Part shown: piece by piece, positions 1-64,000 of the stretch
How positions within the stretch are numbered: the stretch's first letter is position 1
Layout: each line of letters starts with the position of its first letter
Assembly: GCA_944364615.1 (NCBI GenBank)
Contig: CALVWF010000002.1
Location: 186,001 to 250,000 of the forward strand
Length of the DNA stretch: 64,000 nucleotides
Source of the DNA: an uncultured Clostridia bacterium
Lineage (GTDB): Bacteria; Bacillota; Clostridia; Christensenellales; CAG-314
Reading direction: 5' to 3'
The notes under the pieces: model-generated
What the model saw: only the letters and a program-made list of their open reading frames with translations
The model's database searches: none
Told to the model about the DNA's origin: nothing
Translations under genes and position numbers: made by a program

Positions 1-9
1 TTCAGCCGA

Positions 10-1239
10 TTGCTTAAAAACCGTATGACTAAACTGTCGGTGTTTGTCAGCGGAGTGATTCTTACAATAGCGTCGTTTATTGTTCCTACAGCGGACACCG
101 TCGGAATTGTCATTTACTGTGTCGTATTCTTTGTAGGTATAGGTCAGGTCGTAGTGTGGATTTATTCCATGTCGGTGGAAATGAAACGTGTTGCCGTTGT
201 CGTAAATCTTGACGACACGTCGGCAACTTACATGCAGTGCAGGGATCATATCGGCGCGATGCTTATTGCCCAGTGCGTGTTTGCGTTGGTTGTGATGGGT
301 AGCGTGGCGTTAAATACTTCATTAAGTTGGCTGAATACGTTGCAATTGACTTGCAGTGTGCTGCTTATTCTGTCGCTGTTTTTCGCGATGATGCAGCCGC
401 TTGACAGACGGTACAGCAACAAGATAGATCAGTATATGGAAAAGTGCGATCCCAACATCAATTACGAACTGTTGCAACAACAATTGCAGACCACGCTGAA
501 TACAGGCAGAAAAAGCGTATTTGTCTTGATGTTGCGCAATATTCTGAAACCTTTTTTCCCGGCAAAAGTCAGGGGCAGAGAAAACGTGGATATGTCCGAG
601 GGCGCAGTGGTGTTTGTAGCAAATCATTACGAAATATACGGACCGATCGTTACTATATTGCGGATGCCTTTTGCAACACGTCCGTGGGTAAACGCGCGTA
701 TGCTCGACAAAAAGGTGCTTGCAGAGCAGATGCAGTTCGGCGTTGACAACGTGTGTAAGGCTTTGCCTAAAAAACTGCGCAACAAGTTGCCCGATATGTT
801 GCAACCGCTGGTGTACAAGGTTATGACCAGCATCGAGCCCATTGCCGTGCACAGGGACAGTTCGAGAGAGGTTATAAACACCTTTAAAGACACCGTTGAG
901 GCACTTGAACAGGGGGACAACATTCTGGTGTTCCCCGAAAAGCCCGAGGCAGGCAAACACTATTCGGACGACGGAGCGGTGGACGCGTTTTACACCGGAT
1001 TTGCAGACATAGGCAGAATGTATTACCGCAAGACAGGCAAAAAAGTCAGGTTTTACCCTGTTTACGTGGACAAGAACAACAGGGAAATAGTAATAGGCGA
1101 GGGATTGGAGTACAACAGCGAAAATCCCAAACAGGATGAAAAACGTCGTATCGCCGAGGTGCTTAACGCACGTATGCAGGCAATGTCGGAACAGGGATTG
1201 GCAAAATTCAACAGCAAAACAAGCAAGAGCAAGAAGTGA
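10..1239 (+). CDS. PlsC-like lysophospholipid acyltransferase family membrane protein
   Basis: The N-terminal ~130 residues hold four hydrophobic segments, followed by a soluble domain resembling 1-acylglycerol-3-phosphate acyltransferases. The usual HX4D catalytic motif appears as NHYEIYGP (His206), so the Asp position is Gly211. A downstream FPEKPE element matches the FPEG-type substrate motif. Family members acylate lysophospholipids at the inner membrane face, but the altered motif makes activity uncertain. The frame is open to the left edge (TTG at 10, ATG at 25, no visible RBS), so the true start may lie outside the window. A terminator-like hairpin follows. Confidence 0.7.
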   Translation: MLKNRMTKLSVFVSGVILTIASFIVPTADTVGIVIYCVVFFVGIGQVVVWIYSMSVEMKRVAVVVNLDDTSATYMQCRDHIGAMLIAQCVFALVVMGSVALNTSLSWLNTLQLTCSVLLILSLFFAMMQPLDRRYSNKIDQYMEKCDPNINYELLQQQLQTTLNTGRKSVFVLMLRNILKPFFPAKVRGRENVDMSEGAVVFVANHYEIYGPIVTILRMPFATRPWVNARMLDKKVLAEQMQFGVDNVCKALPKKLRNKLPDMLQPLVYKVMTSIEPIAVHRDSSREVINTFKDTVEALEQGDNILVFPEKPEAGKHYSDDGAVDAFYTGFADIGRMYYRKTGKKVRFYPVYVDKNNREIVIGEGLEYNSENPKQDEKRRIAEVLNARMQAMSEQGLAKFNSKTSKSKK

Positions 1240-1266
1240 TTTACAACATTTGCTCAACAGACAGTC

Positions 1267-1299
1267 AAGTCGGACGTTGTTTACGGCGTTCGACTTTTT
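1267..1299 (+). terminator. Rho-independent terminator after the acyltransferase
   Basis: Ten-base arms (aagtcggacg / cgttcgactt, one G-T pair) enclose a 10-nt loop and run into five T residues. Confidence 0.7.
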
Positions 1300-1575
1300 G
1301 TATGGAAATTAAGTCACGTACGGTAATTTTGTGCGCAGACAGGTTTTAAAGCGTTAAAGTTTGTGTGCGTTTTTGAGATATTTTCAGGCGCAACCGAGCA
1401 ACGAAGAAACAATACAAATCGCAGTACTACAATCGGCAACATTGTTGTTTATGCCATTTAACGTCTTTATTTGCCGACAAAGTAGCATTGCCTGACTTTA
1501 CGGAAAATTATTTTGTTAACGCTCAGCCGATATTCGGCAATTTACAACGCGTTCGGGCAAGTCTTTTAGACAAGA
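1300..1575. other. Intergenic stretch without a recognisable gene
   Basis: No frame with a credible RBS or family resemblance is seen on either strand. The region is AT-rich and leads into a promoter at 1576. Confidence 0.5.
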
Positions 1576-1604
1576 TTGACTTAATGTATTTTGTGATTTA
1601 TAAT
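1576..1604 (+). promoter_or_regulatory. Sigma-A-type promoter of the MGMT-tmk-holB-yaaT gene run
   Basis: TTGACT, a 17-base spacer, then a consensus TATAAT. It lies 27 bases before the start codon at 1632. Confidence 0.75.
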
Positions 1605-1631
1605 TTAACGTAAGGTTTAAAAGGAGAATAT

Positions 1632-1940
1632 ATGTCGGGATTTTACGAAAAAGTTTATAGTCAGGTATGCCGTATTCCCTGCGGAAAGGTGGCAACTTAC
1701 GGACAGATAGCACGACTGTGCGGAAATCCGAGGATGTCCCGTCAGGTGGGGTGGGCATTGCACGTCAATCCCAGACCGGGGGTAATTCCCTGTCACAGAG
1801 TAGTCAACAGAAACGGTATGCTGACAGGCGCATTTGCTTTTGGCGGAATGAGCGTGCAAAGAGACCTGCTCGTCAGTGAAGGGGTAGAGGTTCAGACAGA
1901 CCGAGTGGATCTTGACGTTTACCTGTGGGATGAAAAGTAG
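1632..1940 (+). CDS. MGMT-family DNA alkyltransferase, DNA-binding domain only
   Basis: The 102-residue protein is the C-terminal helix-turn-helix/active-site domain of O6-alkylguanine-DNA alkyltransferase. The motif IPCHRVVNRNG carries Cys54 in the PCHRV acceptor position, so it is not a tryptophan-type alkyltransferase-like protein. The N-terminal ribonuclease-H-like domain of Ada/Ogt is absent, giving about 60% of the usual length. A strong RBS (aaggag) precedes the ATG. It probably senses or repairs alkylated guanine. Direct methyl transfer is plausible from the Cys but not shown. It heads a run of genes leading into tmk and holB. Confidence 0.85.
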   Translation: MSGFYEKVYSQVCRIPCGKVATYGQIARLCGNPRMSRQVGWALHVNPRPGVIPCHRVVNRNGMLTGAFAFGGMSVQRDLLVSEGVEVQTDRVDLDVYLWDEK

Positions 1941-2035
1941 TAAGCAATTTTGTCCATGGCCGGTTGAAAAAACATCGGATTCATGTTACAATAAAACAAG
2001 GCGGACTTTGCATTGAATACTCAAGAGGACAACCG

Positions 2036-3133
2036 ATGAAAACACCTGTTTGCGACATGCTCAATAAATATGCTTCTTCCAATGCAGTAAGACTTCACAT
2101 GCCCGGACACAAGGGCAAGTTTGACGGATGTCGCGAGGACATTACCGAGTTGTCCTTTACCGATAATCTGCGAGTTCCGTCCGGCGTTATATTGCAGTCG
2201 CAAAAGTTGTACGCGGATGTAATCGGGTGCAAATACTGTCTTTACGGCGTCAACGGCTCTACAGGAGGGTTGTTTGCTCTTGCGGAAAACTGTCGTGGCA
2301 AAGTGCTGGTGGAAAGCAATTGCCACGTTTCATTGCTTAACGGACTTAAACTGTACGGCAAGGAGTCCGTAACCGTTCGCAACGGCGACAACAACGGTAT
2401 ACCTATGCCGTTGACTTTGCAACAAATAAGCGAAACGTTGGAAATACATCCCGACATCGGAACGGTGTTTATTACATCTCCCAACTATTTCGGGTTTAAT
2501 GCGCAATTAAAGGAAATCTACCGTTTTCTGCGCAAAAAGAACATATTGTTGTTTGTGGATTCGGCGCACGGCGCACATTTCGGTTTGCACAAACTCCTGC
2601 CGGACAACGCAGTAAAATACTGTGACGCGACGGTGGAGTCCTGTCACAAGACATTGCCTGCAATGACTCAGACGGCGGTTGTACTGACCAACAACGGCAA
2701 ACTTGCCGACAGTTTAAAACAATCTTTGAATAAGGTTACTACCACAAGTCCGAGTTTCGTGCTGGTGGCAAGTATAGAAAAGGCGATTGCTTACGCCGAC
2801 GAGCATAAAGGCGACCACGTTTTGCTCAAAAAGGAAAGAGATCGTTTTGTGCAAAATTGCAAATTTATCGGTTGGAAAGTGATTGCCAACGATGACTTTA
2901 CAAGACTGGTAATAGATTGCGACGGTCACGGCGACGGCAACGATGTGGAAAAATATCTTGAAAAGCAAAACATATTCATCGAGTATTCTACGCCGAGATA
3001 TCTGGTGTGCATACTGACTTTGATGGACAACGGAATGGTTTTTGACCGATTGTTTACGGCATTGAAACAGTATGTATCTTCGGGTGGCAAAAGTTCGGCG
3101 GGTTACGTAGACATGTGTTTTCCAAATAAATAA
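2036..3133 (+). CDS. Orn/Lys/Arg decarboxylase-family PLP enzyme (YaaO-like), short form
   Basis: Fold-type I PLP enzyme of 365 residues. The N-terminal MPGHKG (residues 22-27) is a hallmark of the speA/yaaO decarboxylase family. DSAHGAH near residue 175 is the PLP ring/aspartate motif, and SCHKT places the Schiff-base lysine at 205. An upstream in-frame ATG at 1964 exists, but aagagg at 2024-2029 favours 2036. YaaO-like enzymes are near 480 residues, so most of the C-terminal domain is missing. It sits directly before tmk, as in Bacillus. Substrate (arginine, lysine or ornithine) cannot be read from the sequence. Confidence 0.8.
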   Translation: MKTPVCDMLNKYASSNAVRLHMPGHKGKFDGCREDITELSFTDNLRVPSGVILQSQKLYADVIGCKYCLYGVNGSTGGLFALAENCRGKVLVESNCHVSLLNGLKLYGKESVTVRNGDNNGIPMPLTLQQISETLEIHPDIGTVFITSPNYFGFNAQLKEIYRFLRKKNILLFVDSAHGAHFGLHKLLPDNAVKYCDATVESCHKTLPAMTQTAVVLTNNGKLADSLKQSLNKVTTTSPSFVLVASIEKAIAYADEHKGDHVLLKKERDRFVQNCKFIGWKVIANDDFTRLVIDCDGHGDGNDVEKYLEKQNIFIEYSTPRYLVCILTLMDNGMVFDRLFTALKQYVSSGGKSSAGYVDMCFPNK

Positions 3134-3148
3134 AGAAGAAGGTTAGTT

Positions 3149-3772
3149 ATGAAGGGATTTATTACAATAGAGGGATGCGACGGAGTCGGTAAGACCTACC
3201 AGACAACTTGTTTGCGCGAGTACTGTAAGAAAAACGGCTACGACAATGTGGTTTTTACACGCGAGCCGGGTGGCAGCGACATCGCCGAACAGATCAGAAA
3301 AATAATTCTCGATGCGAAAAACGAAAAAATGAGCGATCTGTGCGAGGCGTTTTTGTACTCCGCGTCACGAATACAGCATTTGCAGGATATAGTGATACCT
3401 GCGCTCAACGCAGGGAAGACTGTATTCTGCGACAGATACGTACATTCTTCATACGTCTACCAAGGGTTGGGCAGAGGTTTAGGACTGGACAAAATCGTAG
3501 CGCTAAATCAACTTGCCGTAGGCGAATACATGCCCGAATACACTGTATTTCTCGATCTTTCTCCCGAACAGGCGTTTTCACGCAAGGGGGGCGCAGACAA
3601 GACCGACAGAATGGAAAACGCGGATCTTCAATTTCATCAGCGTGTTTATCAGGGCTACAAATATCTTATTGAACAGGATCCGTCCAAATTTATAGTGATA
3701 GACGCGTCGGGCAGTTGCGAGCAGACACATCAGCGGCTGATTGACGCGCTTAAAGAAAAAGGTATATTGTAA
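3149..3772 (+). CDS. tmk: Thymidylate kinase
   Basis: Phosphorylates dTMP to dTDP with ATP in the cytoplasm. The P-loop GCDGVGKT is at residues 9-16, TREPGG at 37-42, and the DRY motif at 95-97. The length of 207 residues is normal. The RBS agaagg precedes the ATG. It lies between the decarboxylase-fold gene and holB, the arrangement known from Bacillus. It is functionally linked to thyA and folA near 33-34 kb, which make dTMP. Confidence 0.96.
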   Translation: MKGFITIEGCDGVGKTYQTTCLREYCKKNGYDNVVFTREPGGSDIAEQIRKIILDAKNEKMSDLCEAFLYSASRIQHLQDIVIPALNAGKTVFCDRYVHSSYVYQGLGRGLGLDKIVALNQLAVGEYMPEYTVFLDLSPEQAFSRKGGADKTDRMENADLQFHQRVYQGYKYLIEQDPSKFIVIDASGSCEQTHQRLIDALKEKGIL

Positions 3773-3780
3773 TAACTAAT

Positions 3781-4752
3781 ATGAAACAATCAGTAACGCA
3801 ATATCTCAAAAGTCAGTTTACCGACGGTCTTAACGTTCATGCGTATATCGTTCAGACGGAAAAGGCGCACATTGCACCGTTACTTAAACAGTGCGCTTGT
3901 ATTGCATTGTGCCCCAATCACGGCGACGACGGCTGTAACGTTTGCCGCAAGGTGGAACTTTCGGAGCATCAGGACTGTATCAGCCTGCCCACCGACAAGG
4001 TAAAAAACCGCATTACGGTTGACGACATTTCCTACCTTGTGGAAGAAAGCATGAAACGGCCTGTCGACAGCGGGGAAACGAGAGTGTTTACCATTGACGC
4101 GTCGGACAGCGTAAACGGCGTCGGGGCGATACCGTGGCAAAACAAGTTGCTCAAAACTCTTGAAGAGCCTGTCGGAAACACGGTTATATTTATCGGCGTG
4201 ACCAATGCCGACAGTTTGTTGCGCACAGTCGTGTCCCGTTGCCGTGTGCTTAAAGAAGACAGACTTTCTGCTGAACAGGTGGCGAAACTGCTTGAACAGA
4301 AAGGATACCTGGCAAGCAAGGCAACGCTTGCCGCCGTATTGTCCGGTGGCGACGCGGACAACGCTTGCAAAATAATTGCCGATGCGGGCTGGATTCAATG
4401 TGCGGAAAAGGCGCTGGACTTTCTGTGCGACAAAGTATCCACCAAGACTGCGTTGCGCTATGTAAGTGCATTTACGCAAAACAAGGACGATATGCCGAAG
4501 ATAATGTCTGCACTTATAATGTTTTTGAGAGAAAGCATTGCCTATCGTGTGGCGGAGCAAAGAGTTACGCTGAAAGGCTACGAAGGACAATTGCAGGCGA
4601 TATCGGCTAATTACTCTGTTGAAAGCGCGTTTCATTGTATTGCGTTGATAGAGCAGTCCTATAAACGACTGCAAAACAACGGCAACGTTGTGGTTGAGGC
4701 GGACAATCTTGTCGTCAATATGTTGGAGGTAAAATACAGATGCCGAGTATAG
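3781..4752 (+). CDS. holB: DNA polymerase III delta-prime subunit
   Basis: Clamp-loader subunit of 323 residues. There is no Walker A motif, as expected for delta-prime, but a Cys cluster (CIALC, CNVC) forms a zinc module near residues 40-60, and SRCRV (around residue 149) matches the SRC arginine-finger motif. The start follows tmk by eight bases. Its end overlaps the start of yaaT by 13 bases, suggesting translational coupling. Length and order fit Bacillus-type holB. Confidence 0.92.
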   Translation: MKQSVTQYLKSQFTDGLNVHAYIVQTEKAHIAPLLKQCACIALCPNHGDDGCNVCRKVELSEHQDCISLPTDKVKNRITVDDISYLVEESMKRPVDSGETRVFTIDASDSVNGVGAIPWQNKLLKTLEEPVGNTVIFIGVTNADSLLRTVVSRCRVLKEDRLSAEQVAKLLEQKGYLASKATLAAVLSGGDADNACKIIADAGWIQCAEKALDFLCDKVSTKTALRYVSAFTQNKDDMPKIMSALIMFLRESIAYRVAEQRVTLKGYEGQLQAISANYSVESAFHCIALIEQSYKRLQNNGNVVVEADNLVVNMLEVKYRCRV

Positions 4753-5615
4753 TAGGTGTAAAATTTAAAGAAGTGGGTAAAGTTTACTACTTTTCCCCTG
4801 AAAATATACAGTTTGAGGTGGGAAACGGAGTAATAGTGGAAACTGCGCGCGGTGTGGAATTCGGTACCGTTTCCATTGCCAACCGTGAAGTGGACGAAAA
4901 GGACATAGTGGGAGAACTCAAACCTGTTATCCGCAAGGCTACGGACGCCGACGTGGAAAAATATCACGAAAATCTTGCACGCAAGCCCAAGGCGATGAAA
5001 GACGCCAACGAGCGTATTTTAAAACACAACCTTGACATGAAACTGGTCGATGTGGACTTTACTTTCGACAACAGCAAGGTGATATTTTACTTTACGTCGG
5101 AAGGACGTGTGGATTTCAGAGAACTTGTAAAAGATCTTGCAAGCCTGTTCAAGGTGCGTATAGAGTTGAGACAGATAGGCATACGTGACGAATGCAAACT
5201 GAAGGGCGGTCTGGGGCCATGCGGTCGTCCCTGTTGCTGTAACAGTTACATGGGGGATTTTGAAAGGGTATCCATAAAAATGGCTAAAAATCAGGGGCTG
5301 TCGTTAAATCCTACAAAGATAAGCGGATTGTGCGGACGTCTGATGTGCTGTCTTAAATTCGAAGACGAGTACTATGCCGAAACATTGAAATTTATGCCCA
5401 AGATCGGTTCGGAGGTGTCCACTCCCGACGGAAACGGTGTGGTGGAAAGCAGTGACATTCTGCGCCGTACCGCCAAAGTAAGGGTTACCAACGCCAACGG
5501 CGACGTTGAAGTAAAAGAGTATTCCGTCGACGCGATAAAAAAGACGGGAGGTAAAGAACAACCTGCAAAAGAGGAACCTGCCGATGAAGAATATACGGAA
5601 GAACCGGAAATGTGA
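4740..5615 (+). CDS. ricT: PSP1-domain protein YaaT (RicT)
   Basis: Homologue of YaaT/RicT, which in Bacillus is part of the RicAFT complex affecting RNA maturation, sporulation and competence. Two Cys-rich stretches, CGRPCCC and SGLCGRLMCC (roughly residues 160-203), match the conserved residues linked to Fe-S cluster binding in the Ric complex. The C-terminal tail after about residue 265 is acidic and Lys/Glu-rich, probably disordered. RicA and RicF are not in this window. The gene overlaps holB and ends before a strong terminator. Confidence 0.92.
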   Translation: MPSIVGVKFKEVGKVYYFSPENIQFEVGNGVIVETARGVEFGTVSIANREVDEKDIVGELKPVIRKATDADVEKYHENLARKPKAMKDANERILKHNLDMKLVDVDFTFDNSKVIFYFTSEGRVDFRELVKDLASLFKVRIELRQIGIRDECKLKGGLGPCGRPCCCNSYMGDFERVSIKMAKNQGLSLNPTKISGLCGRLMCCLKFEDEYYAETLKFMPKIGSEVSTPDGNGVVESSDILRRTAKVRVTNANGDVEVKEYSVDAIKKTGGKEQPAKEEPADEEYTEEPEM

Positions 5616-5671
5616 AAAATCCGTTATTTTCGGCTTATATTACAGTTTAGGTGAATGACAGTGCAAATTTT

Positions 5672-5703
5672 AAGGGTGAACGCGAAACGTTCACCCTTTT
5701 GTT
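5672..5703 (+). terminator. Rho-independent terminator after ricT
   Basis: Arms gggtgaacg / cgttcaccc around a cgaaa loop, followed by four T residues and a weaker tail. Confidence 0.85.
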
Positions 5704-5742
5704 ATCCGGCATATTATTTACGATTTTTACTGTACGTGACTT

Positions 5743-5769
5743 AAAAAAAACGACAATTATGATGTTGTC
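5743..5769 (-). terminator. Terminator of folT (leftward)
   Basis: On the minus strand gacaa / ttgtc pair across a short loop and run into eight U residues. The stem is short and includes the folT stop codon. Confidence 0.55.
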
Positions 5770-6316
5770 AGGGTTGCTCTGACTTCTTGGTCATTGTCTT
5801 TTCAAGCAATTTGTCGATGACTGCGCTTTTTTGTACGGCAAACAGCAGAACTCCGTTTACCGCAAACATTACAAGTTGGAAGGGCAGTCTTGCTCCGAGA
5901 TATACCCAGAACGTCTTTCCGCTTTGCGACGAGTACATCACCCACAGAGCAAATGTATTGAGTCCGCTTGTGCATATAACGGCGCAAAGAAATATCGAAA
6001 GCAACAGTTTGAGCGTTTTGTTGAAATTGAAGACTTTGTAAACTATTGCGGGAATAGCCCCCAGCAATACGCACGACAAACCTATCAGCGGATTGTATTC
6101 TCCCATCGGGTGTATCAGTTGTCCTATAATGTCTCCCAACAGTCCTACCGTCATACCGGGAAAAACTCCGAGATAAATACCTGCTATGAAACAGGGTATA
6201 TAGGTAAACGACAGGTAATTGCTGCCGCTGAGTTGTACGGAAAATACATTCGTCACGGCGCAGATTGCGGTTAGTACCGCAGTGTAAGTGAGTGTCAGCG
6301 TTCTGTTTCTGTTCAT
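5768..6316 (-). CDS. folT: ECF transporter S component, folate type
   Basis: Six hydrophobic segments over 182 residues. The pattern of a Pro-containing second segment (YIPCFIAGIYLG), GDIIGQLI and NPLIGLSC matches the FolT family of energy-coupling-factor substrate-binding proteins, which bind folates and use a shared EcfAAT module. Such a module is encoded at 24.3-26.8 kb. The ATG at 6316 is chosen over an upstream ATG because aaggag sits just before it. The leader carries a candidate tetrahydrofolate riboswitch, which strengthens the folate assignment. Confidence 0.85.
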   Translation of the reverse strand: MNRNRTLTLTYTAVLTAICAVTNVFSVQLSGSNYLSFTYIPCFIAGIYLGVFPGMTVGLLGDIIGQLIHPMGEYNPLIGLSCVLLGAIPAIVYKVFNFNKTLKLLLSIFLCAVICTSGLNTFALWVMYSSQSGKTFWVYLGARLPFQLVMFAVNGVLLFAVQKSAVIDKLLEKTMTKKSEQP

Positions 6317-6383
6317 AAAAAAAACTCCTTTGTCCCATTGCAAAAGAGTCCGATACCTGTTCGCAGTAAATGCGATCTTGTCA

Positions 6384-6475
6384 GCAACGGACTTGACAAT
6401 ATACCGCAGGTTTTAACCTTTCGTTCACGGCGTCTTCCTTCGCTTGTGACACTTGACGCATATTGTCAACTTTGC
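6384..6475 (-). promoter_or_regulatory. Candidate tetrahydrofolate (THF) riboswitch of folT
   Basis: Read leftward, an outer GCAA/TTGC pair is followed by a perfect 10-bp stem (TTGACAATAT / ATATTGTCAA). Inside are GCGTCAAGTGTC and ACGAA-stem-GCGGT, which match the core words of the THF aptamer as I recall it (GCGUUAAGUGU and ACGAAGC...GCGCGGUG). The stem AGGTT/AACCT lies between the last two. Downstream, GTCCGTTGC (6392-6384) can instead pair with GCAATGGGAC (6341-6332), just before the RBS, giving a plausible ligand-dependent switch. It begins right at the predicted transcript start and precedes folT. Confidence 0.78.
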
Positions 6476-6485
6476 TTTTTTATTC

Positions 6486-6513
6486 AGTATACCACATCAA
6501 CGGTATTTGTAAA
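6486..6513 (-). promoter_or_regulatory. Promoter of the folT transcript
   Basis: On the minus strand TTTACA, a 16-base spacer, then TATACT, ending ten bases before the candidate aptamer. Confidence 0.65.
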
Positions 6514-6566
6514 GCCTTTACCTGTGTAAATGTAATAAATTTTTTGCGGTTGTACAAACTAATGGT

Positions 6567-7250
6567 ATGCTTATTATATTCTTGCGTGCATTTATACTGT
6601 TCGGAATATTGCTTGTCGTAATCAGGCTCATGGGGAAAAGGCAGTTGGGCGAAATGGAGCCATTTGAACTGGTAATAACTCTCGTCATTTCCGAACTGGC
6701 GTGTATTCCCATTTCCGACAGGGCAGTACCCATTACTTACGGTATAGTGGCGATATTGACGATGTTTGTGATACATCAGGCGATTTTACTTTTTTCGCGT
6801 ATTCCGCGTGTGCAGAAAGCGTTGAGCGGTAAACCCGTGCTGGTGGTAAACAAAAACGGAATAGACGCTCACGCGCTGAAAAAACTTAACATGCAGGTCA
6901 ACGATCTGTTGCAGGCTTTGCGCGTTGCCAATTGCTTTTCGCTGGAAGAAGTGCATTACGCGATAATGGAAACAAGCGGTCAGTTGACCGTTGTCGTCAA
7001 CAAAGAAATGAACGACAAACAGCAAACGCTGCCCGTGCCTGTAATTCTTGACGGCAAATGGGACGACGACGATATATCGCGTAACGGAATAGACAAATCG
7101 CGGGTGGAAACTTTGCTTGACGGCAAAGGATTGAGGGTAAAAGACGTGCTTGTCATGACAGTGGACTGCAACAACCGTATGGTTTTTCAGTCGGTAAAAG
7201 GCTCTATACAGTTTGAGGATATAGATGGGGGATTGCTTTTAAATGAATAG
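6567..7250 (+). CDS. DUF421 (YetF/YkjA-type) membrane protein
   Basis: Three N-terminal hydrophobic segments (about residues 1-20, 30-50, 55-75) precede a soluble alpha/beta domain. RLMGKRQLGEMEPFELV near residue 20 is the signature of the family. Function is unknown; YetF-type proteins sit in the cytoplasmic membrane and some link to spore or envelope properties. No clear Shine-Dalgarno sequence is seen before the ATG, though the N-terminus fits the family start. It overlaps the next gene by eight bases, and that partner is common in Clostridia. Confidence 0.88.
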   Translation: MLIIFLRAFILFGILLVVIRLMGKRQLGEMEPFELVITLVISELACIPISDRAVPITYGIVAILTMFVIHQAILLFSRIPRVQKALSGKPVLVVNKNGIDAHALKKLNMQVNDLLQALRVANCFSLEEVHYAIMETSGQLTVVVNKEMNDKQQTLPVPVILDGKWDDDDISRNGIDKSRVETLLDGKGLRVKDVLVMTVDCNNRMVFQSVKGSIQFEDIDGGLLLNE

Positions 7251-7620
7251 AAATATAGTTGTAGGTATAGTGGTGCTTGCTGTAGTCGTTGCAGTGGGAA
7301 TAGCGGAGGTTTTTTTCATCACAAATTCCTTCGGACAATTACGGGAAGATTGCCTTGACATACTTACCGATGTACACAATCAGACGATAACTTCAAAGCA
7401 GTACGATGTGTTTGTGGAAAAGTGGCACTCCCTGCGTGAAAAGGGCGAATTGTTGTTGCCTCACGCCGACCTTTACGAAATAAATCTGCGTATGGCGGAA
7501 AGCGCAATGTATATCAGTGACGGATCGTATAAAGACGCCGAAGCGCAGTTGTACATTGTTGTTGCGCTGTTGGAATACGTGCCTCACCTTATTACCCCCG
7601 ATTTTCAGCACATTTTCTGA
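7243..7620 (+). CDS. DUF4363-family membrane-anchored protein
   Basis: A 125-residue protein with one N-terminal transmembrane segment (about residues 5-27) and a helical extracytoplasmic domain. Sequence pattern and position after a DUF421 gene match DUF4363 proteins. Function is unknown; co-translation with the DUF421 gene suggests they work together. No obvious terminator follows in the next 200 bases. Confidence 0.75.
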   Translation: MNRNIVVGIVVLAVVVAVGIAEVFFITNSFGQLREDCLDILTDVHNQTITSKQYDVFVEKWHSLREKGELLLPHADLYEINLRMAESAMYISDGSYKDAEAQLYIVVALLEYVPHLITPDFQHIF

Positions 7621-7824
7621 GCGATGACATATTTATGTATTATGCGTTTTGTTTTACGGGATTTTGCCTTACAGATATAAAATAATTGTGACTACACAAG
7701 CGGAGGACTTGTTCGGATTTTACTGCAAATTTCCCCTTTTCGATACCACATTAACCGCTACGGGCGCAGGCGGTTTGTTGTGAAGTTTTAAAAAAAGTAG
7801 ATTTGCGCTGATTTATTGCAAAAT

Positions 7825-7868
7825 AAAAACGGAAAGCGTGCTTACTACAAACCTTCCGTTTTTTTTTG
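7825..7868. terminator. Bidirectional terminator between DUF4363 gene and serS
   Basis: AACGGAA / TTCCGTT arms with a T run to the right and, on the minus strand, a T run to the left. It probably ends serS transcription. Confidence 0.75.
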
Positions 7869-7875
7869 TTGTATT

Positions 7876-9153
7876 TTACTTGACGGGTACAAGTTTTTCC
7901 ATTCCGCCGAGGTACTTTCTCAGTGCTTCGGGGATGGTTACGCTTCCGTCGGCGTTCTGGCATTGTTCGAGCAATGCGGGGAACACACGGCTTGTAGCGA
8001 GACCGCTTGCGTTAAGTGTGTGCATATATTGCAGTTTTTTGTCTGCCGTTCTGTAACGCATGTTGCCTCTACGCGCCTGATAGTCACGGGCGTTGCTTGC
8101 GCTGGAAACTTCCTTGTAGACATTCATACTGGGAATATATATCTCTATATCGTAGGTGCGCGCCATACTGTCGGAGCAGTCGCCTGCCGCAAGTTTTGAC
8201 AGTTGGTAGTGCAATCCCAGACCTTCCACAAGTCCGCACGCCATATTTACCATTTCTTCAAACGCCTTGTCGCTGCCTTCGGCGGTCGTGTACTGGAACA
8301 ACTCTACTTTGTTGAACTGGTGTCCGCGGATCATTCCTCTTTCTTCGGCGCGGTAACTGCCCGCTTCACGTCTGAAACATGCCGAGTAACCGAAAAATTT
8401 CTTGGGAAGTTGACTTTCTTCGAGTATTTCGTTGCGGTAAAGATTTACAAGTGCGGTTTCCGCCGTGGGTAACATAAACTTCTTGCCTTCGGCGTTGCTT
8501 ATCTGATAAACGTCGTCTTCGAATTTGGGAAACTGTCCCGCAGTCAGTCCGCATTCGTAATTGAGCATATATGGCGGCAACATAAACGTGTAACCGCTTT
8601 TGATGTGACTGTCTATAAAGTAGTTGAGCAATGCCCATTCGAGTCTTGCGCCCATTCCGGTGTATATCCAACTTCCGTTGCCGGCAAGTTTTGCGCCTCT
8701 CTCGTAATCGATAAGTCCCAGCGACTGACACAGTTCGATGTGAGATTTCGGTTCGAAGTCGAAGTGCGGCTTTTCACCGAACACTTTGATGGGGCGATTG
8801 TTTTCCTTGCCTCCTGCTTCCAGATCATCGTCGGGAAGGTTAGGCAGTCTGAGCATAAAGTCGTTTATCTGTGCGGAAACTTCTGCCAACTGTTTGTCCA
8901 ACTGCGCGATTTCGTCGCCCAGTTTTTTCATTTCGGCAATTGTGGCGGTTACGTCCTGTCCTTGCTTTTTCAACTGCGGTACAAGCGCGGAAACTTTGTT
9001 GCGTTGCGCTTTCATCGATTCGACGGTGGCAATTATTTGTTTGCGCTGTTCGTCCCATTGAAGTAACTGCGTAAAATCGATGTCCTTTTGCTTTTTGAGA
9101 TAGCGTTGGCGGATTGCTTCGCTGTCCTTGCGTATCAGATTGATGTCAATCAT
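7876..9153 (-). CDS. serS: Seryl-tRNA synthetase
   Basis: Class II synthetase of 425 residues charging tRNA-Ser. The N-terminal 100 residues form the long coiled-coil arm. Motif 2 appears as FRREAGS and motif 3 as LNASGLATSR with preceding SSASNARDYQARR. Length is typical. It is transcribed divergently from cysS. The leader is short and I see no T-box, so regulation by uncharged tRNA is not supported here. gaggt near 9165 may serve as RBS. Confidence 0.97.
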   Translation of the reverse strand: MIDINLIRKDSEAIRQRYLKKQKDIDFTQLLQWDEQRKQIIATVESMKAQRNKVSALVPQLKKQGQDVTATIAEMKKLGDEIAQLDKQLAEVSAQINDFMLRLPNLPDDDLEAGGKENNRPIKVFGEKPHFDFEPKSHIELCQSLGLIDYERGAKLAGNGSWIYTGMGARLEWALLNYFIDSHIKSGYTFMLPPYMLNYECGLTAGQFPKFEDDVYQISNAEGKKFMLPTAETALVNLYRNEILEESQLPKKFFGYSACFRREAGSYRAEERGMIRGHQFNKVELFQYTTAEGSDKAFEEMVNMACGLVEGLGLHYQLSKLAAGDCSDSMARTYDIEIYIPSMNVYKEVSSASNARDYQARRGNMRYRTADKKLQYMHTLNASGLATSRVFPALLEQCQNADGSVTIPEALRKYLGGMEKLVPVK

Positions 9154-9221
9154 AAATGAGGTACCTCTGCTTTTTTCGCTTAATATTCATATCAGGCAAT
9201 CTTTATTGTCTTTATGCTATG

Positions 9222-9250
9222 ATTTTACCACATAAGCGAAATATTTGCAA
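9222..9250 (-). promoter_or_regulatory. serS promoter
   Basis: On the minus strand TTGCAA, 17 bases, TAAAAT. The -10 region shares the string TGTGGTAAAAT with the cysS promoter facing the other way. Confidence 0.6.
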
Positions 9251-9269
9251 TAAATTATTGCGTTGTTGC

Positions 9270-9298
9270 TTGTTACCTTGCGCGTTTTGTGGTAAAAT
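9270..9298 (+). promoter_or_regulatory. cysS promoter
   Basis: TTGTTA, 17 bases, TAAAAT, ending 22 bases before the start codon. Confidence 0.65.
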
Positions 9299-9320
9299 TT
9301 AGTCAACGGAGAATATTTTT

Positions 9321-10712
9321 ATGCAATTAAAAGTTTACAACACTTTAACAAGGAAAAAAGAATTGTTTGTACCCGTTCATGAAGGCAAAGTGGGAATGTA
9401 TTCCTGCGGACCTACGGTGTACAAATATGCGCATATCGGCAATCTGCGTGCCTACATTTTTATGGACGAACTGCGCAGAGTGCTGGAATACGACGGCTAC
9501 AAGGTCAAGTCGGTAATGAATATTACGGATGTAGGACACCTTGTCTCCGACGGAGACGACGGCGAAGACAAAATGACCAAATCCGCCAAGGAAGAAGGTA
9601 AGACTCCGCTTGAAATTGCCGCTTTCTATACCGATTGTTTCATGAAGGACATCAAGGCTTTAAACATTTTAAAGCCCACGGTATGTCCCAAGGCTACCGA
9701 CAACATTCCCGAAATGATACAGATAGTAAAAGATCTGTTGGATCTCGGTTACGCCTACGAAACGGAAGACGGCATATATTTTTCGGTGGAGAAATTCCCG
9801 TCCTACGGCAAGTTGTCGGGAATAAATCTTGCCGAACAGCGTCACGGCGCAAGAGTGGAAGTCAACAGTTTCAAAAAACATCCCGTTGACTTTGCTTTGT
9901 GGAAAAAAGCAGATGCGAATCACATTCAGCAGTGGGACAGTCCGTGGGGCAAGGGTTACCCGGGTTGGCACATAGAATGTACCGCGATGAGCAAAAAGTA
10001 TCTGGGGGAAACCTTCGATATTCACACGGGCGGCGTGGACCACATTCCCATTCATCACGAAAATGAAATAGCGCAGGCCGAGTGTTGGCTGGGACACAAG
10101 GCGGTCAACTACTGGATGCACAGCGAATTTATGCTGATTGACGGCGGTAAGATGAGCAAATCTCTGGGAAACACCTACACGGTGGATGACCTCGTAAAGA
10201 AGGGGTACAGTCCGATGGATTTTCGCTATTTCTGCCTGAACGTGCATTACCGTCAGAAGATAAACTTTACATGGGAAGCAATGGACTCGGCTAAAAGCGC
10301 CTACACAAAACTGTGCGCTTTGCTGTTGCAGCACAAAGAGGGCAACGAACAAGCAGACGTCAAGCAGTTGGAAAACTACAAAGAACAGTTTGAACAGGCT
10401 GTAAACGACGATCTCAATGTGCCTTTGGCTATAGGAGTGCTGTGGACGATGTTGCGCAACAGTCCAAAGAGCAAGGCAGTATACGACATGGCGTTGACTT
10501 TCGACAAAATTTTCGCGCTGGATTTCGACAAGGTACAGCCTCAGCAAAAGCAGACGGAAGTGCCCGACGACGTGCGCAAACTCGTCGAATTGCGCAGTGA
10601 AGCACGCAAACAGAAAAACTGGGCGGAAAGCGACCGTCTCAGAGACGAGATTGCAAAACTTGGCTATTCGGTAAGAGATACCGCCAACGGTCCCGAAGTG
10701 GAAAAGAAGTAA
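9321..10712 (+). CDS. cysS: Cysteinyl-tRNA synthetase
   Basis: Class I synthetase of 463 residues. YSCGPTVY near residue 28 gives the first zinc Cys, AHIGNLRAY holds the HIGH-type motif, and KMSKS starts near residue 277. GWHIECTAM and the histidines of GGVDHIPIHHENE complete the zinc/active-site region. The length is normal. The RBS is cggaga. A strong terminator ends the unit, so it appears monocistronic. Confidence 0.97.
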   Translation: MQLKVYNTLTRKKELFVPVHEGKVGMYSCGPTVYKYAHIGNLRAYIFMDELRRVLEYDGYKVKSVMNITDVGHLVSDGDDGEDKMTKSAKEEGKTPLEIAAFYTDCFMKDIKALNILKPTVCPKATDNIPEMIQIVKDLLDLGYAYETEDGIYFSVEKFPSYGKLSGINLAEQRHGARVEVNSFKKHPVDFALWKKADANHIQQWDSPWGKGYPGWHIECTAMSKKYLGETFDIHTGGVDHIPIHHENEIAQAECWLGHKAVNYWMHSEFMLIDGGKMSKSLGNTYTVDDLVKKGYSPMDFRYFCLNVHYRQKINFTWEAMDSAKSAYTKLCALLLQHKEGNEQADVKQLENYKEQFEQAVNDDLNVPLAIGVLWTMLRNSPKSKAVYDMALTFDKIFALDFDKVQPQQKQTEVPDDVRKLVELRSEARKQKNWAESDRLRDEIAKLGYSVRDTANGPEVEKK

Positions 10713-10723
10713 TTTTTCAAGAT

Positions 10724-10761
10724 ACGACGTGTTCCCGTTACAAGGAACACGTCGTTTTTTT
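10724..10761 (+). terminator. Rho-independent terminator of cysS
   Basis: Perfect 12-bp stem acgacgtgttcc / ggaacacgtcgt followed by six T residues. Confidence 0.92.
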
Positions 10762-11092
10762 ATTTCGAACTAATTAACACAGTCTTGCCGTTGCGGACAT
10801 ATTTTACAACAAAGGCTTGCAACGGTTTTGGGCGTTTCTGTATTATAGGCATTCTGTACAGCGTTAAAAAATAAAATCGTGCTGAAAACAGTGCCACGTT
10901 GTATAAAAAACTGCAATTTCTACACGGTGACATTGACGATTTCATTTAAAAATTGCTGCGCCCGACAAAATTTTAAAATGCTCTTTGTCCTTTTGCCGAC
11001 AGTTGCACGACAGATTCACAATTGTTTTTTATGAGAAATCTCGTTGTGGTAAAAACGCCTTGCATTTCATAATATGTACAAGAGGTACATAA
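10762..11092. other. Intergenic stretch before yabP
   Basis: No gene is supported. Near 11068 catttcataatat weakly resembles a sporulation sigma-E -10 element, but no matching -35 is seen. aagagg before 11093 is the yabP RBS. Confidence 0.4.
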
Positions 11093-11350
11093 ATGGAAGG
11101 CGTAAAACATTCGTTAAAAGTTGAAGGCACCGTGTTGACCGTAACCGGCGTAACAAATATTGACGGAATAAGCGACAAAGAGGCTGTGCTCAGCATTGAA
11201 CAGCACAAAATTTTTGTCAGAGGCAAAGGCATTTCAGCCAAAAGACTGGATGTAGAACAGGGAGTGGCGGTACTTGCCTTTGAGCAATTAGACAGTATAT
11301 CCTACAACAATACGCAACCTCGGTGGAGTTTTAAGGGGATGTTCAAATAA
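11093..11350 (+). CDS. yabP: Sporulation protein YabP
   Basis: An 85-residue YabP/YqfC-family protein. The VTGVTNIDGISDKEAVLSIE core and the KRLDVEQGV segment match the family. In Bacillus, yabP is made in the mother cell under sigma-E and precedes yabQ and divIC, exactly as here. Family function is tied to sporulation, with biochemical role unknown. It overlaps yabQ by one base. Confidence 0.88.
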   Translation: MEGVKHSLKVEGTVLTVTGVTNIDGISDKEAVLSIEQHKIFVRGKGISAKRLDVEQGVAVLAFEQLDSISYNNTQPRWSFKGMFK

Positions 11351-11703
11351 TGGCGAATACTGCGGAACAACCTTTTGTATTTGCAATGTATCTGTTGTGG
11401 GGGATTATTTGCAGTTGTCTGTTCGGCGTGTGGGACAAGGTGTGCACGGGTAAAAAAATCAACAGATTGCTGTCGGTGGCGGTGGACCTGGTGTTGGGTA
11501 TTACAATTTCCGCGGCAACTTTTGTTCTGAATATATACTACAATTACGGTCAGTTCAGACTGTATTACGTTGTGGCGTTTGTTTTCGGGTGGTTTATTTA
11601 TCGCAAGTTTTTTAAAGCGTTGCTTGACAAAGTCGTTACTGCATTGTATAATTTATTTACTTTTAAAAAGGTAAATAAAGATGAACAAGATTTTTCAGAA
11701 TAA
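11350..11703 (+). CDS. yabQ: Spore cortex biosynthesis protein YabQ
   Basis: A 117-residue protein with about four hydrophobic segments (from residue 9) and a charged C-terminus. Size, topology and position between yabP and divIC match YabQ, a membrane protein needed for cortex formation in Bacillus. Direct sequence similarity is modest, so context carries weight. The end overlaps divIC by 23 bases. Confidence 0.82.
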   Translation: MANTAEQPFVFAMYLLWGIICSCLFGVWDKVCTGKKINRLLSVAVDLVLGITISAATFVLNIYYNYGQFRLYYVVAFVFGWFIYRKFFKALLDKVVTALYNLFTFKKVNKDEQDFSE

Positions 11704-11968
11704 AAGAACGGCTTTTTTAATAGTATGTCTTACTTTGGTGCTGGTATTGCTGGTGTGCGTGTTGGTCACGATGCTCATGCAATATTCCGCTCTTACCGCA
11801 CGGGCGGAAAACCTGTCTGCGCTTATTGACAAAGCAATGCAGGATACGGCGGATGCGGACAAGTTGTGGCAGTACATGCAGACGGACGAGTACGTTTACG
11901 AATGGGCACGCAACAACGGCAAATTGACGGAAGACCAGATAAACTGGGTAGTAAGTCAGCAAAACTGA
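11681..11968 (+). CDS. divIC: Septum formation initiator (DivIC/FtsB family)
   Basis: A 95-residue bitopic protein: a short cytoplasmic tail, one transmembrane segment (about 11-33), a heptad-like coiled coil (36-60), then the conserved DEYVYEWARNNGKLTEDQI region. It belongs to the FtsL-DivIB-DivIC divisome subcomplex that activates septal peptidoglycan synthesis. Its place after yabPQ is the Bacillus order. Confidence 0.88.
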   Translation: MNKIFQNKRTAFLIVCLTLVLVLLVCVLVTMLMQYSALTARAENLSALIDKAMQDTADADKLWQYMQTDEYVYEWARNNGKLTEDQINWVVSQQN

Positions 11969-11981
11969 ATTTGCAACTTGG

Positions 11982-12012
11982 CGGGTGACTTTCTGACGTT
12001 GCCCGTTTTTTT
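11982..12012 (+). terminator. Terminator after divIC
   Basis: Eight-base arms cgggtgac / gttgcccg with two G-T pairs and a run of seven T residues. Confidence 0.7.
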
Positions 12013-12033
12013 AATTTGTTTACGGGTGTTTTT

Positions 12034-12609
12034 ATGTACATTTCAATGTTGGCAATTGCCGTCGGATTGTCCGCCGACGCATTTGCGGTAACGTTGTCGG
12101 ACATGCTGCGCTACGGCAATCTTCCCCTTAAAAAGAAAATGCTGTTGCCTGTGTTTTTCGGAATGTTTCAGGGTATAATGCCCGTTATAGGATTTTTGGT
12201 GGGCGAATTGCTGGGCGAAGTTATTCAGCGCATCGACCATTGGGTAGCGTTCGCGTTGCTGGCTTTTCTGGGAATAAAGATGATTGTCGAAAGCATCAAA
12301 GAGACAAAACAGAAAGAGGAAGAAAAGCAGTGCGAGTGCCGGTTGAGTTGGGGCGAAATGATTACACAGTCTTTTGCCACAAGCATTGACGCAATGGCAG
12401 TGGGTATAACTTTGGCAATAGTTGTCAATCTTCCCATTTATGTTTCCGCTCCCGTTATTGCGGTCGTAACTTATTTGTTGTGCCTTTTAGGCGTGGGTAT
12501 AGCCTCCAAATTGGGCAAATTTCTGAAAAACAAAGCGGGAATAGTGGGAGGAGTCATCCTCGTTGCCATCGGAACAAAAATTCTGATTGAACATCTTATC
12601 GGAGCGTAA
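12034..12609 (+). CDS. mntP: Manganese efflux pump MntP
   Basis: A 191-residue membrane protein with two repeated halves. GLSADAFAVTLSD near residue 10 and SFATSIDAMAVGITLA near residue 115 are the duplicated acidic motifs of MntP (DUF204). The ATG at 12034 is preferred to an upstream TTG. Only about 65 bases separate it from divIC, and no yybP-ykoY manganese riboswitch is visible. It is directly followed by an acyltransferase gene. Confidence 0.92.
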   Translation: MYISMLAIAVGLSADAFAVTLSDMLRYGNLPLKKKMLLPVFFGMFQGIMPVIGFLVGELLGEVIQRIDHWVAFALLAFLGIKMIVESIKETKQKEEEKQCECRLSWGEMITQSFATSIDAMAVGITLAIVVNLPIYVSAPVIAVVTYLLCLLGVGIASKLGKFLKNKAGIVGGVILVAIGTKILIEHLIGA

Positions 12610-13782
12610 ATGAAAAAGAAAACGGCAAAGCCTACTCTGCCACAAAAGAGTCTGATTAAAATTGCGCTCGCCACTTACGGCAAGCGGTATTTTTCAAAGG
12701 AGATACATTTAATAGAAGAGGGCACATTACGTAAAATCCGACCTCCGTACATTTTGCTTGCAACGCATGCAAGTTTTGCTGATGTGGCAAGTATCGTCAA
12801 AATGCTCGCGCCCGATTATGCAGGATGTTTTATCGCCAGTGACACGCAGTTTGCGGGCAAGGGCTGGATATTGCGCCGTGTGGGAGTAATGCCCAAGAAA
12901 CAGTTTGCCGTGGACGCATCTCTTATCCGTGACATAAAATACGTGCTGGACAAAGGATATCCGTTGGTAATGTACCCCGAAGCAAAGTTGTCTGTCGTGG
13001 GTACCGCCAACATCATCAAACCTGCCGTTGCCAAACTCGCAAGACTGTTGCGTGTTCCGGTGGTAACCGTGCGTTTTGACGGAAGTTATCTTCATCATCC
13101 GAGATGGGCGAAATCCTCACGGTTTGTACCCGTCAAGGCAACCGTTAAAGTTGCCGTTACCGCGGAAGAGTGTCGCACCGTGTCGGTGGAGGAAATTCAC
13201 CGCCGTATAGTGGAAAACCTCAATTACGACGATTACGAATATCAACTGAACAACGACATTTCCGTAACTGCTGACGACCTTGCGGAGGGATTGCACACAA
13301 TATTGTATCAGTGTCCGAAGTGCGGAAGGCAGCACACGGTATATTCCGAGGGCAACAAACTGCTGTGTGACTGCGGTATGACCTGCACGATGGACGACAA
13401 AGGCAGGCTACACGGTCCCTTCGAAAAGGTCACCGATTGGTATAACTGGCAGCGGAGTAATCTTAAAAAGGAAATCGACGGCGGCAAATACTTTGTCAGC
13501 GTAAAATGCCGTGCCGAACAACAACACAACCGACATCGGTTCAGATCTGTGGGCGAAGCGGTATTTACGCACAGCGTCAAAGGCATAGAAGTTTCCTTTG
13601 ACAGCGGAAGAGAGGGATTGTTTTACCCCGTAACGCAGTTTTATACATTGTCTTTTAACAGCAAATACATCTATTTGCCCGACAAAACCGGAGTTTACCG
13701 TTTCCGTTTCGATGACGACAGGGGAATTACGGCAAAGATAAATTCCGCTGTGGAAATACTGGGCAATAAGGAGGAAATATGA
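12610..13782 (+). CDS. PlsC-type acyltransferase with C-terminal zinc ribbon
   Basis: HASFAD at residues 53-58 is an intact HX4D motif, and MYPEAKLS near residue 125 is the second acyltransferase motif. After about residue 235 a CPKC...CDCG arrangement suggests a zinc ribbon, followed by a beta-rich tail of about 100 residues. It probably acylates a lysophospholipid or related acceptor. The substrate is not evident. It begins at the mntP stop and shares an ATGA overlap with the next gene, so the three are likely co-translated. Confidence 0.8.
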   Translation: MKKKTAKPTLPQKSLIKIALATYGKRYFSKEIHLIEEGTLRKIRPPYILLATHASFADVASIVKMLAPDYAGCFIASDTQFAGKGWILRRVGVMPKKQFAVDASLIRDIKYVLDKGYPLVMYPEAKLSVVGTANIIKPAVAKLARLLRVPVVTVRFDGSYLHHPRWAKSSRFVPVKATVKVAVTAEECRTVSVEEIHRRIVENLNYDDYEYQLNNDISVTADDLAEGLHTILYQCPKCGRQHTVYSEGNKLLCDCGMTCTMDDKGRLHGPFEKVTDWYNWQRSNLKKEIDGGKYFVSVKCRAEQQHNRHRFRSVGEAVFTHSVKGIEVSFDSGREGLFYPVTQFYTLSFNSKYIYLPDKTGVYRFRFDDDRGITAKINSAVEILGNKEEI

Positions 13783-14294
13783 ACAGAAACGCTACCAAGA
13801 TCAGCGCAATAATACATCTTGTCGTGTTGTGTAGCGAATGTGTATTGTCACTCATCTGCTGTATTGTAGCAGGCAACATATGGCTCACAACAATAGCCCA
13901 CGACATGACCATGCGGCAGGGCGTTGTGACGGTAAGTTATGTTTTGCCGATAATTTTTTTGCTGTCGCTTTATCTCATTTTCCGTCAGGGAAAGATTTAC
14001 AAAATAGCAAGCAGACCGATGAAAGAATTTACTTCCAGAAAAATTTACCGTTTGTTGCACCTGATATTTACGTTATTGCTGTGTGCGGCGTTGGCGGTTT
14101 GCATTTTTGCGGTCTTTTCCGACAAAGGAATGGGACACGCGGCCGATATGCTTGCAAAATATGCAATAGTGTGCATGGCAATACATGTTCTGTGCCTTCT
14201 GACAATGGGACTCGATTCATTGAAAGCAAAATCGCGTTACCGTGAGTTGTCGGAAACGGCAAAATCAGAGGCAGATTTCGTAAAGGCAAAATAA
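13779..14294 (+). CDS. Unknown four-helix membrane protein
   Basis: Not recognised. The 171-residue protein has four hydrophobic segments (about residues 9-32, 48-68, 90-112, 125-145) joined by basic loops and a charged C-terminal tail. aaggagg precedes the ATG, which overlaps the stop of the acyltransferase gene. Coupling to that gene hints at a lipid or envelope role, but this is inference only. Confidence 0.7.
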   Translation: MNRNATKISAIIHLVVLCSECVLSLICCIVAGNIWLTTIAHDMTMRQGVVTVSYVLPIIFLLSLYLIFRQGKIYKIASRPMKEFTSRKIYRLLHLIFTLLLCAALAVCIFAVFSDKGMGHAADMLAKYAIVCMAIHVLCLLTMGLDSLKAKSRYRELSETAKSEADFVKAK

Positions 14295-14400
14295 ATCTGC
14301 CTGCGCTTGTTGCCGACAGGGAGTTTATAAGTTTTTTAGCGGTAAGTCGTAGGAAACGTACTGCGTCGAAACATCGCCAACGTAAATAATTATTTAAAAA

Positions 14401-14446
14401 ACAGCCTTGCACGGATAATTTTGTTATCCGTGCAAGGCTGTTTTTT
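14401..14446. terminator. Strong bidirectional terminator
   Basis: An 18-bp perfect stem around a ttttg loop, T6 on the right and a T run on the minus strand. It can end both the rightward membrane-protein operon and the leftward lysR gene. Confidence 0.93.
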
Positions 14447-14548
14447 GGTTGAGTAAAAAGGAGCAACTTGTATTAAAAGTGTTGTGTTGTGCGTCGGGAC
14501 GGTTACGCCCTTTGTCGTTGTAGGGCGCCGTCACTTTTAACGGTTGAT

Positions 14549-15472
14549 TTACTGGTTGTAAATATCGTTTTCGTGAGGTTGTTTCTGAGTCTGTTCAAGA
14601 TAAAGCCGTGTGATGTCGTTCAGTATTTCCATTGAATCGAAACTCTTCGGGTATATGATGTTTATTTCTCTTATCATACTGAGGTTTGCAATGGGTACGG
14701 CTTTCAGTTTGCCTTTGGCAATATCGCTTGTCAGCAGACTTTTTGCAAGAATGGATACGCCGAATCCGTGTTTGACAAGTCCTTTAATGGTATTGACCGA
14801 ATCGATTTCCATCAGAATGTTGAAATTGTCAATGCTTTCGTTGTTGCTTTTCAGATGTGACTCGAACAGTTGTCTCGTTCCCGAAGTGGAGGGGCGCAGA
14901 ATAAGATTTTCTTTTTTGAGTTCGTCAAGCGTAACTATACTTTTTTTCGCAAAGGGGTGCTTGTTCGATACCACCAACATAAGGTTGTCGGTTGCAAGCA
15001 ACACCGAATTGAACCCCGGATTTTGCATTCTTCCGTCGATAATTGCAAAGTCAATCATATAGTTTTTTAACTTACTATAAAGATTTGTTATCGTGTCAGA
15101 AATTAAAGTTATATTTGTTCCCTTTTTCTCGGCGCACAAAGTGGCAAGAATTTCCGCTATCATACCCATTTCGGCAGACTGTGTGACGCCTATCGTAAAG
15201 TGCTTTACGCGCTTTTTGCTGTCTTTCAGATCTTCCACCAATGCTTGATACAATGCGTCGGCGCGCTTTGCAAATTTGACGATTAACTTGCCGTCTTCGG
15301 TAATTTTAAGTCCGCTGTCCGTTCTGTTGAAGATTTTAGTGCTGAATTCCTGTTCAAGAGCCTTGATGTGCTGAGATACTGCCGGTTGCGTAAGGTTTAG
15401 TTTTTCTGCCGCCTGCGTGATATTTTTCGTTTCGGATACGGCAAGCAAAGTATAAAGTTTCTGATTGAGCAT
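14549..15472 (-). CDS. LysR-family transcriptional regulator
   Basis: A 307-residue LysR regulator. The N-terminal helix-turn-helix includes NITQAAEKLNLTQPAVSQHI, and an effector-binding domain follows from about residue 90. The ATG at 15472 is chosen because ggggag precedes it. It is divergent from a CPA2 antiporter gene. A T-N11-A box lies 35 bases upstream of its own start and recurs before the second antiporter, so it probably controls itself and both antiporters. The effector is unknown. Confidence 0.92.
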   Translation of the reverse strand: MLNQKLYTLLAVSETKNITQAAEKLNLTQPAVSQHIKALEQEFSTKIFNRTDSGLKITEDGKLIVKFAKRADALYQALVEDLKDSKKRVKHFTIGVTQSAEMGMIAEILATLCAEKKGTNITLISDTITNLYSKLKNYMIDFAIIDGRMQNPGFNSVLLATDNLMLVVSNKHPFAKKSIVTLDELKKENLILRPSTSGTRQLFESHLKSNNESIDNFNILMEIDSVNTIKGLVKHGFGVSILAKSLLTSDIAKGKLKAVPIANLSMIREINIIYPKSFDSMEILNDITRLYLEQTQKQPHENDIYNQ

Positions 15473-15504
15473 TTTACATTTTCTCCCCTGAAAATAACGT
15501 ATGC

Positions 15505-15540
15505 TTATAATGATAGTGCAAAACATTATTTTACATTATG
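15505..15540. promoter_or_regulatory. LysR operator, copy 1 (ATAATG-N11-CATTAT)
   Basis: A T-N11-A dyad (15507-15529) with a further CATTATG at 15534-15540. The 36-base block matches 17460-17495 at 31 of 36 positions. It lies between lysR and the first antiporter and abuts the antiporter -35 element. Confidence 0.8.
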
Positions 15541-15558
15541 CGATTTCGTGTATATTAT
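15530..15558 (+). promoter_or_regulatory. Promoter of antiporter 1
   Basis: TTTACA, 17 bases, TATTAT. The -35 hexamer directly follows the operator dyad, as in LysR-activated promoters. Confidence 0.65.
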
Positions 15559-15618
15559 ATATCAAAAAAAAATACGTGTCAATGGGCAATTTAAATTTGT
15601 CCGTTAAGTTGGTGCAAA

Positions 15619-17079
15619 ATGAAACTTTATCAATTATATTCACAGTTCGACACTCCCACAGTTGTTTTGATTTCGCTTGCCGTTATTCTGGCAAGCGGTT
15701 TTCTGTTGACCAGAATTACCAAACTGTTACATCTCCCCAACGTCACCGGGTATATATTAGCCGGTATTCTTCTCGGTCCCGACCTGTTGGGAGCGGTATC
15801 CCCCGAAATCATTTCGGGAATGAGTTTTGTCAGCGACATTGCGCTGGCGTTCATTGCCTTCGGCGTAGGCAAGTTTTTCAAACTGGAACGGCTTAAAAAG
15901 ACCGGCTGGCGTGTAATAGTCATTACCTTGATGCAATCTGTCACAGCGGGAATCCTCGTTACACTTGCTGTTAAATGGATATTCGGGCTGTCGTGGTCAT
16001 TTTCCTTATTGTTGGGTGCCATTGCAACGGCTACCGCTCCCGCAAGTACAATGATGACAATCAATCAATATCATGAGCGCGGAGAGTTTGTGGACACTCT
16101 GTTGCAGGTAATCGCGCTGGACGATGTAATCTGTCTGCTGTTGTTCAGCGTTGTGGCTGCGGTGGTGGGAGCGGAAAACGGCGGAAATGCCCTATCCGTT
16201 ACAGATATAGTATTGCCTGTCGTCTACAACATCGGAGCAATCGCTTTGGGCGCAGTGTGCGGATTTGTGACTGGTCCTATGATGAAGCGCCGTAAAAAAG
16301 ACAACAAACTTATAATAGTAACGGCCGTACTGTTTGCAATTGCCGGTGTGTGCAGCGTATTTGGCGTATCGCCGTTGCTTTCCTGTATGGTGTACGGCGC
16401 AGTGTATATAAATTTCACCAAGGACAAGGAACTTTATCATCAGATCAACCATTTTACTCCGCCTATTATGACGATATTCTTTGTATTGTCGGGACTTAAT
16501 TTCGATCTGAAGTCATTTGCCTCAATAGGGCTGATAGGTCTGACCTATGTGATTGTAAGAATAATAGGCAAAATGGGCGGTGCATTCCTCGGTAATGTGA
16601 TAACACATCAGAGCAAAGAGATAAGAAATTACCTCGGATTCGCTCTTGTTCCTTCCGCAGGTGTCGCTATAGGTCTGGCGTTTTTGTCTCAGAGAATATT
16701 GCCTGAGGAAACGGGCAATCTGCTTATGACTATTATTCTCGCTTCGGCGGTAGTTTACGAGTTGATCGGGCCTGTGTGCGCGCGGTTTGCTCTGTTCCAT
16801 TCCGGATGTATAAAGCCCGCCACCGAACAGACAACGGAAAATGTAATCGTTGACTCTTCGCCCGTTGCGGACACCGTAAATTCAATTGAAACAGCAGTCG
16901 CTGCAACGGCAAACGCCGTGGCTGATGTCGAAATGGCAGGTGAAGCAGGTGGTACGTTTAGCGACAAAACGTCAGTGCCCAGTAATGTCAAACAGTCGGA
17001 CAGCAGTGGCGCCGATACCCGAACGGAAGGTTCGGCAGGCATTGTAACGTTGATTTACAAAAACAATTATAAAAAATAG
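15619..17079 (+). CDS. CPA2-family cation:proton antiporter, copy 1 (DD motif)
   Basis: A 486-residue Kef/NapA-type exchanger with about 12-13 membrane segments over residues 15-400. ATATAPAS near residue 136 is the unwound TM4 motif and ALDDV gives Asp168-Asp169, the ion-binding pair of electrogenic CPA2 exchangers. The last ~85 residues form an Ala/Thr/Ser-rich hydrophilic tail ending in a GIVTL...NNYKK element. It lacks KTN/TrkA nucleotide-binding domains. No strong Shine-Dalgarno sequence precedes the ATG. It probably exchanges Na+ or K+ for H+ under LysR control. Confidence 0.88.
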   Translation: MKLYQLYSQFDTPTVVLISLAVILASGFLLTRITKLLHLPNVTGYILAGILLGPDLLGAVSPEIISGMSFVSDIALAFIAFGVGKFFKLERLKKTGWRVIVITLMQSVTAGILVTLAVKWIFGLSWSFSLLLGAIATATAPASTMMTINQYHERGEFVDTLLQVIALDDVICLLLFSVVAAVVGAENGGNALSVTDIVLPVVYNIGAIALGAVCGFVTGPMMKRRKKDNKLIIVTAVLFAIAGVCSVFGVSPLLSCMVYGAVYINFTKDKELYHQINHFTPPIMTIFFVLSGLNFDLKSFASIGLIGLTYVIVRIIGKMGGAFLGNVITHQSKEIRNYLGFALVPSAGVAIGLAFLSQRILPEETGNLLMTIILASAVVYELIGPVCARFALFHSGCIKPATEQTTENVIVDSSPVADTVNSIETAVAATANAVADVEMAGEAGGTFSDKTSVPSNVKQSDSSGADTRTEGSAGIVTLIYKNNYKK

Positions 17080-17104
17080 CCCTTTAAAAACAGGCGGTCT
17101 GTAA

Positions 17105-17158
17105 CGGTTTTTACGTGCAGGCAACACCTTTTACCTGTAAAAACCGGGTGTTGCTTGC
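17105..17158 (+). repeat. Interleaved inverted repeats after antiporter 1
   Basis: CGGTTTTTAC (17105) pairs with GTAAAAACCG (17137). GCAGGCAACACC (17117) pairs with GGTGTTGCTTGC (17147). The order A-B-A'-B' with no linker between A' and B' makes the two stems mutually exclusive. No T run follows, so it is not a simple terminator. Confidence 0.6.
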
Positions 17159-17459
17159 AATATTGCGACAGGCTAAATTAATGCGGTCGTCCGGGTGTGC
17201 TGAAAGGCATCAGCGGCGAACGTCTGGATTTGTGTTTTCGGCATATAGCGCCCCGACGGCAAAAGCTTTTACTTGTTGGCTGTACGCCTCGTCTGTTGAT
17301 TGAGTGCTTTTGTGGCGTAAACTTGATTTCCGGATAAAAACGATGCCCTGCATTATAAGATTTTATGATGTCTGCGTAATGAATTGTTTTACGCAAAAAC
17401 AGAAAAACAGCGGTTTTTACGAGTATATCGGCGTGTGGCAGTAGTGAAATAACACTTCA
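17159..17459. other. Intergenic stretch between the two antiporters
   Basis: No gene is supported on either strand. Short frames here lack an RBS and family resemblance. Confidence 0.45.
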
Positions 17460-17495
17460 TTATAATGTTAGTATAAATCATTATTTTACTTTATG
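17460..17495. promoter_or_regulatory. LysR operator, copy 2 (ATAATG-N11-CATTAT)
   Basis: The dyad at 17462-17484 and the flanking TTTTAC-N-TTATG block repeat copy 1 with five differences, at nearly the same distance from the downstream start codon (85 against 90 bases). Confidence 0.8.
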
Positions 17496-17512
17496 TTTTT
17501 ATACTGTATAAT
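17485..17512 (+). promoter_or_regulatory. Promoter of antiporter 2
   Basis: TTTACT, 16 bases, consensus TATAAT, again directly after the operator dyad. Confidence 0.7.
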
Positions 17513-17568
17513 AGATTATGCACGGTATAAAAGTGTATTAACAGGAAATTTATTGCTGACAGTTTAAA

Positions 17569-19041
17569 ATGAAGTTATACGAAATTTACTCACAGTTTGA
17601 TATGCCCACGGTAGTTTTAATCTCGCTTGCCATTGTTCTGGCAGGCGGTTTTCTGCTGTCGAGAGTTACCAAATTGTTGCATCTTCCGAATGTGACGGGG
17701 TACATACTTGCAGGGGTACTGATGGGACCGTGCGTGTTTGGGGTAATACCGCCCGACATCATTACGGGTATGGAATTTGTCAGCGATGTGGCGTTGGCAT
17801 TTATTTCCTTTGGCGTAGGCAAGTTTTTTAAAGTGGAGCGCCTTAAACGCACAGGCTGGAAAGTAATCGTAATCACTTTGATGCAATCGTTGCTTGCAGG
17901 CTTGCTGGTAACCTTTACCGTAAAACTGTGTTTCGGCTTTTCGTGGGATTTTTCCGTACTGCTCGGATCAATCGCAATGGCAACCGCGCCCACAAGTACG
18001 ATGATGACCATTCATCAGTATCACGCACGCGGTGACTTCGTGGATATCTTGTTGCAGGTTATCGCGTTGGACAACGTCATCTGTCTGTTTGTGTTCAGTA
18101 TCGTAACAGGCATTATGGGCGCCGAAGCAATAGGTTTTGCGGATGTGGCAATGCCCGTTTTGTACAATTTAGGCGCAATTGCTCTGGGCGTTGTGTGCGG
18201 ATTTATTACGGGTCCGATGATCAGACACCGTAAGCAGGACAACAGACTTATAATCGTGATCGCGGTTCTGATTGCAATTGCAGGGGTGTGCAGTATGCTC
18301 GGCGTATCTCCGCTTCTCGCCTGCATGGTTTACGGCGCGGTGTACATCAACTTCACTAAGGACAAGGAACTGTATCACCAGATAAATCACTTCATGCCTC
18401 CCATAATGACCATATTCTTTGTACTGTCGGGGCTTAAACTTGATCTTAATTCACTTGCCGCGGTAGGCGCGGTAGGGCTAGTGTATGTCGCTGTCCGTAT
18501 AGTGGGCAAGTTGGGCGGTTCATATCTGGGCAATCTCATTACCCGTCAGCCTCCGGTTATACGAAAACATCTCGGTTTTGCCCTGATACCTTCGGCAGGG
18601 GTGGCTATAGGTCTTGCCTTTCTTGCACAACGTATACTGCCGGAAGAAACGGGAAATTTGCTGATGACGATAGTTTTGTCTTCGTCGGTACTGTACGAAC
18701 TTATAGGCCCCGTAAGCGCGCGAATCGCTTTGTTCCGTTCAGGCTGTATAAAACCTTATACTCCCGAACCTGAAACGGAGAACGTAATTGCCGACGCCGT
18801 ACCCGTGCGTCTTGAAACTGCCGATACTGCAAAAACTTCACCGTTGACGTCGACAGTTGTTGAAAGTGCCGCAGCAAATGCAGCGGTAACGGATGTTGCT
18901 GTCGACAATACGAACATGAGCGATTTCAACTCTGTTTCGCAAAACGCTGCTCAGTCAGCGGAAAAGAGCGCCAAAGACGATCGCCATGAAGGTGCGATAG
19001 GTATTGCAACTCTGTTTTGTAACAACAACTTTAAAAAGTAG
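17569..19041 (+). CDS. CPA2-family antiporter paralogue, copy 2 (DN motif)
   Basis: A 490-residue tandem paralogue of the preceding antiporter, colinear and highly similar through residue 400. The TM4 motif ATAPTS is kept, but the TM5 pair reads Asp168-Asn169 (gac-aac) instead of Asp-Asp. In NhaA and NapA the second Asp is the essential carboxylate. The C-terminal tail is long and diverged from copy 1 except for the terminal GIATL...NNFKK. It may have altered stoichiometry, act as a channel-like or regulatory subunit, or be inactive. It is served by its own LysR-operator promoter. Confidence 0.86.
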   Translation: MKLYEIYSQFDMPTVVLISLAIVLAGGFLLSRVTKLLHLPNVTGYILAGVLMGPCVFGVIPPDIITGMEFVSDVALAFISFGVGKFFKVERLKRTGWKVIVITLMQSLLAGLLVTFTVKLCFGFSWDFSVLLGSIAMATAPTSTMMTIHQYHARGDFVDILLQVIALDNVICLFVFSIVTGIMGAEAIGFADVAMPVLYNLGAIALGVVCGFITGPMIRHRKQDNRLIIVIAVLIAIAGVCSMLGVSPLLACMVYGAVYINFTKDKELYHQINHFMPPIMTIFFVLSGLKLDLNSLAAVGAVGLVYVAVRIVGKLGGSYLGNLITRQPPVIRKHLGFALIPSAGVAIGLAFLAQRILPEETGNLLMTIVLSSSVLYELIGPVSARIALFRSGCIKPYTPEPETENVIADAVPVRLETADTAKTSPLTSTVVESAAANAAVTDVAVDNTNMSDFNSVSQNAAQSAEKSAKDDRHEGAIGIATLFCNNNFKK

Positions 19042-19100
19042 AAATTTGCAATTTCAGTTTACTTGTAGTTGTTTAAATCAGCTCCTCCATATTTTTTTTG

Positions 19101-19147
19101 ACAACGCCCCTACGGCAGCGTATTGCCATGGGGTGTTGTTTTTTTTA
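19101..19147 (+). terminator. Terminator of antiporter 2
   Basis: acaacgcccc / ggggtgttgt arms with an inner GGCA/TGCC stem and a run of seven or more T residues. Confidence 0.88.
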
Positions 19148-19351
19148 GCAAATAACCTGTCGGTAACATCACTGAAAAGCAGGTGCCGTAAGTGTTGTAA
19201 ATAAATGATTTGTTTATATGGTTTTAGAATGAAATATAAAATCATATTGCATGACGGTATTGAATGAAGTTTTTATCGATGTTATTTTTAAATGTCGTAA
19301 CAGAAGATTTACATAACTTCTAATGTATTGCACTTGAAAGTATAATTTACG

Positions 19352-19388
19352 AAAAAAACAAACCCGACCAATAGTCGGGCTTGTTGTC
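19352..19388 (-). terminator. Terminator of the leftward anchored-protein gene
   Basis: On the minus strand an AGCCCGAC / GTCGGGTT stem is followed by gtttttttcg. It lies about 120 bases past the stop codon. Confidence 0.75.
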
Positions 19389-19510
19389 TTGATTTTTTGG
19401 AATTGAACTGCATTCGGTACATTTCCGTTTGATGACTATCTGTATTGTTTTCCGAAATAATCAATGTCATATTTAGTATTGTGCTGTACTTGACAATGTT
19501 TCTGTCACTG

Positions 19511-20017
19511 TCAGATTTGCTCACATTCGTACAATGAAATACCTGCTTTGTAATCGTATATGAACACACCCAGGTCGCCGCCAAGGAAATCGAAACAGCA
19601 AGTGACAATGTCCAGTCCGCAATCTCTCATGTCAATGGATGCGAAGTAGAAGTCGGGGCGTATTGGTACCGGACCTGATTCCAGTTGTGTAAACTCACAC
19701 TTGTACACAACACCCGAAACGGTAATATTTACTTCAATTGCAAACCGCTTTTTGTCTACCCTGTTTGTAATCGTGTCGGTAGTGTCGTCCTGCTGTTTGT
19801 CGGCTGGCATTTCGGTAAGCACAACTTCCATTTTTTCAATGGTGCAGTTTTCTATCACAGTGGCTGTTGTAGATTGAAATGTGCTGTTGTGAAACGGATA
19901 GGTGTATCTTCCTTGAAAATTCCAGAAGGCAAGAGGCCACCACAGTAAGCCTGCTACAATTATGACAAGCAGCAGGACAACGACAACAATGATGGTTATT
20001 GTTTTCTTTTTAGTCAT
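19511..20017 (-). CDS. Unknown membrane-anchored extracytoplasmic protein
   Basis: Not recognised. It has 168 residues: a basic start, one strong hydrophobic segment (about 7-28) with no lipobox, then a probably beta-rich exterior domain containing scattered cysteines (including a CC pair near residue 146). The RBS aaggag is clear. Its own terminator suggests a single-gene unit. Likely an uncleaved signal anchor facing outward. Confidence 0.7.
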   Translation of the reverse strand: MTKKKTITIIVVVVLLLVIIVAGLLWWPLAFWNFQGRYTYPFHNSTFQSTTATVIENCTIEKMEVVLTEMPADKQQDDTTDTITNRVDKKRFAIEVNITVSGVVYKCEFTQLESGPVPIRPDFYFASIDMRDCGLDIVTCCFDFLGGDLGVFIYDYKAGISLYECEQI

Positions 20018-20460
20018 GGTTTTCTCCTTGTTTTAACTGAAATTATATATTCCGTGCATTGCGACAACCTGTTACAATGTCATCTTATAAGTGGGTTTTA
20101 GTCTTCCTTTCATTGCCGTGAAAATACGATTGATTTTATGTAAACCTATAAATATAAAAGTTTGTCGTAAATATTATATTACTTTGAGTAAACCTTTTCA
20201 ATAGTAAATTCGGGTTTTGGCGTCAAGTTCTTAGCATACCTATGATTATTTGTCGGGGCGCAGGCGGTTTTGCAACTAACGGTAATTTGTATTGTAAACA
20301 GCAGAGCAATCGGATGTTTTATTATCTGACAATTTTGCCGTTGAACAACAAATTTAATGTGCAAAAGACTTTCCGTGAAAATTATGGTTAAAAGCAAAAT
20401 TTGCCGGATTTATAAATCGTAAACGGAAGTTGCCGCAGAGCAAAAATTTTCAACGCAATA
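20018..20460. other. Intergenic stretch between the anchored-protein gene and nifJ
   Basis: About 440 AT-rich bases without a supported gene, RNA or repeat. The leftward gene's promoter must lie here, but no convincing hexamer pair was found. Confidence 0.4.
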
Positions 20461-20491
20461 AAAAACTCCCGCCGAAACGGGAGTTTTTTTT
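20461..20491. terminator. Terminator of nifJ
   Basis: aaaactcccg / cgggagtttt arms, with T runs on both strands. It ends the leftward nifJ transcript. Confidence 0.88.
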
Positions 20492-20510
20492 GAAGTTTAG
20501 ATGGATGAAA

Positions 20511-23500
20511 TTACTTGCCTGCAAGGTGCTTGTATTTTTCAACTCTTTCACGTGCCTCTTCTTCGGAACGTTCAAACAGTTTTTCGGCAACTTCGGGCTT
20601 GGACTTCATAAGGCTTGCGTAACGTGTTTCGCCCTTGATGAAATCCTGGTAATTTCCGGTAGGATCTTTGCTGTCCAGAGTGAAGGGGTTCTTACCCTGT
20701 TCGGCAAGAGTGGGGTTGAAACGGTACAATTGCCAGTAACCGCAATCAACTGCCTTTCTGATTTCTTCCTGAGATTTACCCATGTTGATACCATGGTTGA
20801 TGCAGGGAGAGTAAGCAATTATAAGAGAAGGTCCCTTGTAAGCTTCTGCTTCGGTAAGAGCCTTTACAAGTTGAGCCTGGTTTGCGCCCATACCAACTTG
20901 TGCAACGTAAACGTAACCGTAACTCATTGCCATCATGCCAAGGTCTTTCTTCTTGATGCGTTTACCTGCAGCGGCAAACTTCGCAACTGCGCCTGTGGGG
21001 CTGGACTTGCTTGCCTGTCCGCCTGTGTTACTGTAAACTTCTGTGTCCAGAACAAGTACGTTGACGTCTTCGCCGCTTGCGAGAACGTGGTCAAGACCGC
21101 CGTAACCGATGTCGTATGCCCAACCGTCGCCGCCGAAGATCCAGATGGATTTCTTTACAAGCATATCCTTTTCGGAGATGATGTAATCGGCAAGACTTCT
21201 TACGGGGCATTCGCTGTTGCAAGCGGAAATGAGTTCGAGCAACTTAGCGGCAGCCTTTTTGCTTGCTTCCGTGCTGTCGAAACCGGCGAGCCACTCTGCG
21301 CAAGCCTGCTTCAATTCTTCGCTCTTTGCCTGTTGTTGCAACTGTTCGACAACGTCTTTGAGTTTTGCTCTGCGTTGAGAAACTGCAAGGTTGTAACCGA
21401 AACCGAATTCGGCATTGTCTTCAAACAGGCTGTTTGCCCATGCGGGACCGTGACCGTCGGCATTGGTGGTGTAAGGACATGTAGGAGCGGAACCGCCGTA
21501 AATTGAGGAACATCCCGTTGCGTTGGCGATCATCATTTCGTCGCCGAACAACTGTGTTACGAGTTTTACGTAAGGTGTTTCTCCGCAACCCGCGCATGCT
21601 CCGGAGAACTCGAACAGAGGTTGTTTGAACTGACTTCCGATTACGGTGTCTGCCTTCATCGGACTTTCTGCCTTTTGAACCGTCTTGCTGAATTCGTAGT
21701 TGGCTTGTTCGTGTACGTTTTCTGCGGGAGTCATTGTAAGCGCTTTTTGAGGACACTCGTTGGCGCAACTTCCGCAACCTGTACAGTCAAGAGGACTTAC
21801 CTGTACTCTGAACTTCTTGCCCTTGGCGTACTTGGGATTCATTGTCTTGAAGTCTTCGGGTGTTTCCGTAGCTTCGTCCATCAGTACGGGACGGATACAA
21901 GCGTGAGGACATACAAACGAGCACTTGTTACAAGCGACGCATTTAGCGGGATCCCAAACGGGGATATCTACCGCGATACCGCGCTTTTCGTACTGTGTCG
22001 TACCTGTGGGAACAATACCGCTGGGATTGAATGCCGATACGGGCAGTGTGTTACCTTTGAGTTGTTCGATGGGACGTACAAACGTTTCGTAGTATTCGCT
22101 TGCTTCGGGATGGCTGAGAGCGGCGCCTTCCGTCGTGGTTGCCCAGGATGCGGGGATCTTGATTTCTTTAAGACCGGCGATCGCTCCGTCAATAGCGGCA
22201 AAGTTGGCGTCGATGACTTTCTGACCTTTCTTGCCGTAAGACTTGATTACAGCCTGTTTCATGTATTCTTCGGCTTTTTCGTAAGGAATGATGTTTGCAA
22301 GTTTGAAGAATGCAGCCTGCATTACCATATTGGTGGATTTAGCGGAACCTGCGTTCTTGGCGATGTGAAGACCGTCAATTATATAGAACTTTGCCTTCTT
22401 CTGAGCAAGTTGATTCTTTACGATTGCGGGAAGTTCTTTGTCAAGTTGATCTTCCGTCCAGTTGCAGTTGAGCAGGAACGTTCCGCCTTCCTTCAATTCG
22501 GACAGCATGTCGTAACGTGTGATGTAACTCTGGTTGTGGCATGCAACGAATTCGGCCTGATCTATAAGGTAACTTGATTTAATGGGATTCTTACCGAAAC
22601 GAAGGTGGGAAATAGTAATACCGCCGGATTTCTTGGAGTCGTATTCGAAGTAACCCTGAGCGTAAAGGTCGGTGTGGTCACCTATGATCTTGATGCTGTT
22701 CTTGTTTGCGCCCACGGTACCGTCGCTGCCCAGTCCGTAGAACTTGCAACGCGTTGTGCCTGCGGGAGCAACGTCGATGGATTCGTTGACGTCAAGGGAT
22801 GTTCCGGCAACGTCATCGTTGATACCTACCGTGAAGTGATTCTTCAAACCGTTGTCCAGATTCTTGTAAACGGAAAGTATCATCGAAGGTGTGAATTCCT
22901 TGCTGCCCAGACCGTAACGTCCGCCTACTACGTTGTCGATCTTGCGACCTTCTTCTGCAAGTGCGGTCACTACGTCAAGGTACAGAGGTTCGCCCAGAGA
23001 ACCGGGTTCCTTAGTTCTGTCAAGTACTGCAATCTTCTTTACAGTCTTGGGAAGTGCGGCAACAAATTTTTCCGCAACGAAAGGACGGTAAAGTCTTACT
23101 TTAAGTACGCCGACCTTTTCGCCCTTGTTTACAAGGTAGTCGACTGTTTCTTCAACTGCGTCTGCGCCGCTGCCCATGATCACGATTACTTTTTCGGCGT
23201 CGGGTGCTCCGGCGTAGTCGAACAGGTTGTAGTGTCTTCCGGTGAGTTCGCCTACTTTCTGCATGTACTTTTCAACGATGGCGGGTACTGCGTTGTAGTA
23301 TTTGTTGGATGCTTCTCTGTTCTGGAAGTAAATGTCGGGGTTCTGAGCGGTACCCTGAGCCTGAGGATGTTCGGGGTTCAACGCTCTGTGTCTGAAATCG
23401 TTGACATATTTCATGTCAAGCAATTTAGCCATGTCTTCGTAAGAAATTTCTTCGATCTTGCTTACTTCGTGACTGGTACGGAAACCGTCGAAGAAGTGCA

Positions 23501-23996
23501 GGAAAGGTACTCTCGATTCCAATGTGGAAAGGTGCGCTACAAGAGCCATGTCCATTGCTTCCTGTACGCTGTTGCTTGCAAGCATTGCAAATCCTGTCTG
23601 ACGGCAAGCCATTACGTCCTGGTGATCGCCGAAGATGGACAAAGCGTGTGCGGCAAGCGCACGTGCGGATACATGAAAAACGCAGGGAAGCAGTTCGCCG
23701 GCAATCTTGTACATGTTGGGAATCATCAGCAACAAGCCCTGACTTGCCGTAAAGGTGGTGGTCAAAGCGCCTGCAACAAGACTTCCGTGTACTGCGCCGG
23801 CAGCACCGGCTTCAGATTGCATTTCGGCAATTTTCACCGTTTGTCCGAAAAGGTTTGTTCTTCCGTTGGCAGCCCATTCGTCAGCAACTTCAGCCATAGG
23901 ACTGGAAGGAGTAATGGGGTAAATAGCCGCTACGTCGCTGAACGCGTACGCAACGTGAGAGGCGGCGGTGTTACCGTCAATAGTTCTCTTTGCCAT
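20511..23996 (-). CDS. nifJ: Pyruvate:ferredoxin oxidoreductase
   Basis: A homodimeric-type enzyme of 1161 residues, oxidising pyruvate with CoA to acetyl-CoA, CO2 and reduced ferredoxin. YPITPSSPM near residue 26 starts the pyruvate-binding domain. Two [4Fe-4S] motifs, CVACNKCSFVCP and CTGCGSCANECP, lie near residues 690-755. CAGCGE and GGDGWAYDIGYGG belong to the TPP-binding domain. Full length and intact. aggagg precedes the ATG. Likely partners in the window are the ferredoxin at 52.9 kb and the hydrogenase at 45.2 kb. Confidence 0.97.
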   Translation of the reverse strand: MAKRTIDGNTAASHVAYAFSDVAAIYPITPSSPMAEVADEWAANGRTNLFGQTVKIAEMQSEAGAAGAVHGSLVAGALTTTFTASQGLLLMIPNMYKIAGELLPCVFHVSARALAAHALSIFGDHQDVMACRQTGFAMLASNSVQEAMDMALVAHLSTLESRVPFLHFFDGFRTSHEVSKIEEISYEDMAKLLDMKYVNDFRHRALNPEHPQAQGTAQNPDIYFQNREASNKYYNAVPAIVEKYMQKVGELTGRHYNLFDYAGAPDAEKVIVIMGSGADAVEETVDYLVNKGEKVGVLKVRLYRPFVAEKFVAALPKTVKKIAVLDRTKEPGSLGEPLYLDVVTALAEEGRKIDNVVGGRYGLGSKEFTPSMILSVYKNLDNGLKNHFTVGINDDVAGTSLDVNESIDVAPAGTTRCKFYGLGSDGTVGANKNSIKIIGDHTDLYAQGYFEYDSKKSGGITISHLRFGKNPIKSSYLIDQAEFVACHNQSYITRYDMLSELKEGGTFLLNCNWTEDQLDKELPAIVKNQLAQKKAKFYIIDGLHIAKNAGSAKSTNMVMQAAFFKLANIIPYEKAEEYMKQAVIKSYGKKGQKVIDANFAAIDGAIAGLKEIKIPASWATTTEGAALSHPEASEYYETFVRPIEQLKGNTLPVSAFNPSGIVPTGTTQYEKRGIAVDIPVWDPAKCVACNKCSFVCPHACIRPVLMDEATETPEDFKTMNPKYAKGKKFRVQVSPLDCTGCGSCANECPQKALTMTPAENVHEQANYEFSKTVQKAESPMKADTVIGSQFKQPLFEFSGACAGCGETPYVKLVTQLFGDEMMIANATGCSSIYGGSAPTCPYTTNADGHGPAWANSLFEDNAEFGFGYNLAVSQRRAKLKDVVEQLQQQAKSEELKQACAEWLAGFDSTEASKKAAAKLLELISACNSECPVRSLADYIISEKDMLVKKSIWIFGGDGWAYDIGYGGLDHVLASGEDVNVLVLDTEVYSNTGGQASKSSPTGAVAKFAAAGKRIKKKDLGMMAMSYGYVYVAQVGMGANQAQLVKALTEAEAYKGPSLIIAYSPCINHGINMGKSQEEIRKAVDCGYWQLYRFNPTLAEQGKNPFTLDSKDPTGNYQDFIKGETRYASLMKSKPEVAEKLFERSEEEARERVEKYKHLAGK

Positions 23997-24067
23997 TGTG
24001 ATAGTGTCCTCCTAAATAATTGTAAAAGTTTGTGTGTGGATACAAAGGATGCACAACATACAAAGTT

Positions 24068-24096
24068 ATTATAATAAATACCTGTGTAAAAGTCAA
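24068..24096 (-). promoter_or_regulatory. nifJ promoter
   Basis: On the minus strand TTGACT, 17 bases, consensus TATAAT, about 70 bases before the start codon. Confidence 0.8.
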
Positions 24097-24206
24097 GTTT
24101 AATGCAATATAAGTACGATAATTTACATTGTGCATACAATTAAAAAAACTGTTGAGCGAAATACGACGCGGTAAAATTTGATTTTGAATATTGCCTGTAA
24201 TTTGTT

Positions 24207-24234
24207 TTGAAAAATCCCGCCGTTGTGGTATAAT
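24207..24234 (+). promoter_or_regulatory. Promoter of the ecfA1-ecfA2-ecfT-truA operon
   Basis: TTGAAA, 16 bases, TATAAT. A small agacag/ctgtct hairpin (24285-24297) sits before the RBS ggaga. Confidence 0.65.
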
Positions 24235-24308
24235 TTAATGAATGTCTTTAAAAATATATTTTTTACGGACAATATACGACGTTCAGACAGACTGTCTACG
24301 GAGACAAT

Positions 24309-25166
24309 ATGCACATCATTAAACTTACAGACGTTTCATACAGTTACAAAGTGCCTGCCGAAGACGACTCTTACACCTGGCAGGTAGGCGTAAAAAACAT
24401 AGACCTTGAAATAGAACAAGGTTCTTTTGTCGCGCTTGTCGGTCACAACGGATGCGGTAAAAGCACTCTTGCCAAACTGCTCAACGGACTGTTCGTCCCT
24501 CACAGCGGAAAGGTGGAAGTCGCGGGAATGTTTACCGACGACAATAAGAGTATTTTTAACATACGAAGCAATGTCGGCATGGTGTTTCAGAATCCCGACA
24601 ACCAGATGGTTACAAGCATCGTGGAAGAAGACATCGCTTTCGGACCGGAAAATCTTGGCGTACCGCAAAAGGAAATCGTCGAGCGTGTTCATTGGGCTTT
24701 GGCAAAAGTGGGCATGTCGGAATTTGCACGCCGTACAACCACAAGGCTGTCTGGCGGACAGAAACAGCGTATAGCGATTGCCGGTGCTCTGGCGATGCAT
24801 CCGCAGGTGCTGGTGCTGGACGAATCTACTGCAATGCTGGATCCGCAGGGACGTAAGGAAGTTTTAGAGGTAGTACATTCGTTGAACAAAGAGGAAAAAA
24901 TGACCGTGATACTTATAACTCACTTTATGGAAGAAGTGCTGGGCGCAGACAAAGTGGTGGTAATGAATCACGGCTGTAAAGTTACAGAAGGAACTCCTAT
25001 GGAAGTTTTTTCACGCAGCCGATTGCTGGAAGAAGTGGGGCTTAAAGTTCCGCGCACTATAGAACTTGCACGCAGGCTGAAAAGTGCGGGCTGGAACGTG
25101 GATGAAAACTGCACCGACGCAACGGAGTTGGGGGATAGAGTATGTCAATTGTTGCACAACAATTAA
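24309..25166 (+). CDS. ecfA1: ECF transporter ATPase EcfA1
   Basis: One of the two ABC ATPases powering energy-coupling-factor vitamin uptake. Walker A GHNGCGKS at residues 45-52, the Q-loop in VFQNPDNQ, the signature LSGGQKQR, and Walker B VLVLDESTAMLDP with the Ser variant typical of EcfA1. THFMEE is the H-loop. It overlaps ecfA2 by 25 bases. The module lacks a dedicated S component, so it is of the shared (group II) type. Confidence 0.95.
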   Translation: MHIIKLTDVSYSYKVPAEDDSYTWQVGVKNIDLEIEQGSFVALVGHNGCGKSTLAKLLNGLFVPHSGKVEVAGMFTDDNKSIFNIRSNVGMVFQNPDNQMVTSIVEEDIAFGPENLGVPQKEIVERVHWALAKVGMSEFARRTTTRLSGGQKQRIAIAGALAMHPQVLVLDESTAMLDPQGRKEVLEVVHSLNKEEKMTVILITHFMEEVLGADKVVVMNHGCKVTEGTPMEVFSRSRLLEEVGLKVPRTIELARRLKSAGWNVDENCTDATELGDRVCQLLHNN

Positions 25167-25993
25167 ATTACATTTACAACAAGGGTACGCCCTTTGAAAA
25201 ACATGCGCTGTGCGACGTAAACGTGGAAATAGGAGACGGCGAATTTGTGGCTATCGTGGGACATACGGGTAGCGGAAAAACCACGTTTGTTCAGCATCTC
25301 AATGCGCTCATTCGTTTGCAATCGGGACAACTTAAAGTGGGAGACATCGACCTTACCGAAAAGAAGACCGACCTTAAAAAATTGCGCGGTATGGTGGGAA
25401 TGGTGTTTCAGTATCCCGAATACCAACTGTTTGCCGACACGGTGGAAGCGGACATCGCTTTCGGTCCCAAGAATATAGGCATTGACGGGGAGAAAATAGC
25501 GGACATAGTCAGAGAATCGCTTGACTTGGTGGGAATGAGCGAATCGGTACTCAAAAAGTCGCCTTTCGATCTTTCGGGGGGTGAAAAACGCCGTGTCGCT
25601 TTGGCAGGCGTTCTGGCGATGCAACCCAGGATACTTGTGCTTGACGAGCCTACCGCCGGGCTTGACCCGCAGGGCAAAAGGGAAATACTTTCTCTCGTCA
25701 AAAAACTCAACCGCGAACGGGGCATTACGGTTATAATGGTTTCACACGATATGAACGAAGTGTTTGAAAACGTTGACCGCGTAATCGTTTTCCGCGAAGG
25801 CAAAGTGGTGCATGACCTTCCGCCAAGAGATCTTTTCCGTATGGAAGAGGACATTGTGAACATGAATCTTGAAATTCCCTATGTCGCACAGTTTTTGAAC
25901 AGCCTTGAAAAACACGGCATTACCTTTGACGAGGATATCAGAACCGTAGATCAGGCGTTTGAAGCGGTAAACGGGCTCAAAGGAGGTAAATAA
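25142..25993 (+). CDS. ecfA2: ECF transporter ATPase EcfA2
   Basis: Second ATPase of the ECF module, 283 residues. Walker A GHTGSGKT at 40-47, VFQYPEYQ Q-loop, signature LSGGEKRR, and Walker B LVLDEPTAGLDP. The start within ecfA1 matches the family N-terminus. ecfT begins on its last base. It heterodimerises with EcfA1 at the cytoplasmic face. Confidence 0.95.
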   Translation: MSIVAQQLNYIYNKGTPFEKHALCDVNVEIGDGEFVAIVGHTGSGKTTFVQHLNALIRLQSGQLKVGDIDLTEKKTDLKKLRGMVGMVFQYPEYQLFADTVEADIAFGPKNIGIDGEKIADIVRESLDLVGMSESVLKKSPFDLSGGEKRRVALAGVLAMQPRILVLDEPTAGLDPQGKREILSLVKKLNRERGITVIMVSHDMNEVFENVDRVIVFREGKVVHDLPPRDLFRMEEDIVNMNLEIPYVAQFLNSLEKHGITFDEDIRTVDQAFEAVNGLKGGK

Positions 25994-26838
25994 TGTTCAG
26001 AGACGTTACTTTCGGACAGTATTATCCCTCCGATTCTTTCGTGCACAAGATGGACGCGCGTGTAAAACTGCTGCTCAACCTCGTGTACCTTGTGGGCATC
26101 TTTTTCGTGGTGTCCTTTGTGGGATTTGCCTGGATCACTCTTTTTCTGTTGGTGGCAATACTTGCGTCCAGAGTACCTGTGCGCAACGTGCTTAAATCTG
26201 TAAAAGGCGTATTGTTTCTGCTGTTCTTTACGGTAATACTCAACATATTCTTCACCAAAGGCGACAATTTGCTTGTCAAATGGTGGATAATAGAAATTTA
26301 CGCCGAAGGACTTATATTTGCCGGCAAGATGTTTCTGCGCCTCAGTTACCTGGTAATCGGGTCAAGCATTCTGACGTTGACTACCACTCCTGTGGACCTG
26401 ACTCATGCTTTGGAAAGTCTTCTTAAACCGCTTACATGGATTAAGGTGCCGGTGCATGACCTTGCGTTGATAATGAGTCTTGCCTTGTCGCTGATTCCCA
26501 GTCTGATAAACGAAACCGACCGTATTATCCGCGCTCAGAAAGCAAGGGGAGCGGATTTCGATACAGGGGGACTTATAAAACGTGCCAAAGCATTCGTACC
26601 CATACTCATACCTTTGTTGGTGTCAAGTTTCCGCCGTGCGGAAGAACTGGCTTTTGCAATGAACAGCCGTTGTTACGAGGGCGCGACTCACCGCACCTGT
26701 ATGCGAGTGATGAAGTTGTCATGGCGTGATTTTTTGGGCACGTCGGTCGTTTTAGTGTTCTTTGTTGCAGTATTTATCGTTTACGGAACTCAGACCACCT
26801 GGGGAACGGCGGAACAGTTGGGCTGGCTGTATTTTTAG
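25993..26838 (+). CDS. ecfT: ECF transporter transmembrane component EcfT
   Basis: A 281-residue scaffold membrane protein that couples the ATPases to interchangeable S components. The hydrophobic segments run through residues 25-140, followed by the cytoplasmic coupling helices, where RIIRAQKARGADF and AMNSRCYEGA contain the conserved Ala-Arg-Gly-type motifs. aggagg lies before the start. Probable clients in this window are FolT and the putative PanT. Confidence 0.94.
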   Translation: MFRDVTFGQYYPSDSFVHKMDARVKLLLNLVYLVGIFFVVSFVGFAWITLFLLVAILASRVPVRNVLKSVKGVLFLLFFTVILNIFFTKGDNLLVKWWIIEIYAEGLIFAGKMFLRLSYLVIGSSILTLTTTPVDLTHALESLLKPLTWIKVPVHDLALIMSLALSLIPSLINETDRIIRAQKARGADFDTGGLIKRAKAFVPILIPLLVSSFRRAEELAFAMNSRCYEGATHRTCMRVMKLSWRDFLGTSVVLVFFVAVFIVYGTQTTWGTAEQLGWLYF

Positions 26839-26846
26839 GAGTGAGT

Positions 26847-27635
26847 ATGCGTTTTAAACTGACGGTATCCTATATAGGAGCAGGCTACGACGGTTGGCAG
26901 AGTCAACCTTCCAAAAACGGAATACAGGACAAACTGGAAGAGGCACTCGAAAATGTTTTGGGACATCCTGTAAGGCTGTATTGCGCAGGACGCACCGACA
27001 AAGGCGTAAACGCCACGGGGCAGGTAGTGCATTTCGACACCGACAATACAAGACTTACACCCTATAAGATTTGTCTTGCGGCAAATTTGCTGTTGCCGTC
27101 GGACATAAGCATTGTCGGAGCGGAAGTGGCAGAGGACGACTTTGACGCCCGTTTCTGGGCGGACAGCAAGACTTACGTTTACAGACTGTACGTCAGTCCT
27201 TTCAGAAAACCTTTGCTTGACATAGATCACGCTCAGGTGTACAAACCGCTGGACATTCCTTCGATGCGTAAGGCGTGCAGTTTGCTCGAAGGCACACACG
27301 ACTTTGCCGCATTGCAAAATTCCGGCAGCAATCTCAAAGGAACGGTCAGAACATTGCACAAAGTGGTGTTGCACGATCACGAAGACGGTACTTTGGATGT
27401 GGAGGTACAGGGCAACGCCTTTCTGTACAATATGGTGCGCAACATTGTGGGATTGCTCGTTGCCGTGGGAAGCGGTAAAATTTCCCCTGAAGAAGTGTGC
27501 GATATACTTAAATCCAAGGACAGACGCCTGTCCGCAAAGACAATGCCCGCACACGGGCTGACATTGGAAAAGATACATTACGACGGCGATCGCAAGGAGC
27601 GGTTCTTAAAACTGTACAGGTCGCCCGAACAGTAA
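26847..27635 (+). CDS. truA: tRNA pseudouridine(38-40) synthase
   Basis: Modifies U38-U40 in the anticodon arm. GRTDKGV holds the catalytic Asp51. The ATG at 26847 is chosen over the GTG at 26841 because aggag overlaps the latter. Length of 262 residues is normal. It sits eight bases after ecfT, followed by the rplM promoter, a classic Bacillota order. Confidence 0.95.
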   Translation: MRFKLTVSYIGAGYDGWQSQPSKNGIQDKLEEALENVLGHPVRLYCAGRTDKGVNATGQVVHFDTDNTRLTPYKICLAANLLLPSDISIVGAEVAEDDFDARFWADSKTYVYRLYVSPFRKPLLDIDHAQVYKPLDIPSMRKACSLLEGTHDFAALQNSGSNLKGTVRTLHKVVLHDHEDGTLDVEVQGNAFLYNMVRNIVGLLVAVGSGKISPEEVCDILKSKDRRLSAKTMPAHGLTLEKIHYDGDRKERFLKLYRSPEQ

Positions 27636-27740
27636 TTTTTCTTTTGGACTGCATTGTTTTTAACATTGCCCGTTATACCCGAAACGCCCGTCGCAACGGA
27701 CAAATATTGCAAATTGTTTTAATTTTACTTTGTATTTTGC

Positions 27741-27769
27741 TTGACAATAAATCGGCGTATAAGTATAAT
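27741..27769 (+). promoter_or_regulatory. Strong promoter of rplM-rpsI
   Basis: Perfect consensus: TTGACA, 17 bases, TATAAT. The start codon is 123 bases downstream, leaving a long leader. Confidence 0.9.
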
Positions 27770-27776
27770 AGAAAGG

Positions 27777-27892
27777 CTGTGAATAATTCGGCGTCATATT
27801 TTAAGCTCTGTGTCGCCTAAATCGCATTTCCACTGGCGGTAATTGTTCAACCGTGAACAGCAAACAAACTTAAATATCCAAGGAGATTTACA
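27777..27892 (+). promoter_or_regulatory. Long rplM leader, candidate L13 autoregulatory region
   Basis: The ~115-base untranslated leader can form CGCC/GGCG (27820-27838) and GTTCA/TGAAC (27847-27860) hairpins before the RBS. L13 leaders that bind their own protein are known in Bacillota; whether this one matches that model was not testable by eye. Confidence 0.4.
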
Positions 27893-28324
27893 ATGAAAAC
27901 TTTTATGGCTAAGAAAGAAGCCGTTGAAAGAAAATGGTATGTCGTAGACGCTACGGGTATGCATCTCGGTCGTCTTGCAAGCCAGGTTGCCGCCGTTCTT
28001 CGCGGTAAAAACAAGCCTACATTTACTCCTCATGTCGACACAGGCGATTTCGTAATCGTTCTCAACTGCGACAAGGTTGTTCTTACGGGTAAGAAACTTG
28101 AACAAAAGGTATACCGTCGTCATACGGGTAAGCCGGGCGGTCTTAAAGAAGTCAAATACGAAAAACTCATGCAGGAAAGAAGTGATTTCGCTGTTATGCG
28201 TGCGGTAAAGGGTATGCTTCCCAAAAACAGTCTCGGAAGAAAGATGCTTACTAAGTTGCGTGTTTACAAGGGCAACGAACACAAACATTCCGCTCAGAAT
28301 CCGGAAGTTTTGACACTTGCGTAA
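27893..28324 (+). CDS. rplM: Ribosomal protein L13 (uL13)
   Basis: Large-subunit protein of 143 residues. [16 protein letters not shown] and the HTGKPGGLK motif are diagnostic. The RBS aaggag and the consensus promoter indicate high expression. It is co-transcribed with rpsI 14 bases downstream. Confidence 0.98.
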
Positions 28325-28338
28325 GGAGGTAATGAACA

Positions 28339-28749
28339 ATGGCGAAGATCAGTGCTAAGAAAAAGGTACAGTTCTGGGGAACAGGCAGAAGAAAGAAGTC
28401 CATCGCTCGTGTAAGAATTATCCCCAACGGCAGTGGCAACATCACCATCAACAAGAGAGATATCGACAGTTACTTCGGTCTGGACACTCTTAAATATATC
28501 GTACGTCAACCCCTGAATGAAACGGGTACGCTTGCAAAGTATGACGTTGTAGTCAACGTTTGCGGTGGCGGTTACACGGGGCAGGCAGGTGCAATCAGAC
28601 ACGGTATTTCCAGAGCATTGGTAGTTGCAGGTGAAGACAAGGCTGTTCTCAAAAAGGCAGGTTTCCTCACTCGTGACCCCAGAATGAAGGAAAGAAAGAA
28701 GTACGGTTTGAAGAAGGCTCGTAAAGCACCTCAATTCTCGAAGAGATAA
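28339..28749 (+). CDS. rpsI: Ribosomal protein S9 (uS9)
   Basis: Small-subunit protein of 136 residues. [14 protein letters not shown] near the start and the C-terminal KAPQFSKR tail, which reaches the P-site, are characteristic. A strong terminator follows. Confidence 0.98.
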
Positions 28750-28767
28750 TCTGCTGTGGCTTTATAC

Positions 28768-28801
28768 AGGCGTTGCGCGGTATTGCGCAACGCCTTTTTT
28801 G
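28768..28801 (+). terminator. Terminator of rplM-rpsI
   Basis: ggcgttgcgc / gcgcaacgcc stem followed by six T residues. Confidence 0.92.
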
Positions 28802-29146
28802 TTTTGAGTATAAACATTCTGACATTTTGTCGGGAATTTGCTTAATTGTTGACATTGTCAGGATGAGTGGCGCATTGTAGGCACGTAGTCTGTGCCCGGC
28901 AGAAACAGACATCTTGTCACCGCATTGAATTTGCCGTGAAAATTCAGAGGGCTGCACTAAACGTTACGATTGCTTTACGGCGGAACAGCGGAACTACTTT
29001 TTATTTTTAAGTTGAAAGGGCTTGTTCCGTGTCAATACTATATTGGTGAGTCGGTCACATTAGGCGAAATCGGATGTGGACAAACTGCAGTTAACGGTGT
29101 AATATTAAAGTGTAAGAAAAATCACTTTTGCGAAAGGGAGGCAAGT
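28802..29146. other. Intergenic stretch before the flavoprotein gene
   Basis: An open frame continues upstream of 29147 to 28970, but the first 59 codons show no family similarity and the RBS gggagg points to 29147. Nothing else is supported. Confidence 0.45.
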
Positions 29147-30058
29147 ATGGAATTGAAAATAGCGATAGTCGGAGGCGGAGTGGCAGGATTGTCTGCCGCA
29201 ATTTACGCGTTGCGTGCCAATGCCGACGTAACAATATTCGAGCAGTACGGACTGGGCGGACTTACCGCAAGTCTTGACAAAATAGAAAATTTCCCTTCTT
29301 ATACAAATGTCGAAGGCTGGCAACTTGCCGACAATATGGTCAATCAGGCTCAGGCTCTCGGATTGAAAACTGTGTACGAGCAGGTGGTCGACATCAGAAA
29401 AACCGACAAGGGATTTGACATAATTACGTCTGAAAACACATACAATTTCTTATCGGTAATAATAGCCACCGGAACAAAACACAATAAGTTGGGTATAGAA
29501 GGAGATTTCATCGGCAGGGGAGTCAGTTACTGTGCCACATGCGACGGAAATTTCTACCGCAAACGTCCCGTTACGGTTGCGGGCAACGGAAATTCTGCCG
29601 TCAACGAGGCATTGTATCTGTCAAATATCGCGTCTGAAGTACACGTGATAAACCCTGCGGACACTTTTAATGCCGACGAAATACTTGTCAACCGTCTGAC
29701 TTCGTCGGAAAACGTCAAGGTGCATTACAATTGTACCGTTACGGCGTTGAACGGCGAAGACAAGTTGCAAAGCATTACGGTGCTTGACAATGACGGCAAA
29801 CACGAAATACCAACGGACGCACTGTTTGTCGCAGTAGGGGCTCAGCCTGCCCTGGATTTTCTGCGCAGTTTGTCGGTGGAAAAGGACAAAGCGTATATCA
29901 AGGCGGACGACCACATGCAGACTTCCGTAGAAGGACTGTTTGTGTGCGGAGATGTTTCCAACGGCCCGTTGAAGCAGATAGTCACTGCGTGTGCCGACGG
30001 TGCAAAGGCAGGACACTACGCATCCGCTTATTGCAGAAAGGTGTCCAGAGGCAAGTAA
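29147..30058 (+). CDS. Thioredoxin-reductase-like flavoprotein lacking NADPH arginines
   Basis: A 303-residue two-domain flavoprotein. IAIVGGGVAG binds FAD, CATC at 129-132 is the redox-active dithiol, and the second nucleotide-binding loop is GNGNSA at 146-151. Where NADPH-dependent enzymes have HRRDxFR, this protein has NPADTFN (169-175), so the arginines holding the 2'-phosphate are gone. It may use NADH, ferredoxin (as the clostridial ferredoxin-dependent FFTR enzymes do) or another donor. No thioredoxin gene is adjacent. The start follows gggagg. Confidence 0.85.
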   Translation: MELKIAIVGGGVAGLSAAIYALRANADVTIFEQYGLGGLTASLDKIENFPSYTNVEGWQLADNMVNQAQALGLKTVYEQVVDIRKTDKGFDIITSENTYNFLSVIIATGTKHNKLGIEGDFIGRGVSYCATCDGNFYRKRPVTVAGNGNSAVNEALYLSNIASEVHVINPADTFNADEILVNRLTSSENVKVHYNCTVTALNGEDKLQSITVLDNDGKHEIPTDALFVAVGAQPALDFLRSLSVEKDKAYIKADDHMQTSVEGLFVCGDVSNGPLKQIVTACADGAKAGHYASAYCRKVSRGK

Positions 30059-30086
30059 AACTATTATTACCGAAGAATGATTCGAT

Positions 30087-30100
30087 GTTGCCGCGGCAAC
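30087..30100. repeat. Perfect 14-base palindrome before glmM
   Basis: GTTGCCGCGGCAAC lies in the 64-base gap before glmM and can form a GTTGC/GCAAC hairpin just upstream of the RBS. Confidence 0.5.
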
Positions 30101-30122
30101 GAAATATATAAGGAGTATGTTT

Positions 30123-31409
30123 ATGAATTTCTTCGGTACGGACGGTATAAGAGGAACTTACGGCAGTACCATTACAGACGGTACTGCCTTTTTACTGGGC
30201 AAAAGTCTTGCTCTCAAAGGGGGAGAGAATCCCATTGTGCTTATAGGCAGAGACACACGATTGTCAGGGGCAAATCTGTTTAACGCACTTGCACACGGAG
30301 TGTACAGCGGAGGAGGTACGGTAATAAATCTCGGTGTGCTGCCCACTAATTCGGTAGGTCACTTTGTGCGCAAATTAGGAGGGGATTACGGCGTAATGAT
30401 AAGTGCAAGTCACAATCCTCCCGAAGACAACGGACTGAAAGTGTTTGACAAATACGGCGTCAAGTTGTGCGAATCCAAGCAGGCTGTACTGTCGGACGTG
30501 ATGAACAGTCTGATGAAAATCGTACCCGACGGCAAAATATACGAACCTGTATTTTACGACATAGACAATATGTATTGCAGGGACGTGTGTTCGGCGGTAA
30601 ATGCCGATCTTACAGGAATGAAAATTGCCATCGATTGCTGTTACGGTGCAAGTTTCGCGGTAGCGGAAAAGGTGTTTCGTCTTAGCGGAGCGGAGGTCAC
30701 GGCATATTGCGATCGCAACAACGGCAAGGACATCAATGTGGGATGCGGTGCAACGCACACCGAGTTTCTGGAAGAAAAGTTGAAGGGTAAAAACTTTCCG
30801 CTGGCATTTGCATTTGACGGTGACTGTGACAGACTTGCAGTGCTGGAAGATGGCGTGACCATCGACAACAATACGGTTTTAATTGCTCTTGCAAGGTATA
30901 TGAAGGAAGAAGGTACGTTGCGCGGGGATGCGGTTGTAGGCACAGTAATGACCAACGGAGGTGTTGAAGAGGCTTTAAAACAGTACGGTATAGATTTTAT
31001 AAGAACGCCTGTGGGCGACATCAACATATACAACGAAATGTGCCGTTTGTCGCTGAATCTCGGCGGAGAAGACAGCGGACACTATTTGCTTGCCGATTAC
31101 GCAACAAGCAGCGACGCTTTAATAACCGCATTGCTTGTATGCAAGATCTACCGTGCCAAAGGCAGTATTGTAAAGTACGGAAGTTACAACGCGCTTCCCT
31201 TCTGCAAATGCAACATTAAAGTTACCAAGGAAAATATATCGCTTGCCGAACCCGCTTCGTTGAAAACAATACACGACAGAGTGTGTTCGATGTGCGGTTG
31301 CCGTCTTGTGTTGCGTAAAAGCGGTACGGAAAACGTTGTACGCTGTTACGCCGAAGGCGGCGAATGTGAAAAAGCGGTGAAAATGGTAAAAGCAACCCTT
31401 ACCGAATAA
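30123..31409 (+). CDS. glmM: Phosphoglucosamine mutase
   Basis: Converts glucosamine-6-phosphate to glucosamine-1-phosphate for peptidoglycan precursors. GTDGIRG starts at residue 5, the phosphoserine motif SASHNP gives Ser96, DGDCDR is the metal-binding loop, and RKSGTEN near the C-terminus binds the sugar phosphate. The ATG at 30123 is preferred because aaggag is seven bases upstream, whereas an ATG at 30117 is too close. Length of 428 residues is normal. Confidence 0.95.
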   Translation: MNFFGTDGIRGTYGSTITDGTAFLLGKSLALKGGENPIVLIGRDTRLSGANLFNALAHGVYSGGGTVINLGVLPTNSVGHFVRKLGGDYGVMISASHNPPEDNGLKVFDKYGVKLCESKQAVLSDVMNSLMKIVPDGKIYEPVFYDIDNMYCRDVCSAVNADLTGMKIAIDCCYGASFAVAEKVFRLSGAEVTAYCDRNNGKDINVGCGATHTEFLEEKLKGKNFPLAFAFDGDCDRLAVLEDGVTIDNNTVLIALARYMKEEGTLRGDAVVGTVMTNGGVEEALKQYGIDFIRTPVGDINIYNEMCRLSLNLGGEDSGHYLLADYATSSDALITALLVCKIYRAKGSIVKYGSYNALPFCKCNIKVTKENISLAEPASLKTIHDRVCSMCGCRLVLRKSGTENVVRCYAEGGECEKAVKMVKATLTE

Positions 31410-31534
31410 AGTCAAGTGTGCATATTTTTGATGCACGTTACAATAAAATCGGTGTTTTTCAATGGTAAATTCATTGATATGCCGTGCAAACGGACAGTGA
31501 CATTTAAAACTTTTTTAAGATATATTACGTTTAC

Positions 31535-31577
31535 CTGTGCCCGCAGTGTTTTATGCTGCGGGTACAGTATTTTTTTT
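31535..31577 (+). terminator. Terminator after glmM
   Basis: ctgtgcccgcag / ctgcgggtacag arms (one G-T pair) with a T8 run; about 125 bases past the stop codon. Confidence 0.85.
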
Positions 31578-31607
31578 AATCTTATTTATAATGACGATTA
31601 CTTGTTA

Positions 31608-31636
31608 TTGACTTTAAATAGGCAATGTGCTACAAT
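31608..31636 (+). promoter_or_regulatory. Promoter of the CDF transporter gene
   Basis: TTGACT, 17 bases, TACAAT, 55 bases before the start codon. Confidence 0.7.
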
Positions 31637-31690
31637 TACAAATTATCGCAAGACTAAGTTTTTTCGTACATTATAAAGAGGCGAATGTAA

Positions 31691-32857
31691 ATGACTAATC
31701 TTCTTGTAAGACTTTTTGTCAAAAACAGTAACAATACTTCGGATCCTGCCGTACGTGAAAATTACGGAAAAATGGCAAGTATTGTCTGTATAGTACTGAA
31801 CATGGTACTGTCTGCAGGCAAGATAACTCTCGGATTGCTGTCAGGGGCAATTTCCGTCACGGCAGACGGATTCAACAACCTTACGGACTGCGGAAGCAAC
31901 GTGGTTTCGCTGATAAGTTTCAAAGTGGCGGGTAAGCCTGCCGATAAAGAGCATCCTTTCGGACACCAGAGGATAGAATATATTTCCGCGATGATAGTTG
32001 CCTTTATCGTATTGATGCTTGCAGTGGAATTGGCTTCGGAATCGTTTAATAAAATATTCAATCCCGAACCTTCCGAGATGTCCTATCTGATGCTGGGAGT
32101 TCTGGCGTTTTCAGTACTTGTCAAAGTTTGGATGTTTTTCTTCAACCGCAAATTAGGCAAAACCGTCGATTCGGAAGTTCTCAAAGCAACGGCTACGGAC
32201 AGCCTTACCGACGCAATTTCCACAACAGCCGTAACAGTGGCAGTGATTATAAGTCATTTTGTCAATTTTAATCTTGACGGATACATGGGACTGGCGGTTG
32301 CGGTAGTGATTGCCTGGGCAGGTATAGACATTTTAAAGGACACAATGAGCAAACTGCTCGGTCAGGCGCCGGACAAAACCCTCATTGAAGGAATACGTTC
32401 GCGTATTATGGCTTACGAAGGCGTGTTGGGCATACATGACCTTGCCGTGCACAATTACGGACCGCACAAGTATTACGCAAGCGTGCATGTGGAAGTGGAC
32501 GCAAAAGTTCCCACAATGGAAAGTCACGATCTTATGGACAGAATAGAACGGGATTTTGCCGAAAACACCGACATTGTATTGATCATACACTCCGATCCCG
32601 TTGTGACCGACGATCCTGAAATAAACCTGCTCAAACAGAAAGTTACCGAAATGGTAACGTCCATTGACGAAAGATTCCGTATTCACGATTTCCGCGCGGT
32701 AAAGGGAGTTACTCACACCAACCTTATTTTCGACGTGGCGATACCCTTCGACACCAAGTTGTCGGCAGAGGAAATAAAGACGCGTATTTCGCAACTTGTA
32801 AGCGCATACGATCCCACCTTGTTTGTTGTGGCAACGGTGGAAAAGCAATTGGACTGA
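31691..32857 (+). CDS. Cation diffusion facilitator family transporter
   Basis: A 388-residue zinc/iron/manganese-type efflux protein of the CDF family. SVTADGFNNLTD supplies the TM2 metal-binding Asp pair and HPFGHQRIEY the conserved post-TM2 loop. About six membrane segments are followed by a cytoplasmic dimerisation domain from residue 215, longer than the minimal one and carrying several His residues (HDLAVHNYGPHKYYASVHVE). Metal specificity cannot be fixed by eye. Single-gene unit. Confidence 0.92.
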   Translation: MTNLLVRLFVKNSNNTSDPAVRENYGKMASIVCIVLNMVLSAGKITLGLLSGAISVTADGFNNLTDCGSNVVSLISFKVAGKPADKEHPFGHQRIEYISAMIVAFIVLMLAVELASESFNKIFNPEPSEMSYLMLGVLAFSVLVKVWMFFFNRKLGKTVDSEVLKATATDSLTDAISTTAVTVAVIISHFVNFNLDGYMGLAVAVVIAWAGIDILKDTMSKLLGQAPDKTLIEGIRSRIMAYEGVLGIHDLAVHNYGPHKYYASVHVEVDAKVPTMESHDLMDRIERDFAENTDIVLIIHSDPVVTDDPEINLLKQKVTEMVTSIDERFRIHDFRAVKGVTHTNLIFDVAIPFDTKLSAEEIKTRISQLVSAYDPTLFVVATVEKQLD

Positions 32858-32918
32858 CGTCATATCGGGATGTATTTCTGTGATTAATTTTAGCAATTAA
32901 AATTAAATAAACATGGGC

Positions 32919-32954
32919 GACCGTCTGAAATGTTGTTTCAGACGGTCTTTTTTT
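32919..32954 (+). terminator. Terminator of the CDF gene
   Basis: Perfect 12-bp stem gaccgtctgaaa / tttcagacggtc and T7. Confidence 0.92.
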
Positions 32955-33292
32955 GCGTTAAGACGTTTGCCCGATGCTGCTGCTTTTGAAATTTTGGGCA
33001 ACGGCAGTGCGTCACCGCCGTTAAACACGGTTTACGCTTGTCTGCGAGCCGGTCTTCGGTTCTGAAGACTTTAACTTGCGCTGAATAAATTACGTACGTG
33101 TACTTAAAATTTACGCAAAATTTACTTTTGCGACATTGTGTTTTATGAACCTTCTTCAACAGTCTTTTACACGTTTCGATTGTCCTTGAAGAATACATAT
33201 AACGGCGATTTCAAGGCGGTTTGGCGTAAATTTTCTTGTAGGCGGAACGAAAGGACATTGTTTTTGCATAGGTTTTGCTTTTTAATTTTGGT
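32955..33292. other. Intergenic stretch before thyA
   Basis: About 340 bases; no supported gene, RNA or repeat on either strand. Confidence 0.45.
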
Positions 33293-33321
33293 TTGACTTA
33301 AAGCAAAATTTTTGTTAAAAT
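33293..33321 (+). promoter_or_regulatory. Promoter of thyA-folA
   Basis: TTGACT, 17 bases, TAAAAT, ending 20 bases before the thyA start codon. Confidence 0.75.
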
Positions 33322-33341
33322 ATATCGAAAGGAGTTGGAGT

Positions 33342-34172
33342 ATGAGTAAAGCAGACGGTATATTTATTGCCAATATGACGGATATAATAGACAACGGATT
33401 TTCTGACGAGAATCTGGACGTGCGTCCCAAATGGTCGGACGGTACGCCTGCCCACACCGTAAAGAAGTTCGGCATTGTCAACAGATACGATCTCAGCGAA
33501 GAATTTCCTATAATTACGTTGCGTCGCACGGCATTCAAGTCGTGTATCGATGAAATACTGTGGATATGGCAGAAAAAAAGCAACAATATACATCAACTCA
33601 ACAGTCACATCTGGGACAGTTGGGCGGACGAAACGGGAAGTATAGGCAAGGCTTACGGATATCAACTTGGTGTCAAGCACAGGTACAAGGAAGGTATGTT
33701 CGACCAGGTGGACAGAGTTTTGTACGACCTTAAATACAACAAACAAAGCCGTCGTATAATGACTAACATCTACGTGCACGCCGATTTGTCGGAAATGAAT
33801 CTTTATCCTTGTGCTTACAGCGTTACTTTCAACGTTACCGGGGACAAACTCAACGCTATTTTAAATCAGCGTTCCAACGACATGGCGGTGGCAAACAACT
33901 GGAACGTAGTGCAGTACGCAGTGTTGTTACATATGTTCGCGCAGGTTTCGGGGCTTAAAGCGGGTGAGTTGGTTCACGTTATAGCCGACGCTCACGTTTA
34001 TGACCGACACATTCCCGTAGTCAAAAAACTACTTGCAAATCCCTGCTATCCCGCTCCCGAATTTGTGATGAATCCCGACGTAAAGGATTTTTATAAGTTT
34101 ACGGTTGATGACTTTGCTTTAAAAGATTACAAATATACGCCGTTTACCGACAAATTGGAGGTGGCGGTGTAA
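33342..34172 (+). CDS. thyA: Thymidylate synthase
   Basis: Methylates dUMP to dTMP using methylene-THF and produces DHF. The catalytic Cys157 lies in LYPCAYSVTF, followed by the QRSND phosphate/nucleotide motif and IADAHVYDRH. The active-site variant and length (276 residues) resemble the Bacillus ThyA (phage-type) branch more than ThyB. The ATG at 33342 follows aaaggag. It overlaps folA by one base, which regenerates THF from the product. Confidence 0.95.
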   Translation: MSKADGIFIANMTDIIDNGFSDENLDVRPKWSDGTPAHTVKKFGIVNRYDLSEEFPIITLRRTAFKSCIDEILWIWQKKSNNIHQLNSHIWDSWADETGSIGKAYGYQLGVKHRYKEGMFDQVDRVLYDLKYNKQSRRIMTNIYVHADLSEMNLYPCAYSVTFNVTGDKLNAILNQRSNDMAVANNWNVVQYAVLLHMFAQVSGLKAGELVHVIADAHVYDRHIPVVKKLLANPCYPAPEFVMNPDVKDFYKFTVDDFALKDYKYTPFTDKLEVAV

Positions 34173-34666
34173 TGAAGGCTATCGTAGTTGCAGATAAACG
34201 CTGGGGCATAGGCAAAAACAACGATTTGCTGTTCAGATTACCCCTTGACATGAAACATTTCCGCAAAAATACTTTAGGAAAGGTAATTGTCATGGGCAAA
34301 AACACCTACAACAGTTTTCCCTCCGGCGCATTGCCTCACCGTGTAAACGTAGTGCTGGACAACTCCGACAAAGTTTACACTGACGCCGTAAAAGTGCGTT
34401 CCGTCGACGAGATGTTGAAAGTTGTGTCGCAGTATCCTTCCGACGATGTGTTCGTTGTGGGAGGAGCGTCCGTTTACAGGCAGTTGCTGGATTATTGCGA
34501 CACCGTAATCGTCACCAAGGTGGACAGCGACGGCGACGCCGAGGTGTTTTTCCCCGATCTTGACGCAAATGCCGACTGGAAACTGACGGAAACCGACGGG
34601 GACTATACCGACAACGGATATACGCTGTCTTTTAATATTTATCGTAAAAATCAGGCAAACAGTTAG
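34172..34666 (+). CDS. folA: Dihydrofolate reductase
   Basis: A 164-residue NADPH-dependent DHFR. WGIGKNNDLLFRLPLDMKHF (from residue 11) carries the substrate pocket with its acidic Asp, VIVMGKNTY the first NADPH loop, and VVGGASVY the second. Translationally coupled to thyA. The pair is metabolically linked with folT and tmk. Confidence 0.96.
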   Translation: MKAIVVADKRWGIGKNNDLLFRLPLDMKHFRKNTLGKVIVMGKNTYNSFPSGALPHRVNVVLDNSDKVYTDAVKVRSVDEMLKVVSQYPSDDVFVVGGASVYRQLLDYCDTVIVTKVDSDGDAEVFFPDLDANADWKLTETDGDYTDNGYTLSFNIYRKNQANS

Positions 34667-34679
34667 GTGTTTGCCTTTC
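34653..34679 (+). terminator. Hairpin overlapping the folA stop codon
   Basis: aggcaaac / gtttgcct arms followed by ttcggtttg. The T tail is interrupted, so termination may be partial and allow read-through to the MATE gene. Confidence 0.5.
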
Positions 34680-34727
34680 GGTTTGTAGCGGAACAGGCAT
34701 GACCTTTTCGCAAAAGGAGAATTTGTA

Positions 34728-36188
34728 ATGACGGAAGAAAATTTGCAGGAAACACAACAACTCAGTTCTGACAAGATGCGAAACAAACCCGTGGGAAAGT
34801 TGCTGTTTGAAATGGCATTGCCAGCCATAATTTCAATGCTGGTACAGGCACTGTACAACATCGTGGACTCTATATTCGTTTCAAACATTACTTACAGTAT
34901 TTTTTCCCCCGATTATATAGGTACTGTCAAGCAATTGGGCGACGACTCGTTTATAGCGGTAAGCGTTGTTTTCCCTATGACCATGCTGGTAATTTCCATT
35001 GCCATAGGACTTGGAGTCGGCGTAAACGCATATATAGCGCGTAAACTGGGCGAAGGCAATGTGGAAAAAGCCAACCGTGCCGCTCAGACGGCAATAGTGA
35101 TGGTGTTCGGCGTTTGGGTATTGCTGTTTATACTGGCATTTACCATTGTCGATCCGTTTGTCAGAGCCTTTGTAACTGCCGACAACGTCACATCTGTGGA
35201 TTACGTAGTGGAACAGGCAAATCTTTACCTTACCATGTACATGGCGGGAAGTTTGGGAAGTTTGTTCGAAATAGTGGGCGAACGTATATTGCAGGCGACC
35301 GGTAACATGAAACTGCCTATGATGAGTCAGTTGACGGGTGCCGTCACCAACATAATTCTGGACGCGGTGTTCATTCTGGTTTTCAAGTGGGGCGTGTTCG
35401 GAGCGATTCTCGCAACGGTTATAGGACAATGGTTCGGCGGACTGTTTGTATTGCTGGCATTTGTGCTTAAAAAGCACGACGTGTCCATTTCCCTCAAAGG
35501 GTTCAGGTTCGAATGGGATTACTTTAAAAACATTCTCGAAGTCGGTATGCCGGCGTTCATAATGAACGCCATGGGTTCTTTTATCACCATAATACTCAAC
35601 ATTATTTTAAAGGCTTATCCCAGCGGTATATTCGTTTTGTCCGCCTACTTTAAAGTGCAGTCATTTATCTTTATGCCCGTCTTCGGACTTATGCAGGGAT
35701 CGATGCCCATACTGAGTTACAATTACGGTGCAAATCTTAAAGACAGATTCAAGCACACGTTCCGACTGATGATTTACGTTTCGGTGGCAGTAATGGTTGT
35801 AGGTACAATACTGTTCCAGTTGATTCCCAACTATATAATGGGAATACTGACAAGCACCGAACAGACGATTGCCGACGGCTCGTATGCTTTCAGGGTAATA
35901 AGTCTTTCATTTATCCCCGCTGCGTTTTCCATTGTAATTATCAACGTGTTGCAGGCGATAAACAAGCCTATTTCCAGTCTGCTTATGTCGCTTTGCCGTC
36001 AGTTGATAATACTGCTGCCCGCGGCGTTTATTCTCAACGGTCTGTGGGGATTGCAGGGAATATGGTTCTGCTACCCCGTAGCGGAAATACTGTCTGTATT
36101 TGCATTTATTCCCGTTGCGATAAAGGACTACCGCAAACAGTTTGCACGTAAGCAGTTGCAGTACGAAAGCGGTGAACTTGGCAAATAA
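34728..36188 (+). CDS. MATE-family multidrug/metabolite exporter
   Basis: A 486-residue protein with 12 predicted membrane segments in two homologous halves. The N-terminus (PVGKLLFEMALPAIISMLVQ) and the VDSIFVS element are typical of the DinF/NorM-like prokaryotic MATE branch. It exports substrates by Na+ or H+ coupling; the substrate is unknown. aaaggag precedes the ATG. Confidence 0.93.
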   Translation: MTEENLQETQQLSSDKMRNKPVGKLLFEMALPAIISMLVQALYNIVDSIFVSNITYSIFSPDYIGTVKQLGDDSFIAVSVVFPMTMLVISIAIGLGVGVNAYIARKLGEGNVEKANRAAQTAIVMVFGVWVLLFILAFTIVDPFVRAFVTADNVTSVDYVVEQANLYLTMYMAGSLGSLFEIVGERILQATGNMKLPMMSQLTGAVTNIILDAVFILVFKWGVFGAILATVIGQWFGGLFVLLAFVLKKHDVSISLKGFRFEWDYFKNILEVGMPAFIMNAMGSFITIILNIILKAYPSGIFVLSAYFKVQSFIFMPVFGLMQGSMPILSYNYGANLKDRFKHTFRLMIYVSVAVMVVGTILFQLIPNYIMGILTSTEQTIADGSYAFRVISLSFIPAAFSIVIINVLQAINKPISSLLMSLCRQLIILLPAAFILNGLWGLQGIWFCYPVAEILSVFAFIPVAIKDYRKQFARKQLQYESGELGK

Positions 36189-36210
36189 AAATATATTTAG
36201 GGAGGTTACT

Positions 36211-36741
36211 ATGTTTGACGAATTGTTGATTCAAAGACAGAGTTGTCGTAATTTCGACGCGTCGAGAACTGTAGAGCGGGAAAAACTGGAATCCGTACTT
36301 AAAGCGGGAATAGTTGCTCCTTCCGCAAGAAATTTCCAACCGTGGAATTTTTACGTGTGTACGGGAGAAACCGCAGACAAGGTAAGAAAAGAGTGTCAGC
36401 ACGGAGGCGCCAATGCCTTCCTCAACAACTGTCCCGTGCTCATTGCTGTGGGAATAAGACAGAAACCGGAAACGGCAGGCGCAAGACCTTTAAATGTAAC
36501 CAAACAGGACTTTCGTCCCCTCGATGCAGGCATTGCTGTGGGACAGATGTGCCTTGAAGCGACTAATGTGGGATTGTCTACATGTATTATAGGTTGGATG
36601 AATTGTTCTGCAATTGCCGAAATCCTTAATACGGAAGACGAAATAAAAGTTGTAATAGCGTTGGGATATGCTTCACACGACGACGTATTGCGTCCCAAAA
36701 ACAGAAGAAATTTCAATGACGTGGTAAAGTTTTTTGATTAA
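36211..36741 (+). CDS. Nitroreductase-family FMN protein
   Basis: A 176-residue protein. RQSCRNFDASR near residue 8 is the FMN phosphate motif, and PSARNFQPW the second flavin loop. ALGYASHDD near residue 150 matches the family C-terminal motif. Family members reduce nitroaromatics, quinones or other acceptors with NAD(P)H. The ATG at 36211 is chosen for gggagg; it begins 22 bases after the MATE gene, suggesting co-transcription. Confidence 0.92.
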   Translation: MFDELLIQRQSCRNFDASRTVEREKLESVLKAGIVAPSARNFQPWNFYVCTGETADKVRKECQHGGANAFLNNCPVLIAVGIRQKPETAGARPLNVTKQDFRPLDAGIAVGQMCLEATNVGLSTCIIGWMNCSAIAEILNTEDEIKVVIALGYASHDDVLRPKNRRNFNDVVKFFD

Positions 36742-36754
36742 TTCGCTTTTAAAA

Positions 36755-36787
36755 AGAAACGGTCACTTTGTGGCCGTTTCTTTTTTT
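36755..36787 (+). terminator. Terminator of the MATE-nitroreductase unit
   Basis: agaaacggtcac / gtggccgtttct arms (one G-T pair) and a T run of eight. Confidence 0.88.
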
Positions 36788-37015
36788 ATATTTTAAATAA
36801 ATGCGTTTTTTACGTTTTTAATGAAATGAACAGTGTTTAAATAAATATTCTGAATCTTAACGTCGTTGCGGGATCGCGTTAAAACAGTACGATGCAAATC
36901 GTTTCTGCAATAAGTTTGCGCTTGTTCTGCCGAGTTGTGATGTTGCCGTCGGCGGTTTTTCTTCTATACCGTACCTTAAAGGCATACAATACAATAGTAT
37001 GTCCGGGGGTGCATA

Positions 37016-39544
37016 ATGTTCGATAAAAATCTCGATCTTGTTCAACGTAAGTTGAATACAGATTTTGTTAAAGGGTTGACTTCCTCAGAAGCGGAAAAAA
37101 GGCTGTGTTCCGACGGCTACAACAGGCTTCCGGAAAAGGACAAGCATGGCTTTCTGTTCAGATTTTTTGCTCAGTTCGGCGATCTGATGGTGCTGATACT
37201 GCTTATTGCGTCTGCAGTGTCCTTTGTGGTTGGACTGGTGCACGGCGACTCTACCGATTGCATCGAGGCGGTTATAATCGTTGTAATTGTCACGGTAAAC
37301 GCTTTACTCGGAGCGATTCAGGAGTTCAGGGCGGAAAAATCCATCGAGGCTTTAAACCGCGCCACTCCGCTCAGATGTACCGTCATTCGCGACGGACGTC
37401 GGCAGACCGTCAATTCCGACGAGGTGGTGGTAGGCGACGTCGTTTTGCTGGAAGCGGGGGAAATTGCCGTTGCCGACTGCCGTATCGTCAGCAGTACGCA
37501 TCTGGAAGTCAACGAATCGGCTTTGACGGGCGAGTGGGAACCTGTAAGCAAGACTTTATCGACACTTGCTTCCGACACCGTTCTGGCAAGACGCAGTAAT
37601 TGTCTTTACTCGTCAAGTTACGCCGTTAAAGGACGGTGCAAGGCGGTAGTAACCGCTACAGGCGGTAACACCGAAATAGGCAAAATCGCTTTAATGCTTA
37701 AAGAACAGTCCGTCAGGACGCCGTTACAAAAAAGACTTCAAAGACTGTCCAAGGCGTTGGGAATAATTTGTCTTGCGCTGTGCAGTGTAGTGTTTGTAGT
37801 TGCGTTTGTCAAGGCGTTGGCAAACAAGTCCGTCGACGTGACATATACCGAAGTGTTTTTGTCGGTGTTTATGACGTCGGTGTCGCTTGCGGTGGCTGTG
37901 ATTCCCGAAGGATTGCCCGCAGTCGTTACGGTGGTGCTTGCAAGAGGGGTTCAGCGAATGGCAAAGCAAAACGCCATTGTGCGCAATCTGCATTCGGTGG
38001 AAACGCTGGGAAGTGCTTCCGTCATATGTACCGACAAAACGGGCACTCTTACCGCCAACAAGATGAAGTTACGCTATATTTTTGACGGTAAAAAACTGTA
38101 TGACGGCAAGTTTTCGACAGATGCTATAGAACTGCTGCGGTTTGCGGCAATGTGCTGTAACGGAGACTCGCAGCACGCCGAGCCTACCGAGCAGGCTATT
38201 ACCGAAAGCGCACGGCAAAACAACTGCAAGTTGTCATTTTCCAAACTGGAAGAACTGCCCTTCGATTCTGACAGAAAAATGATGACGGTAAAGGTGTTGG
38301 TAGACAATGAAGTGTACATTATTACCAAGGGCAGTCCGGACAATATGTTTTCACGCGACGTAAATGTAAATTCCTCATTTTGGACAATGTACAGACGTTT
38401 GTCTTCGGAAGGTTTGCGAGTCATTGCTTTGTCGGTAAAGAAAGAAGACGCCGTCGTAGCCCGTGCGGAAGACAATTTAAAAATAGTGGCATTGATGGGA
38501 ATTACCGATCCTTTACGTCCCGAAGCGGTAAAATCCGTTTCGCAGTGTATCGAGGCGGGAATAATGCCCGTCATGATAACGGGAGACGGTGTGGAAACGG
38601 CTTATTGCATTGCACGGGAAGCGGGAATATTGCGCAACGGCAACAAGGTTCTTACAGGCAGTCAGATGGACTCGATGACGGACGAACAACTGCAACGCGA
38701 AGTGCAAAACGTGGCGGTTTATGCCCGTGTTACCCCCGCTGATAAACTGCGTATCGTCAAGGCGTGGCAGGCTGACGGAAAGGTGGTGGCAATGACAGGC
38801 GACGGAGTCAACGACGCTCCCGCTCTGAAACGTGCGGACATCGGTTGCGCCATGGGAAGCGGTACCGAAGTGGCAAAAAACAGTGCGGATATGATACTTG
38901 CCGACGACAACTTTGCAACTATCGTCAGCGCGGTTGCCGAAGGACGAACTATATTTGACAATATTGTAAAGACAGTCAGATATTTGCTGTCCTGCAATAT
39001 AGGCGAAGTACTTTCGGTATTTGTGGCTTTGCTTGTGTGGGATGTTTCGCCGTTGGGAGCAATGCAGTTGCTGTGGGTAAATCTCGTAACTGACGGCTTG
39101 CCCGCATTGGCTCTCGGCATGGACAGTTGCTCCGATGCCTTGAAAAAACCTCGGACGAGCAACAGTTTTTTCAGCAGACGTTCTGTAATTACCATTGCCT
39201 GTTACGGCATTGCGGTGGCTGCCGTCACGATATTTGCCTATATGTGCGGACTGGCGTACAGTCCAGTACATGCTTCCACAATGGCGTTTGCCGTACTGGC
39301 GTTTTCTCAGTTGGTGCTTGCAGTGGTTTCTTTAAACAGAATGAGTCTTGCTGCGGGAATATGTCTTGCGGTATCGGCATTGTGCGCGGCTGCGGTTCTG
39401 TTTATACCCTTTTTGCAGACGCTGTTCGGCTGCGTTGCTCTTACGGCAGTTCAGTACGTCACGGCACTGGCGTTGTCCGTATTGCCGTCGCTGTTGCTTA
39501 TTGCGGCAAAACTGATCAAACGCTTTTATAAAAATAAAATGTGA
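37016..39544 (+). CDS. P-type Ca2+-transporting ATPase (type IIA/B)
   Basis: An 842-residue cation pump. DKTGTLT carries the phosphorylated Asp340, LTGEWEPVSK is the actuator TGE loop, and MTGDGVNDAPALKRADIG the hinge. Calcium-site residues known from SERCA are present: PEGLP in TM4, SCNIGE in TM5 and NLVTDG in TM6. This supports Ca2+ export rather than Na+/K+ or Mg2+ transport. The start follows gggggtg. Single-gene unit. Confidence 0.92.
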   Translation: MFDKNLDLVQRKLNTDFVKGLTSSEAEKRLCSDGYNRLPEKDKHGFLFRFFAQFGDLMVLILLIASAVSFVVGLVHGDSTDCIEAVIIVVIVTVNALLGAIQEFRAEKSIEALNRATPLRCTVIRDGRRQTVNSDEVVVGDVVLLEAGEIAVADCRIVSSTHLEVNESALTGEWEPVSKTLSTLASDTVLARRSNCLYSSSYAVKGRCKAVVTATGGNTEIGKIALMLKEQSVRTPLQKRLQRLSKALGIICLALCSVVFVVAFVKALANKSVDVTYTEVFLSVFMTSVSLAVAVIPEGLPAVVTVVLARGVQRMAKQNAIVRNLHSVETLGSASVICTDKTGTLTANKMKLRYIFDGKKLYDGKFSTDAIELLRFAAMCCNGDSQHAEPTEQAITESARQNNCKLSFSKLEELPFDSDRKMMTVKVLVDNEVYIITKGSPDNMFSRDVNVNSSFWTMYRRLSSEGLRVIALSVKKEDAVVARAEDNLKIVALMGITDPLRPEAVKSVSQCIEAGIMPVMITGDGVETAYCIAREAGILRNGNKVLTGSQMDSMTDEQLQREVQNVAVYARVTPADKLRIVKAWQADGKVVAMTGDGVNDAPALKRADIGCAMGSGTEVAKNSADMILADDNFATIVSAVAEGRTIFDNIVKTVRYLLSCNIGEVLSVFVALLVWDVSPLGAMQLLWVNLVTDGLPALALGMDSCSDALKKPRTSNSFFSRRSVITIACYGIAVAAVTIFAYMCGLAYSPVHASTMAFAVLAFSQLVLAVVSLNRMSLAAGICLAVSALCAAAVLFIPFLQTLFGCVALTAVQYVTALALSVLPSLLLIAAKLIKRFYKNKM

Positions 39545-39562
39545 CCTATCTTTACTTTTTTG

Positions 39563-39591
39563 TTGTAATTGACCGTGAAAAATGGTAGAAT
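39563..39591 (+). promoter_or_regulatory. clpC promoter
   Basis: TTGTAA, 17 bases, TAGAAT, 30 bases before the start. No CtsR heptamer repeat was recognised. Confidence 0.55.
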
Positions 39592-39621
39592 GTTGTTAAG
39601 TCAACAATTTACGGAGGAAAA

Positions 39622-42069
39622 ATGTATTCTAAAGAGTATTTCGCTGTAATTGAATACGCAAGGCAATACGCAAGAGACAACAAATTCGCGCAATTGGAAT
39701 CCCGTCACATACTGATGGGGTTGGTGAACGTTACCGGCAAGGCGCAGCAGTTTCTTGCAAGGTTCGGCATTGACAAACGGCTCAGTTTTGCCAGCGACGG
39801 CAGGTCTTTCGGAACGTTGGAAACGTCTCCCGAAGCAACTGCTATTTTCCGCAATGCGGAGGAACTGTGCAACATAATGCAGGAAAAGGAAGTTACTTCC
39901 GTTCACCTGCTGCTTGCCATTTTGTCGATGAACAGTTGCTATGCTTACAAGACTATAGCCTATCGTTTAAAGGAACACAATGTGTCCATCGACACATTTT
40001 TCGACTACGTAGTAGGACAGTTGCCCAATGCTTCGCGTCTGAAAGCATATTCGGAGGGAGAGCAGAATACAGGATCTCAGCAACAAACGGGCAAGGAGTA
40101 CGCCGTGACGGCCGTCAAGGTGAACAACGCCGAAAAGACGGAAGTCAGAGACATTTCCTTCGGTACCGATCTTACCGAACGTGCAAGACAGGGCAAATTC
40201 GACGCAGTGATAGGCAGAGACGGAGAGATACAGCGCATCATTCAGACGCTGGCACGCCGTTCCAAAAACAATCCCGTGCTGGTGGGTGAACCCGGGGTGG
40301 GCAAAACCGCAGTTGTCGAAGCATTGGCGCAGTGTGTGGCAAGCGGAAACGTACCTTACCCGTTGCAGGGCAAACGTATTGTCGAACTGGACATTGCGGC
40401 AATGATTGCGGGCACAAGGTACAGAGGCGATTTTGAAGAACGTCTCAAAAAGATTATCGACGAAGTAGTTGCAAGCGGCGACGTGATACTGTTCATCGAC
40501 GAAATACACAACCTTGTCGGAGCGGGCGGAACCGCGGACAGCAACATGGACGCTGCGGAAATTTTAAAGCCTATGCTTGCACGGGGCGAATTACAGGTCA
40601 TCGGCGCGACTACCGTTGAAGAATACCGCAAGTATATAGAAAAGGACAGTGCGTTGGAACGCAGATTCCAACCTATTACGGTAGGAGAGCCCACTCCCGA
40701 ACAGGCAATAGAGATACTGTGGGGGGTAAAGAGCAAGTACGAACAACATCACGGCGTTGACATCAGTCGTGAAGCGGTGGAAAGTGCGGTGCGTCTTTCG
40801 GTAAGATACATCAACGACAGATTTTTACCCGACAAGGCTTTCGACCTCATAGACGAGGCGTGCAGCCGTGTAAAAATAGGAGCAATGGCTGTTCCTCAGT
40901 CGCTCAGTGACGCCGTAAATGCTCTTAACGCTTTGAAAAAGCAGAAAGATATTGCCGTTTCGCAGGGCAACATCGCGGAAATATCCCGCATTAACGAACA
41001 GTACGACAGACTGTATTTCCATTACGAGTTCGAAAGGGACAAGTTCAATCAGGAAAAGAGCAATGCCCGTTGCGTAATAACTTCCGACGACGTGGCGGAA
41101 GTGGTTGCACAGTGGACGGGAATTCCGGTAACGCAGATAAGTTGCAGCGAACGCGACAAACTGCTCAATCTCGAAAAGATGCTGTCCGACAGAGTTGTTG
41201 GACAGAAAGAGGCGGTGCAGGCGGTTGCGCTTGCTATACGCAGGGCGCGTTCGGGACTTAAAGATCCCAACCGTCCCATCGGCAGTTTTATTTTCGTAGG
41301 ACCTACGGGCGTAGGCAAGACGGAACTGACCAAGGCTCTTGCCGAGTGTCTGTTCGAAAGCAGTAACGATATCGTCAGACTGGACATGAGCGAATATATG
41401 GAAAAACAGTCTGTGTCCAAACTTATAGGAGCGCCTCCTGGTTACGTCGGATTTGAGGAAAGCGGTATTCTTACGGAAAAAGTGCGTCGTAAGCCCTACT
41501 CGGTGGTTTTGTTCGACGAAATAGAAAAGGCTCATCCCGATGTGTTCAATCTGATGTTGCAGATACTCGACGAAGGACGTCTGACCGACTCCCACGGCAA
41601 AACCGTCGATTTCCGCAACACCGTGATAATAATGACCAGCAACACGGGAGCGGAGGAGGCGTCACGCTCCATCGGATTCGGCGGAAGAAACGCGCAGCAA
41701 AGCATCAACGCCGCGTTGCGCAGACAGTTCAAACCAGAGTTTTTAAACAGGGTAGACGAAATTGTGGTGTTCCATCCGCTCACGCAGGAGGAAATTTGTC
41801 AGATATCACGCCTTTTGTGCGGAAATCTGGTAAGAAGACTCAAACCTACGTTGACATTGAAATTTACCGAACCTGCCGTTTACTGGCTTGCGGAAAACGG
41901 CTACGACAGAGAATACGGAGCAAGACCGCTCAAAAGGCGTATTCAGCGCGATGTGGAAGACGCTCTTGCCACAATGCTGTTGAAGGGTGAAATAAGCAAG
42001 GGCGATTGCGTAATTGCAGACGTGCTTCAGGGCAGGCTTGTATTCAGAAAAGTTGCGGCAAATCAGTAA
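39622..42069 (+). CDS. clpC: ATP-dependent Clp protease ATPase ClpC
   Basis: An 815-residue AAA+ unfoldase. A Clp-N repeat domain (residues 1-145), first Walker A GEPGVGKT near residue 222, a coiled-coil middle domain around residues 420-470, second Walker A GPTGVGKT near 560 and FDEIEKAHPDV Walker B. SIGFGG near residue 690 is the ClpP-binding loop. Unlike Bacillus, ctsR, mcsA and mcsB are not adjacent, so its regulation and arginine-phosphate link are open. Confidence 0.94.
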   Translation: MYSKEYFAVIEYARQYARDNKFAQLESRHILMGLVNVTGKAQQFLARFGIDKRLSFASDGRSFGTLETSPEATAIFRNAEELCNIMQEKEVTSVHLLLAILSMNSCYAYKTIAYRLKEHNVSIDTFFDYVVGQLPNASRLKAYSEGEQNTGSQQQTGKEYAVTAVKVNNAEKTEVRDISFGTDLTERARQGKFDAVIGRDGEIQRIIQTLARRSKNNPVLVGEPGVGKTAVVEALAQCVASGNVPYPLQGKRIVELDIAAMIAGTRYRGDFEERLKKIIDEVVASGDVILFIDEIHNLVGAGGTADSNMDAAEILKPMLARGELQVIGATTVEEYRKYIEKDSALERRFQPITVGEPTPEQAIEILWGVKSKYEQHHGVDISREAVESAVRLSVRYINDRFLPDKAFDLIDEACSRVKIGAMAVPQSLSDAVNALNALKKQKDIAVSQGNIAEISRINEQYDRLYFHYEFERDKFNQEKSNARCVITSDDVAEVVAQWTGIPVTQISCSERDKLLNLEKMLSDRVVGQKEAVQAVALAIRRARSGLKDPNRPIGSFIFVGPTGVGKTELTKALAECLFESSNDIVRLDMSEYMEKQSVSKLIGAPPGYVGFEESGILTEKVRRKPYSVVLFDEIEKAHPDVFNLMLQILDEGRLTDSHGKTVDFRNTVIIMTSNTGAEEASRSIGFGGRNAQQSINAALRRQFKPEFLNRVDEIVVFHPLTQEEICQISRLLCGNLVRRLKPTLTLKFTEPAVYWLAENGYDREYGARPLKRRIQRDVEDALATMLLKGEISKGDCVIADVLQGRLVFRKVAANQ

Positions 42070-42128
42070 AATTTTCCGTTTACCCTTAAAAAATACAACT
42101 TTTTGTCAAAACACTGAGGCATTTGGTA

Positions 42129-42157
42129 TTGAAAACAGTCAGATTTTGTGATATACT
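42129..42157 (+). promoter_or_regulatory. hpf promoter
   Basis: TTGAAA, 17 bases, TATACT, about 50 bases before the start codon. Confidence 0.65.
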
Positions 42158-42206
42158 CATTACAAGGTTGAAACCTTAACAGGCAACTACAAGGAGGACA
42201 GTATTT

Positions 42207-42740
42207 ATGAAATTGGAAGTATTAGCTAAAAATTATCACGTTTCCGAAAGACTCAATCAGATCTTGCAATCCAAGATCAAAAAGTTGGATAAGTACTTTC
42301 CCGACAGTGACACCGTTGCCAAAGTAGTTATGACTGATCTGGGCAGACAATGCAAAATGGAACTTTCCATCAACTACTACGGCACGCAACTCCGTTCGGA
42401 AGTAGTAGGAAACACAATGTATTACAACATTGACGAATGCTTGCCAAAGATAGAAAGACAGATAGTCAAGTACCGTGAAAAACTTAACAGCAAGAAAAAA
42501 ATGCCGGCATTCGACCGCAACGATTACCAGTTCGTTTCGGATGTCGAAGTGGAACCCGTTACGATCGCCAAAGTAAAGCGTTTCGAAATAGACACGCTTA
42601 CTCCGATTGAAGCGGCGGAAAATCTTGAAATGGTAGGGCATGACTTCTATCTGTTCAACAATGTGGAAACAGGCAGAGTCGAAGCGGTTTATCGCAGAAA
42701 AGATGGCACGATAGGACATCTTCAACCCTATCAGAACTGA
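42207..42740 (+). CDS. hpf: Long-form ribosome hibernation promoting factor
   Basis: A 177-residue protein: N-terminal HPF/RaiA domain (1-100) and a C-terminal dimerisation domain (about 120-177) ending VYRRKDGTIGHLQP. Long HPF joins two 70S ribosomes into inactive 100S dimers in stationary phase. aaggagg precedes the ATG. Confidence 0.95.
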   Translation: MKLEVLAKNYHVSERLNQILQSKIKKLDKYFPDSDTVAKVVMTDLGRQCKMELSINYYGTQLRSEVVGNTMYYNIDECLPKIERQIVKYREKLNSKKKMPAFDRNDYQFVSDVEVEPVTIAKVKRFEIDTLTPIEAAENLEMVGHDFYLFNNVETGRVEAVYRRKDGTIGHLQPYQN

Positions 42741-42806
42741 ATCGTTTAAGTTCACTGCGTGCCTGACATTCAGACGCGCAGTTATATTTTAAGGAGATTT
42801 TAACAT

Positions 42807-43355
42807 ATGTCACAATTATTGATGTTTCTGGACGCCTGGACAAGTTTTGTAAGGCTGTTCAGCGAGATGAACGTCATTGTAGCAGTGTTGTTTATACTGG
42901 GCTTGGTGATGTGCGTCGTGGAAATTTTTATGCCAGGGTTCGGCGTGTTCGGCATAGGCGGTCTTGTGTGTATGGCGCTTGCTATCATACTGCGTATGAC
43001 AGACAACGGCGACGGATGGATGTTACTGTATATGTTGCTCATCACCGCAATTGTGTGCATAGTTTGCTTTTTTGTGCTTTCAAATATTGCCAACAAAGGC
43101 AAATTCGGCAAAAACAGTATATTCAATGTGGAATCGAGCGTTCCGGTAACACGCACCGAAGGTACAGGCGATTTCGAAAGTCTTGTCGGTCAGCAGGGCG
43201 TGACGATAAACGATCTTCGTCCTGTAGGACAGGCACGTATCGGCAATACGGTTGTTGAAGTCATGTCCGCCAACGGTTTTATAGAAGCGGGCAACAAAGT
43301 AAAGGTCATAAAGGTGGAAGGCAACGTCGTTACCGTCCAGGCGGTAAAGAAATAA
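42807..43355 (+). CDS. nfeD: NfeD-family membrane protein
   Basis: A short NfeD of 182 residues lacking the ClpP-like protease domain. Three or four hydrophobic segments (about 22-105) are followed by the C-terminal OB-fold domain (130-182; GQQGVTINDLRPVGQARIG). NfeD partners with flotillin at membrane microdomains, and floA follows 81 bases downstream. Confidence 0.9.
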   Translation: MSQLLMFLDAWTSFVRLFSEMNVIVAVLFILGLVMCVVEIFMPGFGVFGIGGLVCMALAIILRMTDNGDGWMLLYMLLITAIVCIVCFFVLSNIANKGKFGKNSIFNVESSVPVTRTEGTGDFESLVGQQGVTINDLRPVGQARIGNTVVEVMSANGFIEAGNKVKVIKVEGNVVTVQAVKK

Positions 43356-43436
43356 TCTGCAACCGAAACTCAAATGGCACAAGCACAGTTTGCTGTGCAA
43401 AAATATTACTTATTCCTAAAATTACAGGAGGGGAAA

Positions 43437-44456
43437 ATGAATTATTTAATGGCATTTGCAGGTACGGGACTTGATCCTGTATGGTATCTGGTAATTGCTG
43501 TAGCGGTAGTATTTCTTGTAGTATTGATATTCCTGCCGTTGGGAACGTGGTTTACCGCCCTTATCAGTAAGGCGCACGTAAGTATGTCCCGTCTTATCGG
43601 TATGAAGTTGCGTCGTATACGCTACAAGAAACTGGTTGACGTTTATATCCGTGCTAAAAAAGCAGGTCTCGATATCGATATTGCGGAACTGGAATCGCAC
43701 GTAATGGCAGGCGGTAACGTCTCCAACGTGGTAAACGCACTCATATCCGCACACAGCGCAAACATTACGCTGACGTTGCAGGCGGCTAAGGCAATCGACC
43801 TTGCCGGACGTGACGTGCTCAATGCGGTAAAGGTGTCCGTCAATCCTACGGTGATTGAAACTCCCATCATTTCCGCCATTGCCAAAAACGGTATCGAACT
43901 GAGGGTAAAGGCTCGTGTTACGGTGAGAGCCAATATCGGAAGACTTATCGGCGGTGCGGGTGAAGAGACAATTATTGCCCGTGTAGGCGAAGGTATCGTC
44001 ACCACGGTAGGTTCATCGGAAACGCACAAGGAAGTGCTGGAAAATCCCGACACCATTTCCAAGACGGTGTTGCGTAAGGGACTTGATGCAGGTACCGCAT
44101 TTGAAATTCTGTCTATAGACATTGCCGACGTGGACGTAGGTCGCAACATCGGCGCACAGTTACAGATGGATCAGGCGGAAGCGGACAAGCGTATCGCTCA
44201 GGCAAATGCGGAAGAACGTCGTGCAATGGCTGTTGCCAAGGAACAGGAAATGCGTGCTTATACCCAGGAAATGCGTGCAAAGGTAGTGGAAGCGGAAGCG
44301 GAAGTGCCTCGCGCAATGGCGGAAGCATTCCGCAACGGTCGTTTGGGCGTTATGGATTACTACAATATGCAAAACATTCAGGCTGACACTGCAATGAGAA
44401 ACGCTATTTCCGGTAATTCCGCAACGGAAGACAAGAAGGAAAACAAGAAAAAGTAA
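43437..44456 (+). CDS. floA: Flotillin-like protein FloA
   Basis: A 339-residue SPFH protein organising functional membrane microdomains. It has an N-terminal membrane hairpin (about 8-35), the SPFH/PHB domain (60-215), and a C-terminal coiled coil rich in Ala-Glu (235-310). The ATG at 43437 is set by aggagggg; an upstream open frame lacks an RBS. Co-transcribed with nfeD. Confidence 0.93.
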
Positions 44457-44516
44457 CAACTACTGACAGGTGCGCGGCGGCACAACCGCCGTGCACTCGT
44501 TAAGGCAGGTGATTAA

Positions 44517-44921
44517 ATGAATTTTTTTGCAGTTGTTGACAATATCGGAGGAATACTCGGTGCCGTTGTGCTTTTGTCGTTTGTAGTTGTTGCTGTAATT
44601 GTAATTGCTTACGGCAAACAAAAAGAAGCGCAAAAGCGTGCCGAGTCGGCAGACATTTCTTCCGACGTCCTGAAAAAGAACAAGAAAGATCTGTCCGACA
44701 GGCTTAAAAATTACAAGGACAGCAAGCATTCTTCGCAACACGATTTTAAAGAAAGCGTACAGACTTACGGTGAAGACGAGGATGACTCCGTTAAGGAAGG
44801 TCAGCCTTTGATCTCCCTTGCGGATTTCGACGAGGAAGACCGTTCGGAGTTGGTAAAGGCGATGGTGCTTGGCGAAATTCTTGCTCAGCCCAAATGCAAG
44901 ACGCTTTATCGCAAAAAGTAA
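44517..44921 (+). CDS. Unknown single-pass acidic protein downstream of floA
   Basis: Not recognised. It has 134 residues: one N-terminal membrane segment (about 10-33), a charged Lys/Glu/Asp-rich stretch (35-90) and a short helical C-terminal module with SLADFDEEDRSELVKAMVLGE. The RBS is weak (aggtg). Position 60 bases after floA and a shared terminator suggest a role at flotillin domains; this is inference only. Confidence 0.72.
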   Translation: MNFFAVVDNIGGILGAVVLLSFVVVAVIVIAYGKQKEAQKRAESADISSDVLKKNKKDLSDRLKNYKDSKHSSQHDFKESVQTYGEDEDDSVKEGQPLISLADFDEEDRSELVKAMVLGEILAQPKCKTLYRKK

Positions 44922-44938
44922 TTCTGCATTAAGTTGAT

Positions 44939-44973
44939 GTCAACCGTGTCTCAGGATGCGGTTGACTTTTTTT
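44939..44973 (+). terminator. Terminator of the nfeD-floA unit
   Basis: gtcaaccg / cggttgac stem with a T7 run. Confidence 0.88.
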
Positions 44974-45207
44974 GCATTCGGACGTCTGAAACTTTTGAGA
45001 ACGACATTCGAAAAACATCCGCAACGAAATAAAACTTTACCAAAACCGCTTATATTGTTTTAAGCGGTAAATACAATGGCTGTGTGTAAAACAGGTTTTG
45101 TAAAATTGTGTAAAAAGATGTCGGTTTACATCAAATTGTTTGACTTGAATCGGTAAATATAATATATTATTGAGTAGAATTACAATTAAACAAAGGGTGG
45201 ATTGCGT

Positions 45208-46650
45208 ATGGCGGACAACAGAGTGTTTGACACACATGTACAGGGAATAAAATACAAGGCGGTCAGAGAAATCATAAAGGCTTACGACGAAAACCGTATG
45301 GAAACAGCCTATATCGACATTCCGAAGATAGCATTGCCGGGACCTAAGGGAACGCTCAGGTGCTGTATTTATAAGGAAAGAGCGATATTTCAGGACAGAC
45401 TGCGCGTCGTACGGGAAAAAGTAACCGCCGACACAAAGAGCATTGTGGAAGTAATCGACATTGCCTGTGACGAATGTCCAGTGGACGGAATGCTTGTTAC
45501 GACGGCATGCCGAGGTTGTCTTTCGCACAGATGTATGGAAGTGTGTCCCAAGGGCGCGATTTCCATTGTGGACAAACATTGCGTGATTGACAAGGACAAG
45601 TGTATCGAATGTGGCAAATGCGTTACTGCTTGTCCCTACGGTGCTATAATAAAACAGCAGCGTCCTTGCGTCGTAAGTTGCAAGGTAAAGGCAATTTCCG
45701 TCAACTCCGACAAAAAGGCGGTTATAAACGAAGACAAATGCGTATCCTGCGGTGCGTGTGTACGGCAATGTCCTTTTGGCGCAATTCAGGAAAAATCGCT
45801 TATTTTGGACTGTCTCGACATACTGTCTGACAGCAAAAAACAAGGTTACAACGTATATGCCGTAGTCGCTCCTTCGATAGCCAGTCAGTTTGACTACGGT
45901 ACTACCGAACAGGTAGTGGAAGGCATTATTCACCTGGGATTTCACAGAGTTGTGGAAGCGGCTCTCGGCGCAGATGTCTGTCTGGATCATGAAGCGCACG
46001 AATGGGCGCATAAAGGCAGATTGCTGACCAGTTGCTGTCCCTCTTTCGTGGCGTTTGTGGAAAAGAACTTTCCCGAATTTGCACAGTACATCAGCAGTTC
46101 GTTAAGTCCCATGGTGGAAACAGCCAAAATCATCAAGACCGCCGATCCCACTGCAAAAACGGTGTTTATAGGACCGTGCGCCAGCAAAAAACTTGAATGT
46201 CGTCTGCCCAAGACGCAAGGACTGATTGACTGCGTCATCAGTTTCGAGGAATTACAGGCGTTTTTCGATGCACGTCAGGTGGATATCACGCAATTAAAAG
46301 GGGTGCAGTTGAAAGACGCAACCTATTTCGGAAGAATTTTCGCACGCTCGGGCGGTATCAAACAAGGCATTTCCAAAATTGCCGAAGACAACGGTATCGA
46401 AGGACTCAATGCCGTTTCAATGAGCGGTCTGGACGAATGCCGTCTAAATATGCTCAAATTGCGTGCCGGTAAAACGTTGGACAATTTCTTTGAAGGAATG
46501 GCTTGCACCGGTGGCTGTATTAACGGACCGCTGTGCCTGCATCACGGAGCAACGTCCGCAGCGGCAGTGGAGAAGTACGGCAAGGATTCTACGCAAAAGG
46601 AAATAGCGCAGTCGGTACGTAAGTACGAAAACGGAACTCTTGACGACTGA
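45208..46650 (+). CDS. Monomeric [FeFe] hydrogenase, group-B-like
   Basis: A 480-residue protein. N-terminal iron-sulfur motifs CRGCLSHRCMEVCP, CIECGKCVTACP and CVSCGACVRQCP bind three (perhaps four) clusters. H-cluster motifs are TSCCPSFV, GPCASKKLE and EGMACTGGCINGP, the set seen in group B enzymes rather than the TSCCPxW/ACPGGC form of group A. It probably exchanges electrons with ferredoxin to make or consume H2. The ATG at 45208 is preferred to the TTG six bases upstream. Maturases HydEFG are not in the window. Confidence 0.9.
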   Translation: MADNRVFDTHVQGIKYKAVREIIKAYDENRMETAYIDIPKIALPGPKGTLRCCIYKERAIFQDRLRVVREKVTADTKSIVEVIDIACDECPVDGMLVTTACRGCLSHRCMEVCPKGAISIVDKHCVIDKDKCIECGKCVTACPYGAIIKQQRPCVVSCKVKAISVNSDKKAVINEDKCVSCGACVRQCPFGAIQEKSLILDCLDILSDSKKQGYNVYAVVAPSIASQFDYGTTEQVVEGIIHLGFHRVVEAALGADVCLDHEAHEWAHKGRLLTSCCPSFVAFVEKNFPEFAQYISSSLSPMVETAKIIKTADPTAKTVFIGPCASKKLECRLPKTQGLIDCVISFEELQAFFDARQVDITQLKGVQLKDATYFGRIFARSGGIKQGISKIAEDNGIEGLNAVSMSGLDECRLNMLKLRAGKTLDNFFEGMACTGGCINGPLCLHHGATSAAAVEKYGKDSTQKEIAQSVRKYENGTLDD

Positions 46651-46670
46651 TTGCTAACTTTAAGGTAAGC

Positions 46671-46701
46671 AAAAACGCACATTAAAAAGTGCGTTTTTTT
46701 T
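46671..46701 (+). terminator. Terminator of the hydrogenase gene
   Basis: acgcac / gtgcgt stem with a T8 run. Confidence 0.82.
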
Positions 46702-46738
46702 GCAATCCTAAGTAATCTTACTGTACACTTTATATAAA

Positions 46739-46776
46739 GCGCGCTGTACGATTCGGGCAAGACAGCGCGCATTTTA
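46739..46776. repeat. GC-rich 9-bp inverted repeat
   Basis: gcgcgctgt / acagcgcgc with a 14-nt loop and an attttattt tail; could be a second terminator. Confidence 0.55.
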
Positions 46777-46878
46777 TTTGACTTTACAAATTGTGTGTTA
46801 TAAAATACATTAAAACAATAAACTGTTCGGCGTTAAGTATACACTATAGAAATTATCACTGCTACAAAGAGGGGTTAT

Positions 46879-47442
46879 ATGAATATTACCGAAACAATAC
46901 TTACTACAGTTTTGATAACGTTGATTTTGCCTGTTGTTTTTTCGCTCTTTTGGTTTTTTAAGTTACGTTCCGAAAAGGACATCTCGTCCGATGAAGTCAT
47001 TCGCACTCGCCCTCCCAAAATACTTTCCGGATTTTTTCTCGGATTTGGCTTAATAGTGCTTTTGGGCGGTATAGGTATGATCGTTTACAGTTGCATTACT
47101 GACAGTAAGAATACCACTTTTGGGACGGTCGTCATGATGTCGGTGTTTGTCGCTTTATTTTCGGCGATAGGATTTTTCGCATACGCATATTATCGTTTTA
47201 ACTATGTAGTCGCCGACACAAACGGAATACTGGTATATCGACTTTTCCGCAAAAAGAGATATTATACTTACAGTAAAATCGGCAGTTTTCAGGATACGAC
47301 TAATCTCGGTATGTTGGGCGGTCTTAAAGGTTACGATAAAAACAATTCTCAAATTTTCGCAATAGAGGCAGTACACATCGGCGTTTCTGCCGTTGCCGAA
47401 CGATTGCGTGAAAAGGGAATTTCGGAAATATTTAAAAGATAA
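46879..47442 (+). CDS. Unknown membrane protein with PH-like C-terminal domain
   Basis: Not firmly recognised. It has 187 residues with three hydrophobic segments (about 7-29, 48-72, 82-106) and a cytoplasmic domain beginning near 108 (YVVADTNGILVYRLFRKK) that resembles bacterial PH-like domains. gagggg precedes the ATG. It has its own terminator. Function unknown. Confidence 0.7.
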   Translation: MNITETILTTVLITLILPVVFSLFWFFKLRSEKDISSDEVIRTRPPKILSGFFLGFGLIVLLGGIGMIVYSCITDSKNTTFGTVVMMSVFVALFSAIGFFAYAYYRFNYVVADTNGILVYRLFRKKRYYTYSKIGSFQDTTNLGMLGGLKGYDKNNSQIFAIEAVHIGVSAVAERLREKGISEIFKR

Positions 47443-47481
47443 TTGACTTCGAACAAGGCGTGTATAAATTATCGGAAATCA

Positions 47482-47518
47482 AACGAGCGAAGTATTTGCA
47501 AATCTTCGCTCGTTTTTA
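47482..47518 (+). terminator. Terminator of the PH-like membrane protein gene
   Basis: acgagcgaag / cttcgctcgt stem and T5. Confidence 0.88.
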
Positions 47519-47871
47519 ATACTCATGCGAAGTTTTTTCAGCATGCTCTATTAAAGTATTTTACCAATTCGTACAAGACGTTTAATACCGAGCGGTGTAA
47601 AACAGAGTTTTACTGTGTATTTTAATTTGTGCGGACACTAAACGGCTCATTGTCATGTGTGTTTTCCCTTGTGGACAAGTAAAGACAGGTTTGCCGTCCG
47701 TCTTGCGCATACGATTGAATATACACAAACGCAGTCGCTGAACAGCGTGGAGCAAAGACGGCAAGCGTGACCATCAAGTCGCCCTTCAATCGGCAGGCTA
47801 TATGTGCGAAAAGAGTGCCGAAGACTTTCTTTTACGGCAAAATTTACTTTTTTGCGGTGGCGTACAATAAA
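47519..47871. other. Intergenic stretch before the tRNA terminator
   Basis: About 350 bases; no supported gene or repeat on either strand. Confidence 0.45.
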
Positions 47872-47914
47872 GAACAGGTAAAAGCAATTTCAAACACTTT
47901 GCTTTTACCTGTTC
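47872..47914 (-). terminator. Terminator of the hup-tRNA-Arg transcript
   Basis: A perfect 16-bp inverted repeat around an 11-nt loop; on the minus strand it ends in ttctttatt. It lies 28 bases after the tRNA. Confidence 0.8.
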
Positions 47915-47942
47915 ACAATACAGAATCTCTGTCCGCGTCTGG

Positions 47943-48016
47943 CGCACCCGATTGGATTCGAACCAACGACACCAGGCGTCGGAGGCCTGTGCTCTATCCA
48001 TCTGAGCTACGGGTGC
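47943..48016 (-). tRNA. tRNA-Arg (anticodon CCG)
   Basis: On the minus strand a complete cloverleaf: acceptor GCACCCG/CGGGTGC, D stem GCTC/GAGC, anticodon stem CAGGC/GCCTG with loop CTCCGAC, T arm GTTGG-TTCGAAT-CCAAT, discriminator G. CCA is not encoded. It reads CGG codons. It lies 67 bases downstream of the HU gene on the same strand. Confidence 0.95.
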
Positions 48017-48083
48017 ATGTGTTTATAATTATATCAAACAATACACCCTTTGTAAAACCTATTCGGCAAATTTTACGCAATAA

Positions 48084-48365
48084 TTATCTTGTGGCGTTTA
48101 CTGCTTCTTCTACGGGTTTGCCCGCTTTGAAAAATACAACCTTTTTGGAAGGAATTGTCATCTTTTTGCCGCTGGACGGATTTGTTCCCTGCTTTTCTTT
48201 TCTGTGTTTGACTTTAAAAGAACCGAATCCCGTAATGGTAACGTCGTCGCCGTTCTTCAAAGCGTAGGTGATTGCGTCAAGAATGGCCGACAGATGTTTT
48301 TGCGTTTCGGACGTAGTTGCGCCTGTAATTTGTCTTGCATAGTTAACAAGTTGATTTTTGTTCAT
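48084..48365 (-). CDS. hup: HU-family nucleoid DNA-binding protein
   Basis: A 93-residue HU protein bending and compacting DNA. MNKNQLV start, TITGFGSFKVKHRKEKQG carrying the beta-arm base, and GKKMTIPSKKVVFFKAGK are family hallmarks. aaaggag precedes the ATG. Transcribed leftward, possibly with tRNA-Arg. Confidence 0.95.
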   Translation of the reverse strand: MNKNQLVNYARQITGATTSETQKHLSAILDAITYALKNGDDVTITGFGSFKVKHRKEKQGTNPSSGKKMTIPSKKVVFFKAGKPVEEAVNATR

Positions 48366-48480
48366 AATTATCTCCTTTTAAAAGTGTTTGATATAATTAT
48401 GGCAGGTTTTATTTTTTACTATACATGGCATAATAAATACAGATTTACAATTTGTTTGTGTGACTGAGTTACTTTACCTG

Positions 48481-48508
48481 TTGACAAAACAATTAAATAT
48501 GTTAAAAT
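48481..48508 (+). promoter_or_regulatory. rbr promoter
   Basis: TTGACA, 16 bases, TAAAAT, 28 bases before the start codon. Confidence 0.7.
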
Positions 48509-48536
48509 AAAATTACCAAACAAGGAGGCATCTACA

Positions 48537-49070
48537 ATGCAACTGAAAGGAAGTAAAACAGAACAAAATCTTATGTCAGCGTTTTCCGGCGAAAGCCAGG
48601 CAAGAAATAAGTACGATTACTATGCGTCAAAAGCCAAGAAAGAAGGCTACGAGCAGATCGCCGCAATTTTCCAGGAAACCGCTCTTAACGAAAAAGAACA
48701 TGCTAAATTGTGGTTCAAACTTTTCCACGGCATTGAAGGAACAATGGAAAACCTTCTTGACGCTGCTGCGGGCGAAAACTACGAATGGACGGATATGTAC
48801 AAACAGTTTGCCGAAGTTGCGGACGAAGAAGGATTTCACGACATTGCGGCAAAGTTCCGCGCGGTAGGCGAAGTGGAAAAACATCACGAGGAACGTTACC
48901 GCAAACTTGCCGAAAACGTTAAAAACGGCGAAGTGTTTGAAAAAGCGGAGGAAACAGTTTGGATATGCCGTAACTGCGGACACATTCACATCGGCAAGAA
49001 GGCACCTACGGAATGTCCCGTATGCAATCATCCTCAGGCTTATTTCGAACTGAGAAAAGTAAACTACTGA
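48537..49070 (+). CDS. rbr: Rubrerythrin
   Basis: A 177-residue peroxide-scavenging protein of anaerobes. The ferritin-like diiron domain (1-140) has the Glu/His ligands in [18 protein letters not shown] and [10 protein letters not shown]. The C-terminal rubredoxin site is CRNCG...CPVC (about 143-161). aaggagg precedes the ATG. It likely takes electrons from rubredoxin or NAD(P)H-linked donors not in view. Confidence 0.96.
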
Positions 49071-49077
49071 CAACAGT

Positions 49078-49112
49078 CACGCATACAGGACTCGAACCTG
49101 TTTGCAATGTCT
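49078..49112 (-). other. Possible tRNA 3'-end remnant (T-arm like)
   Basis: On the minus strand ACAGG-TTCGAGT-CCTGT forms a canonical T stem-loop followed by ATGCGTG. No anticodon or D arm lies upstream. It may be a tRNA fragment left by integration, or chance. Confidence 0.35.
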
Positions 49113-49139
49113 TACATTACAATTTTAAACACTGATTTT

Positions 49140-49175
49140 AAGACCGAACGGGTAAAAGCCTGTTCGGTCTTTTTC
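49140..49175 (+). terminator. Terminator of rbr
   Basis: aagaccgaac / gttcggtctt arms and T5, 70 bases after the stop codon. Confidence 0.85.
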
Positions 49176-49286
49176 GTTGCAAGGCAATAGGACGGAAAAC
49201 ACATTGAAATTGACTTTGCGCGTTTAAAACACAAACTTAGACTGTGCAATACGTTTGTACAATTGTTGTCAATTAACAGTGTACAA

Positions 49287-49315
49287 TTGACTTTTATGTA
49301 AATAAGTGGTAAATT
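49287..49315 (+). promoter_or_regulatory. Promoter abutting the CYTH gene start (leaderless)
   Basis: TTGACT, 17 bases, TAAATT, then only seven bases to the ATG. Transcription would begin at or next to the start codon, and no Shine-Dalgarno sequence is present. Confidence 0.65.
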
Positions 49316-49322
49316 TAAAGAT

Positions 49323-49907
49323 ATGAAAAATATAGAACAGGAACTCAAACTGTCACTTACGAAACGCGAATACAACATTCTGCACTCATTGGGAAATGGC
49401 GAAGACGTAACACAGGAAAACTTTTACTACTATTACGACAATATGCCGTTGACAACGATGGTAAGGGTGCGCAGGAAACAGGATAAATACACTTTGTGTT
49501 TCAAAAGCGCAATTTCATCACGAGATTCAGTCGCGGTCAACCGTGAAATTGAATGTGAAATTACCAAAGGTCTTGCCGACAGTTTCGAAGAAAAAGGAAT
49601 TACCCAGCAACAACTCAGTATGATGCTGGGTATTGTGATGCCGCAGCCGTTGCGTTGCATAGGCAGTCTTATTACAAATCGGAAGATAATCAGTATCAAC
49701 GGACTAAATGCCGAACTGGACTGCAACAACTATCTCGGCGTGACCGACTACGAGTTGGAGTGCGAATGCGACGATGTTTCCAGATTGGAAAGTCTTAAAC
49801 ATTTTCTCGAATACAATTACGGCATTACCGCAAAACCGTCCGAACCTAAGAGCAAGCGGTTTGCGGACAGACTTGCCGGTATTCCGATGCTGTTAGAGGA
49901 TGTTTGA
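49323..49907 (+). CDS. CYTH-domain protein (triphosphate tunnel enzyme family)
   Basis: A 194-residue CYTH protein. EQELK at residues 5-9 is the ExExK signature that places triphosphate and metal in the beta-barrel tunnel; RVRRKQDKYTLCFK and ELECECDD add the basic and acidic tunnel residues. Relatives hydrolyse inorganic or organic triphosphates. The start matches the family and lacks an RBS. It overlaps or abuts the HAD gene; a CYTH-HAD-ClC operon follows. Confidence 0.88.
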   Translation: MKNIEQELKLSLTKREYNILHSLGNGEDVTQENFYYYYDNMPLTTMVRVRRKQDKYTLCFKSAISSRDSVAVNREIECEITKGLADSFEEKGITQQQLSMMLGIVMPQPLRCIGSLITNRKIISINGLNAELDCNNYLGVTDYELECECDDVSRLESLKHFLEYNYGITAKPSEPKSKRFADRLAGIPMLLEDV

Positions 49908-49908
49908 A

Positions 49909-50580
49909 ATGAAAAGTAAAGCAGGCAGTAAATACAGATATATTATTTTTGATTTTGACGGAACTATAAACAATACTGCGCCGGGAATAGTGGCTACATT
50001 TAAGCGAGTGCTCGACATGTACCGCGTGGACTATTCCGATGTGGATTTTAACAAGCACATCGGACCGCCGTTGGAGTACAGTTTTAAGGAACTGGTCGGA
50101 GGCGACAGATGGCGGGAAGCGTTGGAAACGTACCGCAGGATATTCGAAGAAACGAACGCCGTCCGCAACAGTTTTTTGTACGACGGTATTGTAGACACAT
50201 TGAAAAAACTTTATGACGAAGGGTTTGTGCTGTCTGTGGCAACCAGCAAGTATGAACCCTTTGCATTGCAGTCTTTGGAAATGCTTGGGATTTCCGGTTA
50301 CTTCAGTTGTCTTTACGGCCAGACGGAAAAAAGGGGTTTTAAAGACGAGATTCTGCGTCAACTCATAGGCGACAACGGTTGGAATAAATCGCAGTGTCTT
50401 ATGATAGGCGACACCTGCTACGACGTCAACGGAGCAAGGGCAAACGGAATAGACGTTATGGCGGTGACCTACGGGTTTGAAAAAGCAGACAAACTGGAAG
50501 AGGCAAAACCCGACTATATCGCTCACAGTACAAAAGATATCGTAACTATATTAGTGGAGGAAGAAGATGAAAAAAAGTAA
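49909..50580 (+). CDS. HAD-family hydrolase (phosphoglycolate phosphatase-like)
   Basis: A 223-residue HAD phosphatase with a helical cap. FDFDGTINNT near residue 14 holds the nucleophile and acid/base Asp, VATSKYE is motif II, and MIGDTCYDVNGARANGID motif IV. The ATG at 49909 is chosen over 49900 for spacing from agagga. Substrate is unclear (Gph/PpaX branch). It overlaps the ClC gene by 14 bases. Confidence 0.88.
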   Translation: MKSKAGSKYRYIIFDFDGTINNTAPGIVATFKRVLDMYRVDYSDVDFNKHIGPPLEYSFKELVGGDRWREALETYRRIFEETNAVRNSFLYDGIVDTLKKLYDEGFVLSVATSKYEPFALQSLEMLGISGYFSCLYGQTEKRGFKDEILRQLIGDNGWNKSQCLMIGDTCYDVNGARANGIDVMAVTYGFEKADKLEEAKPDYIAHSTKDIVTILVEEEDEKK

Positions 50581-52186
50581 GTACAGAGATTACGTCAAAA
50601 ACGTAGCCATTCCCGTACTGGTATACGGAGCGGTAGCGGGCGTATTTGTGGGTACGTTGGTGTATTTCTTTAAACTTGCAGCCGATTGGCTGGTGGAAAA
50701 ATCCGGCGAAATTTACTCGTTTGTCAGCGAAAATCCCGCATTTGTGCCTTTGTTGCTGGCGGGACTGGTAGTGCTTGCTGTAATAGAGTCGTTGTTGCAG
50801 AAATGGGCTCCCGAAACAAGAGGAGGCGGTATTCCTCGCAGTGAGGGAGTACTCAGAGGGCTGTTGACATTCCGTTGGCTCAGAACCGCAATTGCCGCAG
50901 TAGTCAACAGTTTTATAAGTTTCTTTGCGGGGCTGCCTTTGGGCACGGAAGGTCCCAGCGTGCTTTTGGGTACGGCAATAGGCGGCGGAACGGCACGTCT
51001 TCCTCTTTCGCACAACAGTTGGAACAGGTACATAATGACAGGCGGTGCGTCCGCAGGTTTTGCTGTCGCTACAAACGCTCCTCTTACAGGCATCATCTTT
51101 GCTCTTGAAGAAGCGCACAAGCGGTTTACTCCAATGATATGGCTTATGGCATTTTCCTCCGTGGGATTCGCGTCGGCAACCTCGTTTCTGTGGTCTGCCG
51201 CTTTGGGAAAAAGCGTCAGTCCCCTGTTCGGCTTCGGTCACGGTGCAGAATCGTCGCTGGTGCCTATGCCCAACATGTCAATAGACATGGTGTGGGTTGT
51301 GTTGCTTTTGGGCATTGCGGTAGGCGTGGTCGCCTGTCTGTTCAATCTCACAATTGCCAAGGCGGGCAATTTCTTCGACAACAAACTTTCACCCAAATTC
51401 AATCAGACATTCAGGCTTATTATTGTATTTCTCATTGTGGGTATAGTGGGATTATTCAGCGTTGACGCTCTTTACGGCGGTCACGGTCTGATAGTTAATA
51501 TTTACAGTCAGAAGTTTACAATCGCAATGCTTGTAGTGTTGTTGATTTTGAAATTTATTCTCATTTCCCTGTGTTCGAGTACAGGCGCAACGGGCGGAAT
51601 GTTTATTCCCATGCTTGCCGTAGGTGCCTTGCTGGGCGGTATAATGGGCAATGTGTTTATTTTGATGGGAATGAGCGAAACTTATTTTCCCGTCGTCGTT
51701 GTGATTTCCATGTCTGCGTTTATGGGCGCAAGCACACGTGCTCCGCTGACTGCCGTTGTATTTGTGGTGGAATGTACCTGGCAGTTTACCAATCTGTTTT
51801 ATGTGGCTGTGGCTGTGTTTGTGTCGGTGCTCATCTGTGAAGTATTGCGCATAGAACCGTTGTATGACGTTGTACTGGAAAGAATGATCGAAAAACAAAA
51901 TCACGGAAAAACAAGCAAAATACTCAATATAGACTGCGTGGCGCAGGCAGGAAGTTTTGCTATAGGCAAGGCTGTAAGAGATATAATCTGGCCTGCAAAT
52001 ACCAAGGTAAACGACATCGAAGAGGACGATACACACGAACGCAAGATGGACGATGACGGCGAAAAGAAAATATTTATAGGAGACAAACTCAACATAGTCG
52101 TTCAGACTTACGACGAAAACGCCACTCTTGCGGAATTGCAGGATATTTTGGGAAAGCAACCGCAGTTAGAAACAACTGTAAAGTAA
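50567..52186 (+). CDS. ClC-family chloride/proton antiporter
   Basis: A 539-residue ClC protein. GGGIP at 86-90 corresponds to the GSGIP anion filter, GTEGP at 126-130 keeps the gating Glu128, FALEEAHKRF retains the inner proton-pathway Glu, and GGMFIPMLAVGALLG is the third filter element. The two glutamates support Cl-/H+ exchange rather than a channel. A hydrophilic C-terminal tail of about 100 residues follows, without recognisable CBS repeats. ggagga precedes the ATG. Confidence 0.92.
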   Translation: MKKSKYRDYVKNVAIPVLVYGAVAGVFVGTLVYFFKLAADWLVEKSGEIYSFVSENPAFVPLLLAGLVVLAVIESLLQKWAPETRGGGIPRSEGVLRGLLTFRWLRTAIAAVVNSFISFFAGLPLGTEGPSVLLGTAIGGGTARLPLSHNSWNRYIMTGGASAGFAVATNAPLTGIIFALEEAHKRFTPMIWLMAFSSVGFASATSFLWSAALGKSVSPLFGFGHGAESSLVPMPNMSIDMVWVVLLLGIAVGVVACLFNLTIAKAGNFFDNKLSPKFNQTFRLIIVFLIVGIVGLFSVDALYGGHGLIVNIYSQKFTIAMLVVLLILKFILISLCSSTGATGGMFIPMLAVGALLGGIMGNVFILMGMSETYFPVVVVISMSAFMGASTRAPLTAVVFVVECTWQFTNLFYVAVAVFVSVLICEVLRIEPLYDVVLERMIEKQNHGKTSKILNIDCVAQAGSFAIGKAVRDIIWPANTKVNDIEEDDTHERKMDDDGEKKIFIGDKLNIVVQTYDENATLAELQDILGKQPQLETTVK

Positions 52187-52216
52187 AAAAAACTGCAGAC
52201 ATCTGCCGTTTTTTTA
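52185..52216. terminator. Bidirectional terminator between ClC and acetyltransferase genes
   Basis: aactgcag / ctgccgtt arms (one mismatch), A8 on the left and T8 on the right, serving both converging genes. Confidence 0.75.
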
Positions 52217-52273
52217 TGTACGTCAAGTAATTTTTGCAACAATTACAACACTTAATTACATTGCGACAGCGTG

Positions 52274-52900
52274 TTACTTACGACTGTCATCCTGCTGTTT
52301 AGTGCTGTAATAATTGTCGGCTTGCTGTTTCCAGTAACTGCTGTCGGCATCTGCCGATTTGATCACACGGCACGGATTACCCACGGCAATGCTGTTGTCG
52401 GGAATGTCGTGTGTTACTACAGAGCCCGAACCTATCACGCAGTTGTTTCCTATGGTAACGCCGGGATTGATTACCGTTGCTCCGCCTATCCAGACGTTGT
52501 CGCCAATTGTTATGGGCTGTCCGAGTTCCAGACCGCTGTTGCGTACGGTTGCGTCGGTGGGGTGAGTCGCCGTAAAAATGTGTACCGACGGCGCAAGCAT
52601 TACATTGTTTCCTATGGTAACTTTATTGACGTCCAATATCACGCACCCGAAATTTGCGTAAAAATTGTCGCCTACCGATATGTGACATCCGTAATCGCAC
52701 GTGAAAGGCGGTTCTATGTAACTGTTGTTTCCTTTGCGGGCAAACATCTTGTCAAGCAGTTGTGAACGCAGTTGCTGTTGTGTTTCGTCGGTGTTGTTGT
52801 ATTGACGGCACAGTTTGCGCGCATTGTTGCGCATCTCTGTTAGTTTCGAATCTGCCGAAAAATAAAGTTGTCCGCTCAACATTCTTTCAAGTTCTGTCAT
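52274..52900 (-). CDS. Maltose/galactoside O-acetyltransferase family protein
   Basis: A 208-residue left-handed beta-helix acetyltransferase. An N-terminal Mac domain (residues 1-55; ERMLSGQLYFSAD), then hexapeptide repeats, with ATHPTDATVRNSG holding the catalytic His. Uses acetyl-CoA to acetylate a sugar or thiogalactoside; the natural acceptor is unknown. The ATG at 52900 follows agaggaag; upstream frame continuation lacks an RBS. Confidence 0.92.
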   Translation of the reverse strand: MTELERMLSGQLYFSADSKLTEMRNNARKLCRQYNNTDETQQQLRSQLLDKMFARKGNNSYIEPPFTCDYGCHISVGDNFYANFGCVILDVNKVTIGNNVMLAPSVHIFTATHPTDATVRNSGLELGQPITIGDNVWIGGATVINPGVTIGNNCVIGSGSVVTHDIPDNSIAVGNPCRVIKSADADSSYWKQQADNYYSTKQQDDSRK

Positions 52901-52914
52901 GTGTCTTCCTCTCT

Positions 52915-52950
52915 GAAAAAAAGCCCGTACCTTTGTACGGGCGAAAAAAA
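52915..52950. terminator. Terminator of the ferredoxin gene
   Basis: gcccgtac / gtacgggc stem flanked by A7 and A7, so T runs occur on the minus strand after the ferredoxin gene and also upstream of the acetyltransferase. Confidence 0.85.
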
Positions 52951-52956
52951 TTGTGT

Positions 52957-53127
52957 TTACGCTTCTTCGATAGCGCCAACAGGACATTGAGCAGCACATG
53001 CTCCGCAATCAATGCAGGTATTAGCATCGATTTCGTATTTGCCGTCGCCTTCGGAAATTGCTTCTACGGGGCAAACACTTTGGCAAGCACCACATGCAAT
53101 GCATTCGTTACTGATCTTGTGTGCCAT
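52957..53127 (-). CDS. Two-[4Fe-4S] bacterial ferredoxin
   Basis: A 56-residue ferredoxin of clostridial type. The two cluster motifs are CIACGACQSVCP and CIDCGACAAQCP, about 28 residues apart in pseudo-symmetry. aaaggag precedes the ATG. It probably shuttles electrons between PFOR, the [FeFe] hydrogenase and other partners. Own promoter and terminator make it a single-gene unit. Confidence 0.95.
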   Translation of the reverse strand: MAHKISNECIACGACQSVCPVEAISEGDGKYEIDANTCIDCGACAAQCPVGAIEEA

Positions 53128-53162
53128 AACAATCAATTCTCCTTTATTTTTAGGATGGCTTT

Positions 53163-53191
53163 ATTATAAAGCAAAGTTGTGTATTTGTCTA
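53163..53191 (-). promoter_or_regulatory. Ferredoxin promoter
   Basis: On the minus strand TAGACA, 17 bases, consensus TATAAT, about 35 bases before the start codon. Confidence 0.75.
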
Positions 53192-53498
53192 CGATTTTGC
53201 CGCAAGTTAAATAAATTAGTTGTCGCATATAGAAACACCGAACGGTACGGCAGTAGAGTCGGGAGCATTTGTACTATCGACTTTTACGCGGTTTGGCGGG
53301 AATACGGTTGATGGTTAAATGTATTCGGTGCGTAATGCCGTCAAGAGATTTCAATGAAAATCACCGCATTTTTCTTTACGATTTGTCCAGTTGCACGGCG
53401 TAAATAACAAAATTGCCGTATTTTTCAAACCGAAAGTTAAATTGTTGGATATTCAGCGGCGAAAAGTGTTGAAAATTTTAATTTGCCGTGCAAATTCG
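53192..53498. other. Intergenic stretch between ferredoxin and trmN6
   Basis: About 310 AT-rich bases; no supported gene or repeat. Confidence 0.45.
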
Positions 53499-53527
53499 TT
53501 GACTGAACAATTAAAATAATATAATAT
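53499..53527 (+). promoter_or_regulatory. Promoter abutting the trmN6 start (leaderless)
   Basis: TTGACT, 17 bases, TAATAT, then seven bases to the ATG at 53535. There is no Shine-Dalgarno sequence. Same geometry as the CYTH gene promoter. Confidence 0.7.
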
Positions 53528-53534
53528 ATGTGCT

Positions 53535-54260
53535 ATGATTTTAAAGTCTGACGAAAAACTCGAAGATCTTCAATACAACGGATTGCAGATTATACAAAGC
53601 GACAGTCAGTACCGTTTTACGACGGATGCCGTGTTGCTTGCCAATTTTGTTCGCGATCTTAGCGGCAAGACTTGTGTAGACCTCGGAACGGGCAGCGCCG
53701 TTGTTGCGGTTCTGGTCGCAGCAAAGAAAAATCCCAAGCACGTTTATGCCGTGGAATTGCAACCGCAGTTGGCAGATATGGCAAGACGAACGGTGGCGTA
53801 CAACAATCTGACCGACAAAATCACAGTATTGTGCGAAGATATGCGTCAGTGTCGCAAGGACATCGGTTCGGTTGAGTGCGTGGTGTGCAATCCTCCTTAT
53901 CGCAGGGCGGGCAGCGGTGAAAAGCAACTTGCCTCGCACATTGCGCTGTGCAGACATGAGGTTGCAATTACGTTAAAAGAAGTAATAGAAACTGCGTCGG
54001 GACTTTTAAACACAGGCGGAGCGTTTTACATGGTGCATCAGATGAGCAGACTTGCCGAAATAATCTGTTTGTGCCGTGACAGCGCAATGAACGTCAAACA
54101 AGTATTGCCCGTGTGTTCGAGAAAAGGACATGATCCCAATCTGGTACTTGTCAGGGCGGTGCGATCGGGGAAACCCGATTGTGTATTCCATCAGCCGTTA
54201 CAGTTGTGGGAAGGCGACTTTGTGGAAAAACTTCAAAGATATAACGCTAACAAGAGGTAG
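53535..54260 (+). CDS. tRNA1(Val) A37 N6-methyltransferase family protein (TrmN6/YabB)
   Basis: A 241-residue SAM-dependent N6-adenine methyltransferase. VDLGTGSAVV near residue 48 is the SAM loop and NPPY at 119-122 the catalytic motif. Residues 10-35 (QIIQSDS...DAVLLANF) match the family start, confirming the ATG despite the missing RBS. It is followed five bases later by rsmI, as in many Bacillota. Confidence 0.9.
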   Translation: MILKSDEKLEDLQYNGLQIIQSDSQYRFTTDAVLLANFVRDLSGKTCVDLGTGSAVVAVLVAAKKNPKHVYAVELQPQLADMARRTVAYNNLTDKITVLCEDMRQCRKDIGSVECVVCNPPYRRAGSGEKQLASHIALCRHEVAITLKEVIETASGLLNTGGAFYMVHQMSRLAEIICLCRDSAMNVKQVLPVCSRKGHDPNLVLVRAVRSGKPDCVFHQPLQLWEGDFVEKLQRYNANKR

Positions 54261-54264
54261 AGCG

Positions 54265-55056
54265 ATGGTATATTTTGTAGCAACGCCTATAGGCAATTTG
54301 AAAGAGATTACATTCCGTGCCGTGGAAGTGTTGAAAGATGCGGATGCAATTTTTTGCGAAGACACAAGACATTCTTTGCCTCTGCTCAGACATTACGGAA
54401 TTGACAAACCTCTGTACAGTTACCACAAATACAATGAAAAGGGCAGTCTTGAATTCGTTTTGCAAATGGCTGAAAGCAAGAATATCGCAGTGATCAGCGA
54501 CGCGGGTATGCCCTGTATAAGCGATCCGGGAAATTTACTTGTCAACGCGCTTAACAGCCGTTCTATAGAATATACGGTTGTGTCCGGAGCAAGCGCGTTT
54601 GTAAATGCATTCGTGCTGTCAGGATTTTCCGTTCCGTTTACCTTTGCAGGATTTCTTCCCGAAAAGAATGCGGATCGCAAACGCTATATCGGCAAACTCG
54701 ACGATACAAACACCCTAATTTTTTATTTGTCGGTACACGACATTGTAAAGGACAGGGATTTTCTGTTGGAGCATCTGGGAGACAGGCGTGTCTGTCTTGT
54801 TAAGGAAATAAGCAAACTTCACGAAAAAGCACGGTTTTCAATGCTGTCCGAAATAGAGGACGACAGCAAAGGCGAATTCGTGCTTGTTGTTGAAGGAAAA
54901 CCTCGTGTACCCGACTGGGAAGGTCTTACTCCCGTTCAGCACGTAAATCTTCTTATAGAACAAGGAAGCGACAAAAACACTGCAATAAAGACCGTGGCAC
55001 GGCTTCGCGGCGTCAACAAAAATGAAATTTACCGTCTTGCAGTGAACAACGAATGA
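54265..55056 (+). CDS. rsmI: 16S rRNA C1402 2'-O-methyltransferase
   Basis: A 263-residue SAM-dependent tetrapyrrole-methylase-fold enzyme. VATPIGNLKEITFRAVEVL at the start, CEDTRHS and ISDAGMPCISDPG are diagnostic. The ATG at 54265 is set by agaggt and family alignment; the frame continues upstream inside trmN6. The C-terminal HARRRNA-type region (VARLRGVNKNEIYR) is present. Confidence 0.95.
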   Translation: MVYFVATPIGNLKEITFRAVEVLKDADAIFCEDTRHSLPLLRHYGIDKPLYSYHKYNEKGSLEFVLQMAESKNIAVISDAGMPCISDPGNLLVNALNSRSIEYTVVSGASAFVNAFVLSGFSVPFTFAGFLPEKNADRKRYIGKLDDTNTLIFYLSVHDIVKDRDFLLEHLGDRRVCLVKEISKLHEKARFSMLSEIEDDSKGEFVLVVEGKPRVPDWEGLTPVQHVNLLIEQGSDKNTAIKTVARLRGVNKNEIYRLAVNNE

Positions 55057-55427
55057 CAGATTGTTGTTCCTTTAAGGCGGTTAAATCTTGTTCGGAAAAA
55101 ATTTGTACTGTACGTTTTTTACACCGACGTACGGTTGCTTTTTGACAACTACCATAGACAAATACGGAATTTTCCGTTTACATAAGAATAAAATCAAAAG
55201 GAAAAGGTAATGAAAAACAAAGCATTTACTATTGGTCGATGTTCTTGTATAAAAATTACACTTTAAGTTAGATGTTATGAATAAAAGCATTATAGCCCGT
55301 GCTGTTGCGCGGGCGTTTTTTTTGGCACGGAAAGGAGAAAAAGACAAAAAGGTGTGATATAATTAGCGTGCGTTCCTGAGGGGCGGAACGTCGGATAGGG
55401 CGGGGCTGTATTCCGTAACATATTTTT
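55057..55427. other. Intergenic stretch with a terminator and leader hairpin
   Basis: Contains a terminator (55295-55324), a possible 18-codon frame at 55210-55266 with a purine-rich RBS, a TATAAT at 55357, and a CGTTCC/GGAACG hairpin near 55371-55390. The small frame is too short to call. Confidence 0.4.
55295..55324 (+). terminator. Rho-independent terminator downstream of rsmI
   Basis: gcccgtgc / gcgcgggc arms and a T8 run, about 240 bases past rsmI. Confidence 0.75.
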
Positions 55428-55444
55428 AAGGAGTGTTGTGGTAT

Positions 55445-56095
55445 ATGGATATGGAAGTTTTTATCCGTTCGGTTCTGGATTTTATCGGTAAAAGCAACAA
55501 TTTTTCCTATCTTGCGTATTCGGTACTCGTGTGTGTGCTGACAGAAATCGTCAAGAAAATATTTGTGAAAAAAGTTGCTGTGGATGTGATGCACAAGTTT
55601 GACGTTGCTGTCATACTGCCGTTTATTTTCGGTACGTTGCTTGCTTTTGCAGACGCTTTGTGCGAAGTTGGGTTGGCATTTACTGCCGAAACCGTGTACA
55701 ATGCGCTTGTGGAAGGTTTGTCCGTCGGTGCGTTTGCCACGCTTATTTTCAAGTTTGGCAAGAGCATTTCCGGTAACAGCCTGTCCAACCTGTTGAAAGA
55801 CGATGTCTTTGGCATTTTCTATACGCAGATGTTGTATTTCGGCACGGCAAAGCAACAGATGCAGGAAGGTTCTCTCACGTTTACGGAATTTTTGCAGCAA
55901 GTGCAACTGGTCGCTTCAAAGGCGCAGGAAATATACTCCGCCGAAGATGACGATGAAGTAAAGCGCAGTAAATTGGTGCAGTTGATGGGAGGCATCGTCA
56001 GCAGTCAGACAATGTCGCAGGCTGTTGCGGTGATACACCGTGCTTTGCTGTCACATTACGAAAAATCGGAAACAAACAAACAGACTGCGTCCTGA
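55445..56095 (+). CDS. Unknown membrane protein
   Basis: Not recognised. It has 216 residues: two or three hydrophobic segments within residues 15-110, then a helical acidic region (130-190; SAEDDDEVKR) probably in the cytoplasm. aaggag is 11 bases before the ATG; GTG and TTG codons nearer to it are possible starts. Overall layout is reminiscent of holin-like proteins but no family match is claimed. Confidence 0.65.
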   Translation: MDMEVFIRSVLDFIGKSNNFSYLAYSVLVCVLTEIVKKIFVKKVAVDVMHKFDVAVILPFIFGTLLAFADALCEVGLAFTAETVYNALVEGLSVGAFATLIFKFGKSISGNSLSNLLKDDVFGIFYTQMLYFGTAKQQMQEGSLTFTEFLQQVQLVASKAQEIYSAEDDDEVKRSKLVQLMGGIVSSQTMSQAVAVIHRALLSHYEKSETNKQTAS

Positions 56096-56104
56096 CGCTG
56101 TCTT

Positions 56105-56130
56105 AGGGGGAAATAAATTCCCCCTTTTTG
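56105..56130 (+). terminator. Terminator of the unknown membrane protein gene
   Basis: agggggaa / ttccccct arms and T5, ten bases after the stop codon. Confidence 0.9.
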
Positions 56131-56155
56131 TTTGTAAAACCCATTACGTACTAAG

Positions 56156-56201
56156 TTTGTCAGGCAACTGTGAAACATTTGCACGCAACTTGCCTGACAA
56201 A
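56156..56201. repeat. Perfect 12-bp inverted repeat before the YitT pair
   Basis: TTTGTCAGGCAA / TTGCCTGACAAA with a 22-nt loop and no T run. A partial third copy (TTGCCTGTCA) lies near 56226. About 210 bases before the first YitT gene. Confidence 0.6.
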
Positions 56202-56410
56202 ACAATTTAAATGCGCTTTCCTTTTATTGCCTGTCAGACGGCGTTTTTGCTCAAATAAACGTTTGTGCGCACTAAAAATTTTAACGCTTTTGCAGTGCAT
56301 TAAACAAGTAGTGCAACTAAGTGCTTTTCTTTGGAGAAGTTTATATAAAACAATTGCAAATTAGCCGTTTCGGTGATATATTTATTGTGTTGTTTTGGGA
56401 GGATGGCAAC

Positions 56411-57286
56411 GTGTGGAAAAAGTTTTTCAGAAAAGTATATGAATACTTTATTGTGGCATTGGCAAGCGCGCTCAATGCCCTTTCGTTGCATGCATTCGTC
56501 AACCCCAATCACATGGTTCCAGGCGGTTTCAGCGGAATTTCATCCATAATTTACTATTTTGTCCCCAACGGAGATATGTCGCTGATCTATCTGCTGATAA
56601 ACATTCCGTTGCTTTTGGTTTCGCTTATATTTTTACGCGGCGATTACACTTTCAAGACTATATGGGCTACGGTGGTGTGCAGCGCAGTGCTTGCGATTCT
56701 CCCGCCCGATCTCATTTTCGTGCGTTCAAAACTTATAGCCGTCATTTTCGGCGGCGTGATGATAGGTATTTCCATGTATGTTGCCGTACAGTATAATGGC
56801 AGTAACGGCGGTACCGAGGTCATTGCCAAGATAGTGTACAAATACCGTCCCGAAGTAGACCTTTCCAAGGTGATATTCTTAGCAAATACGGCAATTCTGA
56901 TTTGCGGAAGCATGTTGCTTATATTTGTTCAGCATCAGGAAGTCTGGGTGGTTGTTTATTCGTTTATATACGTTTTCTGCGGTTCGGAATTTATGGGTAT
57001 GTTGCAGAGAGGTTTTGACCATCCGCAAAAATTCATTATTATTACCGAGCATCCCGACAAAATGAAAAAGGTAATTTTAAAACGTTTTCACCGCGGGCTT
57101 ACGTGTATGGATGTCATCGACAAATACGGCAAGGAAGGTCGCACCGCGCTTGTCGTGGTAGTGCAGTACAGACAGGCAAGTATTCTCAAAAGAATAATCA
57201 GAAAATACGATCCGGATTCTTTCACGATAGTAAAAGATATTTACGACGTCTTTTCCCGTCCTACATTCAACAGGAGTTACAAGTAA
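56411..57286 (+). CDS. YitT-family membrane protein (first of pair)
   Basis: A 291-residue protein with five or six membrane segments (DUF161) and a C-terminal cytoplasmic DUF2179 domain (from about residue 205). VNPNHMVPGGFSGIS and GSNGGTEVIAKI are the paired family motifs. A GTG start at 56411 is chosen for gggagg eight bases upstream. Function of the family is unsettled. Overlaps the next YitT gene by one base. Confidence 0.86.
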   Translation: MWKKFFRKVYEYFIVALASALNALSLHAFVNPNHMVPGGFSGISSIIYYFVPNGDMSLIYLLINIPLLLVSLIFLRGDYTFKTIWATVVCSAVLAILPPDLIFVRSKLIAVIFGGVMIGISMYVAVQYNGSNGGTEVIAKIVYKYRPEVDLSKVIFLANTAILICGSMLLIFVQHQEVWVVVYSFIYVFCGSEFMGMLQRGFDHPQKFIIITEHPDKMKKVILKRFHRGLTCMDVIDKYGKEGRTALVVVVQYRQASILKRIIRKYDPDSFTIVKDIYDVFSRPTFNRSYK

Positions 57287-58245
57287 TGACTAAACAGGTG
57301 TTCTTGCACAATTTAAAAGAGTTTTGTATTATTCTGGTTGCAACCGCGCTTACTGCGTTGTCGGTGGAAGTGTTTCTTATACCCGCCGACGTAATAGTGG
57401 GCGGAGCAATCGGAGTGGCTTCTTTGCTGGATATAGTGCTGTCTGCCGACAGTTGGTATTTTTCCAGCGGAGTGTGGGTATTTGCGCTCAATATTCCGAT
57501 AATGATTTACTGCTTCGTGCGTTACAGACGCAGATTTGCCGTAAAGACTTTTTTATACGTGGCGTTTCTTTCCGTAGAACTTATATTGTTGCGTATATTT
57601 AACGTATCTCAATTTATGGGACAGTTTCTCAACAAATCCGATGGCATTACCGACAAAGTAATGTACGCGTTGCTGGGCGGAGCATTGCAGGGACTTGCGT
57701 TGCCTCTGATGTTGTCGGTAAACAGTTCTACCGGCGGCAGCGATATAGTGGGACTGATACTTCAACAGCGTACAAAACGGTCAAGCCGCGAAAGCATGCG
57801 TGCCGTATTCATTGCGAATTTCATTGTAATTGCCCTTTCTGCAATTGTCGTTAATTATGTCAAAGGACTTCAACAGGCGGTAGATCTGATTGTTTATTCC
57901 GTTGCGGGACTGTTTGTCTGCGAAATAGTGCAGGAATTCGTATTCAAGGGATTTTCTTCCGCCGTGGAACTGGAAATAACTACCGACAAAGCGGAAGAGA
58001 TGGCGGCGCGCCTGCGCAGCGAACTCAAAAGAGGCACTACGTTGATAAAGGTGCAGGGCGGTTACTCGCATACAGACAAACTGATGGTACTGTGCGTAGT
58101 ACACAAACGTCAGTTGACGCGCGCAAGACGAATCATACGCGAAGTGGACGAAACGGCGTTTGCCTATGTCGAAAACGTCAAAGAAGTCATCGGCAAAGGA
58201 TTTGCCAACAAAGAACTGGAATTGCAATCGGAAGAAGACGTGTGA
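57286..58245 (+). CDS. YitT-family membrane protein (second of pair)
   Basis: A 319-residue paralogue of the preceding gene with the same layout. IPADVIVGGAIGVASL and NSSTGGSDIVGLI replace the motifs of the first, and the DUF2179 tail begins near residue 230. The TAATG overlap implies coupled translation, so the two may form a heteromer. A strong terminator follows. Confidence 0.88.
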   Translation: MTKQVFLHNLKEFCIILVATALTALSVEVFLIPADVIVGGAIGVASLLDIVLSADSWYFSSGVWVFALNIPIMIYCFVRYRRRFAVKTFLYVAFLSVELILLRIFNVSQFMGQFLNKSDGITDKVMYALLGGALQGLALPLMLSVNSSTGGSDIVGLILQQRTKRSSRESMRAVFIANFIVIALSAIVVNYVKGLQQAVDLIVYSVAGLFVCEIVQEFVFKGFSSAVELEITTDKAEEMAARLRSELKRGTTLIKVQGGYSHTDKLMVLCVVHKRQLTRARRIIREVDETAFAYVENVKEVIGKGFANKELELQSEEDV

Positions 58246-58272
58246 TTTTAAACTTACAGATTTGCAGAAAAT

Positions 58273-58304
58273 AAAATGCGACGGAAGTCCGTCGCATTTT
58301 TTTT
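58273..58304. terminator. Terminator after the YitT pair
   Basis: aaatgcgacgga / tccgtcgcattt stem and T8; converging transcripts from the microprotein gene may use it too. Confidence 0.9.
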
Positions 58305-58346
58305 CTGTAGTTTTTCTTTTGTAATAAGTACAGTTACCCTTTGTTG

Positions 58347-58577
58347 CTATCTGCAACCGTGCTTTACTGTCAAGCCGCCGCAGCACATAAGCAACGCTAT
58401 CATCAGGATAAGACATGTGGGGTTGATGGTGAAACTGAAGTTGTGCATTTTACCGCCGCAGCAACACAGGAAGAGGATGATGAGCAGTATCCATGTGCAG
58501 TTTCCCAAACCGCAACCACAGCCGCAACCTGTATCGGTAGTACAGGTATTTTCATTGTTGAACAATCCGTTGAACAT
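58347..58577 (-). CDS. Cys-rich membrane microprotein
   Basis: Not recognised. It has 76 residues, 12 of them Cys. A TGCGCGCG cluster (16-23), then a hydrophobic segment ending in LCCCGG (28-42), and a second hydrophobic segment ending in MCCGG (53-68): an approximate internal repeat. A strong RBS (ggaggt) precedes the ATG, and a tight TACCCC/GGGGTA hairpin lies just before it, supporting a real gene. It may bind metal or cluster at the membrane or spore surface; that is speculation. Confidence 0.72.
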   Translation of the reverse strand: MFNGLFNNENTCTTDTGCGCGCGLGNCTWILLIILFLCCCGGKMHNFSFTINPTCLILMIALLMCCGGLTVKHGCR

Positions 58578-58678
58578 TATTGTACCTCCGTTTACCCCTC
58601 GGGGTAGATTTACGAACTATTTGTAGTCCTAATTCACAATATGGTGCACATTCAATTTGTGTTACTCTGTTGTAATTG

Positions 58679-58707
58679 TTTACAATATTTTAAATATTGT
58701 GTATAAT
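58679..58707 (+). promoter_or_regulatory. Promoter of the panT-coaX unit
   Basis: TTTACA, 17 bases, consensus TATAAT, giving a leader of about 95 bases. Confidence 0.72.
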
Positions 58708-58712
58708 AATTA

Positions 58713-58806
58713 ACAGGTCGTATCGGCATGCCGAACGATACTTTATAGTTTATTCTTTTACTGTAAAAAGAACCGATATTGCAATGCAAGTCGGATTGGA
58801 GAAATT
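58713..58806 (+). promoter_or_regulatory. Structured leader of panT-coaX, candidate cis-regulatory RNA
   Basis: GTATCG (58720) can pair with CGATAC (58736) or, shifted by one base, TATCGG with CCGATA (58773). The latter also can pair with TCGG (58791), next to the RBS ggag (58798). These are mutually exclusive. A TTCTTTT/AAAAGAA hairpin (58753-58772) lies between. It matches no riboswitch class that I recognise. Confidence 0.45.
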
Positions 58807-59439
58807 ATGGTAAACGACAAAAAAGGCTATTCTATAGCCCTTTACGCAATGATGCTCGCACTGATTTTTGTGGCAATGATGCTCGACCGTCTTATTAGTC
58901 TTGCGTTGCCCGTGTCAATGGCGCTTTTAACGCTGACGGTGACATTCAGTTGCTGTTTCTGGCGAAACAGTTGGACAAACGGAGTACTTGCCTGCACGTT
59001 TTTCGGAGTGGCGTCAATGATAAAAGGGTTTATTTTCCCGGAGATTATTCCCGTAAGCATCAATCCTCTTGTATCCGTGTTGCCTCGTGCGATAATGGGT
59101 TTTGCCGCATTCGGCACATACCGTCTGATGCTTAAACTTACACAAAAACACAAGACCTACGGCAGACAGGTGGCATGTATTACGGTTGCTGTTTTAGTCG
59201 GGCTTGTGGTAAACACTTTGCTTTATCTTTCCGCCGTAAATCTTTACAAGATTTTTTTGAAGGAAGAGTACAACGGCGTATTTGCAACTATATATCTTGT
59301 GCTTTTTACCAATATAATTCCCGAATATGCCGTTTCGTTACTGTTGGTTCCGCACATTGTGCTTGCATTGCGCAAGGCGACACACCTCGGTACTGAAGGC
59401 AAACTGACGCCTGCTCGTCCCGACAATGACAAGGAGTAA
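58807..59439 (+). CDS. ECF transporter S component, probably pantothenate (PanT-like)
   Basis: A 210-residue protein with six hydrophobic segments and family-like motifs (VLPRAIMGFAAFG; NTLLY). It looks like an ECF substrate-binding component. The gene is followed five bases later by coaX, whose product phosphorylates pantothenate, so pantothenate is the likely ligand; this is a context inference. It would use the EcfA1A2T module at 24-27 kb. ggag precedes the ATG. Confidence 0.75.
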   Translation: MVNDKKGYSIALYAMMLALIFVAMMLDRLISLALPVSMALLTLTVTFSCCFWRNSWTNGVLACTFFGVASMIKGFIFPEIIPVSINPLVSVLPRAIMGFAAFGTYRLMLKLTQKHKTYGRQVACITVAVLVGLVVNTLLYLSAVNLYKIFLKEEYNGVFATIYLVLFTNIIPEYAVSLLLVPHIVLALRKATHLGTEGKLTPARPDNDKE

Positions 59440-59443
59440 ATTT

Positions 59444-60223
59444 ATGATAATGGCTGTTGACATTGGCAACACCAATGTGAAAATAGGTATTTTTGACAAC
59501 GGAGTAATGACAAACTCCTTTAAAATGAGCACGATTATCAACCGCACGTCCGACGAATACGTTGCCGTACTCACTCAGTTGCTTCATCACAACAACATCA
59601 GACTGGAAGACATCAGGGGCGCGATTATTTCTTCGGTCATACCGCAGTTGGATTACACCTTTTCCAATGTTATAAGTTACTGTTTCGGAATAAAGCCTCT
59701 CGTACTGGGCGTAGGAGTCAAGACGGGGTTGCACATTAAATACGATTCTCCGCGCGAACTGGGAAGCGACCGTATCGCTACATGCGTCGCCGCCGTTAAG
59801 GAAGCGGGCGCTCCAGTTATAGTGGTGGACTTCGGTACCGCGACGACAGTAAACGTAGTCAACGAAAAACACGAATTCCTGGGCGGGTGTATCACGCTCG
59901 GAATACGTTCCACAAGCGACGCGTTGAGCCGTCAGACAGCCAAACTGCCCAGCGTTGAGTTGAAGGCTCCCGGAAAAATAGTCGCTCAATCCACATCCAA
60001 GGCTATACAAAGCGGTATTATTTACGGTACTGTTGGGCAAATTAAATATATCGTGGAAAAAATCAAGCAGGAAACGGGACTCGTCAATGCCAAAGTAGTA
60101 GCCACGGGCGGAATGTCCGAACTGGTTTACGGCGTGGAAAAAATATTTGACTATATCGACCGTGCATTGTCTTTGAAGGGACTTTACGAAATATACAGAC
60201 TCAACAGCGACAAATTACAGTGA
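59444..60223 (+). CDS. coaX: Type III pantothenate kinase
   Basis: First step of CoA synthesis, needing a monovalent cation. A 259-residue ASKHA-fold enzyme: VDIGNTN near residue 5 binds ATP phosphate, LGSDR near residue 105 carries the catalytic Asp, and VDFGTATTV the second phosphate loop. The ATG at 59444 is set by aaggag. Linked to the S component gene directly upstream. Confidence 0.94.
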   Translation: MIMAVDIGNTNVKIGIFDNGVMTNSFKMSTIINRTSDEYVAVLTQLLHHNNIRLEDIRGAIISSVIPQLDYTFSNVISYCFGIKPLVLGVGVKTGLHIKYDSPRELGSDRIATCVAAVKEAGAPVIVVDFGTATTVNVVNEKHEFLGGCITLGIRSTSDALSRQTAKLPSVELKAPGKIVAQSTSKAIQSGIIYGTVGQIKYIVEKIKQETGLVNAKVVATGGMSELVYGVEKIFDYIDRALSLKGLYEIYRLNSDKLQ

Positions 60224-60231
60224 TATATCTT

Positions 60232-60265
60232 CCCCGACTTGTGTTTGCGCAGTCGGGGTTTGTTT
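60232..60265 (+). terminator. Terminator-like hairpin after coaX
   Basis: ccccgact / agtcgggg stem followed by tttgtttg; U tract interrupted, so termination may be partial. Confidence 0.6.
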
Positions 60266-60289
60266 GCACATACGGTTACAGGAGAGAAC

Positions 60290-62263
60290 ATGGATTTCAA
60301 GTTACATTCCAAATACAGCCCTTGCGGCGACCAGCCTACGGCAATAAACGGTCTTGTTGAAGGACTGAACAGCGGATTGCGCACACAGGTTTTAAGGGGC
60401 GTTACGGGCAGCGGCAAGACGTTTACTATGGCAAACGTGATTGCGGCGGTCAATCGTCCCGCGCTTGTCGTGTGTCACAACAAGACGCTTGCCGCTCAGT
60501 TGTGCAACGAATTCCGCGAATTTTTTCCGGAGAACAGGGTGGAGTTTTTCGTGTCCTATTACGATTACTATATGCCCGAAAGTTATATTCCGTCCAGGGA
60601 TCTGTATATTGAAAAGGAAATAGACATCAATGACGAAATAGACAAGTTGCGTCACAGCGCCACTTGCTCGCTGTTCGAACGGCGCGATACGATAGTGGTT
60701 GCAAGCGTGTCTTGTATATACGGTCTGGGCGCGCCCGGCGAATACTATAAGATGAGTTTGTCCATGCGTCCCGGGGACAAGGTTTCCCGTGAAGAAATCA
60801 TCAAGAAACTGGTGTCCATTCAATACACACGCAACGACATAGACTTCAAGAGAGGCACTTTCCGTGTCCGTGGCGACACGTTGGAAATTTTTCCCGCATC
60901 TGCCTCCGAACACGCTTTGCGCGTGGAATTCTGGGGAGATGAAATCGAACGCATTTCCGAAACGGAAGTCGTTACGGGAAATACCGTGGCAACGTTGCTG
61001 CACAGTATAGTATTTCCCGCAAGTCACTATGTGGTAGAGGGCGTTACTATGGAAAGCGCGTTGAAGCAGATACGCGCGGACATGGAGAAGGAAGTAAAGG
61101 CTTTCGAAGATAAAGGCAGAATAGTAGAAGCGCAAAGACTGCATCAGCGTGTGTCCTACGACCTCGAAATGATGGCGGAAATGGGATATTGCAGCGGCGT
61201 GGAAAATTATTCGAGATATTTTGACGGCAGGGAAAAGGGTATGCCACCCTATACATTGCTTGACTATTTCCCCGAAGACTTTATTACCTTTATAGACGAA
61301 AGTCATATTACCATTCCGCAAATACGCGGAATGTACAACGGCGACCGCGCGAGAAAGGACAATCTTGTAGGTTACGGATTCCGTATGACCAGCGCTTACG
61401 ACAACAGGCCGCTGACCTTTGACGAATTCGATTCGCGTATAGGACAACTGATATGCGTTTCCGCAACGCCCGCAAGTTACGAGATGTCCGAGGCGGATAA
61501 AGTTTGCGAACAACTGATACGCCCCACAGGATTGCTCGATCCCAAGGTGGAAGTGCGCAAAGTGGAAGGACAGATTGACGACCTGTTGGGAGAAATACAC
61601 AAGGTAACGATGAACAACGGCAGAGTGCTTGTGACCACTCTTACCAAGCGAATGGCGGAAAATCTTACCGACTATCTTGCCAAACACAATATACGGGTAA
61701 GGTATATGCACTCGGAAATCGACACGCTGGAACGCGTGGAAATAGTTTCTGCACTGAAAAAAGGCGAATTCGACGTGCTTGTGGGCATTAACCTGTTGCG
61801 TGAAGGACTGGATATACCGCAGGTTCAACTTGTGGCGATACTGGACGCCGACAAAGAAGGATTTTTGCGCAGCGAAACATCCTTGATACAGACTATAGGC
61901 CGTGCCGCGCGTAACGCCGAAGGCAGGGTAATAATGTACGCCGACGTAATGACGGACAGTATGAAACGTGCCATAGAGGAAACAAACCGCCGACGTGAAA
62001 TTCAGAATCAGTACAACGTGGAACACGGAATAGTACCGAAAACCATCGAACATCAGGTGGAAAACACATTGGAAATAACGGTAAAACAGTCTGCGACCAT
62101 GACGGTCGATCAGTTGAAACGAGAAATTTCCAACCTTACCCAGCGCATGAAAACTGCGGCAAGTCAACTGGATTTCGAACAGGCGATAGTATTGCGTGAG
62201 CAGGTGGCAAAATTAAGTAAAAAACTGCAAAAGGCTCAATCGGCCAAAAAGGGCAACAAATGA
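60290..62263 (+). CDS. uvrB: Excinuclease ABC subunit B
   Basis: A 657-residue damage-verifying helicase. Walker A GVTGSGKT near residue 37, the beta-hairpin [12 protein letters not shown] near 90, DESH helicase box II, and the C-terminal UVR domain (about 617-650) that recruits UvrC. The ATG at 60290 follows ggagag. Its stop overlaps the uvrA start (ATGA). Confidence 0.97.
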
Positions 62264-64000
62264 AAGATATAATTATTAAAAATGCCAAAGAAAACAACTT
62301 AAAGGGTATCGATCTCACCATCCCCCGCGACAAACTCGTGGTATTTACGGGATTGTCGGGAAGCGGTAAATCATCATTGGCATTTGACACTATATTTGCC
62401 GAAGGTCAGCGTCGTTACGTTGAAAGTCTGTCCTCTTACGCGAGACAGTTCCTCGGACAGATGGACAAGCCTGACGTGGAATCCATCGAAGGTCTGTCTC
62501 CGGCAATTTCCATCGATCAGAAAACGACCAACAACAATCCCCGTTCCACCGTGGGTACTGTTACGGAAATTTACGACTATCTGCGTTTGCTTTACGCAAG
62601 AGTGGGCACTCCTTACTGTCCCAACTGCGGTTGCGAAATAAAACGTACAACAGTTGACCAGATTTGCGACAAAGTAATGGCAATGCCCGAACAAAGCAAG
62701 ATAATGATACTTGCTCCCGTAGTGCGCGGAAGAAAGGGCGAATATTCCAAGTTGTTCGAGCAACTTAAAAAGAGCGGCTATTCGAGAGTAAACGTGGATG
62801 GTATTCAGTACACGTTGGAAGACGAAATAAAACCTGAAAAGAACAAAAAACACAACATCAGCGTTGTAGTTGACAGACTGATAGTGCGTCCGGAAATGGG
62901 CACACGGCTTTCAGACAGTGTGGAAACGGCTTTAAAACTTGCCGAAGGACTGGTAGTGGTATCCTGCGAAGGAGAGGAGACGCTGTTTTCCGACAGATAT
63001 TCCTGTCCCGAATGTGGCTTTACGCTGGAAGAACTGGAACCGCGCGCGTTCAGTTTCAACTCTCCTTTCGGAGCATGTCCCGAATGTACCGGACTGGGAG
63101 TAAAGAAAGTCTTTGACGAAAAACTTATAATTCCCGACGACAGCCTGTCGTTGCATCAGGGAGCAGTCAAACTGATGGGCTTTAATTTAGGCGCCGACAG
63201 TTGGATGAACACCTATTTCGAATACCTTTCAAAGCGATACGGTTTTTCCTGTGACGTACCTGTCAGAGAACTGTCCAAGCAGGCATATGACATTCTGATG
63301 TACGGTAACGGCGGAGAGTATTTCCAACTGGAAACACGTTCGGGCAAACCTTTCCGCTCCACATGGGAAGGTATCGTACCGATGATGACGAGGCGTTATT
63401 CCGAGTGTACAAGCGACAGCATACGTCAGGAATACGAAAAATTTATACAGGATATGCCTTGTCCCGTTTGTCACGGCAAACGTCTTAAACCGGAAGTTTT
63501 GTCCGTCAAGGTGGGCGGAGTGAATATTTACGATCTGTGCGAAAAGTCCATTGACGAGACGGTACAGTTTTTCAATCAACTCAAACTGGATGAAACCAAG
63601 ACCAAGATTGCCGAAATGGTGCTTAAAGAAATAAAGGCAAGACTTAAATTTTTGTGTGACGTGGGCTTGAATTACCTTACTTTGAACAGATCTGCAGGCA
63701 GTCTGTCAGGCGGTGAAGCGCAACGTATAAGACTTGCAACACAGATAGGAAGCGGACTTACGGGAGTATTGTATATACTGGACGAGCCGAGTATAGGACT
63801 TCATCAACGCGACAACACTCGTCTTATAAACACACTGTGCAAACTGCGTGATTTAGGCAATACGCTGATAGTGGTAGAACATGACGAAGAGACAATAATG
63901 TCCGCCGATTATGTGGTGGACATCGGTCCGGGAGCGGGAATACACGGAGGTCAGGTCGTCGCACAAGGCACTCCTCAGGAAATAATGCAATGCGAGCAGT
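62260..64000 (+). CDS. uvrA: Excinuclease ABC subunit A (3' end cut by window)
   Basis: 580 codons are visible of about 940. Walker A GLSGSGKS near residue 31, the zinc site CPECG...CPECT (about 248-276), signature [12 protein letters not shown] and Walker [14 protein letters not shown] of the first ABC module. It recognises DNA lesions with UvrB. Translational coupling through ATGA with uvrB. No defects seen; the second ABC module lies beyond the edge. Confidence 0.97.

Follow-up and report, generated by a model that had tools for sequence, protein, structure and literature searches.

Why does a gut bacterium possess a tandem pair of sodium/potassium-proton exchanger genes, one of which has an asparagine in place of the normally essential ion-binding aspartate? 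This question arises from the window, the whole 64,000-nucleotide stretch of clostridial DNA that we analysed. In cation/proton antiporters (CPAs), the Asp at motif position 7 is regarded as the single indispensable residue, and the identity of the proton carriers is disputed between both Asp residues of transmembrane helix 5 (TM5) and one Asp together with a Lys. Of 6597 CPAs, 94% have Asp at position 7, and electrogenic exchangers are marked by Asp at both 6 and 7 together with Lys at 8 (PMC6181914). Copy 1 (15619..17079, + strand) has this canonical arrangement, with D168-D169 and the Lys, whereas copy 2 (17569..19041, + strand, 490 residues) reads D168-N169 with K314 retained.

Translation of both genes confirmed this difference, first noticed in an earlier note, as ALDDV, encoded from 16114, in copy 1 and ALDNV, encoded from 18064, in copy 2, where the Asn169 codon AAC at 18073..18075 (+ strand) stands in place of the family Asp of position 7. 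The residue lost is indeed the second, normally essential Asp, because in a phmmer alignment 'aldnvicl' of copy 2 sits under 'VIDDVLGL' of NapA, aligning N169 with D157 of the solved structure. The membrane cores, which the note had called near-identical, share 74% identity (69% over the whole protein). A third, distant homologue is encoded elsewhere in the 1.69 Mb source genome.

Both copies belong to the CPA superfamily, matching PF00999 (Na_H_Exchanger) far above the cut-off (copy 2: 4.4e-37, 128.3 bits against a gathering cut-off of 26.2), although neither reaches the curated cut-off of 238.3 of the CPA2 subfamily model TIGR00932 (63 bits for copy 2, 75.9 for copy 1). CPA2 proteins are told from CPA1 by the lack of Glu at position 5 and by Lys at position 8, some having Arg there (PMC6181914); copy 2 has V164 and K314. 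Copy 1 follows the Asp-Asp-Lys rule of electrogenic CPA2 proteins, whereas copy 2, with D-N...K, departs from it. Copy 2 also differs from Kef proteins, which have Gln-Asp in TM5 and a C-terminal RCK domain, in having Asp-Asn and a disordered tail devoid of Pfam domains. Its AlphaFold model (pLDDT 81.6, with a disordered low-pLDDT tail after about residue 411) has the NhaA/NapA fold, matching inward-facing NapA (5bz2) with a Z of 41.6 and an rmsd of 3.1 over 373 residues, and KefC D156N (PDB 9emb) with a Z of 30.9. Copy 2 is a CPA2-fold protein, neither CPA1, given V164 and K314, nor Kef.

The loss of the second Asp is conserved within the genus, sampled here as two species, the source genome and its nearest relative in the comparison, Candidatus Limihabitans stercoravium (L033, seemingly identical with genome G001). 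In the latter, the gene order matches that of the window (LysR regulator, copy 1, copy 2), and orthologous copy 1 is Asp-Asp (DD) and copy 2 Asp-Asn (DN) in the face of saturated synonymous change; the restoration of DD in relatives, which the earlier note had named as the sign of a random mutation, is not seen in this true orthologue. In a first tree, the duplication is older than the species split, the stem branch of copy 2 (0.32) is longer than that of copy 1 (0.13), and the terminal branches are alike. Core dN between orthologues is 0.07–0.085 for copy 2 and 0.06–0.07 for copy 1, with dS saturated; judged by these substitution rates, strong purifying selection now acts on each of the two. 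Since the tandem pair and DN are found in both species, DN became fixed between the duplication and the species split and has persisted from then on. We rejected chance mutation and an assembly error as causes, DN being present in an independent assembly of the second species and recurring elsewhere.

Among the 396 genomes searched in the order, the DN motif occurs only in this genus, three other pattern matches being unrelated genes. Uniqueness to the genus, true within the order, fell when the search was extended to the class and further relatives, which revealed DN antiporters in G509 (L062), G810 and G846 (L063, L093), G1069 (L107), G834 (L079) and G1091 (L119, L124). This count is a lower bound, as the class-wide pattern demanded Val or Ala at residue 165 and missed the window's own gene because Ile stands there. 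In a tree of 73 proteins, a sample in which DN is over-represented, relatives of DN matches having been sought, the nine DN proteins need six changes, five of them forced by well-supported branches; the placement of the long-branched L079 is unsure. By gene neighbourhood, the subfamily divides into LysR-linked, MgtC-linked and PII-like-linked branches, with DN in each, and most DN genes keep the operon partner (MgtC or PII-like) of their DD relatives. The recurrence of DN across the wider clostridial CPA2 subfamily is new. Because DN is kept in the sister species and has at least five origins in related bacteria, it looks from these comparisons like a selected variant, not a random mutation.

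The neighbourhoods of the DN genes elsewhere show further features. In G509 (L128:5783-12989, G509:C24), the DN antiporter and MgtC genes adjoin divergent TrkH, TrkA and KdpD/KdpE-like genes, which points to K+ as the ion for this relative only. In G1091 (L130:6906-10313, G1091:C11), two tandem DN copies follow directly on a PII-like gene, with no DD neighbour. A PII-like small-protein gene accompanies the antiporter across that whole branch (L008, L009, L011, L014, L015, L069-L073, L075, L116, L118, L121, L140 and others); one such partner gave a P-II match, and the protein is probably a ligand-sensing regulator of the adjacent antiporter. A literature search for PII-like-linked CPA2 antiporters found nothing relevant.

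Position 169 is Asp in 74/74 core relatives with DD and Lys, a set picked for DD, and across all aligned rows only Asp and Asn occur there, with no instance of Ala, Gly, Ser or Glu. Other motif positions are preserved: positions 1–4 (ATAP), D168 (position 6) and K314 (position 8; 18508..18510, + strand) are the same in both copies, K314 is invariant in the alignment, and both D168 and K314 are retained in all DN proteins that cover them. Nor is there general relaxation of the DN proteins, save in the divergent L079 and, mildly, in L119/L124; L062 and L107 depart from strongly conserved residues at 169 alone, which argues against general decay.

We compared the surroundings of the site at 225 positions conserved in 13 near relatives, 43 of them in TM4/TM5. 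Copy 2 has altered 13 of these and copy 1 seven, with 8/13 against 1/7 falling in TM4/TM5; the hypergeometric P of 0.0006 for the clustering in copy 2 is only indicative, because the region was picked after the data had been seen. The TM4 crossover segment (17968..17994, + strand) bears the copy-2-specific changes A134S, T137M and A142T. A134S was rejected as a DN marker, Ser also occurring at 134 in several DD relatives. A common set of compensating changes across DN lineages was likewise not found, co-changes differing between them save that three have lost P196. This Pro (copy 2 numbering), kept in 73/74 core DD proteins and intact in copy 2, has become Ser, Ala and Ser in three DN lineages, a possible co-change.

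A naive reading would take copy 2 for dead, because Asn at position 7 inactivates AtNHX1 (D185N; PMC10421325) and abolishes the K+ density of KefC, whose D156N mutant otherwise keeps the structure of its ion site (PMC11150392). We favour instead, at a probability of roughly 40%, that copy 2 has been kept as a transporter whose coupling is altered, with D168 and K314 carrying the exchange and N169 serving as an amide ligand; of the possibilities that the earlier note had raised, altered coupling is the best fit. What speaks for it over a dead copy is the purifying selection, the repeated origin, the replacement by Asn exclusively, the retention of D168 and K314, and the existence of DN genomes in which no close DD paralogue turned up. 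The reading also draws on the intact conserved positions of L062 and L107, the operon partners kept by most DN genes, the K+ cluster around the G509 gene and the clustering of copy 2 changes in TM4/TM5. In such a re-tooled site, with the position-7 carboxylate changed to an amide, activity would rest with the charged pair D168/K314. The carboxylate of D168, the amide oxygen of N169 and oxygens of TM4 would together bind a monovalent cation (K+ or Na+); this would break the salt bridge between D168 and K314 and make K314 release the only exchanged proton. An electrogenic exchanger of two protons for one cation would thereby become a 1:1 or weakly coupled one, the mirror image of the Gln-Asp site of KefC, where Q155/D156 gives a precedent for coordination by an amide plus a carboxylate (PMC11150392). 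Transport by copy 2, its ion, its stoichiometry and the roles given to D168 and K314 are all things we infer here. Counted against this reading are the dead position-7 Asn mutants, the 94% prevalence of Asp, the differing co-changes between DN lineages, and the report that K300 of NhaA is not essential for electrogenic transport (PMC5427271). The broader proposal that natural DN CPA2s are repeatedly evolved working exchangers, their ion/proton site moved off position 7 and onto the Asp of position 6 and the Lys of TM10, is more tentative, with the odds against it.

The arrangement of the pair bears on the main rival. In both species, an identical 17-base block, CATTATTTTACWTTATG, stands about 70–90 bases ahead of each copy, in the window at 15524..15540 (copy 1) and 17479..17495 (copy 2) on the + strand, each overlapping the -35 element of a predicted promoter. 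In the window the block has exactly two occurrences (0.04 expected) and no others at up to 2 mismatches; each of the two genomes likewise has exactly two, one upstream of either copy, and no others at up to 1 mismatch; the earlier note's single operator for both copies is thus borne out as an operator-like site, and the copies are probably co-regulated. A divergent LysR-family regulator (14549..15526, - strand, PF00126/PF03466) is a candidate for binding this block. Its listed start overlaps the block; a conserved start, MLNQKLYTLL, near 15472 is probably the real one. Hungatella, Lachnospiraceae and others also keep a LysR gene beside the antiporter, and in Hungatella and other Clostridia that carry a single DD copy at this place it is divergent. 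Folding the four upstream regions to a consensus yielded no usable covariation. Upstream of the antiporter cluster, the window also encodes an MntP-type manganese efflux pump (12016-12609).

The two proteins further have a C-terminal peptide in common in both species, as judged by alignment: in copy 2, GIATLFCNNNFKK (19000..19038, + strand) forms the conserved end of a fast-evolving, disordered tail. Its copy 1 counterpart lies at 17038-17076, and the peptide is GIxTL...NNFKK-like in both; elsewhere the tails are only ~30% identical, and the end peptide may be a partner-binding or targeting signal.

CPA proteins are dimers, as established for NapA, KefC and NHA2. Copy 2 could therefore be a non-transporting partner that dimerises with copy 1 and lowers or tunes its exchange, with N169 mimicking a permanently protonated Asp, D168-K314 holding the fold and co-regulation setting the ratio. 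This account would draw on the tandem arrangement, the common operator-like site, the same C-terminal peptide, the faster stem branch of copy 2 and the intact ion site of KefC D156N, and it is the main rival because the engineered Asp-to-Asn mutants of relatives are inactive. We consider it unlikely on balance, though a serious contender: the DN genomes G834, G1069 and G1091 yielded no close DD paralogue, the last having its two tandem DN copies, so that the regulatory-subunit role suggested in the earlier note cannot, as an obligatory one with a DD partner, be general.

Distinctly less probable is that copy 2 carries no exchanged cation and is a uniporter or leak, handles another substrate, or is a membrane sensor whose state a partner protein reads. 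A neutral amide at position 7 beside a paired D168-K314 would leave a less negative site, T137M and A142T change the crossover segment of TM4, and DN also arises in the PII-like- and MgtC-linked branches; against this, ATAP, D168 and K314 are unchanged between the copies, and the Pfam search found no DN-specific new domain. That copy 2 is an ageing redundant duplicate heading for loss, with DN a tolerated dead-site mutation, is the least probable of these readings, for although its stem is faster after duplication and Asp to Asn needs a single base change, its core dN/dS is far below 1 with saturated dS, DN and the operator-like site are kept in both species, and the strongly conserved sites it has lost beyond those lost by copy 1 are A142 only, plus A110 in one species.

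If copy 2 does transport with altered coupling, working DN exchangers of the CPA2 type would contradict the rule of the essential position-7 carboxylate, and the natural loss of exactly this Asp, with the other Asp and the Lys kept, would offer a ready test of the dispute over proton carriers; alternatively, DN would reveal non-transporting antiporter partners that evolved repeatedly. We know of no DN protein that has been assayed, and a literature search, thin on subscription journals, found no report of a natural DN CPA. The window supplies a test pair: next to its DN copy stands a normal paralogue whose core is 74% identical and whose operator-like site is the same.

Among known systems, the electrogenic CPA2 exchangers of the TtNapA type (Asp-Asp with Lys) resemble copy 2 in their fold, Asp at position 6, Lys at 8 and lack of Glu at 5, whereas copy 2 has Asn at 7 and ATAP in TM4 (ATSV in NapA) at ~21% identity. 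The K+/H+ exchangers of the KefC type (Gln-Asp with Lys) are likewise CPA2 proteins with Lys at 8 and an ion site of one amide and one carboxylate, but in copy 2 the order of the two is swapped, the RCK domain is absent and TM4 has no LSST. Electroneutral CPA1 proteins such as MjNhaP1 and AtNHX1 (Asn-Asp with Glu/Arg) also have one Asn and one Asp in TM5; copy 2 reverses their order and has V164 instead of Glu at 5 and Lys instead of Arg at 8. The KefC D156N laboratory mutant (PDB 9emb) has the fold and Asn at the same position, but it was engineered from a Gln-Asp protein and has no K+ bound, whereas copy 2 is natural and keeps Asp at position 6.
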